From: Nymphaea colorata
Taxonomy: Eukaryota > Streptophyta > Magnoliopsida > Nymphaeales > Nymphaeaceae
DNA length: 64,000 bases
NCBI RefSeq assembly: GCF_008831285.2
Contig: NC_045148.1
Location: 1,426,001 to 1,490,000, forward strand
Direction of reading: 5' to 3'
The notes beneath the pieces were generated by a model, which was not told where the DNA came from, did not search any database, and saw nothing but the letters and a program-made list of their open reading frames with translations. Shown piece by piece: positions 1 through 64,000 of this stretch (positions within the stretch are counted from its first letter, which is position 1; every line of letters starts with the position of its first letter). The position numbers and the translations under genes are program-made.

Positions 1-1027
1 ATGTATATATATTCACTAATACTACATATTTATTTATTTATACATTATAAGACGAACAGGTGGATAAAAGAAATGTTGAAAGTTTTTCCTTTTTCTGAAA
101 TATTAGAAATGCAGCAAATCACAGAATGAAGAATGTCCCACCCTAAGTCTGCAGTCGAATCTCAGTACACGGCTCATATTTGAGGTAATCTGAGAACTTG
201 GCATTAAAAATAGATTTATGGTTTACTACATAAAGTTGTGAACATTGCATCTCCAATCCACACGAGAAAGTGATTAGTTTGCTGGATAAATGGGATCTCA
301 GATCCCACGTTTTCCAGATCTGCTGTTCAACTGTAGATTTGAAGCCATCCCAGATCTCAATCCCAGGTAATCAAAGGCTACCAGAGGGTGTATTTTCCAG
401 CAACTTTTCTACTTGGAAGGATATGAAATCACGGCAAGTATTTGATGATACGTACGAAGCGAAAGCTCCACAACGGGAAGCAAGTTTACGAACCAAATCA
501 CCAACGTTGTAAATTTTTGTATCAGCGTCCGGTATCGGCTGTATTGATTTTTACTTTGAACTATTTTAATTTATAAAAAAATTGAAAAATATTATGTAAG
601 AGAGAGGGAGAGAGAGAGATGTAGAAGAGGAGCTAATGAAGCTGTCACAGTTTCAAACACATGAAGCATCTTAACTGTCGGTTTCCTATTTATTTTGCTA
701 CTTGAATGCCTTAATCGTCCAATAATGGCAGTCACATAACTTATGTTGTTGTCATTGTGTAATGTGCGAGATTGAGAGAGCTAGAGAGAGAAGCTTTGAC
801 AACAAAGATGCAAAGCCGGCTTGTTCATTTTGCAAAGTTTTAAATTGATTGAGCAAACTGTCGATATCCTCAAGGACGACAAATAAAGGAAACTGAGTTG
901 GTTTGTGAAACTGATGGATCAGAATAGCTTTTCTAATTCACCTCCTCCTCCTCCCCTTTCTCTTATATTGAGTGCACTGAACACAAGCTCCGTTGGTTAA
1001 CTTGTCACAAGACCACCTGCCCCATCA

Positions 1028-1030
<3 letters not shown>

Positions 1031-1087
<57 letters not shown>
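1031..1087. repeat. (TC)n microsatellite
   Basis: An uninterrupted TC dinucleotide run of about 57 bp. It is a simple sequence repeat and is likely length-polymorphic. Confidence 0.95.
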
Positions 1088-1088
<1 letters not shown>

Positions 1089-1511
1089 AGTATTCTCTTT
1101 GCCTACCTAACGCCTTGTTGGTAGGAAGTTAATGTATTCTTTCCTTCTTTTTTAATGTTTACTTAGTAAAAACCCCCTTCGTGTAAAACCCTCAACTCAG
1201 AAGTTACGCTTGCTATCATTTTCAGCCCAAGAATAATACACCACCAACGTAATAGCAATCACATAATTCGAGCCTCGGATCCCTTGAGTGTGAATCGCCT
1301 TGCTGCCTCGCTGTACTATGCCCTTTGGGCGGCTATTTTTCTCCCTCTCTTGGTTTTTTTTGTGTTTCGGTTGTAGGGAGTTTCTGTTTTTTCTTGATCA
1401 TGTATTGTGTCGGTGTCACTTGGTTCTCTCGCTGGTTGGGGCCTGTGTCACTCCTTGTCTTGTGGGTTTTTTGAGATGGTTCTCTTTTGGCACCTTTGAT
1501 TGGGTTGCATG

Positions 1512-1700
1512 CAGGGGCGGAGCCAAGGTATGGTTCGCTTGGGCCTGGCCCCACCTCAATTTAAAAAAAAAAATACATGTAAATTTTATAAAAATTCACT
1601 TGTTCTATATAAAATTTTGAAAAATGATATTTCGGTCTTAGTTAAAATTTAGAAACTTTAATTTGACCCCTATCATCAAAAATTTATGGCTCCATCCCTG
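1512..1700. mobile_element. hAT-type MITE, 189 bp
   Basis: The element begins CAGGGGCGGAGCCA and ends TGGCTCCATCCCTG, which are inverted copies of each other with two mismatches over 14 bp. The interior is T/A-rich and non-coding. It is flanked by GTTGCATG on the left and ATTGCATA on the right, an imperfect 8-bp target-site duplication with a shared TTGCAT core. Short length, no ORF, inverted ends beginning CAGGG and an 8-bp duplication fit a non-autonomous hAT element. The superfamily call rests on end sequence and duplication length only. Confidence 0.75.
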
Positions 1701-3363
1701 ATTGCATATTTTTGCTTCTTTTTTGTTTGGTGTGCAACATAAAAAGATAAAGGCCAACTTTGTTCAACTGTCAAGTTCAATCATCTACTTATATATACAA
1801 AGGGAGAATCATTTCATCGAAAACCATTATTCTTTTATTAATGTAACAACTCCAGCCCTACTCCAAATGCCTTCCATTATTGTCTTAGAAAACTAAATTC
1901 ATTGTCTCCTATATATGTTTTGAATTGACAACAACCCTTTTGGATGTTCCTACATAACCCATCGCTTCATGTAACTCCTTCGGTTCTTCATTTTCTCACA
2001 TTTGCTTATAAACTTGGATGAATAATGTTCTAATTAGTTTTTAAATCACAAGTTGTGTATCCCTTTACATCTTTTGGGCAGATAAAGTGTTATTACATTG
2101 CTCAATGAGTCTACTCTATCCAGCCTCATCTTAATGCTTCAAGTTCTTATGTTTTTATGTGCATGAGCGTGCGGTGTGGTTAGAGGTGGCTTGAATTGAA
2201 TGATTTGTACTTGAAGCTAGTTATGTGTGCCACCCCGTGCATGAATTTTTTGTGCACCAAGTGCAAAATAGTTGAAAATTTGAAAAGAGGAGAAGATAAA
2301 ATTCTAAAAAATATCGATCCATTTTTTTCTAAAAAGACTAAAGTACCTGGTGATATATCATTTGTTGCATCAGGGTGGTGCATGCAACTCCATCTAATTT
2401 AAACTGACCAATCATTCGACAGATTGGCTTGAAAAAGGGTGTCACACATCACAGATTGTTTTCTTTTGTATCAGAAAACTGAACCTAATTCATAGCTATA
2501 TGGCTTTGGAAACAACCCGTACACACAATGATGGTCTGCTACAAGGCCAGAGCCAGATATTTTTCATTAAGAGGGTCGAACTATAGTTTCAAAATTCTAA
2601 TAGGAGTTGATATAAATTTTTTTTCAACATTTTTATAGAAGCTAAGTGAAATTTTTTTAAAATTACATGCAATTTTTTCCTTAATTTCCTTAGACAGCTA
2701 GTTAGCAAGAAAGTTGTTGCTGACTAAGATCCAAGCCCTTCCAAATTTTTTAGATGAGATTGTTCAAGGATTGCTACACTGTCTCCAGTCAGATGTTTTG
2801 TTTGCTCATAAGAAGATATACGGGACTTGATGATCATATGGACATTATGTAAAAATATTAATCTCTCAGGGTGTGATGCTCCTACGACATTCCTCCCAGG
2901 ACCATTCATTCGTCGGATCTGCGCCAAATTCTTGTGAGAAGAGGCCAGGGTCCAAGCCACTTGCGGGCTTGTGCGGGCAGTTGCCTACACGGCCCAGTAA
3001 AATTCCTCTGTTTTACATATTGGATGGCCCCAGACATTTGCATATTGATATATAATTAAGGTGTGCCGTCAAGCGTTTACTTGGTGTTCTCAATCAATTT
3101 GCTGTATCTAATCACTTTCACAGTATGCCCGCCTCTTGGAAGGATATGTTGAATGCATGAAAGAGATCCGGTCAAATTCTGGGCAGCCGGGTACCATTTA
3201 TTTTTTTATAGAGGTTAAACTGAACTTTTTTGAAGATTTACAAGTGCTTTACTATGAAATGAAAATGTAAATGGGAACATTTTTGTACATTTTGTGGCTT
3301 ACAGCCATGATAGGCTCCCATTTTCTTTTTGTGTATAATATCTTTTTGTAGCATCTCATGGAA

Positions 3364-3763
3364 GTCTGGGCATTGGCCGGTTCGGCCCGACACCCAAAAC
3401 TCGGGCTCAAGCCCAGCCCAATCATTAAAACCCAAACCCGAGCTCGGCTTGAGCTCTGTTTGGGCCCGACTAGATTAAATTAAAAAATATAATTTTTAAT
3501 ATAAAATAATATATAATTGTAATTAATTGTAATAAAATGTTATATATATATATATATATAATAAATATTAAAAAAGAAATTATGGAGCCCACCCGAGCTT
3601 TTCAAGCGCAACCAGGCCTTTTCGAGCCCGAGTCGGACCTTATACCAGGCACCTACCAGTGGCCCGATAAATTATCGGGCCGACCCAGTGCCCTTTTTTT
3701 CAGGCCCGAGTACCAGGTACCTGCCTGTGGCCCAGCTTGGTACCCAGCCTTAATGCCATGCTC
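3364..3763. mobile_element. Candidate GC-ended MITE with TA-rich core
   Basis: The two flanks are rich in GGCCCGA / TCGGGCC motifs in opposite orientations, around a TA-rich core that includes a short (TA)n run near 3,541. The left edge reads TGGGCATTGGCC; the right edge, read on the other strand, is ATGGCATTAAGGCTGG, a loose inverted match. I could not find a convincing target-site duplication, so the borders are approximate. It resembles a degenerate hAT-type MITE. Confidence 0.4.
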
Positions 3764-5354
3764 ACATTGTCATGACTCAAAAATTACATGTTATGCCCAT
3801 ACCAAACTTATGTCGCCAACTCAGGTGCCCCTTTGCAAAAAAATTCTTTCTCTACCGCTGGGCCGAGGCCTACTCCCAGCCGCTGATTGCCAAACAATTT
3901 ACAAGTAATATTTTTTTCTCTACAAATCTAATGAGGGCCGATAGCCCCTCCCCGCCCCCGGGCCATCGGCAAGGGGACCCCGGTTGCAATCGTCTCAGGT
4001 TTGTTCGTCGAAATAGAACAGGCAAAGCGTTGTCAGTGGAGAAGACGACTTCTTCATATGGCAAAACAGCCCTACTCTCCAATGTTTGGCATCGAAGCAT
4101 ATGGCAGAACGTCAGAATCTCAAGTAACTATGAGGACGACAAGGTGAAGAAACTTGGACTTTGTTTGGCTTCAAGTGCTCGCTATGTTCAAAGGAGAGTG
4201 ACAAATGAGAAACCACAATTTCTTTAAACATAGTTATGCAAGAACGTGGTAACCAATGTTGGTGTTAGCCGGAAACCTCCAACAGGGATGAAGTACCGAT
4301 CAGGTGGGAACAGATTGATTCTGTGTTTGAGGGTTGTATCGTGTCTGTGTCTTATTCGAGTCCCGGACAATATGAATCTTAAATAGCCGGTCATCGTGAT
4401 TGATCGTCTGTCTCGTCATGCCTGATTTGACAGAAGTTGTTTTTGTTCTTTCTGTTTGGTTCACCAAATATTATTCACTTCGATGTTTTTATTGATCAAT
4501 CTCCTACTCGTTCACCAAAAATTAAACTCTTGTTAGGAAGCGAAATGTTAAAGTCACTGCTTATCTAAGTTTTCTCAATTTTCGTTACTGTTGCTAGGAG
4601 GAAAAGATCAGCTTAATTCTTCACTACCATAGCTTCACTTTTGCCTATAATTGGCACCCACAAGACAGCGAATGACCGATTCACGGAGCCAACTTCTTAA
4701 AAGTTGTGCAAAATTTGTCTGTAAGTTGTCACTTTACGTCAATCGTCATGACAAATTTGTCCCACTGTTTTATTGTGGACCAACCAAAGTTTAGAAATAA
4801 AATTCCATACTATCAAACATAAACGGAAATTAAGGTCCCTACTATGAAAATTAGCACTGGGAATTTTATTTCAACTAATTTAAGATATAATTTTGATTTT
4901 GGAGTCAAAATTCTAGGCCAGCAAATGGCTCCTGAGTGGAAACTTCAAGAGAAAATCAACCTTCGAGCCTTTAGAAAATCAATAGTTGGGGCACGAATAT
5001 ATAAATAAGTAAGCGAATTGGGCTGTGGAACACTAATATGTGAATAAATGTTTCTTGTGGATTTGTGTGGGCAAAACGCCCACATGAGCCCGAAGGTGCT
5101 TCTGCCACTTGGTATTTATCAGTTATAGGTTTCAGGAACTAGGCTAAACAATTCCATGACTTTCTTAAAATCATCGATCTTCCACTCTAATCAATTGTGA
5201 AAGGGCTTTGCTTGTGACGTGACGTTCACGGTTCCAGATGATTCACCTGCAACATTTATTAATAATATGATCTGAAACAAATGTAGTTATTATGGCTTAT
5301 TTTACCTTTTCTACATTAAAAAAAGAAGCAAGAATATTCTTTATCCTCGATCAA

Positions 5355-5355
<1 letters not shown>

Positions 5356-5450
<95 letters not shown>
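5356..5450. repeat. (TA)n microsatellite, about 95 bp
   Basis: A perfect TA dinucleotide run of roughly 47 units. The Tyr-Ile polypeptide predicted across it in one frame is an artefact of the repeat. Confidence 0.97.
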
Positions 5451-5453
<3 letters not shown>

Positions 5454-6036
5454 TTGCTTTTGAAAATTTCAAGTAGAGTTAAATAATCACATAGTAGCAA
5501 ATGAAGTCAGCTACGCTTTGGACCAATATATATTTACAACATAATAAGTGATTATGCCAAAAAATTATCTTAACAAATTCTTGTTGCCCACTGCTTAAAG
5601 CATCTTTCACTTTTGAACTCACGCATAACCAATATGCTGTTTAGCTTTTCTTTTCCTTCTTACATTGGCTGCAAATCATCACTTTTTTCCTTTAACGCTA
5701 TGTTTGGATGCAGAAAAAGAGAGGGAAAAGAATGGATAGAAGAGAATGGAGAAGGAATGAATATGAAAGGGAAGGGAAGGAGCGTCATTCATTTCTTACC
5801 CAACCTCTTTATTTCGAAGACATTTGAATTACATCAAAAAAAAAAAATCTTTTTTTCATTAGTCTCTCTTCCATCCAAAACTAATGTAAAAGAAACATGG
5901 CAGACAGATGGTTGTTAATATTTATGGCCATACGTGTAACTCCCGTGCACTTTTCCCTTTTTAAAAAATTTTAAAATACCCACTCCATTTATAAACAAAT
6001 GACACATTCATCCCTATCCTAAGTTCATCAGGAACG

Positions 6037-6070
<34 letters not shown>

Positions 6071-7480
6071 CGCTCTTAATAAATTTGTTACTTAAAAAAT
6101 ACTTATATATATCATTTTAGCAAATCAATAACCTCTTTTCCTTTCGGGATAATTAGAAGATGAATAATTTTATTTAGTTAATAAGTTTAACTCCAAAGAT
6201 TAGCTCGGAGCACTTGCATAAAACGGCAAGCTTGAATCGACGAATAAGAATGAAGGAGGTCGCCGACTCTCTGTTTATCAATTTCTTATAAGCCAAAGAT
6301 GAATTTCGAAAACCCTTGGAAGAAGAAATGGAAATGGCTGTTTCTTCTATCGCAGGATTCGATTCAGACGTGGTGCTTTCGTGTTGATTTATCGTCTCGC
6401 TAGTGCCTCCGGTTTCAGGTAAAGCGACTCCATAGCTCCATAAGATCAACTTTCATTCAAAGTCCATTAAAAAAAAGAGAAGGCAACTTCACATGAACCC
6501 AATTTATATGCGCCCCCCAACATATATAACCTGCTCAGCTTTCGCATTAATGAATTTTTCATTGTGAGAAAGAATTTGGTGGACCATTAATTAACCGAGC
6601 AACGACCTGCTTTTATCAATCAAGTTGCTTAAAGCCACCCATTAATTCTTTTCTATTAGTGCACCAAAAAATTCAGCTTTTAATCGGGTCCATAGAAGAA
6701 GCATGCTCCCTTTTCAGAATTAAGGGTAAAGATTTGGATCTCCATGATATTTCTTTGTCCAATGTGGTAGAGAGAGTACGTGCAGATGTGACCCAGACGG
6801 TAGAGGTTTTGACAATTAAGTCACATCCTTTGAGACGTGAAAGCAACTCGTATATATTTTTTTAAACAACCAAAACTTTCGCATTTTCAAAATCATGCCG
6901 GGTATTTTGGTTGGTTGTCCTATTTCTGAATTTCATTTTGTTTTGACAAATAATTAAAATCGCAAGCACAAGCACGAGACATTCACCTCCAAGAAGTTAC
7001 GGATGCAAAACACGCACATGCATGCACGCAAGCATGTCCCCACACATGTACAAATATTTGCATAGTGGATTCCGTTCCCAGCTTAAGTGACTACTTCGAG
7101 GCCAACAACCTCTGTCCTTTTCCTGTTTAGCTAAAGGGAAGAAGGATATAAACAGCATTTATACGATAAAGTCTATAAATAAATCTTGGGCTTATCCCAA
7201 AGTCCGCACCTGTCATTAAATCAGATGATGTTTTTAGCAGAATATGGGAAGCCATTGTTGGAAAGAAATTGGCCAACCTATTGAATATGGTTAACCATCT
7301 CTTTCCAATAGGCATCAGTCACAAAAAAGTGTCAAAATTGGTTTCAGTGGTCACTTTAATTAAGCAGACAGGACCCCTTTTCCTTGGGAGCGCATGAATT
7401 TGAAGGAAAATCCAGATTTAAATTCTTTAGGGGCCATTTATGCGAGTATTATATGAATCTACTACAAATATTAAAGTAGA

Positions 7481-7645
7481 TTCGTGAACCACTTGAATAA
7501 ATATTTCATGAATCTGCTTCCAATAACCAGCCGAGGCTTGATGTGGGTGTCTCTTATAATTTTTCGTGAACCACTTGAATAAATATTTCATGAATCTGCT
7601 TCCAATAACCAGCCGAGGCCTGATGTGAGCGTCTCTTATAATTTT
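7481..7645. repeat. 82-bp tandem duplication
   Basis: Two adjacent copies start TTCGTGAACCACTTGAATAA at 7,481 and 7,563, giving a period of 82 bp. They differ at only a few positions (for example GGCTTGATGTGGG against GGCCTGATGTGAG). This is a recent local duplication in non-coding DNA. Confidence 0.9.
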
Positions 7646-8859
7646 TAAGTTGTTATGATACTATTGTGAGTTCTTCTATCATGGAACCTTCGATGGGCTG
7701 ATGTGAGCAGTAGCCTACACTTTTCAAGTTGGATCTGTTGTTATTTAGAGTGCCAAATGAAGGGGTTAATTGCTTAGAGGAAGAGAGTTTTTTAAGATAT
7801 CCAATGACAATAATATCAGGATAAATGTGTTAATGAATATGTAAAGCAAAAGAAAAAACTGCTAACCTGAATGCATTATGCAAGACAGCCATGCAGTAGA
7901 ATCTGAATATGTTAGAAGTTAAAGATAGATGGGCTTGGACACCTTTAAGAAATAATATATCCCTAGTTAAATAAAATTAGTAATCTTAATTAAATCTTAT
8001 TATATCACACTCAATAATGCGTAGATGAAACCCAAGTCTAACCTACTTAGACCCTTAGGGGTTATTTGGCATTAAGTTTGTGGTTATTTGGCATTAAAAA
8101 CAAACTGCGAATGTTTTATAAATTTGTTTCAAAATAAAAGTAGATTTATATAACACTTGTACAAGTGTCAAGTGTCTTGTCTTGTGAATCTATCTACCTC
8201 AATTTTAAGGTCATATTCTTCTTAATATTAAACGGCCTCTTAGGTCGTGTTTGTTAGACTTGAATCTCTCCAATGTTGGTTAAGAGATCAGCAGCTGAAA
8301 AAATTGAAATAGATGTGGTAGATTTTCATCATTAAAACTAAACAATAGGCACTAAATGGAAATTTGCACAATTCAAGAGCGGCAATCCTGATGTTAAACA
8401 TCAGATAAGGCGGCAAGATTATTTTGTTCTTTTCCAGGGAAAAAAAACATAAATATTTCAATTTGGAGATCTATACTTGACGATAATTCAGAAGGCACGA
8501 AGCTTTGCATTTTTCACAAAAGGCTTGTTTTTTGTTGATTTTGGTAGAAGCTTGCCAAAAGACCACAGTTAATTCAACGCCCACTTAGCAGGAAAACGAT
8601 TATTGATTTTAGTATGGCAACTGATATTTTTTAGGACAAAAAGGAATACAGAAAATGTGTGGAACCCAATGACGATTGTTCTTTGGCTCAAGTTAAAAAA
8701 AAATAATAATAATAACAATATAATGAAGTGGAGCAATTTTTGTTGTAGGATTGAATGCTTTCCGGCTTGAAAACGACAAAGGCATGAGGCTTCACATGCT
8801 TCAAAATGGCGATACTTCATGCCCAGGACTAAAGTGAACACAAGTGGAGTCAAGCTTGA

Positions 8860-9415
8860 GTTCAGTATGCACGAAACCTTCAGTTTGACTCAGCTCAAAC
8901 TCAAGAATAACTCGGTGGAGTAGCTCGAGCTTGACTCGGCCGAAGTAGCTCGAGCTTGTCTCAGCAGCTATGTGTTGGGATAGAGCTCAACTCGATTAAT
9001 GCTCGACAAACTCATTTGAATAAAATTGATATTCATCATTACGTGTTGAGTTGGATCTCGACTCGATTAAGGCTCGACAAACTCATTTGAATAAAATTGA
9101 CATTCATCATTACGTGTTGAGTTTGATCTCGACTCGATTAAGGCTCGACAAAGTCGTTTGAATAGAATTGATGAGCTCAACTTGATTAAGGCTCGACAAA
9201 CTCGTAAACTCGTTTGAATGTATAGACTTGATTAAAGCTCGATAAACTCGATTAAGACTAGAGCTCGACTTGGCAATTACATGTTGAGCTCAAACTCAAT
9301 TCAATTATTTAAAAAAATTAATTCATAAACTCGAATTCAACTTGTTAAACAAATGACTCGGCTCAAACTTATTCACGAGGTGAGATTTAACGAGTCTACC
9401 CATGTTGTTCAGCCC
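8860..9415. repeat. CTCGA-rich repeat block with 71-bp tandem units, hAT-like end
   Basis: The block is dominated by CTCGA/TCGAG words. Within it a 71-bp unit starting GCTCGACAAACTCATTTG recurs at 9,001, 9,072 and 9,143, followed by shorter degenerate copies to about 9,260. The right edge reads TTCAGCCCTA, which matches the terminal TGCAGCCCTA of the hAT-like element at 26,026-29,415. No matching left end is visible, so this is probably a truncated or decayed relative of that element. Confidence 0.6.
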
Positions 9416-9489
9416 TACCTAAGACCATGATCTCGTTCGTTGGTTTTCAAAAATATTGGTCAAAGGTTGTGAGGCCCCTTTATTTATGA

Positions 9490-10772
9490 CATTATGGTAA
9501 AAATAGTAACACTAGACGGTGAATTTCCTTTGAAGGGAAAAGCTACAAATACGACAGAAAAGGAGGTGCCGGGGGTTCAAATCGTCGCAGTGGCGAAGCG
9601 GGAACTTTTACAGATAGAGGGACGATCGACGAAGCACCACGTTCCTGCTTCTTCCCGTGCCCGATCCCTCTCCTCCCTCTCCCTTCCCTGCGTTCCTCCG
9701 TCGAAGACAAGAATCCTCGAAATTCTTGCCCCCTTTTCGAGGGAGGTTCTAAGTGTCGCTGGCTTCTTTATCTTCTCGTGAGTTCCCCTTCTCATCTTCC
9801 TCCAAGCTCCTGTGCGGCAGATCTCCCGCATTCTCGGATTCGTTCGTCGCGAACCGGAGATCGACTTGTCTTTTCTGGCGGATGCGATTGAGGAGCTTTT
9901 CCTGCTTGATCGAGAGTCATAGCGGAAGTGAACTTCAATTTTTTGTCGAAATCTCCCGGGTTTCGTTTGAAGGCGACGGTGGGGATGATGCTTGGGGTTT
10001 TGGGCGTTCCGGTTTTTCTTTTTAGTCGATGGGACTTGGTTCGAGTGTTCACGAGCTAACTGCTTCCGTGTTTAGTGCTCCACGGCCTGTTCTTTGAGCC
10101 TTTCTGTAATTTTACTGTGACCTTGGGGTTCTTTGGCGGTTTCGGAGGTGCTTAACTTCTTTTCCTTCTTATTTTTTTAATGCTTGAGTTACAGACATAC
10201 GCGAGTATACATGCGCACAAGTACGCTGGCACTTTCGTGTGCCTGTGCTCGCACGTACGAACGCTCTCATTTTTCATGTACCTTTTCTAACCTTATTTTT
10301 CCTTCCCTCTTGCTTCTTTCCCTTTACCTTTGCTCCTGTGCTCAAGCTGGGCATGGTCCCCAGGGCATTTAAATGCGAGATCCCTTCGTTGGGAAAGTCC
10401 TAAAATTTATACGCAGATTATGCATTCCGCCACCACGGGCACGTGCAGATTGGTCTATCTCTTTGGTATCATTGGCGAGGACACCCCAACGTCTTGAATT
10501 ATTCTTTTAAATCTTCTGCATTCACGCTGTCGCTTGATTTTTTCTTTGCTGCTTATATGGTTTGGCGCTTCTCTGATAAGAGTCCCGTCGATGTTTTCCT
10601 CCTAATGCTCGAGTGGAGTTTTATCTTAATATCAGTGCTATGAATTGGATGTTTATCCATGGCTTGTGCTTCAGCTCCGCAAGTGAGCGTTAATTGTCCG
10701 TCTGATTCCTTTTTGCCCGTTTTCCTCCAGTTAGGTGCTCGTGGGAGAGTTTAATCGCTGAGTTTCTTGAAC
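9490..10772 (+). promoter_or_regulatory. Promoter and 5' leader region of the isoamylase gene
   Basis: Sequence between the upstream repeat block and the first coding ATG. From about 9,640 it turns C/T-rich and GC-richer (for example near 9,660-9,700), typical of a transcribed plant 5' leader, and the long distance to the ATG at 10,773 leaves room for a 5' UTR intron. No TATA box or transcription start can be assigned with confidence. An alternative upstream ATG at 10,661 opens a short frame but is not needed for the gene model. Confidence 0.35.
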
Positions 10773-13700
10773 ATGGAATTCGCTAAAAGTTTATCATGCA
10801 CAGCGAATCTCTCGTTTTACAAAGAAGAAAGATGGAAAAATCCTTTCACCAGTCGTCCCAATTGTCATCCGCTGGTCGTCGACAGAAAACAAGGACTAAC
10901 TTGGAAAAGAAGGGGAAGACCGCTGATGCCAAGAGCTACAGGAGAGAATTCTGAGAATGCACAAGTTCTTGTCACAACTACATCAGATAGAGTACAAACA
11001 GAAACAGAGGCAGGTGGGGATTCCAGAACCATCGTAATTGAGCGTCCAAAACTGAAAGCTTTTGAAGTGCTTGCTGGAACTCCTTTTCCATTTGGTGCTA
11101 CCGGTAGAGATGGGGGAGTAAATTTTGCAATTATTTCTGGTAGTGCCACTTCGGTGACTTTGTGTTTGATCAGTGTGTCTGACTTAAAGGAGGTGGGTGT
11201 GGGATTAACGCCAGTTTTGTTTGCTTCTTATATAAAAACTAAAAAATTATTCTCTTGACTTTTCATTGCATTGTAAATTGGTGTCCTAAGAACCTTTTGT
11301 GATAATTTTCAGAACAGAATCACCGAGCAGATCACCCTTGATCCGGTGGTCAACAAGACTGGAGATGTATGGCATGCATTTGTGTTGGGAAATTTCAAAG
11401 ATATGCTGTATGGGTATCAGGTCGACGGGAAATTCTGCCCTGAAGAAGGCCACTTTTTTGACTCTTCTCGCATATTATTGGACCCCTATGCAAAGGTTAC
11501 TTGTTGATTATGTCCTAATAGTTGTTTCTTATTTGTACCTGAAAGTGATGATTATATTTCTCGTTTTCGTCTTGCCTAGTTCAACTTTTAAATGGATCTG
11601 GCTAAGATAGATAAAGCGAAATGATGGAGAATATCTATTACGTACACTAAGTGATCATTATTTCTCTATTGGTTGTTTATTTGTACAGGCTGTTGTTAGC
11701 AGAGGGGAGTATGGTGTCCTGGGATCTGATGGCAGTTGTTGGCCACAGATGGCTGGTTCGGTGCTTTCTTCAGAGGTTGAGGTATTTAAACGTTCTGTAA
11801 GAATGATATTTTTTTTCAATCTAGCACTTGTTATAGCAAATGCACGACATAGGTTTGGCCATTTCTTTTATTCTTAGAGGTTGTCTTCTCTTAGGATAAG
11901 AACTAGATCTTTAATATGTGAAAATCATTTCGAGAAAGCTACTTTTAGATGCTACTATTTTAACATGGTTGATGTTTGTATTCAGATAAACTCCTCGTTA
12001 TGATTTTTGCTCATCATGTCTATGTGCCAGTATCTAACTTTGTCTTCAGTTGATTTCGTTATGAGGTAAAACTGCTGAATCAAGTGGAAAATTAGTTAAT
12101 ATTTCTTCTTTGAAGGTGGAATAATCCTCGGGTATTCATCTTAAAAAAATATATAGGTCTACTCCCTCTTATGTTTCATCTGTAAAACTCTAATCTAAAT
12201 AAAATTGTTCAGTTATGATATTTCTCAAGCAAAATTTTTATATTTTGAAAGCAATAGTAGTTTACTATTTATAATTCCATAATTTTGATGCTTAAGTGTG
12301 TGGATATTTTTTATATTTTATGGATGTAGTTGTTTCCATTTTTCTGATGTCAGTGATTTATCTCTAATGTGATAGAATATCATCTAGTTAACATTCCTTT
12401 TCTCATGTCTTACAACTTTGTGAAATTTATATTTTATTATAGAAATTGCAGGACAGTAACCTGTTTAAATTTGATGAATGTTTTGTGTGTGCAAGGAAGC
12501 AATTTAAGCCTGACATCTCTCTGCAGTTTGACTGGGAGGGGGATCTACCACTACGGCGTCCCCAAAAGGACCTTGTTATCTACGAAATGCACATCCGTGG
12601 ATTTACAAGGCATGAATCAAGTAAGACTGAATTTCCTGGGACTTATCTTGGTGTTGTTGAGAAACTTGACCACCTACAGGTACCCCTTTACAGTTACATT
12701 TCCAGTAATATTTGTGCTTCAACTTAAAAATATTTCTTAGCTAGAAAACAAAAGTACAGCCACGTATTAGTTTAAATATTGTATATCCAAAGATGGGCAA
12801 ATATAGCATGGAGAGAACCAAGAGATCATAGTGGTAGATCAATCGGATTCTGTTGCTTGGTTTATCATCTTTATTTGCGGATAAGTTTTTATGAAAAGTT
12901 TGTCAATTAAGCAAATGTTTCATTTGCTATGTGCTGAATGAAATGCTGTAAAATTACTTTTTAGTTTTTACTAGACTTACTGACATATTATGATTGATCC
13001 TTTTCTCTATTGTTCTTTTAGTAGAGGACATGTTGCTGCTTCTTTTTTGTTGCTTTTATGATGTCATGCTTTCACAGATGGTCAGATATTATCTGGAGGC
13101 ATTTATTTGCATATTGAGTGGATAGATTTGCGTCTTCCCTTCACAGATTTACATTTTGAAATTGTTACTAATTCAATATGAAAAGTAGTTTTGTAAGGGT
13201 TATTCTTTCACCATTTGAAATGTTAATGCGAGTTTTCAGGAAGTAGAGGTTGCAATACTATGATACTGTAAATGCTAGATGATGTACAGATTTGTAACTA
13301 TGCCCTCAAAAAAGTGTAGTTAGAAATAAAGTCCATAAGGAAACCTACAGGATGTTGCATATATTACTGACATGAATTTGACATATTGAACTGTATTTTT
13401 CTTCCTCCGGAAGCAGGAACTCGGTGTTAACTGTATAGAGCTTATGCCATGTCATGAATTCAATGAGCTGGAGTATTTCGGCTACAACCCTGTCTTAGGT
13501 GATCACAAGTAAGTCGGTCACTTGTCATGGTTCTGTATTTTTATGTGTCACCTAAAAACTCATATGCTTCTTGTTTTATTTGATTCTCCTTGTTTGCTAC
13601 TGCATGCTTTGGCATATGCACAATTTGCTTACTACTGATACATATATGTGAAGAAAGGTCATCTCAGTTAAATCCATCCAAAAAATGCTGACAGATATGT

Positions 13701-16700
13701 TTATGGATCACTCTTTTGAGCTGAATGGGATAATGTCTTGGATTATCATGCTTATATGGTGAACAGAAATGTTTCCTAGGAGCCGCACAAAGTATGCATG
13801 AATTGCTTGTTCAGGTGTCAATTTTTTCTTGTTAAAGATGCCAACAAATTCATGGATTTTTTATGGATTTCTTAGAAGATTGAAAATTTGATAATTATTG
13901 TCTTTTGTCTCCTCGGTTGTGCCAAATGCATGCTAATCTACACTACAGTTGGGTCAACTGCTGATCCAGACTTCTTGCTTCAGGGTCAATTTCTGGGGAT
14001 ATTCAACTGTCAACTTTTTCTCACCTATGATGAGATATTCTGCCTCAGGCATAAAAAACGGTGGTCATGATGCAATTAACGAATTTAAATTTCTTGTTCG
14101 AGAGGCTCATAAACGAGGCATTGAGGTGAAAGCTAGAATTTGTTGTCACCTGTCTCCTGTTGAGTGACTCATTATTCAAATTTGAAGAATAGTTGTTTCG
14201 TTTCTGTGTTGGCTTCTTCAGGTGCTTATGGATGTCGTTTTCAACCACACAGCTGAAGGAAATGAGAATGGACCCATTTTATCATTCAGGGGTGTTGGTA
14301 ACAGTGTTTATTACATGCTTGCACCAAAGGTATCCTCTATGATATTATATTCTTTTCTACAATTTGTTTCTTGCTTCTTGTTAGTGAAAGTTGAATGTTT
14401 GTGTTGTGCTTGTGCAGGGTGAGTTCTACAATTATTCTGGTTGTGGGAACACCTTCAATTGCAACCATCCTGTTGTGCGCCAGTTTATTGTGGATTGCCT
14501 GAGGTATATTGATCTTATGGTCATAAAGCCCTTATCTAGCCTGCAATCTAGCTTTTTTTTAAATGTGGGGCAAACATCCTCAAGAAATTGGGCCACAGCT
14601 AAGTAATTGAGCCATATGCATTCCTGACCTATTTATATACTATATGTGTATATCCCCATCTTGAGGTACACTAAAGCAAGATAAAGATAGTTAGAACATG
14701 TAACTAATTTCTCCATATAGCATAATGGGAAAAAGTTGGACTAAGCAATCCTGTTCCTGAGAGTAATGACTTTGATGCCCTTACTGTAAAACTTCTCTGC
14801 AAGCTTAAGAACATTTATCATTTAGGTGAGGTATCAAGAGGGTAGAGAGCTATGATCAGCATGTCCAATCTAATAGAACAGCCGAAAAGAGTGGTCCATA
14901 AGCAAGCTACGAATTGTGCATAACCTTTTGCAACTAAAAAGGCTGGTATATTGTGAGGATTTGATTTAAGTGTAAGTTTGGGCATGAAAAAATGCATTCT
15001 TTGTTGTTCCACATATGAAGGTGGATGTGTGCTCATGTGAAGGATTTAACTTGGATACTTGTACTAAATTTTTCTTTTTGTCCAACAGATACTGGGTTTT
15101 GGAAATGCATGTTGATGGTTTTCGCTTTGATCTTGCTTCAATCTTGACCAGGGCATCCAGGTTTGTTTATTTTCTTTGTTCAATCATTTGTTGATTTTCT
15201 ATCCCATTTTTTCACTGCTGAAGTAGACTTTTGAAGCCTGTGGGATCCAGTAAATGTCTACGGAATTTCCTCGGATGTTGATTATGTGACAACTGGCACC
15301 CCTTTAAGAAATCCTCCGATCATTGATATGATTAGTAATGATCCTATCCTCTGTGGGGTCAAGGTATGTACTTGATAGGATTCTTCCTCCTTTTCAGAAG
15401 CTGTTCATTTTCATGACATTTTGATTGCCATCATTTGTAAGAAGATACCTTTGCAAAAATTTTGGTGTCATATACGCAAAATGATCCAAGGATATCTTTT
15501 CATGCAGCAATTTTAAGCCCTTAACGTTCGTCTACGATTTAACAGATAGAAGAAAGAATTGATAAGAGAAAACTTTCATGTTTCTTCAATATGTCAATTA
15601 TATTTTCTGTACTTGATGTTGTTCCCAAAATGCGTAGAACATTCATTTTGTTTCATGACTGTGTCTGGTAGATTATGCTCATGTTTTGAGTTCTGGTGTG
15701 ATTCTTAATCTTTTACTTTTTCCATTTGATCAGCTTGTAGCTGAAGCTTGGGACGCTGGAGGCCTGTATCAAGTTGGTCAATTTCCTCATTGGGGCATTT
15801 GGTCAGAATGGAATGGGCAGGTGAATCTAAAAGTTTTTTTTTTTCATTTTGTTGAAAGGACATGTAAATGTGGATCTGTAATTGCTTTCTTATATAGATT
15901 ATATCTTATTCTTCACGTGCAACTAGTGTCATCATTACTGGTTCTAAGAACCTAAAGAGAAAATGAGGGAACATGTGAAATTATTGGTTTTCATTTCTCA
16001 CTTGTCATTTGGACAGACCATATATTAATGGAGCTTATGACTTAAACGATTAGTATATCTATATGACATGCATGTAAACTGATGAATATAGATGTATTGC
16101 TGTGAAATGGTCCACACACTCTCTAAAGTAGATCTTTGTGCAAGCAAAGATATTTTCTGTGACTGCTACACATTCTTATGTGAGCCTGCAGTGAGTGCTA
16201 ATAACTTTCTGCTACAAGATGTTCTGTTTATATACTAGTGAAACATTTTTTTTTTATCTGTTAGCCGAGTTAGAATATTGAGAGATTGAGAGTTTCTTGG
16301 TTCACACCTTCACAATATATCTCACTTTCAGGATATAATTTCTGATGAAAGATAATTTTCAGCAGCTGGTTTGGGTAACTGACCTGTGCAACTGTGCAAT
16401 TCTCTTTTTGTGGAACGTCATATTTTAGACATTTTTGCTTTTCCTAATACTATATAGTGCTGCAAGCCCAACTGCATAGAGAAAAAAAAAAGGCTGGGCT
16501 ACGGATATGAAGTTCATTTGGTGAAGTGAGAATTTTGCTCGGTAGCACTAAGTTTCATTTTCATGGTGTTAATGTACCAAGTTTTTTTCCAAATAGGGTG
16601 CCTGAGTTGTGGTAATGAAAGACTGATGCTATCTTAGTTAATTGGTTGGCCTATTCGCAGAAGTGCTCCACTGAAGTTTCTGTATTTGTTCCATTGTAGC

Positions 16701-19700
16701 ATCCAGCATATGGTATAAATGTTCACTAAAAAATTGTCCTCTGGCCAAGCATGCATATCTACATATGAATGACTATTTCGATGAGTCAAGGACTCATTGG
16801 TAATCTCTTAGTTCTCAAACCAATCTCTTAACAGCATCAATCAAGTTGATGTTGTGTCAACCAGTGAAACAATTTGAGCAGTTCCAGAATTGAGCAGGTT
16901 ATTGGTCAGAAGCTGATCTTATGTTAACAACAGACTACGCTATCTCTACATTATAATTTATGCTAACATGTTTATATTCAGCGCACCTTTTTCTTCATAA
17001 AAATGTCGCATAAGGTTAATATTATGTCCAATTTTGACCTCATTCTTATCTGGTCAATTTTCAGTTTCGTGATGTAGTTCGTCAGTTCATTAAGGGAACT
17101 GACGGATTCTCAGGTGCTTTTGCCCAATGCATTTGTGGAAGTCCAAATTTATACCAGGTAATTGTCAACTTTTCAAGTACTTTAAGCCTTCATGCTTGTC
17201 ACTTTCATAGAAATTGCCTGCACGGCTCAGATTGCAGTATTAAACTTCTCTCATAGTCCATGGGCAATGCATAGGTTTTAACTACCATCTGCTTTTGACA
17301 CCTTTCTGTAGGTGCATGAGTTGACACATTTAATATTTCAATAAGAATGTCTTAGGAGTTAGGATCACCATTTGGCAAAATAGAGCAGGAGTGCTCAAAA
17401 AGTGAAACGTACAGATGAACAGTATTTGCTGTTGATTGAAGCATATGTTTGGATGTTACTAAAAAACAAGATTGTGTCTGAATGTCACTGGTTCCTGATA
17501 ATCAGGAATCTCATTGCTGAATACTAGCCAAAACAGTTGTTTAGAAGATGTAGTCACTTGCGACTGGAAAACCATGCAGCATAGGCATCCATGTGAGAGT
17601 TACAACTGTTTCTTCTACATGAAGACATAATACAACACAAAAATGTTGATGGAAACAAGAAATATTTTTGTGCTTTTGGCATGCAGATTTAAACTTTCTG
17701 GGCTGATACCTCAAACAATGTGTTTCTTAGTGGCCAATGCTGAAGTGAAGATTGAAGCCTGCCTTATAAAAACATTAACTATTTGATTTTCCTGAACAAA
17801 AATATACGTATTTTATTGTTCCTTCATGTATGTTTGTATAGTTCGGTATGCAATTAACCCTTGGTCTTGACAATAAAAAATAGATCCTTGTCATAAATCA
17901 TAAATGAACTTGCTTTGTGATATGCATGTTCCACCAAGTCCTAAAATGTAAATGCTACCGTAGTTTGCAAACTTGTGGATTGGACTCTTGGCTGGGATCA
18001 GTAAATTAACTCAGTGACTTATTCCAGTTAGGACATAAATTTCTATTGTGTATTTTTACTGGATATTGGTGAAGAAGTTAACATATCTATCAAATGACAA
18101 GTAACTATCAAGTAAAATATAATGAAATAACTATACTTTATGAATACAACTAAAAAACAATAACTAATAAACAATGTGTTACATTAGTTTATTTCTAATG
18201 AACAAGTATAATTTATCGCTCAGTAATGTTAGTAATATCTAATATGGTGCTGAAAGAAACAGTTTAGAATCAAGCTATCTCGAGATGGTTCAACTGATTC
18301 AGCTGATCAAGAACCCAGTCCTCTAGGATTCAGTTGCATTTAGGTCAGTACTTATCTCTTGATCTAGGTCCTTGGTGATCGAGGTTGACTCTGGTGATTC
18401 CAAGTTGACTCTCTGGGACTTCGGCTTCCTCTTATCCAGCTAGCCATAAACTAGGGGCACCACCAGTGATCAGACAGATCATGACTCAGAATGGGCCATG
18501 TTTTCTTACTCAACCATCAGGAAAACTGTGTTTGTGCTTGGTGTGGACTTGGCTTCTTTTCCTCTTCATGTACTTCATTGTGGGGTTGTGGAGGACTGGA
18601 CAGGATGACAGCGCAAGGAGTTTAGGCGATAGGCCACTGGGTCTGGTATATGCAATTTATGCATGAACACCATGCTGACACTGTACACCACTCATTTTAG
18701 ATTAGTAAGTAGAGACCCATGCACACATGAGATGTATTCGCTCATCGGCCTTGTGCTGGATTTGGATTTCCCTGCCTTTCTAGATTATCGTTTAGTCCAG
18801 GTTCTGCGACGCTTGCACATTGCCTCCATTGAAGAGTGATCCAACTTGTTTGATATGTCATCATGTAGAACAGCCCTTTGGCTGACCTGAGCTGGGCGAG
18901 CTCATTGCCTTGTCTTATACTTTGGATGAAATGGCACTTATTGTGATCATATACTTCAAACAAGATGCTGACAGCTGTTTTCCTACTAAAACTTCGTTTT
19001 ATTCAGAAGGGTGGAAGGAAGCCATGGAACAGTGTCAACTTTGTCTGTGCACACGATGGCTTTACTCTGGCTGATCTTGTATCATACAATAATAAGCATA
19101 ACCTGGCTAATGGAGAAAACAACAAGGATGGTGAGGACCATAATAATAGCTGGAACTGTGGACAGGTATTGCTTGCTTTTTCTAAATTTGCTTCAACTTC
19201 TGCTTTATTCTCTAATGACCACAAGAATGGACTGTAAGTTGTGATCATGAAAATGTTGGCATAAGAATTGCCCTTTTGTTTTCTGCCTTATTTCTGGTAA
19301 AGTTTAAACCATATAATTCTTTTCTGTAATTTATTGGTCCTTGTTATGTTTCATGGTATGGGTATTCTCATGTCTATCTGTCGTTATTAAGCGTTGTCTT
19401 TTTTTCCTGTCCGTCATTATTGTTTTCTTGCACTCATGCAGCCACTGAATCTCTTGTTCCACTTTCTAGGAAGGAGAATTCGTAGGCCTCCATGTGAAGA
19501 GATTGAGGAAGCGGCAAATAAGGAACTTCTTCCTTTCTCTCATGGTTTCACAAGTATGATATGTTTTCTTGTGTTCAGTATTGCCATATTAATGTATCTT
19601 AAGACCTTAGATGGAGGCAAGTTACTTCTTGGAGGTAACAATTTATTAATAAAGTCAGCGCACCTGCATATTATTACCTGTTTATATTAACCTTTAGAAT

Positions 19701-20744
19701 CTGTTGCATTGGTCATTACCCATTTCTCTTGCAATTCCTTGTAAGGTTCTGCTAATAGTTTCATGTCTTTGATTAGGGTGTTCCAATGATATACATGGGC
19801 GATGAATATGGACACACAAAAGGGGGGAATAATAATACATACTGCCATGATAATTACGTAAGCTTATACCTCCAGTGTTGCAATGTTGCAATTTTTGTTT
19901 GCCAAAGACAATCCAGGCCTTTCTTGCCAAATGTAGGTCTTTTAACATAATGGCCATTGTTTTACAGGTCAATTATTTCAGATGGGATAAGAAGAAAACT
20001 AGTGGAGCTGATTTTTTCAGATTTTGTTGCCTTATGACAAAGTTCCGCAGGTATATGACTACTGAAAAGCAAAGCTTTTCTCCTATATAGGCAATTAAAC
20101 ACACATTTTAACATTCTAAAGAACCTGATTTTTTAATGCAGAGAATGTGAATCCCTTGGTCTAGATGATTTTCCCACAGCAGAACGTCTTCAGTGGCATG
20201 GCCATGTTCCTGGAAATCCTGACTGGTCTGAATCTAGCCGCTTTGTGGCTTTTTCATTGGTAAGTAGCCCAGATTTCTGTTGTTTCCTTGGTTTTGCAAG
20301 TATGTCATTAGTGAACTGAGAACTATGTCAGTTGGGTTACATGAGAAAGAAGATGTCTGTCAACTTTGCCTAGCTCTCTCTCTCTTTTTCTTTCTCTAGC
20401 TTATTAATCCATAGCTTTGACTAGCAGAGTTGTATTAGTTTTGGCGTTATCAGTGCTAAATCTTTGTTCAACAGATTGATAAAGAGAAAAAAGAGATATA
20501 TATCGCCTTCAACGCAAGCCATCTACCAGTCACAGTCTTGCTCCCTGACCGGCCAGGCCATCGATGGGAGCCACTCGTCGACACCAGCAAGCCTGCACCA
20601 TATGACTTCCTATCAGAAGATTTACCAGATAGAGAAGTTGCTATTCAACAATATTCTCATTTCCTTGACAATAATATCTATCCAATGCTCAGTTACTCTT
20701 CCATCATCCTCTTGTTGGTTTCTGACGCTGCTACTAATGGTTAG
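10773..20744 (+). CDS. ISA3: Isoamylase 3, plastid starch-debranching enzyme (18 exons)
   Basis: Hydrolyses alpha-1,6 branches of glucan in plastids during starch breakdown (GH13 family). Exons: 10773-11192, 11313-11495, 11689-11781, 12527-12679, 13417-13508, 13984-14125, 14222-14329, 14418-14503, 15089-15160, 15237-15363, 15734-15820, 17065-17157, 19007-19165, 19470-19553, 19777-19857, 19968-20050, 20142-20259 and 20475-20744. All introns are GT-AG and all phases close, giving 816 residues. Residues 1 to about 90 form a Ser/Arg-rich transit-like leader; a CBM48-type domain follows ([14 protein letters not shown]). GH13 motifs are intact: [11 protein letters not shown] (about 365), DGFRFDLAS with nucleophile Asp about 440, AEAWDAGG with acid Glu about 496, and CAHDGF with Asp about 569. 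The pattern, including the KGGRKPWNS and [10 protein letters not shown] segments and the SYSSIILLL tail, fits ISA3 rather than ISA1 or ISA2. The start ATG opens exon 1; intron 12 (17158-19006) is the longest. Confidence 0.95.
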
Positions 20745-23308
20745 TTCCACTACCAAGTTTTAAATTATTCTTTGCCATGTCGTGTAAGTTTACATGCGAT
20801 GTGGCTAAATAATGTGCATAGGAAAGCGTTGTATCATAGCCTAAATATGAGACAAGGTAATTATGAGAAGAAAAATAAAGGGCGACTTCCCTCTTGTTCC
20901 TTTCAATTTTTTGCGGATATATTAAGCATCTATTTGTCGAGGATTTTCTTTTTGATTGCAAAAGTCGGACATTTAATCCTCCTAAACGTTCCGTGCTTTG
21001 CCCCGAGTTTATAGGCGACGCCGCCTACGTGAAAAAGTCAGAGGCTGGTGCAAACACAGGACATCTGAATGAATGACATAAATACTTCATTGGGACCATT
21101 GATCCATTTCTTATGCTTGTCTGGAACGCAAATTCTGAAGTCAGGCCAGAGGCCGTTGGGGTCGTTGGAGTTGTCAAAACTCAAAAAACTTCACGGGGCC
21201 CTGAGGGGTGTAGTGTGTAGCATGTGGTTGGTTGGGTTAGCAGACCAGAGAGGACTAGAGAAAAACTGGTCATCGGTTCGATTTTTGTGGATGTCACTCA
21301 TGTGGATTGCGAATTCGATTTTTGTGGATGTCACTCATGTGGATTGCGAATTTGTTGCATGGCTGCAAATTTTTATAGGCATTATCACCAACATGACTAC
21401 CGTATGTTTCTCTCTCTGAGATATTCCACGAATTTGGTGTATGTCATGAGGAGTACACTGGTCAATTTTGGAGCTTCATCATTAACAATACCAAGCTGGA
21501 ATTCGAAATAATTTCTGAAACTGATTGTAAATGCCACCATTTGGAAACCACATTGTACGTAAGCTTGGATTATGGTTTCACCGTTGAGAATCTCACTCTT
21601 AATTGTTATTTTTCTTCTGAGGTTCGTCGGGAGACTTAATAGTCTCAAATCCAAGGCTCCTCAAGAGCATCCACGAGCGGCCTTTGGTGTGACCAAAGAG
21701 TGCCAGGATTTTGGTTACTCCTGCTAAAGCTGCTTTATGCCTGGTTTTCCAATTGAGTAGCTATTTTGTTTGATTAATGATTAATCCACTTGGGCAGCTA
21801 CTGGCTCTTGCATCTCTCTCTCTTTCTTTCTCTCTCTCGTTCTCTCTCTCGCTCGCTCGCTCGCTCTCGCACACACAAAATTACACGGACTAACTGGCCT
21901 TAGATAACATGAATTCCTATAGTGAGCGAAGTTTAGCGGAAATGGACTTCAAGACGAGCAGAAGCTCATGAATTAACTAGACAACGTGAAAGATGAAGAT
22001 ATGTCGCCTCTTCCAATATCCATAGTGGGATAAAATACGCAGATCCACATTTGCAAACAAAGTTCAATGGTTATTACCTCACTATGGCAATTTCAGAATG
22101 CATTTCACCATATCCATTGCAACATTATTCTTCTCATAAGTTCCATGATCATGCTCTGCAGGAAGGGAAGGATTAGTGTACGAAGCACGAGAGAATTATT
22201 AGCTTCTTTTCACTTTCATTGAGTGTGATGCTTTTGGTGGCTTGCCTCATGACATGATAGACGTTACTAATGTTTAATTTGAATATATGAATTGTTGTAA
22301 TGTGCCTTCTGATGGTCCGTTAATCCATACAACGCCACCTTACACCGTGTCAATGGTGCAAGTAAATGAAGAACTGTGCCCAAAACCGTTTAATTTTTCA
22401 TCCTTGTACCTTTCATGTTTTCCAGTCGACCATTAATGGCACATGCTCATGCAAGAGCTCAGCCATTGGAGAAATTGGAAAATGGGGCAGTTACCGTGGC
22501 CGCTAGAGTTCAACCCGATCTGTCATTATGGGCCACCGTAATGGAATTTCAAGGACTGTTTAGTGTGATTGCGGCTCACCCATGATTTTGTCCATAAACT
22601 CACTTTCGTTTTAGCACTCGGACTCTGAATTTCTCGTCATTAGTGAACTTCAATTTTTCTTTTTTATGCCTTTCCTCCCAGGAAGCATTTTTTATGCCTT
22701 TCCTCATCTTCCTTCATGAAGGATGGAAATAATCTTACGGTTGAAGCAGTGTGCACAGACACCCACAACCTTAAGCAAGCGATGTTGGCAGAACATCGGA
22801 GAAAGACTCCAACTCATGGATTCAATCTTTCAAATGCAGGTGATTCTCAAAGAAAAAAAGCGTTCATGTTGGCAATTTGGTATATGTGATTGTACAGAAA
22901 ATGAACTGAAATTGGCAAATGAACGCAAGGAATCGATCATGTATGCCGGACAGGCAAACCCACGGGAAGCATGATAACATGCACTCAATTGATCAGAACA
23001 GCACTCATAAACCAGCGCTCTCGTAACAGATAGAAAAGTACTCTCTTAACAGATAGAAAGAGAAGAATGGAACCATGCAAGCCAGGGGGAACTTGAGTTT
23101 TAAAAGAAGAAACAAAATGCATGAGTGCCATTCGTGGGTTCACTTTTACACATTTTCTAGACAACTTCAAAGCTTCAGCCTCGAGCAGTTCTCAACCCTC
23201 ACACCCTGCATCACTGAAAATTGGTGCCTCGATGCCAGAATTCATATTCCTTAAACCTGTATTTCAGAGTGATGCCACCTCAGTAGCTCTGGGTATGGGC
23301 CTTGTATG

Positions 23309-23347
<39 letters not shown>

Positions 23348-24525
23348 AACCGACCCTTTTCACTTGTGACCATCCATGTGACGTAATACTACAAGGTAAT
23401 TCATCCATAGAAAAGATCATTACATGTTTTTCTTTCGTGAAAAACATATAAGAGAACAATAACTGAGAATAGAACAATTAGACACCGGAGGCGTGAACAA
23501 CGTTATTTATGAACAAACTGCCTATTAATTCAGGCATCTTTCTCCATCTCATGCAGCCCATTTTGCTTCTGCAAGCCTCCGATATAAGTTGAAGAAAACC
23601 AACATCCTAGAAACAGGAAGAATCTTCACGGTGATTGTTATGCACTACTTAAAAGTTAAAAGCACCCTTAGACATTCATGTTCCCTTCTATCATATACTT
23701 GGCCAAGACAATGACAATTGGTAAAGGAAAGAGAATAAAAATGGAAAAGGATACAACAGTTCTACTAGAAACTAATTGGAAAGAAATTCACTCTCCCGTA
23801 GATACAGAGAGCTAGGCCCTGTTCTTTTTTGCAGGTTTTAAGTTATTTTATCTTGACAGGTCACTAAGCGCAGGCACTGTGGTACTCTTACTGTTGGTCT
23901 TTCACAAAAGAACTTGAGAAGGCAAGACAGGAACTCCAGGAACAGAGAGCGATTACTCATTGTCGGCTCATATTAACATAACCAAGGTGTGGAAGGGTCT
24001 GAGTTCCATGGGGGCGACCTCCAATAGCTTACCTGACAAACGAGAAAAATAGATTCATCTTTACTGGTCAGATAGGTCCCTGTACAGGCAACTTGCGTCG
24101 TTGAAATCTAAGCCCCGTTTCTATCTAAGGGCCCAAATGCCCTAAGGGATAACATAATGAAACTCGGAGAAAAGAACGGCGATGCTGATAACGAGATAAG
24201 GTTAAGGCAACCATTTCTATGCCTCCACCAAAAGCTTGTTTTCAATACATGGAGCTCAATTCATATACCTCCTACAGGGGAATCTGTAGGCGATCATCTG
24301 CTTTAGCAAGATAAAATTCCCGCTAAAGAAACAAGATTTTGTTTCGCAAATAACCATAAAAAGTAACTTAAAGAAACAAAAACACCCAGGAAGATGTGAA
24401 ACATAACATATAGCTCATCGTTCTCACTGAAAAAAAAAGAAAAGAAAGACTGAGACCCTAAAAGATGGCAAAAAATCTTGGAAGGGGGATCGAAGGGGTC
24501 GGCCGGGGAGCAAATAAGGCAAAAT
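20745..24525. other. Intergenic region downstream of ISA3
   Basis: No supportable gene. The first few hundred bases are probably the ISA3 3' UTR and terminator. The region also holds a 37-bp tandem duplication (listed), CT-rich microsatellites at 21,811-21,865 and 23,312-23,346, and at 22,439-22,585 a 48-codon open frame with a plausible ATG that I do not recognise. The last part, from about 24,300, is probably 3' UTR of the minus-strand gene that ends at 24,526. Confidence 0.5.
21277..21350. repeat. 37-bp tandem duplication
   Basis: Two adjacent copies of a 37-bp unit starting TTCGATTTTTGTGGATGTCA, at 21,277 and 21,314, essentially identical. This is a recent slippage or unequal-exchange product in non-coding DNA. 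Confidence 0.9.
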
Positions 24526-24987
24526 TCAAGTCCTTGTGGAGTTCTTAACACTGGACCACATCTGGGAGAAAGCCGTCATGACGTGGGGAGCGGCGTTCCC
24601 TATCCCGCGCAGCAACCCGCCGGCGGCGACCCCAATTGCCAGCGTCTCTGCGAACCCCGGCTTCGAATCGACCTTCATCTCCAGAATGGCGAGGCGGGTG
24701 TTGACGGTGTCGAGCTTCCTCGCTGTCTCTACCATGAACTTGTCCTTTTTGTTCCTTCCCGTCCCTGTAACTCTGTACAGAATGGTCTGCAGATCTCGAA
24801 TCACCTTCAACGAGGCCTCCTTGTGGTCTAGACCCTCTGCCTCATACATGGCCACGAGTTCTTGAGGGGTTGGTGGTTTCCTTTTCTGCGACTCCTCCTT
24901 CTGCATAGGCGGAGGAGAAGGGGTGGGAGGTGAGGGAAGGGGCGGTGGCGGAGGTGGCGTGGCAGAGGAAGAATTCGCCGGTTCCAT
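24526..24987 (-). CDS. Conserved-looking plant protein of unknown function, 153 aa
   Basis: A single-exon frame on the minus strand, from an ATG at 24,987 to a TGA at 24,526. Residues 9-28 are a low-complexity Pro/Ser run (PPPPPPLPSPPTPSPPP), followed by a basic segment and a mixed-charge region (about 40-110) with the look of helices: VAMYEAEGLDHKEASLKVI, then VETARKLDTVNTRLAILEM. A small hydrophobic glycine-rich stretch, LAIGVAAGGLLRGIGNAAP (about 118-135), could be a short membrane or amphipathic segment. The codon use, GC content above the flanks, and soluble-then-glycine-rich layout look like a real gene, and I have an impression of similar uncharacterised plant proteins but cannot name the family. 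The antisense frames across the same DNA are shadows. No function is proposed. Confidence 0.72.
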   Translation of the reverse strand: MEPANSSSATPPPPPPLPSPPTPSPPPMQKEESQKRKPPTPQELVAMYEAEGLDHKEASLKVIRDLQTILYRVTGTGRNKKDKFMVETARKLDTVNTRLAILEMKVDSKPGFAETLAIGVAAGGLLRGIGNAAPHVMTAFSQMWSSVKNSTRT

Positions 24988-25059
24988 TTCTCGTCTCTGG
25001 TAAACCCTAAAACCTCTTTCTCTGAAGGGCTTCCCACACAGAATGCAAGAGGGCTAAAC

Positions 25060-26017
25060 CAGTTTGGCTCTCAATGGATAGGGAAGATGAGCATCTTTTA
25101 TACTTAACCCCACACATTAAAATTACTTTTATAAGAGCATCTTTTATGCTTTACACACGCTATAATCATGATCCCTGACCGCCCGTCGAATTTAAAATAA
25201 GTTCTCATTCTTCTTATGTCCTTCCAAAAAATCTTAAACTTAAAAGATCGAGAGAAAGAGATTTAATAAACTTACGTCCTTTGTTGGATAAATCTCTTTT
25301 TTTTTTTTGTCATTTCACTTTAAAATGGATGTTTTCCTTTTATTTCTAATTCTGCGTTTGAGACATGTGTGGGTGGCTGCCCAAACGAGATTTACAAAAA
25401 AAAAAAATTATCAAAGCAAACTTTTTTTGTAAGGGCGTAAGTAACTTGTCTTCCCCCAAATTCTTCTCTAGAACAATTGTTTTAATCTTGTCTTCTAAAA
25501 ATGTAAATTTATGTTTTTTGGTTGAGCAACAAGTTAACAACCCATGGCTTGAAAAAGAGGTCAGTTAATTTTCCATGTCTACAGGATCTTAAGTTGCATT
25601 ACCATTCAAGTTAAGTACTCCACCTCACCACTTTAAAACATAAATATAATGTCCATAAAAATAGAACTAGAGACATACACTTTAACATGCTCCTAACCCT
25701 ATCAAACTATGATATGTCCCTTGAAACTCACGCAAACTATGTTTTAACAATTGGAAAAGAAACATAACTTTCACAAATCTGATTTTCAGAAAGACTTTTT
25801 TTGTGTTGTCATCTAAACTCAACCTAACAATTGCTCAATGAAAATGAAACCATTGTTTTAATAGGTCGCAATATAGATTATATGTTGTGTGTTTGTGATG
25901 TTATATTAATACAGAAATGACTACAGTTTATGACATTTTGTTAACTAAAAAAACTGAGTGAGAGATCCAACAATGTACTTCCAACCTCACTAGGACAAGC
26001 ACCATAAAATTTGCTTC
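25060..26017. other. Intergenic stretch
   Basis: AT-rich DNA upstream of the minus-strand 153-aa gene. It probably includes that gene's promoter in the first few hundred bases. No repeat or coding exon is evident. Confidence 0.5.
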
Positions 26018-26249
26018 ATAGGAAGTAGGGCTGCAGAACGAGTCCAGCCAACTAGGGCTCGACTTGAACTCGCTCGACAAAGCTCGGCTAGAGCTCGACT
26101 CATTTATAAATGAGTCGAGTTCGAGCCGAAAGTTAAACTCGAATCAATAAACGAGTCGAGTTCGAGTTACAAGAACTCGACTCGACTCGGTATAAAATAA
26201 ATCAATTGAATTGAACCGGTGACCGGTTCATGGGTTTAGGGTTAAAATT

Positions 26250-26590
26250 TTTTCCTTCCACTGGACTGCTGCTCTCACTCTCAACCTCTCACCCCTTCCA
26301 CTGGACTGTCGTTGCTGCCCTCTCTCGCCGCTTCTGCTGGACCGCCGTTGCTGTGCTCTCTCACCGCTTCCGCTGGACCGCCGTCTGCTCTCTCTCTTTC
26401 GCTAGATTGCTGCTCTCGCCGCTTCCGCTGGAGTCTGGACCACCGTTGCTGTCCTCGCTCGCCGTTTGCTTTCTCTCTTTCGCTGGACTGCTACTCTTGC
26501 CGCTTCTGTTGGACCACCATTGCTGCCCTCTCTCGCTACTGCTGCCTTAGACGCTGCGACGCACCTGCTCCCTTCATGCTAGGAACCAAG
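26250..26590. repeat. Imperfect CT-rich minisatellite inside the hAT element
   Basis: Degenerate units of roughly 30-40 bp, each built around CGCTTCYGCTGGACYGCCG followed by a CTCTCTC stretch, recur about eight times. They create long stop-free frames (for example 26,230-26,550 and 26,312-26,593) whose conceptual products are repetitive Trp/Leu/Ser-rich chains. A second CT-rich patch lies at 26,700-26,950. I see no protein family here and regard the open frames as a by-product of the repeat. Confidence 0.6.
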
Positions 26591-28764
26591 TAAGATGTTT
26601 TTATTGTAGTGTCGATATTTTGAGAGTTTTTTTGGTGGATTTGTAGATTTTCTTACGGTTGTCTGTTCTTCTTTTGGGCATTATATTGTTTAGAATCGTG
26701 CTTCTTGCTACCTTTCCCCTTCTCTCGCTGCTGCTGCCTCACAGCCTCAGAAGCGTCCCTCTCGCTCTTGCTGGACTCATGCTCCCGCCTTCACCGCTTC
26801 ACGCCAGGTACCCCTTCAGCCTTTCTTTCTTCTTCTCCTTGGTTGTTCTTCTTCTTCCTCCTCCTCCCAACTGATTTTGCCCAAATGCCGCCAGAAATCA
26901 CTACTGCTGCCTTCTCTTGCCGTTGTTGCCTCAGACGCCATCAACGCTTTCATTTCATATCCAGTATGTTTTGATTTCTTCCTTTATATCATATATGTGG
27001 AGGCTTAAGAGGTTTACTCTTTCATATCCAGTACGTTTTTCATATGTTTACTCTTTTAAGAGGTTTACTATATATGCATATTAAGTGTTTGTTTAATTTC
27101 TTATGAAATTCATGTGGCGGTGAAGTCTACCTCACATTTTGTTCCCGTCAACAGAACTTTTCCCTTCTATATGCAAGCACAGTAGAAGTAATCTAACCTG
27201 CCTGTCTTATAGCCACTTTCACTTGTTGGTATGACTATTGTGAGTATGTGAATGCACATATGATGTTATTCTCTACTGCACCATCACACGTGAGTAAAAC
27301 ATCATCATAGCATGTCCAAGTTGATGCTTCTTTATTGTGAATATGTAAAAACAAAATAATAGTTCAGAACAGTAATGTCCAACCATCTCTGCCCTATCTA
27401 CAAGAGGCAGCAACGTCTTCTCTGCTTGATCAAAGTGAATGCTAAACCAACGATAGGAAGGGGGAGAGAGAGAGAAGGCATATGGGTTTCAGCTGGCGTG
27501 TGCCGCCAGTGGCTTGGCTGGTAGACAGATGTGGCATGAGAAGGGGACTGCATCTTTTGTCAACCCAAAACATTAAACCTCTAAAGACAAGATAACAGGT
27601 TGGGTTTGATGGGTGGCTGGACCATTTCTCAGAAACTAGGAACGATATAAAGGTAACTACCCAAATGCATGTATATTTAAGTTTATCATGTTTATTTATG
27701 CTTATATGTTATAGAAGTTGTTTACTTATCAACTATTGTTGGTTTTTTTGTAAGGTACTGCTGAAGATGAGATTGCATGACATGATTCAACATCAATTCC
27801 AACATATTATGCAGTAACAACCTGTCAAAATATTAGGTATTGTTCTAAGTTCAGTTGTTGTTTTGTTCTTAGATGCTTGATTTTACCTTGAGGCAACATT
27901 ATAGCTGAATTTCTAACATTAATTCGAACATATTATGTTGTTTAGTCACTCTAACTTTAAATAAGCATCTCGCAATCCTGAAAGTTGGAAAGTACTTGAC
28001 CTTGAAACAAGCAAGTATTGTTATTTTCTTTTTCTTTCTTAAATGTAAGTGCTTGATGTTGTATATGAAATCAATTAGCTTATTATTGTCTTATGGGTTG
28101 GTTCAAATGTTGAAAGCACTTTATCTTCTTTAGTATAGACATGAGGATGATATATAGTCCATTTTATTTCAGGTAAATTTGAGGATCTATTGAATTGTGC
28201 TTTTACTTTGTTCGTGTCAGAAGCATTTATGTTTTAAGTTTTTAACAATTTCACTGTCATGATCTATTGAATTGTTCCCTCATGTAATGCTATTACGTAG
28301 GTGCACATGGTGTTTTTGAATGTTGGTGCATCTGAAATTCTTGATAGGCCTAAAATTCTTGAAAAGTTAGCGTTGTATTTATTTTCCAGCCTTACTACTC
28401 AAATAAATTGTTTGCCCTGATGGTGTTCTTATGGAAGTGCGGTGATCAACTGCAGAAGTTCATTTCCTTAAGCAGCATTATGCATGAATCAAGAATCATA
28501 TGGTTTTCTCAGTATGGTTTTCTCAGTGTCAACAAAGTGTTGTTGTTCTACATAAGGTGTCCACTTCTTGATTGCTAGACAACAGTCTAAGCGTTTGTTC
28601 CTATAATTTTTAGCACTGAAAAGTTGATAAGGAGAAGTTTTTATATTTACTTTTTAATTGGGATTTATTTTTCTTCATTATTTAGCAATTAGCATTATAA
28701 AGTATTCTTTGAGCCTTTGCTTCAGATAATCAGCTTATTAATTTATCAATCCTGTATTTTGCAG

Positions 28765-28875
28765 ATGATGATGATGATGAATATGAAGAAGGCAATGGAG
28801 GGAACCGACTCCTGGGGTTTATGTTTGGAAATGTTGATGGTTTCGGTGATCTTGATGTGGACTATCTTGATGAAG
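28765..28875 (+). pseudogene. Captured TAF1 (TFIID subunit 1) N-terminal exon fragment
   Basis: One frame from 28,765 reads an acidic run (DDDDEYEEG) followed by GGNRLLGFMFGNVDG and LDVDYLDE. This is the conserved N-terminal signature I know from plant TAF1/HAF1, the largest TFIID subunit. It is preceded by a splice-acceptor-like TATTTTGCAG ending at 28,764, so intron sequence seems to have come with it, which argues for capture from genomic DNA rather than from mRNA. Similarity stops at about 28,875 and the frame continues into unrelated residues before a stop. Only about 37 residues of a protein of well over 1,500 are present, so it cannot be a functional TAF1. It lies wholly inside the hAT-like element. 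Confidence 0.7.
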
Positions 28876-29423
28876 CAAATAACTTCATCTTATATTTTGA
28901 TCTACTTGTGTATATGCTAGAGCCTAGAAGTTTTTCTAAAGCTTGATGGAATGATTAGTGCTACGGTAACAATATGAAGAACTTTTACACTAGTCCTGCT
29001 ATTTGTCAATTGCCTTGTAGGCTTAGGTTTCCACGCTTGTAGTTCTTAAGACCATTAGAGTTTTATGGTCATTGTTTGGAAGATAAGACTGCTGCCAATA
29101 CTAATTCTAGAACATGGACATTGAAATTGTTGATTTGCTTTGGGTACTAACAGTCAGCTTTGCGTGCTCCCGTCTTGTGATGGATATGACTCCGGCGACG
29201 CCGAGCACTTTGGACCGAGAAACAAAAATATCTGTGCAATTCTAATGGAAACTAATTAACAGAAAACTTCCCAACTTTACAATTATTTAATGAAACTCAA
29301 GTTAATCGACTTAATTGTGTACTCGAGTTAAGCGAGTCGAGCTCGCTCGACTTTGTTAATTGAGTCGAGCTCGAGCTTGTGTTAGGCAGCTCGACTCGGC
29401 TAGTGTGCAGCCCTAATAGGAAA

Positions 29424-30540
29424 GAACGATGAGGTTTGGTATCTCATCTGATTCTTACGGGCCTTTCTGAGTTCAAAAGAACCGAGTGACTTGGTAATTT
29501 GAACTTAAGAGAATTATTCTCACCCTTCAAATAAAATAAGCTGTGAAAGAGTAAAACACACGCTACCAACTAAACAACCTAGAATGAGAATTCTCCTCAA
29601 TATGCAATCAATTGAGCTTACAAAAGGCAAATGCCTAATTATTTTTTAGTCACATCTTGGCTCAAGTTTGACTCATTTAATGAACAAGTCGTGTTCAACT
29701 TAAAAAGCTAAAGAGGTTCTCTTCATAGAGAGTCGGGTTCGATGGCCTATCCAGTCTCAACCTGCCGGAGCAGCGACCTCAAAAAAATTTATTCAACAAA
29801 CAATGAAAAACAGAATGAGAAAGAATCAACGAGAGAAAAACACAGGAATAGGCAAAGCTGAACCTCTCCCTGCAGCTAAACCGACATAAACAAATGGGAG
29901 AAAAACAGATTATAAAAAGAAGCTCCATTAAGAACATTGTCTGGCCAAAAGCCATACTGGGTAGGTTCTAAGAATGGCTTTAGCCATCTCCAAAGAAAGC
30001 TCCCTTTTCTCATTGACAGTTTTCTGTAAACATCTACCAGCCCACAGCAAGATCTAAGAAACGGCTTTTCATCCTTCAATATAATCTCTCAATGTCTTAA
30101 GCCAGCCTTTCTGATTAGAAAATACTCCAATCCTTGAGCTCTCCAGCATTGGAACTGACTGAAGATCTCCTCCAATAACTTTCAGATTAGAAAATACTCC
30201 AATCCTTGAGCTCTCCAGCATTGGAACTGACTGAAGATCTCCTCCAATAACGACAACTTAGTATATGGCCCTTTCTGCCTAAAATCCACCACCTCAGATA
30301 TGAACTTGGAGATTTCCTTCATCTTGAATACCCAAGGGCCAAGACAGCATTTCTGCTAACCTTCTTGTCAACAGATATGATTTGAATGAGGAACCTCCCC
30401 TTCACTCCATGCTCGATCTCAGGGATAAAGCCTAAGGAGAGCCAAATGTTACATTAACCAGCCAGTCTTGCATGAACTTACAGGAGTACCAATGTCTAAG
30501 TTCGTGCACAAAATTGGAATGGGGAATTCTCCTTTCTAAA
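29424..30540. other. Intergenic stretch with LINE-derived debris
   Basis: No intact gene. The minus strand from about 29,870 upward has discontinuous coding-like patches, such as a frame with LRSCCGLVDVYRKLSMRKG near 30,000-30,060. These may be downstream pieces of the LINE fragment at 30,543, but stops and frame changes break them. A 72-bp-period duplication sits at 30,113-30,251. Confidence 0.4.
30113..30251. repeat. 72-bp-period tandem duplication
   Basis: Two near-identical copies of about 67 bp, beginning GATTAGAAAATACTCCAATC at 30,113 and 30,185, separated by a few bases. They lie in non-coding transposon-derived sequence and look recent. Confidence 0.92.
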
Positions 30541-30542
30541 TT

Positions 30543-30676
30543 CCTCACCACAAAACTACAAACTTCAACAGCCAGAAACATTTGAACAATATATGATCAG
30601 AAGACTCCTCATCCTTTGGACAAATTGCACACCAATTAGCCAGCGATACACCCCTCTTCTTCACCAGTTGACCGAA
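30543..30676 (-). mobile_element. LINE (non-LTR retrotransposon) fragment: zinc-binding zf-RVT domain
   Basis: The minus strand reads IFGQLVKKRGVSLANWCAIC, then PKDEESSDHILFKCFW. The CxxC...H...C spacing with the LVKRG and EES..H motifs matches the zinc-binding domain that follows reverse transcriptase in plant L1-type LINEs. The frame stops soon after (FVVLW then stop), and no intact reverse transcriptase or endonuclease domain is visible upstream (higher coordinates). This is an old, 5'-truncated and internally broken copy. Confidence 0.7.
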
Positions 30677-30759
30677 TATCATAAATGTCATAAATGACAA
30701 TATTAGTGTACTGAATGTGGAGTCAGTTCGCCTAAGCGATCGAGTTTAAACATAGAACA

Positions 30760-31840
30760 TAACTAATCTTAGTGCATAGTACTTGTCAAATGTTTGCAAA
30801 AACACTGGCAACTAGGAAATTAAGCATGAGATTGCAACACCGTTCAGTTTCCAAGCAAAATAAAGGAGAAAATATCTCCAATTCTTTGGCAAGAAAAGAT
30901 GAATACCTGGTTATGACGCAAAAAGTATATATGGCGAAGAAAAAGAAGGACTATGTGTGCCGTAGGGTACATCTTTCTAAAGCATACGAGCGAGTTACCA
31001 TCCAAAAACTCTCTCGTAAAGTCCATAATGCTCAATGTGTAAGGTCCACCATATTAGATATCTATCTTCCTTGAACCTCTCTTTATTACGAAATGGTCGA
31101 AATCCTATCGTGAGATTTTTTGTGACGACCAATAGCTAAAATTTTCAATTTTAATAGCTTCATAAAACATTCACTGAACTCGTAAGATATTCAATAGTTC
31201 CTATTGGAAAAATTCAACTACTTTTATAGCATCAGATTTTTGGAATTAAAGCAGTAGCCAGGGTCCGGCCCTAGAGCCTGATGGCTACTGGCTCACTATA
31301 TCATAGTGGATGTCCAAATCGTCGAATGCGAATGCGCGTGTGTGCAGCCACAAAGGGCATACGACATTAAGGCTATTAGCCATGACCGGTTATATCTGAA
31401 TTAAACTGGGAAAGAATGTTGCTCTCAAAAAATTAATTACGGCGGACACATGCCAGCCAAAACAAAGAATAAAAGCTATGTCCTATATCATCACCAATCA
31501 AATTAGTGATCATCACATATGGCATGGAGTATGATAAGGTTAAAAGAAAGTGTATAGAAGAGATAACACACAGTTTACGTGGTTCGGATCTAAAGATCCT
31601 ACATCCACGGAAGAAACATCACGCAGGGCTGGTTTTCTTCTTATTTTTCATCAACGAGTACAAGAGCATATATAACATTGAGAGAGAAAACTGAAGCGAG
31701 GAAGGAAGTCGCTCCACTCTCAATGGTACATCCAACGTCCACAGACGTTTACATATGATGATGACCACCATGGAAGGATGTCCTAGACAAAAGCTTTCCT
31801 GCGTGACGTTAGGAGGATGTCTCAACACAGTAGAGGCAAG
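30760..31840. other. Intergenic region downstream of the NAC gene
   Basis: No supportable gene. At about 31,250-31,305 there is a short inverted repeat (GTAGCCA ... TGGCTAC). At about 31,560-31,620 the words TTTACGTGGTTCGGATC and CTACATCCACGG resemble a dispersed repeat I associate with plant LTR-type elements, but I cannot define its borders. The part nearest 31,841 is probably NAC 3' UTR. Confidence 0.4.
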
Positions 31841-33379
31841 TCAAGAGAAACTCCATAGATCAATATCCCAGCTGGTTGTGAACTGTTCATCATCCAGATA
31901 TGATCCGGCAGATTTCTCATATTCGGCGTCTGTCCTTGGGCCTACCTCCAATATTCCAAATGGGACTGACTCTTCCAGTGGCACCAGTTTCATCCAATCG
32001 GCCCACTCATGGGCATAAGCAGATGGACTGACAGCCGAGCCATTGGTACTAATGAAGTCGCAGCGTGGTTGATGTTTTTGTGGAACTGAGCTCAACATCG
32101 TGGAACCCATACTATTTGGTGTATCAGCAGCGAGGTTAGAGATCATGGTCGGCCTTTGATCGGTTGACGCCATTAAGGAATTGATATGCTTAGGAGTAAT
32201 GGAGGATGCAACCACTGGTTGAAGTAGTCCTGTTGTAGGTGAGCTCGGTTGATGATTTTGTGGTGCAAAAGGACCATCCCTTTCTGGTTCAGGTGCAAGT
32301 AGTCTATAATGTTCCAGCATTGATGTCGAATTCAGCCTTTTCGTTTTGATTGTCTGCCCATGGCCAGCAAGATCATCTGTTTCTCCTTTGGGTGTCCGTA
32401 GTTCATAATGCTTCTCCATTAACGTCGCCGTCTGGAGACATTCCAGAGCTAAAGGAATGAATATTCTTGAAGGCATGCGGGAGGTATTGTCGCAAGACGT
32501 TGTTTGTAGTTCTTCAGTACATTGCCTCTTCGCTGGTGGATCTACTACTTCTTTGCTCACGACAACATCGACGTACTCGTTATTACTCATTTTGCAACCT
32601 TCCTCCATTTCATTCGGCACATGCACATCTGAGTTTCCCTTCGCACTCTGTTTCTTCTGCTTATAAGCACATCGTTGGTACACTTTGCACAACACACATT
32701 CATCCAACTGCAGAGTATTCCAGTTTTGTCAATAAAAAAGGAGAGGCAAACCAACGAGTTGAACGCATGAGAGACAAAGAGAAAGAGAAATGACCATGTA
32801 ATTATCGCCACGACTAACGCTACTTTTGTTTTCAGAATCTACTAATCGGTATTCATGCATGATCCAACTGGTTTTGAAGCCACGGTTGGGTTCTCCCTCA
32901 TAATAGTTGAGTACCATCTTTGTCCCAATCTTGTGCATCTGATCGTCAACAATGCTCACTTCTCCGTTGACAGCCTTCCAGTAGCCCTTTTTGGTCGATC
33001 GGCTCGGTCGACTACCATGCGGATACTTCTTTTTCCTCGGAGTGAAAAAATAGCATGCTTCTTCTGCATGTCCAGGAGCCATTGCTGCAGACCATCGTGA
33101 CGCCATAACATCTGTAAGCTCACATGACTAGGGTAAAGAAAATGATAAAAGATGGGTAGTGACATAAGCACAGGCGATCCTGGCTCTCTCACGCTTACCT
33201 TTCAGCTGGTCCGGCTCTTTGGAGTAGAGGTCGGTGGAGAGGATGAAGTCGCCCCACTGATAGTTTTCAGGGTGCAGAACCTTCCTTCTCAAATGGTAAG
33301 CCAGCAGCTGTTGATCGGTGGGGTCGAACTTGAACCCAGCTTCTCTGCCACCTTCAAACCGCCTGCCTGAACTTTCCAT
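31841..33379 (-). CDS. NAC-domain transcription factor (3 exons, 446 aa)
   Basis: A plant-specific nuclear transcription factor. Exons, 5' to 3', are 33379-33199, 33111-32819 and 32707-31841. Introns are GT-AG (the second donor is GTTAGT) and the phases close. The NAC domain occupies about residues 10-170: subdomain A GFKFDPTDQQLLAYHLRRKV (usually FHPTDEEL), subdomain C CYFFTPRKKKYPHGSRPSRS then KKGYWKAV, subdomain D IGTKMVLNYYEGEPNRGFKT then SWIMHEYRL, and E CVLCKVYQRC. The C-terminal 270 residues are Ser/Thr/Pro-rich with acidic patches, as expected of an activation region, and end in WDIDLWSFS. I see no membrane segment, so it is not a membrane-tethered NAC. FDPTDQQLLAY and KKKYPHGSRP place it among divergent NACs rather than the NAM/CUC or ATAF core. 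The start ATG lies just before the GFKF motif; the subfamily is not assigned. Confidence 0.9.
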
Positions 33380-33500
33380 GACCGCCGGTGTTAAAAAACC
33401 AGAGAGACAAAGGATGCAGCGGCAGCAATATGGCCAGAGAACGATTCTTGAAGGAAGATAACAGAACAATGGGTGGGGATATTCGTATACAGAAAATGGA

Positions 33501-33549
33501 AAATAACTACCGCAGTTGACTCAACCAGAAATAACTACCGCAGTTGACT
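33501..33549. promoter_or_regulatory. Duplicated W-box block in the NAC promoter or 5' UTR
   Basis: A 21-bp word ending CGCAGTTGACT occurs twice with a 28-bp period (33,501-33,521 and 33,529-33,549). Each copy carries TTGACT, the core of the WRKY-binding W-box (TTGACY), and the first copy reads TTGACTCAA, so it also contains a reverse TTGAG. The block lies 120-170 bp upstream of the NAC start codon. WRKY control of a NAC gene is plausible but is an inference from motif content alone. Confidence 0.5.
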
Positions 33550-33559
33550 TTACCAAGAT

Positions 33560-36500
33560 CGGGTAAATATCTAAACTCATCTCTTGTTAGTCTAGATAAA
33601 CATTTCTCAAGGCCATCTTTAGCTAAACTTATACCGTTGGATGTCACAACGAGAATCGGTATTGATAAACGCTTTTACATGAAAGAGTCCCAAAAGTGAA
33701 AATTAAATAGATCCATGAACACAGAATGTTAAGACAACATTAAGACCACCTTCCTGTTTATCCCTAAGAATCAGAGGGACGGAGTAGCAGGGCTATCCTG
33801 CACATTCCTCATATCTTTGTTAATTTGTAATGATCTGCTTCTAAGCTGTGACGACTTCCTGCTTTTTTCTTCTGGACAATGTTTGGTTCCAAGAGAAGGA
33901 CGTATTTTCTAATTTACGGCCTTTGCCAAGTAAGATTTGAAGGAATGCAAGTGGATATTCCTCTTTCTTTCTCCCGTTTCTAGTGCTTTTAAGTTTCTAA
34001 CAGAAATTGATCATGCTTTGGAAGTCTTCCCACTTTTGTTATGTTCTCTCTAAAATGTAAAAATTATAGTCAAGTGTCTGTTCTGCTTTTTCTTTTACAT
34101 CAACTGTTCTCTGGACCAAGCACAACTACCTTACATGCAGCAGCATCAAGGGATGATTTGGCTGTCGTTCCCTTGGTGCCGCCATCTCACCCTCCTGCAC
34201 CAGCTGAAGCAGCTGAGGGAGCCAGTGCATCTGATCCAATGGAATCTGAAGAGATGGGAACGCAAATGGAGGAAGACAACCCAAAGATGATGTCCTGAAA
34301 CTGCAGCCGCAGCCTGCTGCCATCGGGGTTGAAGGTGCACAGTGGCAACAACACCGCATGGGTTCCCATCTTCCACAGATGACCCCAGTGATGCGGTCTT
34401 GTTAGGAGCCTGTCTTGGTTTCTTCATTACAGTGGCTCTGCAGTTGCTTGCACTTCCGTACTAGGGAGAATTTAACATAAAAAGGAAGATAGGGATGGTC
34501 ACTTGCGCTCTGCTATTGAAAGTTCTTAGAGGAAGCTTACCACTTCCCTGTGGACGTCTTTCTGAATCTTGTGGCTGAGGAGCAACAATCCATACACGCT
34601 TATCTAGGAGGTTGCACTTATTGTAGGACTGCTTCCTTACAGTCTTGAAAACTTTGGTAGTTTGTGAATTGTACAGGGAAGAGAACCACAAACTCTATCA
34701 AGGCTAAAATAGAAGTTGTTATATGTTTTGGTTCTTTCGTTTATTCTGCAGTGTGGTAAATTTCAAATGTGCGTTTATAAGGGCATGGTTGTCTAATCGT
34801 TTTTGGAAGTGCTATTGTGCGTTTATAATCGCTTTCTGCCAAGTCTAACGTGCTTCAAAATTGATTTTAGTAATGTTCTTTCTAATTTAAGAAAGCAAAT
34901 TTTATGGTCTGGAAACTTAAACTTGGCCCCTGGAACAATGAAAATGTGGAGAAAGAAAAGGAATGGTTATCACCTCCTTTTTGGGAATCAAAATGAAATC
35001 TATTTTAAAGCCACCCCCATGTATGAGCATTGTCACTCCATATTTGTTGACAAGATCTTCCTTCCAAACATGAACCATTTCATATGCCGAGGAATTCATA
35101 TTTGCAGCCTCTGATGGTGCATTATCCAGATGAAAGCGATTGAAACAGTTCGGACAATGTTCGGTCGATGGTAGTTTGGTTCTGGTGCTGAAAACACTTT
35201 CATGGTAAAGTTGCTAAATCTTGTTGGAAAGTTGTCGAGATAAAAAGATTGTCCAATCTAGACAACTTGTTCTTCCTTTTAGGCGGTTCGATATACTTGC
35301 ACTTGCGTTAGCAGAACGGGTTAAAGTCACGACCTGCAATTCCCTGAAGAACGCGTAACCATATCTTTGGGTTGTTACATATCGTGTTTGGTCAGGGGAA
35401 TTAATCTCGAACACACGATAAAATTTGAATCGAATTTTTTTTTTTTTTAATGGGCTCTAAAACTTGAACACACGGATCAAGACTTGTCGGTTCGAACACT
35501 CAAAAAGGTAACATCTAGCACGTACACTGTCCAAATGGACAAGTCAGGCTTAGGAATTCAAGAACCTGCGACAATAATTCACTAAAAGCCCTAAAAACTC
35601 TATGTCGGCTTATCAATTCTCAACTCCTCTCTTAGCTTGTTACCTTGAGGCTCGAAATATTCAGAACCCAACAAAACATGGAACATACGGTCCCAAAGAC
35701 GCACAAATCTTCAATAGACTGTTACTTGAAAAAAGTAGGGGAAACTAGATAAGGCCTGATGATAGAGCTGGGCCGGGAGGCGATATTAGTTCTCAGGAAG
35801 GTCGATGTGCAATACTTTACTTGATGGGAAACCACTCCCATATGAAGCGGCTATGGATCTGAAAGCAAGAGAAAGGGAAAGGCACCTCCATCTATTTTGA
35901 AGTATCCTCTTCTCCTTTAACCATCACCTCACCCCCAAACCAAGAAACACGATTCACTCTTCGCATTTCTAATTTAGCGTCGCATGCATGTCAAAATCAG
36001 ATCAGGCATCTACAAGGAAATCACAACTTTCCAGAAAAAAACATTAGATGGGAAGAAAGAATGGTGAAGCCACGCAAATGAGTGAGTTGATATCTGAAAA
36101 GGCCAGGCTGCCCGTCCAAGGCCCATGGCTAGCCTGCCAAAAAAAATTAAATGAAATGTCCTAAGCTTCGGTTTAGGCTCGCCGGTCAACAAACCTGGCA
36201 CGCCCCTGCTGCCAACTAGCCGATAATGTACCCTCAAATTGCAGTACAATATAAACATGACACTAACAAGACGGACCGAGTTGATGCAATAAAACTGCTC
36301 GAATCAGCAACCAGATATTAACGATCAACTGCAAAATACTCGAATGGGCTATACTCCGACTATTATTCTTTATCAGTTGAAATGAAGGTGATATGGTTAC
36401 AAGAAAGAAGAGGAAAATAAAAAATGGGCTTCCTAAGCACTAAGCCATATAAAACCATTTCCTCTCTCTTTTGGAGGATATTCTCCAAACCCCTCAATCA

Positions 36501-36574
36501 TGTCAGCTCCCTCTCTTCAATTGGTTCCCGCACGCAGTGGGCATCAAAGTTCTGGAAAGGCATCACAGCTAGAA
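33560..36574. other. Intergenic region between the NAC and H+-PPase genes
   Basis: Mostly AT-rich and without a supportable complete gene. It contains one GC-richer protein-like patch at 34,110-34,410 (listed separately). The part just above 36,200 to 36,574 is probably 3' UTR of the H+-PPase gene. Open frames at 34,461-35,114 have no recognisable content. Confidence 0.45.
34110..34412 (+). pseudogene. Unidentified coding-like fragment
   Basis: This patch has exon-like composition in otherwise AT-rich DNA. One frame reads SRDDLAVVPLVPPSHPPAPA and ASASDPMESEEMGTQMEEDN before a stop at 34,296. A second frame then continues as DDVLKLQPQPAAIGVEGAQW and HRMGSHLPQMTPVM to a stop at about 34,402. 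The acidic/proline-rich composition and the frame change near 34,290 suggest a broken copy of a regulatory-protein exon, or a short gene I do not recognise. It has no start or splice context that I can defend. Confidence 0.35.
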
Positions 36575-39500
36575 TCACAGGAAAATTGGGGCCATCACCA
36601 GTGTTATGGTTGCAAGCATCTTGATGAGAACATGAAGTGAAGGTCCAGCAGTATCTTTGAACGGGTCTCCAACACTGAATCATTGCCAAAATAAAGATGA
36701 AGTTAGATCATATCTGTCGTTAAGCCTATTTCCAAGGCACGAACCATCATATATTCAATGTAAAACGTCGATAAATTCATGATTTGTGAAACTACATTAT
36801 TCTATTGCATACTAGAACTACCACCATCAGAGACTGGAAGCGTCTGCAACATAGACAACCAGGATGTATAACATGGGTATAATATAGAAACACTACAATT
36901 CTTTTAGACATGAAAACTGCAAAGATGACACTGAAATTTCATATTGAAAGCAATATTCTAGACTTACGTATCTCCAGTAACTGCTGCTTTATGGCAATCA
37001 CTGCCCTTCCCTCCAAGAGCACCAGTTTCTATGAACTTCTTTGCATTATCCCATGCGCCGCCAGCAGTATTCAAAAAGAGTGCCATCAGTATACCAGAAA
37101 CAGTAGCAAACATTAGCATGGCAGCCACCACTTTGGCTCCAAGTAATGGATGACCTGTATGATGCCCTATGAACCGGAAAATAACCCCTGCAAAAGGAAG
37201 AAATTTCAGAACAAGAAAAACCTGACAGTCCACACTATGAAGTTCCCTTATTTTATCTTCTATAACATGCTTCAGCTTACGAAGGCACCAAAGGTCGGCA
37301 AATTAAAGGCCATCATAAACTTCATCCTATTTGAAGACACCAATCATCTGCAAACATCGGTGGCATGAATGAAGTCTCACCGACAACAATGGGAGACACA
37401 ATTGCCAAAGCTCCAGGCTTAATCATTTCTCTGAGTGATGCTGATGCGACAATAGCTACACAACGCCCATAATCTGGTTTTTCTTTATATTCCTGAGAAA
37501 CAGAAATTTTAGGAAGCCAGTCCATAAGCTGTGCAGAAGAAACTTCAAAAAGACAACTCAGAAAACCACACACCATTATGCCAGGTCTTTCAATAAACTG
37601 CCTCCTAACTTCATTAACAACTTCTTGGGCAGTCCGACCAACAGCAGCACAGGCCCATGCACTGAACAGGAAGATCAGCATCGAACCCAACAAGCCTCCA
37701 ACAAAAACTTCTGGTATTGCAATATCAACCTGAAATGCATTAAGCATTAGCTAATTCAGCTATTGCACCACCATCATAAAATCACAAACCCATCCTAAGA
37801 CTATGTGTTTTCAGGTTAGTGGCAAAGGGCAAGCAGGACTGGTGTCAAGCTTGGCAGAAAGGGAGGACATATAAACCAGATCCTAAGCTTTAATACGACC
37901 TTTATCAGTTAAACAATGTTAAGGTTCTAATAGGTGAAACTCTGAGCTACACACATCATGCCCCCACTGAAAGTAGAAAACCCAGGTACTAAAATCTAAA
38001 AGATAGTTGCTGGTGAAATGAAATCAAGATGGTTGCTGGTGAAATGAAATCAGATTCACAAGCATACCTGCTTAAAAGGTGAATGAGCAAAAGCAGCTAC
38101 TTCATCCATGTAAGCACTAAACAAAAGGAAAGATGCAAGTGCTGCAGATCCAATAGCAAACCCCTTGGTGGTAGCTTTGGTCGTGTTCCCCACTGCATCT
38201 AAAAGATCAGTGATCTCCCGGACGCTTTCAGGCTGAAATAAAAAATACATGTCATTAATAATTGTAGAATGATTACTTGCACAATTATTTGAAATATTGG
38301 AACTTTATCCTTTTTCCTTTACCAGGCATGAATCTATATTTACAAGAGAATGAGTGAATGACATAAAATTTTATGAACCTCAAGCCAACTGGGAAGAAGC
38401 ATCAACTTCTCTGGATATATTGACCATAAGTTCTAAAGCTTAGGGAAGCATGTGCAGGACGAATCTGCCTAACATTAGCCACTAGCCATAAAGTTCAATA
38501 TAATTCTGTCCCTCCATCATATCCAAACTTCAAGTAATATTTCAAGAATAAGCATGTTCTACAAGCATGCATGCTTGAAGATAATGTACTGTCAACTAAC
38601 AATATCATTGTAAGTGGTGCACAAAAAAATTAAACAAAGTGAAAAAATATGCTATTGGTTTGACAATTACTCACCTGTTGACTCATTTCCACAATTCCAC
38701 CAGCATTGTCTGCTATGGGGCCAAACATGTCCATGGTTAGCACATATGCTGCAGTACTGAGCATCCCCATTGTAGCAACAGCAGTTCCAAACAAACCACC
38801 AGTTGGATGTCCATTCTCATCCACCAGGCCTGAGGTGTGTCCTAGCCAGAAGGCTGACAATACAGATACGCTGATGACAAGAACTGGCAAGGCAGTTGAC
38901 TCGAGACCCAAACTGACACCAGCAATGATATTGGTACCATGGCCTGTTGAGCTTGAGAGAGCTAATGAACGCACTGGTTCGTGCTTATAATCAGTGTAAT
39001 ATTTTGTGATCCACACAAAAACATAGGCTGTGATGATGCCCACCAAACCACACAAAGCAAAGTTTAGCCACGCTGAAGGAGCTTGCTCAGTATAAAGTAG
39101 CCACCGTGTTGACTGCCAATTACGTTCAAAGGTAAAACATACATGTATCTATGTGGATAAAGTTTTCAAACTAAATAAAAAAAATTGATAAAGAGACAAG
39201 AAAAAACTTATAGAACACAAAGTAAATTACCAATTTAGTACTCCAATATTGCAGATTAATGTAAACCATGTAAATAACAAATCTGACTTATGTTAAAAAA
39301 TGGGACTGCATCGCTTGTAACTGAAATATTACCCCAGCAAATGCTAGAACAGCCAAGAATATTGTAACTGAATAACCCTTCTGAAGTATTGCCATTGGAT
39401 CCTCTATAGGTGTCTTGAGACCTGAATCACGTGTGCCCCTGATGGAAAGAATCCCAGCTGATGATACCACCAAGTCAAAGGAATGGACAACAAGAGGGAA

Positions 39501-42500
39501 AAGGATAAAACCAGAAGGATCTGCAATTTTTCAAAATCATTGCAACCGAGTCCAATGTCAGCAACTACCAAATGCTAGACAATATTTACACAAACATAAT
39601 AGCTTAACGCTTATGTTCACGGACCAGGCCTGCCCAACAGGATAAAGCCCAAAAAGGCATACAAGCTTTGCATTAGCACAGACTGAATACCTTTATTCCA
39701 CTAAATAAACTAAAAACATACACGAAGCAGGACTTCATTGTTGGCAATGTTTGTGGCTATTCAAATGATATAGACAGCATAATCCAATATAAAGAATCAC
39801 AAAACAAAGGTGCCAAAAGAATAACAGAAAATACATGCTAATATAAGTAATGTTACAAAATAGAATCTTCACGAAATTGTTTTATGGGAAGACACTACTA
39901 CTTTCCCGCTCTTAAGTGCCTTTTAGGGTTCGATACATCAATACAAGTTAATACCAAACAATAACAATACAAAATGCTAGAACCCCATCCAGTTACTGGC
40001 ACATCTTTGTTTTATGGACATCACAGAAGAAAATGAACATTGGATCTAAAAAGACGTGTGAGACCAGAACATTGGACAAGTTATTCTTTCAAAAACAAAT
40101 TTCACACTAGGAAGTATTATTAGTCAATACATGGCTGCTAAAAGAATAGAACGTTAAGACTAGGACGGTAGCCAATCATCTTCAAGCTCCCAACTTTTAC
40201 TAAAAGAACAGCTGACGACCAGGAAGAACAATGATAAAAGCAGTTCGAAGTCACACTACTGGGGCAGTGACCATAACTAAAAACCAAAACACTATCAGAT
40301 ATCCTTCATACTTGCCTTCAATCTTGCAATGCTTGGCCATTGTTCCGCCAAGTATCATGGCGCTGATTACTTCTGCAGCTATACTTTCAAAAAGATCAGC
40401 ACCACGAGCTGCACAATCACCAACATTATCTCCTACCTTCAAGATAAGAAAGACTACCAGTTATGCAATTATCTTAAAACAATATGTTCTACCGCACAAA
40501 GACAACTGACGTCCATAAGAAACATTCTCTTCTCAACAATCTTACTAAAGCAATAACATTAGAGCGTATAGTTCAACCATTTCATTGCCATCACCATTCT
40601 CTCAATATATAGATATTTCTTTAAAATACATAAATACATGTTCTTTATTCCCTTAACACCAAATAATGCATGATTATGAAGGCCAGTACAAATTCTTTTG
40701 TGTTTTTATATGAAGCCTATCAAGAGGCAAGGAAGGAAGTACCAAATCCGCAATGACAGCAGGGTTACGTGGGTCATCTTCAGGAATGCCTTGCTCTACT
40801 TTACCAACAAGATCAGCTCCTACATCAGCTGCTTTAGTGTAAATACCACCACCAAGTTGCGCAAAGAGTGCCACAAATGAGGCTCCAAATCCATAACCAA
40901 CCAGGAGAAGAGGTACTGGGAAAAAATTGATAAATGTAAACAAACCATCAACTGAGATAATCAGTATCCATGCCTATCTGAAACTGCAGCCTAGCGATCA
41001 TCTTCATGGACTAATAAAAAACTCCAAATGTCAACAATGTTGTGGTTCATTTATATCTGAAGCAAACAGTACAGAACATTGAACACAAATAAGAGCTAAT
41101 AACTGCAATTTCTATAGCTCTGGAACAATCATGATGGGATAAAGGAATTTTTTGAAAGTAGTACACAGAAAGCACTAACCCATTCAGATAAGTATATCTG
41201 AAATGGAAGCTTGTGAACAAATTGCTATCAACTAGTAAACAACTTTAAGAATAAAGGTCATTGATGTATTAATATCATCCACTGTAGAGAATCCACAAGC
41301 TTCCACCCAGATGAAGTAACCGAAGAGCAAACCTAGTTAATATATTGTGGAAGAATTTGGTAAACTAAACGCTCCAACTGCACACAGCTGCTTTTCATAA
41401 AAATCATTCCACATATTTGAGAGAGACAGAATCAAAAGGAATAGAAGCATATGTAACTGCATAACACCACAAACATAAACTCTTGTGCACAAGTATGAAG
41501 ACAAATTTAATCATGGATGTGATGATCAGAAGAAAACTTATTTTAACATAACAATCACTCCTTAAACCACTAAAATTTACCCTAAGACCTAGAATAAAAA
41601 CTGCCTGATAAAAATTTGGCAATACATGTCTTACAGTCACTGGTAGCCCAGAGCAAGAACATACCCTCATTAGCAAGAAACTCTAAAAAGAAATTGGCAA
41701 TTGCAATGGACAACTACCAAGAACTAAGGATTAAACTAGTTAAGGAACATCAACTGCTAAATAAAATGGCAACATTGAAGAGGATCAACACTCACATTCT
41801 GTCACCTTCATTGAACCTGGCAAGTCCACCTCTAACCAAATGTAGAATGTTGAATAAAGAATGGCTACCCCTATGACCGCCATCCCAACAACAACAAGAG
41901 CAGAAAATCCACCTGCACGGACAGCAACCTGCGTAAAGAAGCTGAATCAATAGTCTCAAACCTTGAATAGCTTTTCTAATTATAGAAGATTTAAGGCATC
42001 AGGAAACCTGTAATGCTTCTCTTGCTGAGCGTCTAGCAGCACTAGAAACCCGAACATTTGCACGCACTGATACCCACATTCCAACATAACCAGCAATACC
42101 TGAACATAAAGCTCCCAGAAGGAATGCTATCACAGTAACATATGCAGAAGTTGACCTGAAAAAATCTCATAAGAAATAAAAAACATTAGATCATTGTGAG
42201 GTTACTGAAGAAACGCTTACTTAATGAAGAACTAATAAAGTACCTCCCAAGCCCAGATGATTCTTGTTGAGGCGTAGTACTACGAAACAGATATATACAA
42301 AGAATCACAAATGCCAGTAAAGTTGCCATTTTGGAAATTGTTCCGTATTGGGTTCTGAAGAAACCTTCTGCTCCATCACGAATGGCATCAGATATCTACA
42401 ATATGATCAACAGCTCCAAGTCACGTAACACATAAGTCCACAAAAACGTAAGCATCCTTCTAGTGAGTAAAGTACTCAAGAAGCCATATGTTTGCACGTT

Positions 42501-45500
42501 TCTGAAAATATCTGCTATTTTATTAACACAAACCAAGTTTTTTTTGCAGGATATAGATCAAAGGATAATGGAGTAACAAGAAGTAGAGCATATATGTTAA
42601 AAAAAGGACATCTTGAACAATTGAACATGGAGAAATTTCACATGCACATGCTGTTGACTTAAATACTCTTACATAATCCTTTCACTAACACATTTGATTT
42701 GACCTTCCCATGAACATAAAAAAAATGTTAAGATAACCACCTCAATTGACAATAATATATTAATATAAAGAACTAAATGCCATAACTACTTCATACATGA
42801 TGCAGGAACAAAAACGCATGAATGAATAGGATTATACCCAAGACGAAGGAGAAGAACTGAAACATGTTGGTCCCAAGAAAAACCCAAGGATGGAGGAGGA
42901 ACAATCAATTATTTGCATAATTTTTCAGCATACACATAAACATGCAAACACATGCACACAAAATAAAATAACTTCACTGCTTGTGAAAGAAATAGTAGTG
43001 ACAGTTTGGCATGCTTCATCATAGCACTAAAAGACATGAAATCATTAGAATGAATGCCTTCTTTCGAGGGCTTCCTCATCTTATTCTAATCACCCTTTCC
43101 AATGTCTCAAAGTATATCCACCACATCACACACCCATATTGATTACCTAGCTGGTAGATTTGTTCGAGTCACAGCATAGAGCAAGCATAGACCCAGCCAG
43201 AAAATGAAAATCCCTTAGCAAAGAATCTTGTGGCACAGGCAACACTCAACAGCGTACATATAGATCATCAAAGACAGAAAAATGATAGACAGACACGTAA
43301 CTAGACAACAATTAGCAGTCATAATTGAGCACACAATTTCCTATCTTTTATAAAACCATGTGAACAACCTAGAAAATAAAAATTCAAATTTAACAGGCTA
43401 GCAAAATAGGGAATAACAAAGCCTCAACATAGGAAGACAAAGCAAGCAAACAAAAATATCCAAAATACCTGAGCCATCTCTGGTGGTCCCTCATCCTTTG
43501 CCAGTACCCATTTCGTGAGATATAACGCGAAAATGAAACTGGCAGTACAAATAGAAAACACAAGCACAATAATAGGAGAAGTACTTGCGCCAATGTAAAA
43601 TACGGCTACAAGGGTGCATAGCAGGAGAACCAGTAAGAGACGAGAATTCATGCCCATGAATATCCTTATTATCTGCACAATCCAATTATAGAGAAAAGGT
43701 TAACATTCAATAACCAAGAAACAGCAACAGCTTTGGATTAAAATTCCAATGAGGATTTGATTGACAAGAAAAAATATTCTCAAGTGTCCAGGCCAACATC
43801 ATACTTAGCCCTAAACATTAATTAGCTCAATCAGTTAAAAACAGAAAAAAAAAATGAGGAGAACAAACATTTCATCCTGTTTCCTTGTTACATGGGCCAG
43901 AGCCATGCAAATTTAAAATTTAAAATGGGATGCTCCAAAGTACAACGAACATCATGCTCATTAATCTTAGCTCGAAGCAGTGACTTATGGTACACCTGCT
44001 CCTCTTCCATGATGCAGTATATTATCATCCTAAACATCGGTCTGCCAAATTGATAAGTTCTGCTGCAGCATTGTCCTTGTCAGAAAGGGTGTTGCTTGTC
44101 TGCATTCAATTGAGTAGAGACCAGTTGCAACTGATTATAGAGGAGCAAATCCGCTACGGCATCACTCTATGAATATGTAGAATGTTGAGTTGTATGTCAT
44201 TTTAATTTAATTGGCCTTGGATTCCTTTCTAAATTCATGTCTTCACTTAGAAAAAGGTCTATTTATTATACAATTCATTAGTATCTAAATGGTCATTTAA
44301 CATGCTTCTTAACTGGTTACACATGCCCTTCCCTTTATCATTTCCTGGTATGGCAGCGACAAGTAAAAGTGACAAAATACGCATGTTTCTTTCAATTGTA
44401 GTAGTTCTGACTCAGGGACCATACTGTTCAGAAATAGGACATACATGCAATGGTATGCCCTGTGACAAGGAAATGCGTCCCCAATGTGAGCTATATCCCT
44501 GGCAGAGAGACTCCTTTTTTTATTGGACAGAGATCATACATACATGGTGTGCATACAACTAAATTTATCATGAAATGTCAAAGTTATGATTCCCATATGT
44601 TGGGCACATATCTGACAATGCTTCAGCTAGAACAGGAAGGAAATGAAGATAGAGAATTATCTGGTTAACAGTTGTAAACACTTCACATAGAAAAAAAACA
44701 GATACTGATGACATAGAATCCTAGTACTTTTTGGTGCCATTGGCATCCTGTGGCAAAAGGCAATACCGAAGGCTTGACTCAACAATTTTTTATTTAAAAA
44801 ATCAATCCTGCAATTAAATGTTAGATTTGCTGTACATATACTAATACTGCCTGACACAATTTCCCCTTGACTAGTTTCTTTCTTTTTTTCAAAACCATTT
44901 TCCTCCACAAGAATAAGAAAGAAAATTCATTCCCAACACATACAATATGTCCCATACAAAAAAGCAAGACATCCTTGCAACATGTCAGTTATTAAAGACC
45001 AAATATGAACCAGGCACCCATTATTTTCCTTTTCTAGCAACTAACATTGCACATCGTTTTATTTAATATGCAAAAACAACACAAAAAAAAAATTGCATTA
45101 ACTGCCTCACGTAATTGGTCATCATGGCCCTCAAATTTCCTAGTCATCATATTCCAAACACCCTATGTGTATCTATCCATTTATTTTCCAGTGTCATATG
45201 GATCATATGACACGGAGTTGTATCGTATGATACATATCATCTCTTTTTGCATTTGCAATATGATACGACACCTGCATCTTAAATGGGTGGTATATTGCAC
45301 TTATATCATATGTATCATATGATACATACCCTGCATCATAGGGATACTGTATCATGAGGGAGAGTTTCTGCACTTCTAAGAGTTGAACAAGGGAGAGTTT
45401 CTGCCAGTTGCAAGGAAAAATCAATCAATTTAAGGAAGAAATGAAGATGATGAAAACTATGAATGACTATATTTTCATTTGTTATTTGCATTGAAACTGA

Positions 45501-46229
45501 AGTTTTGAACAATTTCATGATATCATGTGATGTATCATGTTTCTTGAAGTGTTACAGCTTATGAGCTATGACATTAGATTATGTTATGTCATTGTTATGT
45601 TTCTGGATGTGTTAGATCATGTTGTGTTATCATATGAATGAATATCCATAACTTTGTAGCTACATAAGCCTATATTTATGTATAATATGTTTTTAAAAAT
45701 ATGTATATTTTTTCTTTATTCTTCTGATTTTTTCTATTCGTCTAATTTTTGAATTAAAAAATAATGTTATGATACGTTTATGATCCGATGTGATTCTTTA
45801 TGATTCAGCATATCTATTGGCCTGATCTATACGGGCTACGACATGCCTTTTACAACATTGATTTTAGCATATGCATATTATGTACATATGAATATATAAA
45901 CATGCATGGAAAATCATTTCCAGAGCATGTTAAAGCACAAAAATGAGAATCACTTGTAGCATTCGAGAAAACAGTAAGTTAAAATTGCTCAAGATGTCAT
46001 ATAAGAATCCATTATAATCAAGATGTTTACTGAAATGGATACAAATTTCAGGAACCGCACTCAGATGCAGAGCCATGCCGCAAATACAGATCAAAGTAAT
46101 GAAAAACCAAAAGCAGAAGTTATAGTGTACCATTGGTGTATAAGTTTTGCTCCGCATGGATGGAAAGGTTCTAGGCCGATCCTGGTAAGAGCCAACATTT
46201 CCCTCCTCCATGTCATTGTCCATCATCAT
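36575..46229 (-). CDS. VHP2: Type II (K+-independent) H+-translocating pyrophosphatase, 14 exons, with a 1-bp frameshift
   Basis: Couples PPi hydrolysis to proton pumping; plant type II enzymes (AVP2/VHP2) sit in Golgi and related membranes. Exons 5' to 3': 46229-46131, 43672-43469, 42395-42244, 42155-42008, 41928-41796, 40915-40743, 40436-40316, 39520-39333, 39113-38675, 38232-38068, 37729-37574, 37492-37381, 37187-36968 and 36674-36575. Exons sum to 2,410 bp, one more than a multiple of three. The start at [10 protein letters not shown] follows the family; an in-frame upstream extension is possible. Substrate motif [11 protein letters not shown] (about 276-286) and [17 protein letters not shown] are intact, and [10 protein letters not shown] marks the K+-independent class. 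About 16 membrane spans are expected; the C terminus is [14 protein letters not shown]. Exon 9 has an extra A at 39,059-39,062 that shifts the frame after residue 424 and reaches TGA at 38,991-38,993. Intron 7 starts with GC, not GT. Everything else is intact, so a sequence error is the likeliest cause of the shift. Confidence 0.92.
45180..45830. repeat. ATCATATGAT-rich repeat inside H+-PPase intron 1
   Basis: The palindromic words ATCATATGAT, GTATGATAC and close variants recur many times, densely at 45,190-45,370 and more sparsely to 45,830. The family seems dispersed and AT-rich, perhaps a decayed MITE, but I could not identify matching ends or a target duplication. It sits in the 2.46-kb first coding intron (43,673-46,130). 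Confidence 0.5.
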
Positions 46230-47760
46230 GAAGGCATGTGCAGAGTTAACTCTCCGTGTCACAGGAAGACCGTAGTCAATGCCGCTGCCTTGCGGCAGGT
46301 CACCCCCAGACCCTGGTCGCTGAATTTTGACTGATTCTGTTTTCAAAACTGCAGCCCAAATGTGAACCACTGATTCAGCCGAAACACTATTACACTTGGA
46401 TGTAAGAGACTTCCTCCTCAATACTTCTCATTGCCAAAGTTGTCATGCAGGTCAACACCAGTTCGACAAATTCAAATGATAACCAACCAAATCTATAACA
46501 AAAACAGAAGAGAGAATACTTCCTTCAACGGGGGTTTCTGCAAAGTCCAGAACAGAGTAAGAACATTAAAGAAAACAGAAAAGACAAAACACATTATTCA
46601 ATGCCAAGTAAAGCCTCAAAACCAACACTCCGACCAGCATGAGAATTTTAAAAAAAAAGTTGAACCTTTGGCGCCATACACTATGGAAACTGCAACTTTG
46701 TAACTAAAGAATGCCAAGTAAAAAAAAAAAACGAAAGAAAAAGGGAAATTAAGATTCAGGCATGTAAATTTATTTTGAAGTATTCTACTTGAGCTAACAT
46801 ATTGAAGCCTCGATATTGGAAAAGGCTGAAGAGACTAAAAGTGATAGTCCAATGCATGCAAGATCTTCCAAAAATGTTTTATTTTTCTGCATGCAAACGA
46901 AAAAAATACTTAATGCATTGCATGATGACTAAGTTCAGTAAATAAGAATAACATATCATCAATCAATTGATAATTTACAATCAACTTATGCTCAAGAGGA
47001 GTACAAATTGCGCAAAGTCAAACATTGTATAACGAATTTCAGCGTCTTACAAAGAAATCCATTCCCAGATATTACAATTTCACATCCAAAAGAAGTTCCA
47101 AGATGCAAACTTATCAGCATCTCCAAGTCCACATTCGGATTAAAATAAAGTCAAAAGAGAAGAAAAAGTGAAATCCAAATAAGGCTGGAATTGACACGCC
47201 ATGAAAAAAAAAACAACCGAATCGTGTTCAAGGAAAAAATGAAAATCTAAAATCTGAATTCCGTCCAGACTACTCAACAGAACGAAAGCTAAGAAAGGAT
47301 AGAAAGTTTTATTTTTCGACCGAAGCAATCTGAGATCTGGCTTCTTGAACCCTGGATTTCCACATATCCACTCCAAAACCCCTCCAAAAACGGGGAAAAA
47401 GAAATTAGACAAACACCACAAGACGCATACACAATTAGTTTTCGCACCTTCGGAGCAGAGCACATGACAACCCGGCACAGTGCTGAGAGGATCAGAAGAA
47501 CAAAGAATCCAAACAAACACCTACTACCACCAAACCGAGATTTACCGTCCTCTAACCCAAAAAGAGAAAGTAATGAAAATAACTTCATCGAATTTCAAAT
47601 CATTACCTCAGAAAAGGTCGGGACGTCCGCTCAGAACAACGCGGGACGAAATCAGAAAGTAGAGAGCCCGAATCTCCAGCGAAAGGAACAGGGATCTCGA
47701 CAGACAACCCTATGAAAATGGAGGAAGAAACTCCCCCCGACCCAGAGGAGGAGAGTCGTG
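46230..47760 (-). promoter_or_regulatory. 5' leader of the H+-PPase gene, probably with a UTR intron
   Basis: On the minus strand a strong donor TCTGAG|GTAATG lies at 47,607/47,606 in GC-richer sequence, and a plausible acceptor GGGCTGCAG ends at 46,349, about 120 bp upstream of the start codon. Together these suggest a non-coding first exon near 47,607-47,750, a 5' UTR intron of about 1.26 kb, and a second exon that holds the ATG. The open frame reading upstream from the ATG is more likely UTR than protein. The minus-strand frames at 47,140-47,588 fall in the proposed intron. Confidence 0.5.
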
Positions 47761-50700
47761 GGCGCCCTCTTAAGGAATCAAGGGAAGGCAGGGAGTAGGG
47801 GGGCTCCGTCCGCGGGGAACAGTCAGGTTGCGGGGGCTCCTTTTTTCTTCTTGAAGATATTTTTTAAACGCACTATACTTTTGAAGATAATAAAAAAGAG
47901 GCTTTAAGTTTTGGTATTTTTAAAAGAGCTGGCCTGACTTTTCCAATGGTCGATTAAACCGCTTCGGCAGCTTCTTAAATCGTTTCATTTCAGACTTACG
48001 ACATACCTCCAACGAAAGCACTTAGTTTTTGAAAATACAGAAAATTCTATTTTTAAAATATTTTAATCGTTTATAAAGACATGGCCGTTATTTCTTGCTT
48101 TTGTCAAAAGCCAAACCGCGTTTCTCTTATTTTTTTATTTATTTTTATTTAAAAATATTAATTCTTGAAAAAGAAAAACAGTTAAACGACGGCAGAGGGG
48201 GTCGGTGCGATCTCGGGCAGCAACAAAGACGTTTACCAAAATAGCCTCCACGCTTCACTGTAGCTTTCACGAATACCCCTGAGGAGTGAGGAGGGAACCG
48301 GGTAGACCGCATTCGGGGGTCAGACTTGATCGGATCTTACTTAATCGCTTCCGGATCAAGTTCGAACTAGAAGATCCTTTATCGCCGAGGGACGTAAACT
48401 CTTTAGATTCGGGTTGGATCTACCCTTTATCAAATTTGATTTAATTGAAGTGGGAACTGTAAGTAGCTAGACTTGAACTTGGACCCGGATTCGGACTTCT
48501 TGTAGAGGGATCAAACAGATAGGATATAGTTTTGAGTAAGCAAATTCAATCAAACCCAAGTATGGAATTCAAGCTTACTATAGTGAGAGCAGCAGCACAT
48601 GGAATAGGTCTAGATCATGGCTACTTGGATCCAAAGTAGTTAAAGACAAGGATATGTATGAGGGGAATGATCCAAGAAGACCTAGATATGCATTTTGAAT
48701 ACAAGTTTCTTCATTATGTTATAGGTGGGGTCCTAAAATCGTGAGTCCGTGACTGCCGTTCAACTTGAAGGTCTTAAGGCGACAAGGCGGTCCAGGACGC
48801 GGAGCCCTTGTCCGCAAGTGTGTTTGATTTTGTGGTCCTCTAATTATTTGGAGTGCAGTATTGGCATGACTCGCTACCGAACACCACATGGTGTAGGATT
48901 TTTGTAGTTGTTCTTAACTGGTCAGTTGATGGCAACTGCCCTCGAGTACGCCACAAATTATGTCTCCAGAATATGCCATTTTGGTACTGTGTCCTGTTTG
49001 ATAATTGGCACCTGCAAACACTTGGTTTCAAATCATCAAATGTCAGAATTTACTGATATTGATTTGATGATTTCGCTTTTTTTCGAATTTCTTAATGTTC
49101 ACGTGATGTTTTTTTTTTTCTTTACAAATTATAAGAAAAATTATTCTCAACTGTTCACAAATTCTTTAGAAACAGTTTGGGCCGTAATAACTTTCCAAAT
49201 AATTTAAGAAGTGAAGTCAACATCACTGTCCTCATGTCCATGTAAATACAAGTGCCAGTGAGCCAATTGAACACACTGTCGCCCGACCCGAGGCTTGAAA
49301 CGATGGCAGTTGCGTTATATGTGCCTTTGTGAAGCCTCATTGGATAACGAAACGAAGGTTTTTCAGGCTGACGCCCACTTCTTTTAACCCCCGTTTGCAG
49401 AAAACAATGGGTAACCAGAGGAGGCTCTAGCAAGACCGTGGGAAATCCATAAAACAATCTATAGCTTTGAATATTCAGAAATGTTCCGCAATGCCTCAAA
49501 TTTTGCCATTTTACAGCCGGCTGTAAATTACGACATAATAAGGGAGGGTGTAGAAGCTGCCCTTATGCTTTGTTTGTTTGTTTGGATGGAGAGAAATGAG
49601 CTTTGTTGGGAGGGAGGGAAAGGAAAAAAGAGGGAGGAAAAGAATGGAAAAAGAATTAAATAAAAATAAAGGAGGTAATTATAAACAATTGTTTGGATAA
49701 AAATAAAAGGAAATGATATAATTTATAATACTTTAGAATAATACTTTTAACAATTAAAATGTTTAAAAAATTAAAATGAGTATAGATGGTAGAAAGAGGC
49801 ATAGGTTTCCTTTCTTTCTCAATCGTCTATCGTTTACTTTCCTTTTTCTCTTTTTCCTTTTTTCTTTTTACAACCAAACAAACTTTCTAATTTTTTATAA
49901 TTAATTAACCAAACAAATGATTAATTATGCAATTATTCTCTTTTCCTCCAACCAAATAGGGCTTTAATTTCTTAACAAATAACCTCCTCCTTAGAAAAAT
50001 CTAGTGAACTAAAAATATAAAAGATCCCATGCTTGTTTTAGAATTAAAAACAAAAGTTGGCCTTACTTAGCAATTTCATAACTTTTTTTCAATCAACTCG
50101 TTGGTTGGAGATAAAGCAACCGTTACTAGTGACAAAGAAAGCAAAAGACGAGGTGGGAAATACCTTAAGCATCTTTAAGACTTTTTCCTGTGCTTTTCCT
50201 AATTAGTTTAATGGGTGCAAAGACAAGAAAAGGCAAACCTAGAAATCCTGCTGGTTTTTAAGCTTATTGTTCAAAAGGTTTGAGAATAATTTATTTTCAG
50301 ATTTCACTTTTTTTTTTATGACAAAGAATCTTCCAACAACAAGACCAGCAACTTTTTCTATTTATTACACAGTGCTTAGATTTGACCGTGTGACGTTTTT
50401 AAGCATTCTTTTCAAAAACTTAACCATACAAAAAGATGTAGAAATCCCCAGATGTAAGAATAAAATGTGGGTTAGATTTGTGAGGAAAGATAATAGTCAA
50501 TCTAATTGTGATTTAAGATAAGCAACACTCTTGATTTTTGTATTGAAAAGAATGGAGCCCGACCTAAACCTTCAACTTGTGATCCAATGGTGAAATTGTT
50601 TCAAGAAAGAAAGCTCCATATATAAGTCCTTTCTTGGTCACGAGAAGCACTAAGATTCAACTAATTACACAAAAATGAGGCCGCTTTCATGATTATGGGC

Positions 50701-53700
50701 AAAACGCATGCTCCAAGATGGAAAAAATCTATAAATGATTGTTTGAAGTGGCCTCTGAGTAGGCATGAGAGGAATCACATGCTTTATTTTAGTTCTAAAG
50801 GCAATTGCTTAACTTTAAAAAGAACGATTAAGATGCATCTTAAGCACCAAACACACTAATTCACTACGATTTACTATGATTTTTCATAGATGAATTATAT
50901 GCATAAAACGCATCAAGGAGTGTAGCATAACCGGTTTGAGTGGGGTCGTGTAAATAGTGTGTCCGTGATTCGATTCTCGTGAGTGCTATATTACATAGTA
51001 CCTACGAAAACTGTTGAAAGTTTATTGCATATAAGGTATTATATAGTAACATGATATGATTATACGTTGGTCTGATATTACAACTATGTATGAGGTATCA
51101 AGAATACTGTTTTGTTGAGCCACGTCGAGGCATCTAGAATAGGAACGGTAAGAAACATTTATAGGTGTGTAAATGTTTGCAACGGTTAGACTGCACGAAT
51201 ACCAATATGCACCGACACTAACGGTTAGATACTTTCTGGTCAAACGGTTGCGATGGGACTTATTTGTATATTGATTAAATGCATTGATACCATTTAACTT
51301 CTTGAGTAATGGCAATAGTCGTTTCTTATTGCCAAATAGCTTCGGCCATTTCGTGCATTTGACGGGGTGTTCTGGTTGCCTTTGATCTACTCTAATATAT
51401 GTTACCAAGATTTGAGTTATATGCATTAGAGATTAGACATTCGAATTTACCATTTTACAAAGTAGAATTAGCTTCTACATTTATAACTTTAGATATTAGT
51501 TTTTATATTTATAACTTAATCTTCAGCTTTCCTTCTAATTAAAACATATTAGCTTCTATATTTATAACTTAATCTTCGACTTTTCTTCTAATTAAAACCA
51601 ATGACCCATATGATTTCCATCAAAGTTTGGTATATTTTTGGAATCATGTTTGAAAGACATTAGTTACAGTTGTGTGATTATGGTTGTGGTTCTTAGATCT
51701 AACAATCTAACATTAGATAGAGTTGCACTTTGTTTCCTGAAAAAAACAACATAGTAATTCTAGAACATGTCTCCTAAGAACAATTTGTTTTGTTATCAGC
51801 TCGAAGAGTAAAACAAAAATTCCAAAAGCGGATCTTAAGTCCAACTTAAGGTTCTTTGTTTGATTGATGAACTAACAGTTTTGGTGTGGCTTTGTTGTCA
51901 CATGTACAAAAAGCTTTCTGCAATAAATCGATAGATTTAAACACAAAAGTAATCAAGCTCTCTTAGAATGCATTCAAGACACCCCTACGTGATTACTACA
52001 TATATATGTACTGCTTGACTCTGATGGGTTAATATAGGCACATTAGCCTATGGTATACATATAGTATATGTATAAAGAAAATCAGATGGCCTATCATGAT
52101 TTCAATTTTATACATATTACTGACTAATCTAATACAGTTTGTTGTCATTAAGATTATGTCTCCGATCACGTTCTTGTAAATAAATCATGAGCTTTTGATC
52201 CATTAAAGCAGCATTATGAGTTAATGTTGTTTTTTTTTTCTTACATGCCAGAATAATGTCATTCATGACTCATCCATTATTAAATTAACAAGTGATGTGA
52301 ATCATATCTATGAAAATTAAGTCTCTTGATCCAATGGTTGTGAAATTGGGAAAAGGGATAAGAGAGGCCATATGATGAGCAAAAATATAGGGCAAACTTC
52401 CTCGTGAGCGGATCCATTGCTCATAATCTGGTTACACCAGGGGTGCCTCAAAAAAGTTGGTCATAGTCAAGAGACTCAAGACTTGTCCGAGTTTGTTGTA
52501 AATCCAACAAGTTCAAACCTTTTGGGTGGTTTGGTAGTATGGATATTTTGTGAGCGTCTCATGAATCTACCCTAAAGATTGGAGTAGGTTTACAAAACAA
52601 TAGTTCTAGTATCCTGTTGAAGTTGCCCTAATCTTTATAATAGATTCATGGGAGACTCTCAAAGTATCTTTACTACCAAACCACCCCGCAGCTCCGAGCC
52701 AAAAAATTTGAAGAGAATAATATATACTCTCAGATCAAGAATGATTTGTGTGGCCATTTTCTCTTGGCCCCTCACTAGAACTATTCTCTAGCACTTATTA
52801 GTGAATTATTCTAACAAACCTTCACTTTTGAGAAACAAGCAGGGGAAAGAGATGCGGTTTCAACCGCTCATCCAATCGCCAACAAACATCCACTTTTGTC
52901 ATCAACATAAGCATAAGTAAGGCTGCTGAAAGATAAATGCGTGTGATTAATTAGTTTTTTTGTGTTCTTTGCAACTCGAAAGCTTGAAATCACAGCATGG
53001 TCGTTCAGATTCTGATTCTCATGAGAAAATAGATCAAATAAGGGGCGTGTTTTCATGAGTCATTTTAGAGGCTGGCAAACATATGATCCCATGTCTCCGA
53101 TTAACAATTTAGTCCATTTCGTGGAGCTTTAGCAAGTTAAGGTGTCTGCTCACGAACTTTTTTGCGGCGGAGAACATTTAACAAAGAATAAATCACTTGA
53201 TGGGCAATTAACAAGAGCTTTGATCACTGGATCCGAGCCATGTTTTCAGGCTTCCGAACTCAAAGCCTAGGCGAATTAAGACCTTTGGAGCTTGAAATCT
53301 CAGCATGTCCATGAATTTTCTTAAATCCCTTAAAAGTTGCACGAATCACAACAATATTTAACTACAACTCATTCATCTTTGATTCATGCAAACTCTACTA
53401 CCCCTTCCCTTGGACTGGAAACCCATGTATTTTGTGAAGAAAAGGAAAAGGGCTTTTAAATCCACCCGTGAACTTAACATGGCTTCACATTAAAGATATT
53501 CAAGTTGAAAGAAGTCAAGCGTTTAATATTTGGAGTACCTTTGCTTGGCTTAGTATAAATTAGTTGAAGTCTACTTATTAAAGGATTAAAAACAAATGTG
53601 TCCACCAGTAATGATGAATGAAGCAAGAAGTTCCCATTTGAGATCTACGCCACTCTAAAGTTGTTTTTCTATACAGGCATTTTTTTTTATTTTTCTTGAT

Positions 53701-56500
53701 TATCTTATTATTTTTTAACCGGAGGGTGTTCTTTGAGAATTATGGTGAAAGGTTGACCGCCTAACTGTTGAAACAGAATTGCTAGGCGGTTCGTTGTTAT
53801 TCGATCATTACTTAGGCGGTAGAGTGTAATTTTTTCTTTATTAAATAAAGAGCAGAGCCGAGAATGAGTGCTTCTCGGCATATTCCTTGATAAAGTCCAA
53901 CGCAGTTCGAATGATTCCTTAGCCACATGCTCACTTTCTGACTTACTTTTGGCTTTAGCAGTGGCTTAACAAAAACTCTTTCTCCATGTGACCCAAGAAA
54001 AAGAAAAAATTGTTTGCTAAACCCCAGCTTGTAGATAAATAAGGAACAAAAAAAGTTTAACGCATGCTAAGGCAAATGCAGTAAGTATGAAAATCATATA
54101 TAGATTTTCAATTGTAAATGAGCTAAAAATCAAATTATTAAACAGAGGAGCCTGATATACACCTCTAGCGTACGTGCCTGCATGTCACTTACATGCTTGA
54201 TATTCATAATGTAAATACCACATGAACATTTTTTCGTTCTTCCCAACAGAAATTGATTCTTGCAGAATAAATAAAATATTTCGGTCGCTGAAGGTGTAAA
54301 ATCAAAATAGAAACCAGGCAACTCTTTGCAGAAGTAGGTCTCACATCTAGTGTTGTGGCAATTCGTGAAAGCCGTCTTTCCTCTATCTTTCGGATTGAGG
54401 GTTGTTTCAAGACCTCACTGGTCCTATAGAACAATCATTCAACTCGAGTGTCGTGCATACTACCATTTAAGAGTGGTAATATTATACTGATAAAAGTATA
54501 TTGTGGTTAGTGTAATTATGCGAGTGCCGGACAATGCCAAGACATCTGATAACTGGGTCAAGTAAGGTTATGCAGATTAAGCAGTTGACTGCTTTTAATC
54601 TCAGGAATGGTCTACTTAAATTATTAGCTATACCCACTTCAAGCTGTAGTAACACGAAATCCAGTTCGTAGGGTCAATGTAATAAATATTATATATTACC
54701 TACCACTACGTCTGGCGACCAAGAGGGTATTAAATCAAAGATTTTAAGTTCACAGACTGTTAAGTCAAGTCCCAACCTTACAATCTCAAACCAGAGAGGT
54801 TGCCATACCTGGAGAAACCAATGCTTAGCACAAGAAGGAAAGCTTTGGATTAGATAAAGGATTAAGGACTAGCATTACTAGAGCTCCGGCCACCGGCTTA
54901 AGGGAAAAAATGGATTAAATAGTGAGCAAGGAGAAAAGCAGGCTAAATGTTTGGATCTGAACACCCAGTAAGCGACCTAGGCATGCACAGAAACAGCTTT
55001 TCTTTTAACGACGGGGAACTCTTCAAGGCCAAGACTACTAAGGGAGCTAAACTCGTGATATGCATACCAATACAAAAGAAAAGTTATGCAGAGTGAACAA
55101 TGGCCAAAATATCGTCAGTTTAAAGCTTAAAAGGTGACTTTTTAAATGGATAAAGAATGGTTATAAAAAAGTTAACTAAAAATGTACATTTTTTTTATAA
55201 ATAACTTAAAAAATACTTCAACCCCCATCTTTTTCCCTTCGGTGTATATTTATGTGGTACACTCCTGTGCATGCAACTCAAGTAAACAATGACCTCACAA
55301 CCTGAAAGGATAACACCCTAAAAAAAAAAAAAACTCAGGGCTTTTCTCTTCGCAAATTTAGTGAAACATTTCTATATATCTACGGGCACCAATCGCCGTG
55401 CCATAAGCGGACAAATGCCAAAGCTAAGTCTCCCTTAGAAAGAGGGAGATACCTCAAAGAGACTGAAACCTCTCTTTCCTTCCTATTGCCACTGCACTGC
55501 TTGGAGACATGGATGAACTTACCATCACTCTCTTCAATCCTAGAGTGCCTTTTACCACCATTTATAGTAAAAAAACAGCACACACAAGAATCTTACTTGG
55601 CTTTCATAGGCTTATCAGCCTAACCAGATACACAACGCCCAAAGCTAAGCGTTTGTTGGGCCGTTTCTTATCCAATATATTTATCAACTCAGGATTGCCA
55701 AATTTGCGAGATATTTTGTATTTCAGACCGGCACAATCACAAGCATCAGTGACACCATTGTTAAGATTGTGTGTGATACATATCTATATATATATATATA
55801 CATGCTACAAATGCACCATTTAATTTAATAGTTCATTTTTTTTCCAGCAATCTTAGCCTTTCCAATTGAGAGTATGTGGAGATCAGGAAGGCAGATTCAA
55901 TGCCGGGCGCCAAAGCCAAGAACTCAATGTTCGGTGCCAAAATATCGGGGAGAATGAAAGGGTGAAGCCCTCCTAAGTGGACAAAGATAGAAAAGTGAAA
56001 AAGTCACGGATTTCACAAGGACGCAAAAGCCCTCCATTTTTTTAGAGAAAGACAATAAGGTCCCCCACAGTGTCACGTGGTGGCTTATATCAATCCACCA
56101 ATGTCAGTGGTCGACTCCAGCATCGACCGCTCTCTAGGAGATTCCTTTATGCAATAAAGGTTGATGAATAATCATACAGGAAAGGAAATGATAGCCATGC
56201 TTAAAACTTATTCAAGCCTGTCCAAAGTTCAGTAAAGATGTATTTCACGACTGCCAGAGTTGTTTCCTAATTTTTGTGCCTATTTCCTTCATGAACATAA
56301 TTAGCTGAAGATCCGAAAAAGTGCTCGGGAACGTGTTCAGACATTCCAGCGCCTGAATTATATTATATACCATGATCGTCAAACGAAAGACTTCTAGGGT
56401 TTGACAGGCAGTTCAGATTGAATATGACAGCTGAACTTAAGTCGTGATCGAGTTGCAGCACCTTAGGCTTATCAGCTAGAGCCAACAAAGACAAATCTTC
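47761..56500. other. Long gene-poor intergenic region
   Basis: About 8.7 kb without a supportable gene. It begins with the upstream region of the H+-PPase gene, contains a MITE (49,559-49,962), and is otherwise AT-rich unique sequence. A small inverted repeat (ACCGCCTA ... TAGGCGGT) lies near 53,757-53,795 with a third copy at about 53,813. A frame at 51,022-51,426 (minus) has no recognisable domain. The stretch near 56,360-56,700 is probably 3' UTR of the GluRS gene. Confidence 0.5.
49559..49962. mobile_element. MITE with GCCCT...AGGGC ends, about 404 bp
   Basis: The left part reads GCCCTTATG then TTTGTTTGTTTGGATGGAG, and the right end, on the opposite strand, GCCCTATTTGGTTGGAGG, forming imperfect terminal inverted repeats. 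The left half is purine-rich (GGGAGGGAAAGGAAAA) and the right half pyrimidine-rich (CCTTTTTCTCTTTTTCC), so the element could fold into a long imperfect hairpin. There is no ORF. No clear target-site duplication was found, so the superfamily is open. A fragment near 5,695-5,760 looks related. Confidence 0.6.
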
Positions 56501-56711
56501 AAGCAAGCTACTAGGGGATCCGCTCTTTCCTTTCAAACTCCACAGCCTAGAGCTTAATCCGATGAATTTTGCAATATTACAAAATCCAAAATACAAGTCA
56601 CTCGAATGTTCGATTGGATGAAATGTGGACAGATCAAAAGTGAATAGAGAAGACAAAATCTTCAAATCTAATGAGAACTAATAGCACTGCAGTAGGGGTA
56701 ATTCGAAGAGC

Positions 56712-59700
56712 TTAATGGATCTGCAGGTTGTTGAGGTCCTTGCATAAACTCAACGGTGCCTGCTGCCTGCCATCTGGGATGGCAATCAGAACTATTGGCT
56801 TTGAAGGCCTAACATAAGGAGCATCGCACCGGTAATAGCCTTTTCTTTCGAGCTGCAGTATCTCCCCGCGTTTCAAGTTCCGCATATTAGAGTCGCCAAG
56901 AGCTGGTGTCTCCCGCTTCGTGCAGGGGTTAAGCACATCAAGGAAGTCCTCCCCTTCTTCCAACTGCAGCAACACAATAGTCAGCATAGGCTAGTTTTAG
57001 GATTCATCAATACTGAACAATTTTTTATTTGGAAAAGCAAGGTTTAGAATAGCATATTCTAAGATGCAGAAAGCAGTGAAAATCTGCAACAGAAGGTCTG
57101 GGTTTTCAAGGAACATTAGAGTAAGCACTGGAGAAAGAAACAAGAACAAAATTAACTGTTCTAAAATTGGAGAAGCATTATACTCATTATAATAGACAAT
57201 GAAAAAATATAAGATGACAAACACTAACTGGTAATACAAGTCAATAATGTACGAAGTCCCTAGTTTGAGCGTGCTTTACTCTTTCACGCTACACGTTCAG
57301 CAACTACAAAAGGTACATTAAACTTTTTTGCTTTAGGGTTCAATCAGAGAATTTGACCCAATTGAATCTAGAAACAATAAGTTGAAGACAGAAGGAAAGA
57401 AGCATGTGCTAGTATAAAATAAATGAAGCTTGCTTAATCAGGAAAAGTGCCCTCCTGCCATCTGTCATGCAACTCTCGGTAGTAAATCATAATAATTCAG
57501 TTCAAAGTATGCTTTTTCTTCCTACATCAGTACATGAACAAAGGTGCTTAGCTGCTGCCATGCAAACCCTCATGTAATACCACAAAGACACTACTGTTCA
57601 TGCCAGAATGTTATGAGGAACTCCATTGATATATGGACCCTTTAGTGCAGTCATAATGTGGAGAGATAGTAGTAGTAAAGCTATTATTTTCAGTATTTCC
57701 ACTTTAGCCAAATTTTGGTGAACCTATCTCCACATCTCAGCTCCAGTAATATACCATACAAGTAAGCTCAAGCTCACGCAAGCCTTTTCACAAGAACCTC
57801 AGCACATTACCCAGAGCCTTGCAATAGGTGAAATACAAAGCTTTCTCCAATATAAAATAGGATGGAAATTAAAAAAACAGAACAGGTAGCAAGGAACATA
57901 CAACATACCTTTTTCTTTGTGATCAGGTAATCAAGATCAACCAAAGAAAGATTGACCAGTTCTGTTGTCTCAGGCAACCATGTAAGTTTCAATTTTGTTG
58001 TTTTAACAGATCCCTCGAGATGCAAAACTCCTGTCATGAGGGTGACATTTTCATCCTGATCTTTCTGGATTTCATTTATAATGGCATTTCCCCAGTCCAT
58101 CAAAGTTACTTCCTCTCCTGCAGACATAGCAGAAGCATCAGCTTTTTCTACCCAAATCCGCTTTGTATATGTGGTAGCTTTTTGTCCAGCACCCTCATAT
58201 TTCTTATGCCGAGGTAAGATTCGAACAAATGGCGTCTCAGGACCATTAGTTAAAGTCAATAGTACCCGTCCTTCTTCAACAACAGCAGTATGCCTTGGGC
58301 ATACTGGATCAACTAATTTCTTGTTGATAGTCCACAATTTGTCCCACTCCATGAGGTTGAGATTTTTTGAAGCACCCTATAAGAGTTTGTAGGTAAGAAT
58401 TTGATATCAGCAAATTGAGTAAAATAATATGATTATGCTACATAAAGCAAGACATAAGAGCAAATAAGGTTACCTGCGAAAGGATGAACTGGAGAAGAGC
58501 CTCAACTGTTAAACCCCTGCGAACCATTCCTTGCACAGTGGGGAACCTAGGATCATCCCAGCCATCAACTTTCCCATGCTCAACAAACCACAAAAGTTTA
58601 CGTTTGCTCAAAAGAGTATAAACAAGATTCAACCGGCTGAACTCATAAATCTGCACTTTCCGCACTCCCATGTCCTCTAAAATCCTGTAGTATTGCTCAT
58701 TTCGATCATGATATTCACTTGAACGGAGTGCATGTGTTACGCCTTCATGTACATCAACAAAAGGGCAGGCAAAGTCATATGTTGGGTACACTTTATACAT
58801 TTTCCCTATGCGATGATGAGCAATAGGATTGGAGCGGTAGTAAACTGGATCTCGAAGGGATTTATTTAGTGCCTGCATGTCCAGTTTACCACGCAAACAG
58901 CATTGCAGACCCCTCTCTGTCCCAGCTATCATTTCTTTCCACAATGCCAAATTAGTTTCGATACTGTTGTTTCTGCATTTTGATTCAATGCCATCCATTC
59001 TCTCTTTCTGCATTTGTTCCCTTGGTGTATCATCAACATATGCTTTTCCACTGATTATCATCTTCTCAGCCATTTCCATCAAATTTGGGAAGTAATCAGA
59101 AGTATAAGTCACCTTTTCATATTTGATCCCCAACGTCTCGACATCTGCCAAGATATTCTCCACAAACTCATTGCTCTCTTTAGCAGGATTTGTATCATCA
59201 AAACGCAGAATTAGCCTCCCTTGGTACTTTTGAGCAAAGTATTGATTCAGAAGTGCAGCCTTGGAATGGCCAATGTGAAGGTAACCACTAGGCTCTGGGG
59301 CAAATCGTAAGACAACCTTTCCAACTTCTGCACCAGGAAGTTCCACATCAAAAGGGCACATGGACTTCTCCCTGTCACTATTTTCTGCATTTGTAGTATT
59401 CTCCTCCTTTTCCTTTGGTTTTGCAGATTTTGGTTTGCCTAAGCCTCTTTTGCCAACATATGTCTCGGTAAGCTCGTTTAAAACAGAAGCATATTCTAAT
59501 GCTATGGAGTTATACCAGCGAACCAGATTCTGATATTTCTTGGACTTTCTCAAACTATCCCATCTTTGACCAGTGCCTTCAGAAACAATCCCATAAGTAA
59601 ATAAAATATGAATTGTTAACTAAAATTTTCAACATATAGTGAAAATGTAAAATACCTGCAAGACCTGACCAAATGGCTATGTCTGCAACTGACAAGCTAT

Positions 59701-60561
59701 AACCTACCAAGAAAGTCCGCTTCAAAAGATAAGTGTCCACACATTCACACGCATTCTCAAACTCTGCTCCCGACGAAAGACTAGGTGCGTACTCCAGCCA
59801 TTTCTCAATCTACAAAAAAAATATATTTGCAGCTACTCAGGAAAGAATTTTTTTTTTAGATATCTGTTTAAGTGGGGAAGAAAAGCAGGACCAGCGGACT
59901 AACGCAACTAAGGATCTTAGGTTACGGCTTATAGATAAATGAACATATAAAAGGCTTTCATTTACAGACATAGAAAACGAACCCAAGTGGACAGAGGTGT
60001 AGAAACATGGGGTTATTGAATCACCTGTTCAACCTCAACTGCATCACATGGATAGAAATTTGGTAACGCAGCTACTTGCCCAACTCGGCGAAGAAGCTCG
60101 GCCACTCCCTGCCACTTTGATCTGGGACACAGATTTCACCCCCAAAAAATTGCTCGTCATGTAAACGGTATCTCAATGAATTCAAAATCGAGTCAATCCA
60201 AACCCATTGGGATGACAGCATCATATAAATTTTTGAAACGAAAAAAATCAAACGGGAAATTTCATGATATTTTCATAATCTTAACAACATATGCGACCAA
60301 TAATTACGCCAAAAAAAAAAACTCAAAGAACCCCAACGAAGGGGAGAGAGATAGACAGGGAGAGAGCCAGACAGATAGACACAGACAGCGAGAGATATAG
60401 AGATGGAGAGACGGAGAGAAGTACCCAGAGGAATTGCATAACTCGGGCAACGCCCCAGATGGAAGAGAAGGATCGACCTCGAGTGGGACACCAGCAACTC
60501 CAGCTGCTGCGATTACAGAGAGGGGCGGATTATCCGCTGCAAATGATAATTTCAATGCCAT
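56712..60561 (-). CDS. Cytosolic glutamyl-tRNA synthetase (6 exons, 736 aa)
   Basis: Attaches glutamate to tRNA-Glu in the cytosol (class I aminoacyl-tRNA synthetase). Exons, 5' to 3', are 60561-60425, 60121-60025, 59809-59656, 59576-58474, 58376-57909 and 56963-56712. All introns are GT-AG and the phases close. The N-terminal ~180 residues form the eukaryote-type GST-like domain (LVGYSLSVADIAIWSGLA), followed by a Lys-rich linker. The catalytic core has FAPEPSGYLHIGHSK (HIGH motif about 230-233), LRFDDTNP, a tRNA-binding region near YPTYDFACPFVDVHEGVTHA, and LLSKRKL (about 452-457), the KMSKS equivalent. The last two exons encode the beta-barrel anticodon-binding domain, ending LERKGYYRCDAP and a short tail. 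The length is close to the roughly 720 residues usual for the plant cytosolic enzyme. No plastid or mitochondrial presequence is seen. The acceptor TTGCAG ends two bases before the ATG, so a 5' UTR intron is likely. Confidence 0.95.
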
Positions 60562-62949
60562 ACCTGCAAATAAACGGCATCAACAAATCAGAAAAATGAA
60601 AAATTAACTCACTTCACTAGACAAGGAAAGAGACATTCTTTCAAGCAAGAACCCCGATAGTTCTTCAAGCGTGAAAAACAACTCCAAACAAAGAAAATTT
60701 GAGTCCTTCCACAGATCTAAAAGCAAAAAAGAAGAAATAAATGATTGCTTTTTCCTGTTTCTTGAGGACGGATGTTCTTATCGTCTACCAGGACAAGACA
60801 GGGGACGAGTCTTAAACCCTGCAGTGGTAAATCCCTAAATATTAACCAAAAATTTTAAAAATAAAAAACATAATTATCTACCCTGGTTGAGAATCAGTGC
60901 TCGTAGAAGCGTATAAGTAATGGGAAATCGAAATCGCCTGAGATGACACGGAGAAGAAGAACCAGAGTGGCGGAGGACTTGCCTGTAAGAAATGGAGACA
61001 CCACGAAGAAACCCTAGTGTGGGATGAAATTTCCGCTACCCCCTTTCCTTTTCGGTTATTTTCAAACACACAAAATCAAAAAAAAAAAAAACACTCCATC
61101 TAGGTAGTGCTAATTTATTTAACATCCCCTAAAGCCCTCCTCCTTTCTCTTGTTCTCGCGGCAACCGTCGGTGACTGGCGGCGGTCGGACAACAAGCAAG
61201 AAGGAAGGGGAGAATAGAGAGGAAGCAAATGAGAAAATGAGAGGAAGCAAATGAGAAAATGAGGGGAGGGAAGAAGAGGGGAACAGGAGAGACTGGAGAA
61301 CGGAAATATTATTCTGATTGAAAGTGGAGAAAGGAAAAGAAGAGAGAAAGAGGGAAGGGGAGAGAGTGTACCGAGTGTGTCACCAACGCCGGAAGGGGAG
61401 AGAGTGCACCGGGAGCAGAGGGAGGCCAAAGAGGCCAGGGAGCTTTTATCGGGCAAATTCTCATGTAGGCCCCCAAATTTTGTACGTAATTCCAATAAGA
61501 GCTGTCACTTTTCTAATTCTACAGGAGCACCCTCTCTTAGGCCTTTTTCAGGTCGAAATATTGCCGTGCCGAGTTGATTGGTCAATACACCTATAGACGT
61601 TGCTGAAAAAAAAAAATCACATTAATAAGTTCTCTTCAACATACACTTTTCATTTAAGCTTTACTTATGAAAAAAAAAACAACAACAAGCTTTTGATAGA
61701 AAACCACTATTCTGATGTACATGAGAAAAGCTGTTTTCATTGTTCTCGTAGTTAATAATTGTCGTATATATTCATGCAAATGTACTCCGGCTTAATATTT
61801 TCATCATGGGCATTTTCTCTTTAAAATCTTTCTTAATGTGATCTTCACATTTTGCCAATCTTCTCTACATATCGGATTCCTATTTAGATCTAGTAAGCTC
61901 CAGAGAAAAGGGCGGCTAATTTTCAAAAACAAACGGCGCTTTCCATTGGCTTGACTGTGGAGTTTCTCAGTTCATTGGCATCCACTACTGTCTTAAACGA
62001 ACACAAAAACATTATACTATAATGTTAAAACTCATTAAAAACTTGATTGTCATCAAACTAAAAGACTGGGTTAGATGATCATGGCATCCAAATGCCCCAG
62101 ACGCCTCATTGCACGTCTTTGACAAGAAGAAGCTCGAATAGTTGTGGAGAAGAAGGCTGTTTCGATGTTGTGGGGACATGTTTAGATGACTTTTGATCCA
62201 GATCAGACAATACATGCACGATGGGATGTAATGATCTTACCTACATTCGATCCAAATGTGATCGTTTTGCCTCTCCAAATTTCAATTTAGCGAAATCGAA
62301 CGATGTCATTCGCCGAGCCAACAATTTGAAGATTTATTTTACTGCTGACTAACGCTTTATTTTTTTAATTTCAATGGACACAACTCAATTCAATTACGTC
62401 AATCGCCAAACACGGTTGGTCCAAATTTATTGCATACGGAATTTAGCCGGTCAAATGCAAAATATCGCGGTATTTTGAGGCCGTTATAATTGTCGTTTAA
62501 AACGCGTTTCGATTTGAACGGACCGGCGCCCACTAGTGCCGTTGTGCGGGGTGTGGCGCCCTCTGAGAAAGAGAGAGAGTGAGTGTGTGTGTGCGTGTGT
62601 GCGAGAGAGAGAGATGATGAAGGTGAGGAGCCTGAGAAGGGCCCTCGTCCCTCCCTCCCTCCTTCCGAACCCTTCTCCTGCCAGCCTCCAATCCACCCGC
62701 CTCTCCCTCCATGTACGGAACACATCCCATTTTCTTGTTATTGTTCTTCTTCTTATACTCTCTCTTTTTCTGACCTATCTATTTCGGCGTGGACAGGTGA
62801 ATGAAGAGGGTTCGTCGTCTTCGGTGTTCGTCGCCTCTGGATGCCATGCCTACAAAGTGGAGGTTGGAAACCATCGCTCCTAATTCCTAGTCCTTAAGCA
62901 AGGGCCTGTTATACTTCCCGGTGATGCGGACGTTCTTTTGCAGGTCGCC
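60562..62949. promoter_or_regulatory. Divergent intergenic region between GluRS and the last gene
   Basis: GluRS leaves on the minus strand and the last gene starts on the plus strand, so this 2.4 kb must carry both promoters. GluRS leader sequence probably extends to about 61,050, with a possible UTR intron whose acceptor abuts the ATG. The middle (61,110-61,440) is purine-rich and holds small tandem repeats. The right part, 62,566-62,615, is a GA/GT microsatellite followed by a short GC-rich tract that looks like a transcribed leader, with an exon probably ending at the GTGGAG|GTTGG donor near 62,864. Confidence 0.45.
61219..61262. repeat. 22-bp tandem duplication
   Basis: Two adjacent copies of GAGGAAGCAAATGAGAAAAT plus two bases. 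A looser duplication of an AAGGGGAGAGAGTG word follows at about 61,356 and 61,395. Confidence 0.85.
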
Positions 62950-63217
62950 ATGGAGGATTGTCCGGTGGAAGAGGGAAAGGACAGTCTCCTGATACCTATT
63001 CCAGCGAAGGTCTTATACTGTTATTTTTCATTTGCGTTGCTTTTGTGGGCCTGTATTTCGATTGCTGAAACTTATTCTACAGTTGTCGTACAATTCGTTC
63101 GCATTTGGTTTTGGTACATAGGGTTTTAGCTTGTTCATCTGCAGATAATGAATTCTTCAAGGGTCAGGCGTTGCCCGCATCGTTCCGAGGTTCAGAGTCT
63201 GGCTCTGGCAGATGCTT
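62950..63217 (+). CDS. 5' coding exons of a gene cut by the window end; possible WD40-repeat protein
   Basis: An ATG at 62,950 in an ideal context (GTCGCCATGG) follows an acceptor ending at 62,943. Exon 1 (62,950-63,009) encodes MEDCPVEEGKDSLLIPIPAK and ends at a GT donor. Exon 2 (63,145-63,217) encodes IMNSSRVRRCPHRSEVQSLA and a few more residues, ending phase 1 at GTGAGT. The joined frame is coherent. No further exon was recognised before 64,000, so the rest lies outside the window. The RCPHRSE-QS segment recalls the N terminus of an uncharacterised plant WD40-type protein, but this is memory, not a search, and too little is present to confirm it. The upstream exon around 62,797-62,864 is taken as 5' UTR because joining it in frame from its own ATG meets an early stop. 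Confidence 0.5.
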
Positions 63218-64000
63218 GTGAGTTCCGGCCATGTGTGTGTGTGTGTGCACATATCTTCTACCCGCATTTGCATTAGAATGGATGTCGGTTCGCCCTTTGG
63301 CATAGTTTGCTTTGCGTCGATAGTCAAATTTCTCGACTCTCTTTCTCGCTCTGTATATATACACACACAGAAACCCAACTTCCATTTCCATTTCTCTCCT
63401 TATTAAACATAGTTTTACAAAAGAAGAGAAGAGAGGAGAAAAAAAAAAGCACAGTTAAAGTTGTTAGGATTGGTGGTTGTGAAAATCTAATCACTCTCCA
63501 TATATATGCTTATGTGTGTTCGTTTCTTTCTGTAACAACCACGAAGAATTCAAAGTTTGTCCAGTCAAGAATCAATTCAGACCTTGTTAAGCACGTCTTG
63601 AACGTCAAATTTTATATCCATATACTTGCACACCTTCACATATCACTGTTCTATAATCTATATAATTATTGTTATTATCTGGAACGTCATTTTTTATATT
63701 CATATACATGTACACCTTCATTATTACTATTCTATATAATTGCTATTATATGGTATGATATTAGTACCAGTGTTGAGAAAAACAGCTTAATCGGTTATGA
63801 TTAGGCGAAAAATTAGATTATGTATATATATGTATTTTTTCAAATAATGGAAAAAATATGAAAAATGATTAAGAAATAAAAAAGAACAACTAATGGTCTA
63901 TGGCACATGGCACCCTTATATTGGCCAATGAATTGAATGAATTTGCCATCGATTGGATTTGAATGGCCAATTCCATTCGATTGTTAAAACACTGCGTTGT
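63218..64000. other. Probable intron of the last gene, running off the window
   Basis: AT-rich sequence with a short GT run (63,233-63,248), CT/TA-rich patches, and no recognisable exon. It probably belongs to intron 2 of the gene starting at 62,950. Confidence 0.45.

Follow-up and report, generated by a model that had tools for sequence, protein, structure and literature searches.

A non-autonomous hAT element of Nymphaea colorata carrying fragments of TAF1 and of a BRO1-domain gene, and its relatives in the genome

The element and its ends

The window analyzed here is a 64-kb stretch of the Nymphaea colorata genome (C11:1,426,001-1,490,000), and the interval 26,026-29,415 within it is a hAT element, as judged by its ends, by a target-site duplication and by CTCGA/TCGAG repeats that are confined to its two extremities. 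The ends consist of the 10-bp sequence TAGGGCTGCA, which we take to be a hAT-type end and which has exactly two mismatch-free occurrences in the window, namely, at 26,026-26,035 on the plus strand and at 29,406-29,415 on the minus strand, forming an inverted pair. They are flanked by the 8-mers ATAGGAAG on the left (26,018-26,025) and ATAGGAAA on the right (29,416-29,423), which are identical at 7 of 8 positions. Both the perfect 10-bp inverted ends and the 8-bp target duplication with one mismatch had been noted in the first-pass annotation and were borne out. The CTCGA/TCGAG motif occurs 10 times in 26,026-26,225 and 8 times in 29,266-29,415, is absent from the intervening 3,040 bases, and is present 93 times in the entire window.

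Between the left (26,036-26,225) and right (29,266-29,405) subterminal regions that contain these repeats, and like them on the plus strand, the element is composed of a series of distinct segments. A CT-rich 5' backbone of the family (26,226-27,208), which is partly tandemly repeated in relatives, is followed by an insert of about 440 bp (27,209-27,645) that, among the loci compared, is common only to the C1 copy and is missing from C1b, and by a further family backbone segment (27,648-27,914) that in the C12 copy begins about 40 bp past the transposase dimerization domain. These are succeeded by a fragment of a BRO1-domain gene (27,938-28,498), the first unit of a 14-bp tandem duplication (28,499-28,512), a TAF1 fragment with the intron-exon-intron structure (28,513-29,142), and a sequence to the right of the TAF1 breakpoint (29,143-29,265) that is common to the C7b and C11b copies. 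Element bases 1-235 recur at several places in the genome, and the nearest match of the left half (element bases 356-1620) is at C1:38.6457 Mb (93%), the 440-bp insert included. In agreement with the initial claim, no transposase domain was detected in the six frames of the window copy at E values of up to 1; Rfam matched nothing within 25,000-31,000.

Inverted ends may also arise by chance, in this case around a TAF1 pseudogene fragment and with no element present. A qualifying end pair was defined as two perfectly inverted 10-mers that contain no fewer than 4 G/C, lie at most 6 kb apart and have flanking repeats of at least 7/8. One such pair, that of the element, was found in the real window, and 39 of the 300 dinucleotide shuffles contained one or more (mean, 0.13), in no case with a YAGGG start; the ends and the duplication are therefore only moderately unlikely by themselves. 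The G/C filter was introduced after an unfiltered version, in which the real window was swamped by AT-repeat pairs and a pair was present in 36 of 100 shuffles. Taken by themselves, the terminal ends are suggestive of a hAT element without deciding the matter, and the subterminal repeats are the stronger evidence. Among the literature matches listed for TAGGGCTGCA, none was, by title, on transposons of such a kind. Against the shuffles stand the confinement of the CTCGA/TCGAG repeats to the element ends, the same ends with flanks identical at 8 of 8 positions at four other loci (C12, C7a, C7b, and C8), the recurrence of the TAF1 piece within other copies, and the lack of any TAF1 domain in the six frames of about 3.5 kb on each side of the element (22,501-26,025 and 29,416-33,002), and we assign chance next to no probability. 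A larger TAF1 pseudogene around the element was considered as well and rejected on the basis of the same scans of the flanks.

Two host-gene fragments in the element

The frame that starts at 28,767 reads DDDDEYEEGNGGNRLLGFMFGNVDGFGDLDVDYLDE and was matched to PF09247, the TBP-binding domain of TAF1, with an E value of 1.3e-6 when scanned as a short frame (28.9 bits; cut-off, 25). Read within the frame that spans the entire element, this domain scored 21.5 bits, below the cut-off, as did the exon of the TAF1 gene itself when a long frame was scanned (23.2 bits). In a PDB search with the 39-residue frame, five ceruloplasmin matches (E values of 0.013 to 0.026) ranked above human TAF1 (E value of 0.14), and for this reason the PDB evidence is weak alone. 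The peptide or its pattern was also sought in viral contigs, where none of 90 pattern matches was confirmed, and in genome contigs and plasmids, where there were none; these collections are not of plants and thus carry little weight.

The 407.8-Mb assembly (783 contigs) was then searched, and since the best 40 of 1,305 candidates were scored, all copy numbers given here are minima. Among these 40, a single non-element locus, on the minus strand of C7, matched the fragment. This locus contains a 110-nt exon at C7:7,302,835-7,302,944 and a candidate next exon, which reads DAKEHLSALADKLGPSL, about 2.5 kb further on, and downstream on the same strand it encodes DUF3591 (5.6e-7 and 2.3e-52, in two frames) and a ubiquitin domain (1.1e-6). 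Such domains are also named for Arabidopsis TAF1 in a figure legend (PMC4949998), where the former is printed as DUF5391, the likeness being one of domain presence and not of order. The captured fragment, 28,513-29,142, corresponds to C7:7,302,575-7,303,214 (minus strand), with 559 of 666 positions identical, gaps included (84%), across intron, exon, and intron; a slightly wider alignment gave 560 of 625 ungapped sites. The match thus spans the exon with about 250 bases of the intron before it and about 270 bases of the one after it. The first-pass annotation had regarded a lack of similarity to the TAF1 gene of the genome as a possible objection and had proposed a search for the intact locus and for the limits of the intron similarity; the locus was found on C7, with similarity extending from 28,513 to 29,142.

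The TAF1 exon itself occupies 28,765-28,874 (110 nt, plus strand) and represents part of the TBP-binding domain. Its acceptor, TTTTGCAG, is retained, whereas the donor, GAA followed by GTAAAT in the gene, has become GCAAAT in the element. It differs from the gene exon at 2 of 110 bases and has an open frame in which 35 of 36 residues are as in the gene. The earlier assignment of a TAF1 frame to 28,765-28,875 therefore stands as regards its identity, supported by PF09247 and the match to the C7 gene, and requires correction as regards its limits: the first two exon bases, from 28,765 on, belong to a split codon, the frame starts at 28,767, and 28,874 is the last base of the exon. Because the match runs through both flanking introns, the piece was captured from genomic DNA and not from spliced RNA, in line with the origin first proposed for it.

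A second host-gene fragment, absent from the earlier description, lies immediately upstream. Positions 27,938-28,498 match C11:17,415,428-17,415,977 (minus strand) at 519 of 561 positions (93%), and no other place was seen among the genome matches listed. The open frame of this source locus that overlaps the match contains a BRO1 domain (PF03097, E value of 7.2e-10). From an alignment inspected by eye, the fragment consists of an intron together with the opening codons of an exon (about GDQLQKFISLSSIMHESR) and ends inside the exon; the likely BRO1 acceptor, TATAG, is altered to TATGG, again as read by eye. The 31-residue BRO1 fragment of the window was alone without a Pfam match. At the junction of the BRO1 and TAF1 pieces lies the 14-bp tandem duplication of TATGGTTTTCTCAG, and it is with the second unit that the TAF1 match begins (TAAGGTTTTCTCAG in the gene). 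A junction of this form is one that template switching can produce.

Related copies and the course of the capture

At least four other family copies contain the TAF1 exon, namely, C12 (3,582 bp; flanks TATCTTGG/TATCTTGG), C7a (5,497 bp; CTAGGGGG/CTAGGGGG), C7b (7,330 bp; CATGCACA/CATGCACA), and C11b (4,694 bp). A further member, C8 (5,944 bp; CAAATTAG/CAAATTAG), is a TAF1-less relative. In the eight copies for which the target duplication was compared, it is perfect (8/8) in C12, C7a, C7b, and C8, 7/8 in the window copy, 6/8 in C5 and C3, and 5/8 in C11b. TAGGGCTGCA is present at the left end of all seven other copies and at both ends of 7 of the 8, the right end of C7b having one mismatch. 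Rather than placing the element borders so as to exclude the TAF1 fragment, which had been named as another possible objection, the four copies enclose it, three of them within perfect 8-bp duplications. The suggestion that the element may spread the fragment gains support from these copies on C7 (two), C11 (another one), and C12. At a sixth place, C2, there are 104 bases of TAF1 intron that end just before the exon; the single right-end candidate downstream of them has one mismatch and nonmatching flanks.

Transposase domains of the hAT type were identified in C7a (PF05699, 3.8e-29; PF14372, 4.7e-28), C7b (PF05699, 8.2e-28; PF14372, 5.2e-14), and C12 (PF05699, 8.2e-29), and the hAT RNase-H and dimerization domains were found in the TAF1-less C8 (PF14372, 8.7e-29; PF05699, 5.8e-23). 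The frames of the family are broken or split, and in C7a and C7b the domains are spread over more than one frame. The description of the element as non-autonomous consequently holds for the window copy, with the qualification that three of the four other TAF1-bearing copies possess hAT transposase domains. An open frame of C11b was seen to resemble the transposase frame in look.

The TAF1 piece is located in the copies between the end of the transposase and the right terminus, and the members can be grouped by the stretches, cargo or backbone, that they share in this 3' zone: C8 with C3, C5 with C1b, C12 with C7a, and C7b with C11b. In the same zone C5 contains an ATP-citrate-lyase-like frame, which scored below the cut-off of 26.8 bits for PF16114 (23.2 bits; E value of 5.5e-5) and for which all 12 PDB matches were ATP-citrate synthase or citrate lyase (E values of 0.005 to 0.08); no such frame was seen at any other locus in the comparison. 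The cargo shared by C7b and C11b matches C11 at 13.51 Mb (91%) and 13.59 Mb (89%), and at the one of these two loci that was inspected no gene was recognized by eye. The additional cargo of C12 and that of C8 were without a Pfam gene domain, and that of C7b gave only Remorin_C below the cut-off (E value of 0.016).

The details of the TAF1 piece in the different copies bear on the number of capture events. Several independent captures by different family members would account for the varied neighboring cargo and for the differing left limits of the TAF1 match, which in TAF1-sense coordinates are 7287 in the window copy, 7452 in C7b and C2, 7483 in C12, 7526 in C7a, and 7527 in C11b. However, all five exon-bearing copies have the donor GCAAAT in place of the GTAAAT of the gene, and a 7-bp insertion in the downstream intron is present in the window copy, C7b, and C11b, which are all of the copies that keep this site. 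In these same three copies, which are those that reach it, the TAF1 match stops at the same base (7926), past which they continue with the same non-TAF1 sequence, bar 6 extra bases in the window copy; C12 and C7a have a common TAF1 end at 7714. Given the GT-to-GC donor in all five copies and the identical right breakpoint in three, the simplest account of these sequences is one capture of at least 640 bp, followed by copying with partial losses, and independent captures are quite improbable. The breakpoint is also informative on whether a nested element, such as a Helitron or a MULE, brought the TAF1 piece into the hAT element. One weak Helitron-like hairpin is present at about 27,518, which would fit such an event, but it is 1.2 kb away from the TAF1 exon, and a search inside the element with 12-mers and at most one mismatch gave no inverted pair with an exact repeat of 5 or 8 to 11 bp, although two with 3-bp repeats were seen. 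Since in three copies the TAF1 piece passes into hAT-family sequence at the same base, we regard a nested element as very improbable.

Returning to a single capture followed by spread, the finding of hAT transposase domains in three of the four other TAF1-bearing copies (C7a, C7b, and C12 as scanned) indicates that the element that took up TAF1 probably bore a transposase; the window copy would be a deletion derivative. In the proposed sequence of events, a transposase-bearing hAT element would have acquired a copy of part of TAF1 in its 3' zone, probably through a template switch while a break within the element was being repaired, and the TAF1-carrying element would then have moved to several places by means of the family transposase. 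One lineage may subsequently have gained BRO1 DNA beside TAF1, with the 14-bp tandem duplication at the junction, and have lost the transposase, giving rise to the window copy, whose movement would depend entirely on transposase provided in trans. That TAF1 preceded BRO1 is inferred from the pattern of sharing among the copies and not from a tree. We consider it very probable that the interval belongs to a hAT family as a non-autonomous member formed by deletion and that the zone between the transposase and the right end has taken up host DNA.

Use of the captured exon and comparison with known systems

The captured exon may be, or have been, functional, either as a constrained TBP-binding peptide or as a source of TAF1-directed small RNA. 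Its open frame in the window copy, close to that of the gene, is in keeping with this, as is the distribution of changes between exon and introns: when TAF1 was compared with the window copy, C7b, and C11b, the exon had 0 fixed and 9 variable sites out of 107, and the introns had 19 fixed and 11 variable sites out of 247 (Fisher p 0.0012). This contrast weakens when the intron count is halved in order to allow for constraint on the gene, with p rising to 0.027 for the same three copies; over four copy sets, in which the numbers are small, raw p values ranged from 0.0007 to 0.029 and halved ones were 0.018, 0.027, 0.22, and 0.24. Against a function also stand the in-frame stops in the exon of C7b and C11b, that is, in two of the four other exon copies, the changes among copies, which are mostly protein-changing when counted by eye on the alignment, and the GC donor of all five. 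Because of the stops and the mostly protein-altering changes, the exon is most unlikely to yield a useful protein, and a functional exon, past or present, is decidedly unlikely.

The exon and intron tallies are nevertheless at odds with a simple neutral passenger derived from the gene as it is now. The same pattern would be explained if the donor had been a diverged but functional copy of TAF1, such as a diverged allele or a lost duplicate, or if there had been a period of constraint. A more extended reading combines a hAT cargo zone that repeatedly takes up host DNA (TAF1, BRO1, ATP-citrate lyase, and the C11 locus) with an exon that, before it spread, derived from or went through a copy still under constraint for the TBP-binding peptide, be it a diverged or lost functional TAF1 or a phase of use by the element; we hold this combination to be unlikely and offer it tentatively.

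Rice Pack-MULEs carry host gene fragments, including introns, inside their terminal inverted repeats; as members of the Mutator superfamily, they have long ends and duplications of 9 bp. The Nymphaea element resembles them in having gene fragments with introns inside inverted repeats and differs from them in that its ends are short and of the hAT type and its duplications measure 8 bp. That hAT elements capture genes is already published (PMC2528002, PMC8903248). For Hatvine-6, a grapevine hAT, it is described that members share the transposase and the ends, whereas the remainder, often unique or shared among few members, matches host DNA of both genic (introns and exons) and non-genic origin (PMC2528002). 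According to the table of that paper, Hatvine-6 has 13-bp terminal inverted repeats and a 9-bp target duplication, as compared to 10 bp and 8 bp in the Nymphaea element, which is from a different plant and is likened to it by description and not by sequence; relative to that description, the present case adds the location of two donor genes of one copy and the tracing of one capture through five copies. The Pack-hAT elements among the Pack-TYPE elements of rice and maize, as presented in the corresponding study, have hAT ends, 8-nt duplications, host coding DNA, and similar elements elsewhere, and were annotated by a pipeline with Bg and Ac ends (PMC8903248). The hAT ends, the 8-nt duplications, the host coding DNA, and the similar elements elsewhere are shared by the Nymphaea element, which differs from that description in its TAGGGCTGCA ends and in that members with transposase domains carry cargo, too. 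As to the Pack-TYPE criteria, the window copy is without a transposase, contains host DNA from TAF1 (C7) and from a BRO1-domain gene (C11), and has similar elements elsewhere in the genome. In animals, Pack-TIRs with host DNA inside DNA transposons have been reported, one of them a multicopy Pack-hAT, together with gap-filling and template-switching models (PMC8277862, as outlined there). The host DNA inside a DNA transposon and template switching as its proposed source are common to both cases, with the difference that theirs are from animals.

A published capture of TAF1 by a transposon was not found in a literature search. For one capture, the donor gene, the exon borders, the junctions, and the history of shared changes are now resolved, and members with transposase domains carry cargo. 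It therefore becomes testable how cut-and-paste elements acquire host DNA and whether the exons so acquired ever come into use.

Host gene exons, a possible LINE remnant and tandem duplications

Host gene exons lie on the minus strand of the window, encoding a NAM (NAC) domain (32729-33127), an H+ pyrophosphatase (37322-37750) and a class I tRNA synthetase of the E and Q type (58438-59619). A weak zf-RVT match at 30575-30664, also on the minus strand (E value of 0.00098; 20.2 bits, below the cut-off of 27.5), possibly represents a LINE remnant. Tandem duplications were detected at 30107-30251 (73 bp, 98.6% identical) and at 7481-7646 (84 bp, 96.4% identical).

Other hAT-like traces

A second, degraded hAT-like stretch is present at 8824-9417 and contains 17 of the CTCGA/TCGAG words. 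One of its ends is TAGGGCTGAA (9408-9417, minus strand), and no target duplication was seen for this stretch, the left end of which is not clearly placed. Just beyond the right border of the main element, a short stretch at 29641-29745 resembles decayed hAT subterminal repeats and carries GAGTCGGGTTCGA at 29730.

Insert and cargo in the element family

The main element harbors an insert of about 440 bp at 27209-27645 that, among the fetched loci, is shared only with the related C1 copy. Within the related C5 hAT element, an ATP-citrate-lyase-like exon fragment was found at L022:5084-5176. The C7b and C11b elements carry cargo (L028:2783-4620) that matches C11 in two places, one at 13.51 Mb and the other at 13.59 Mb.
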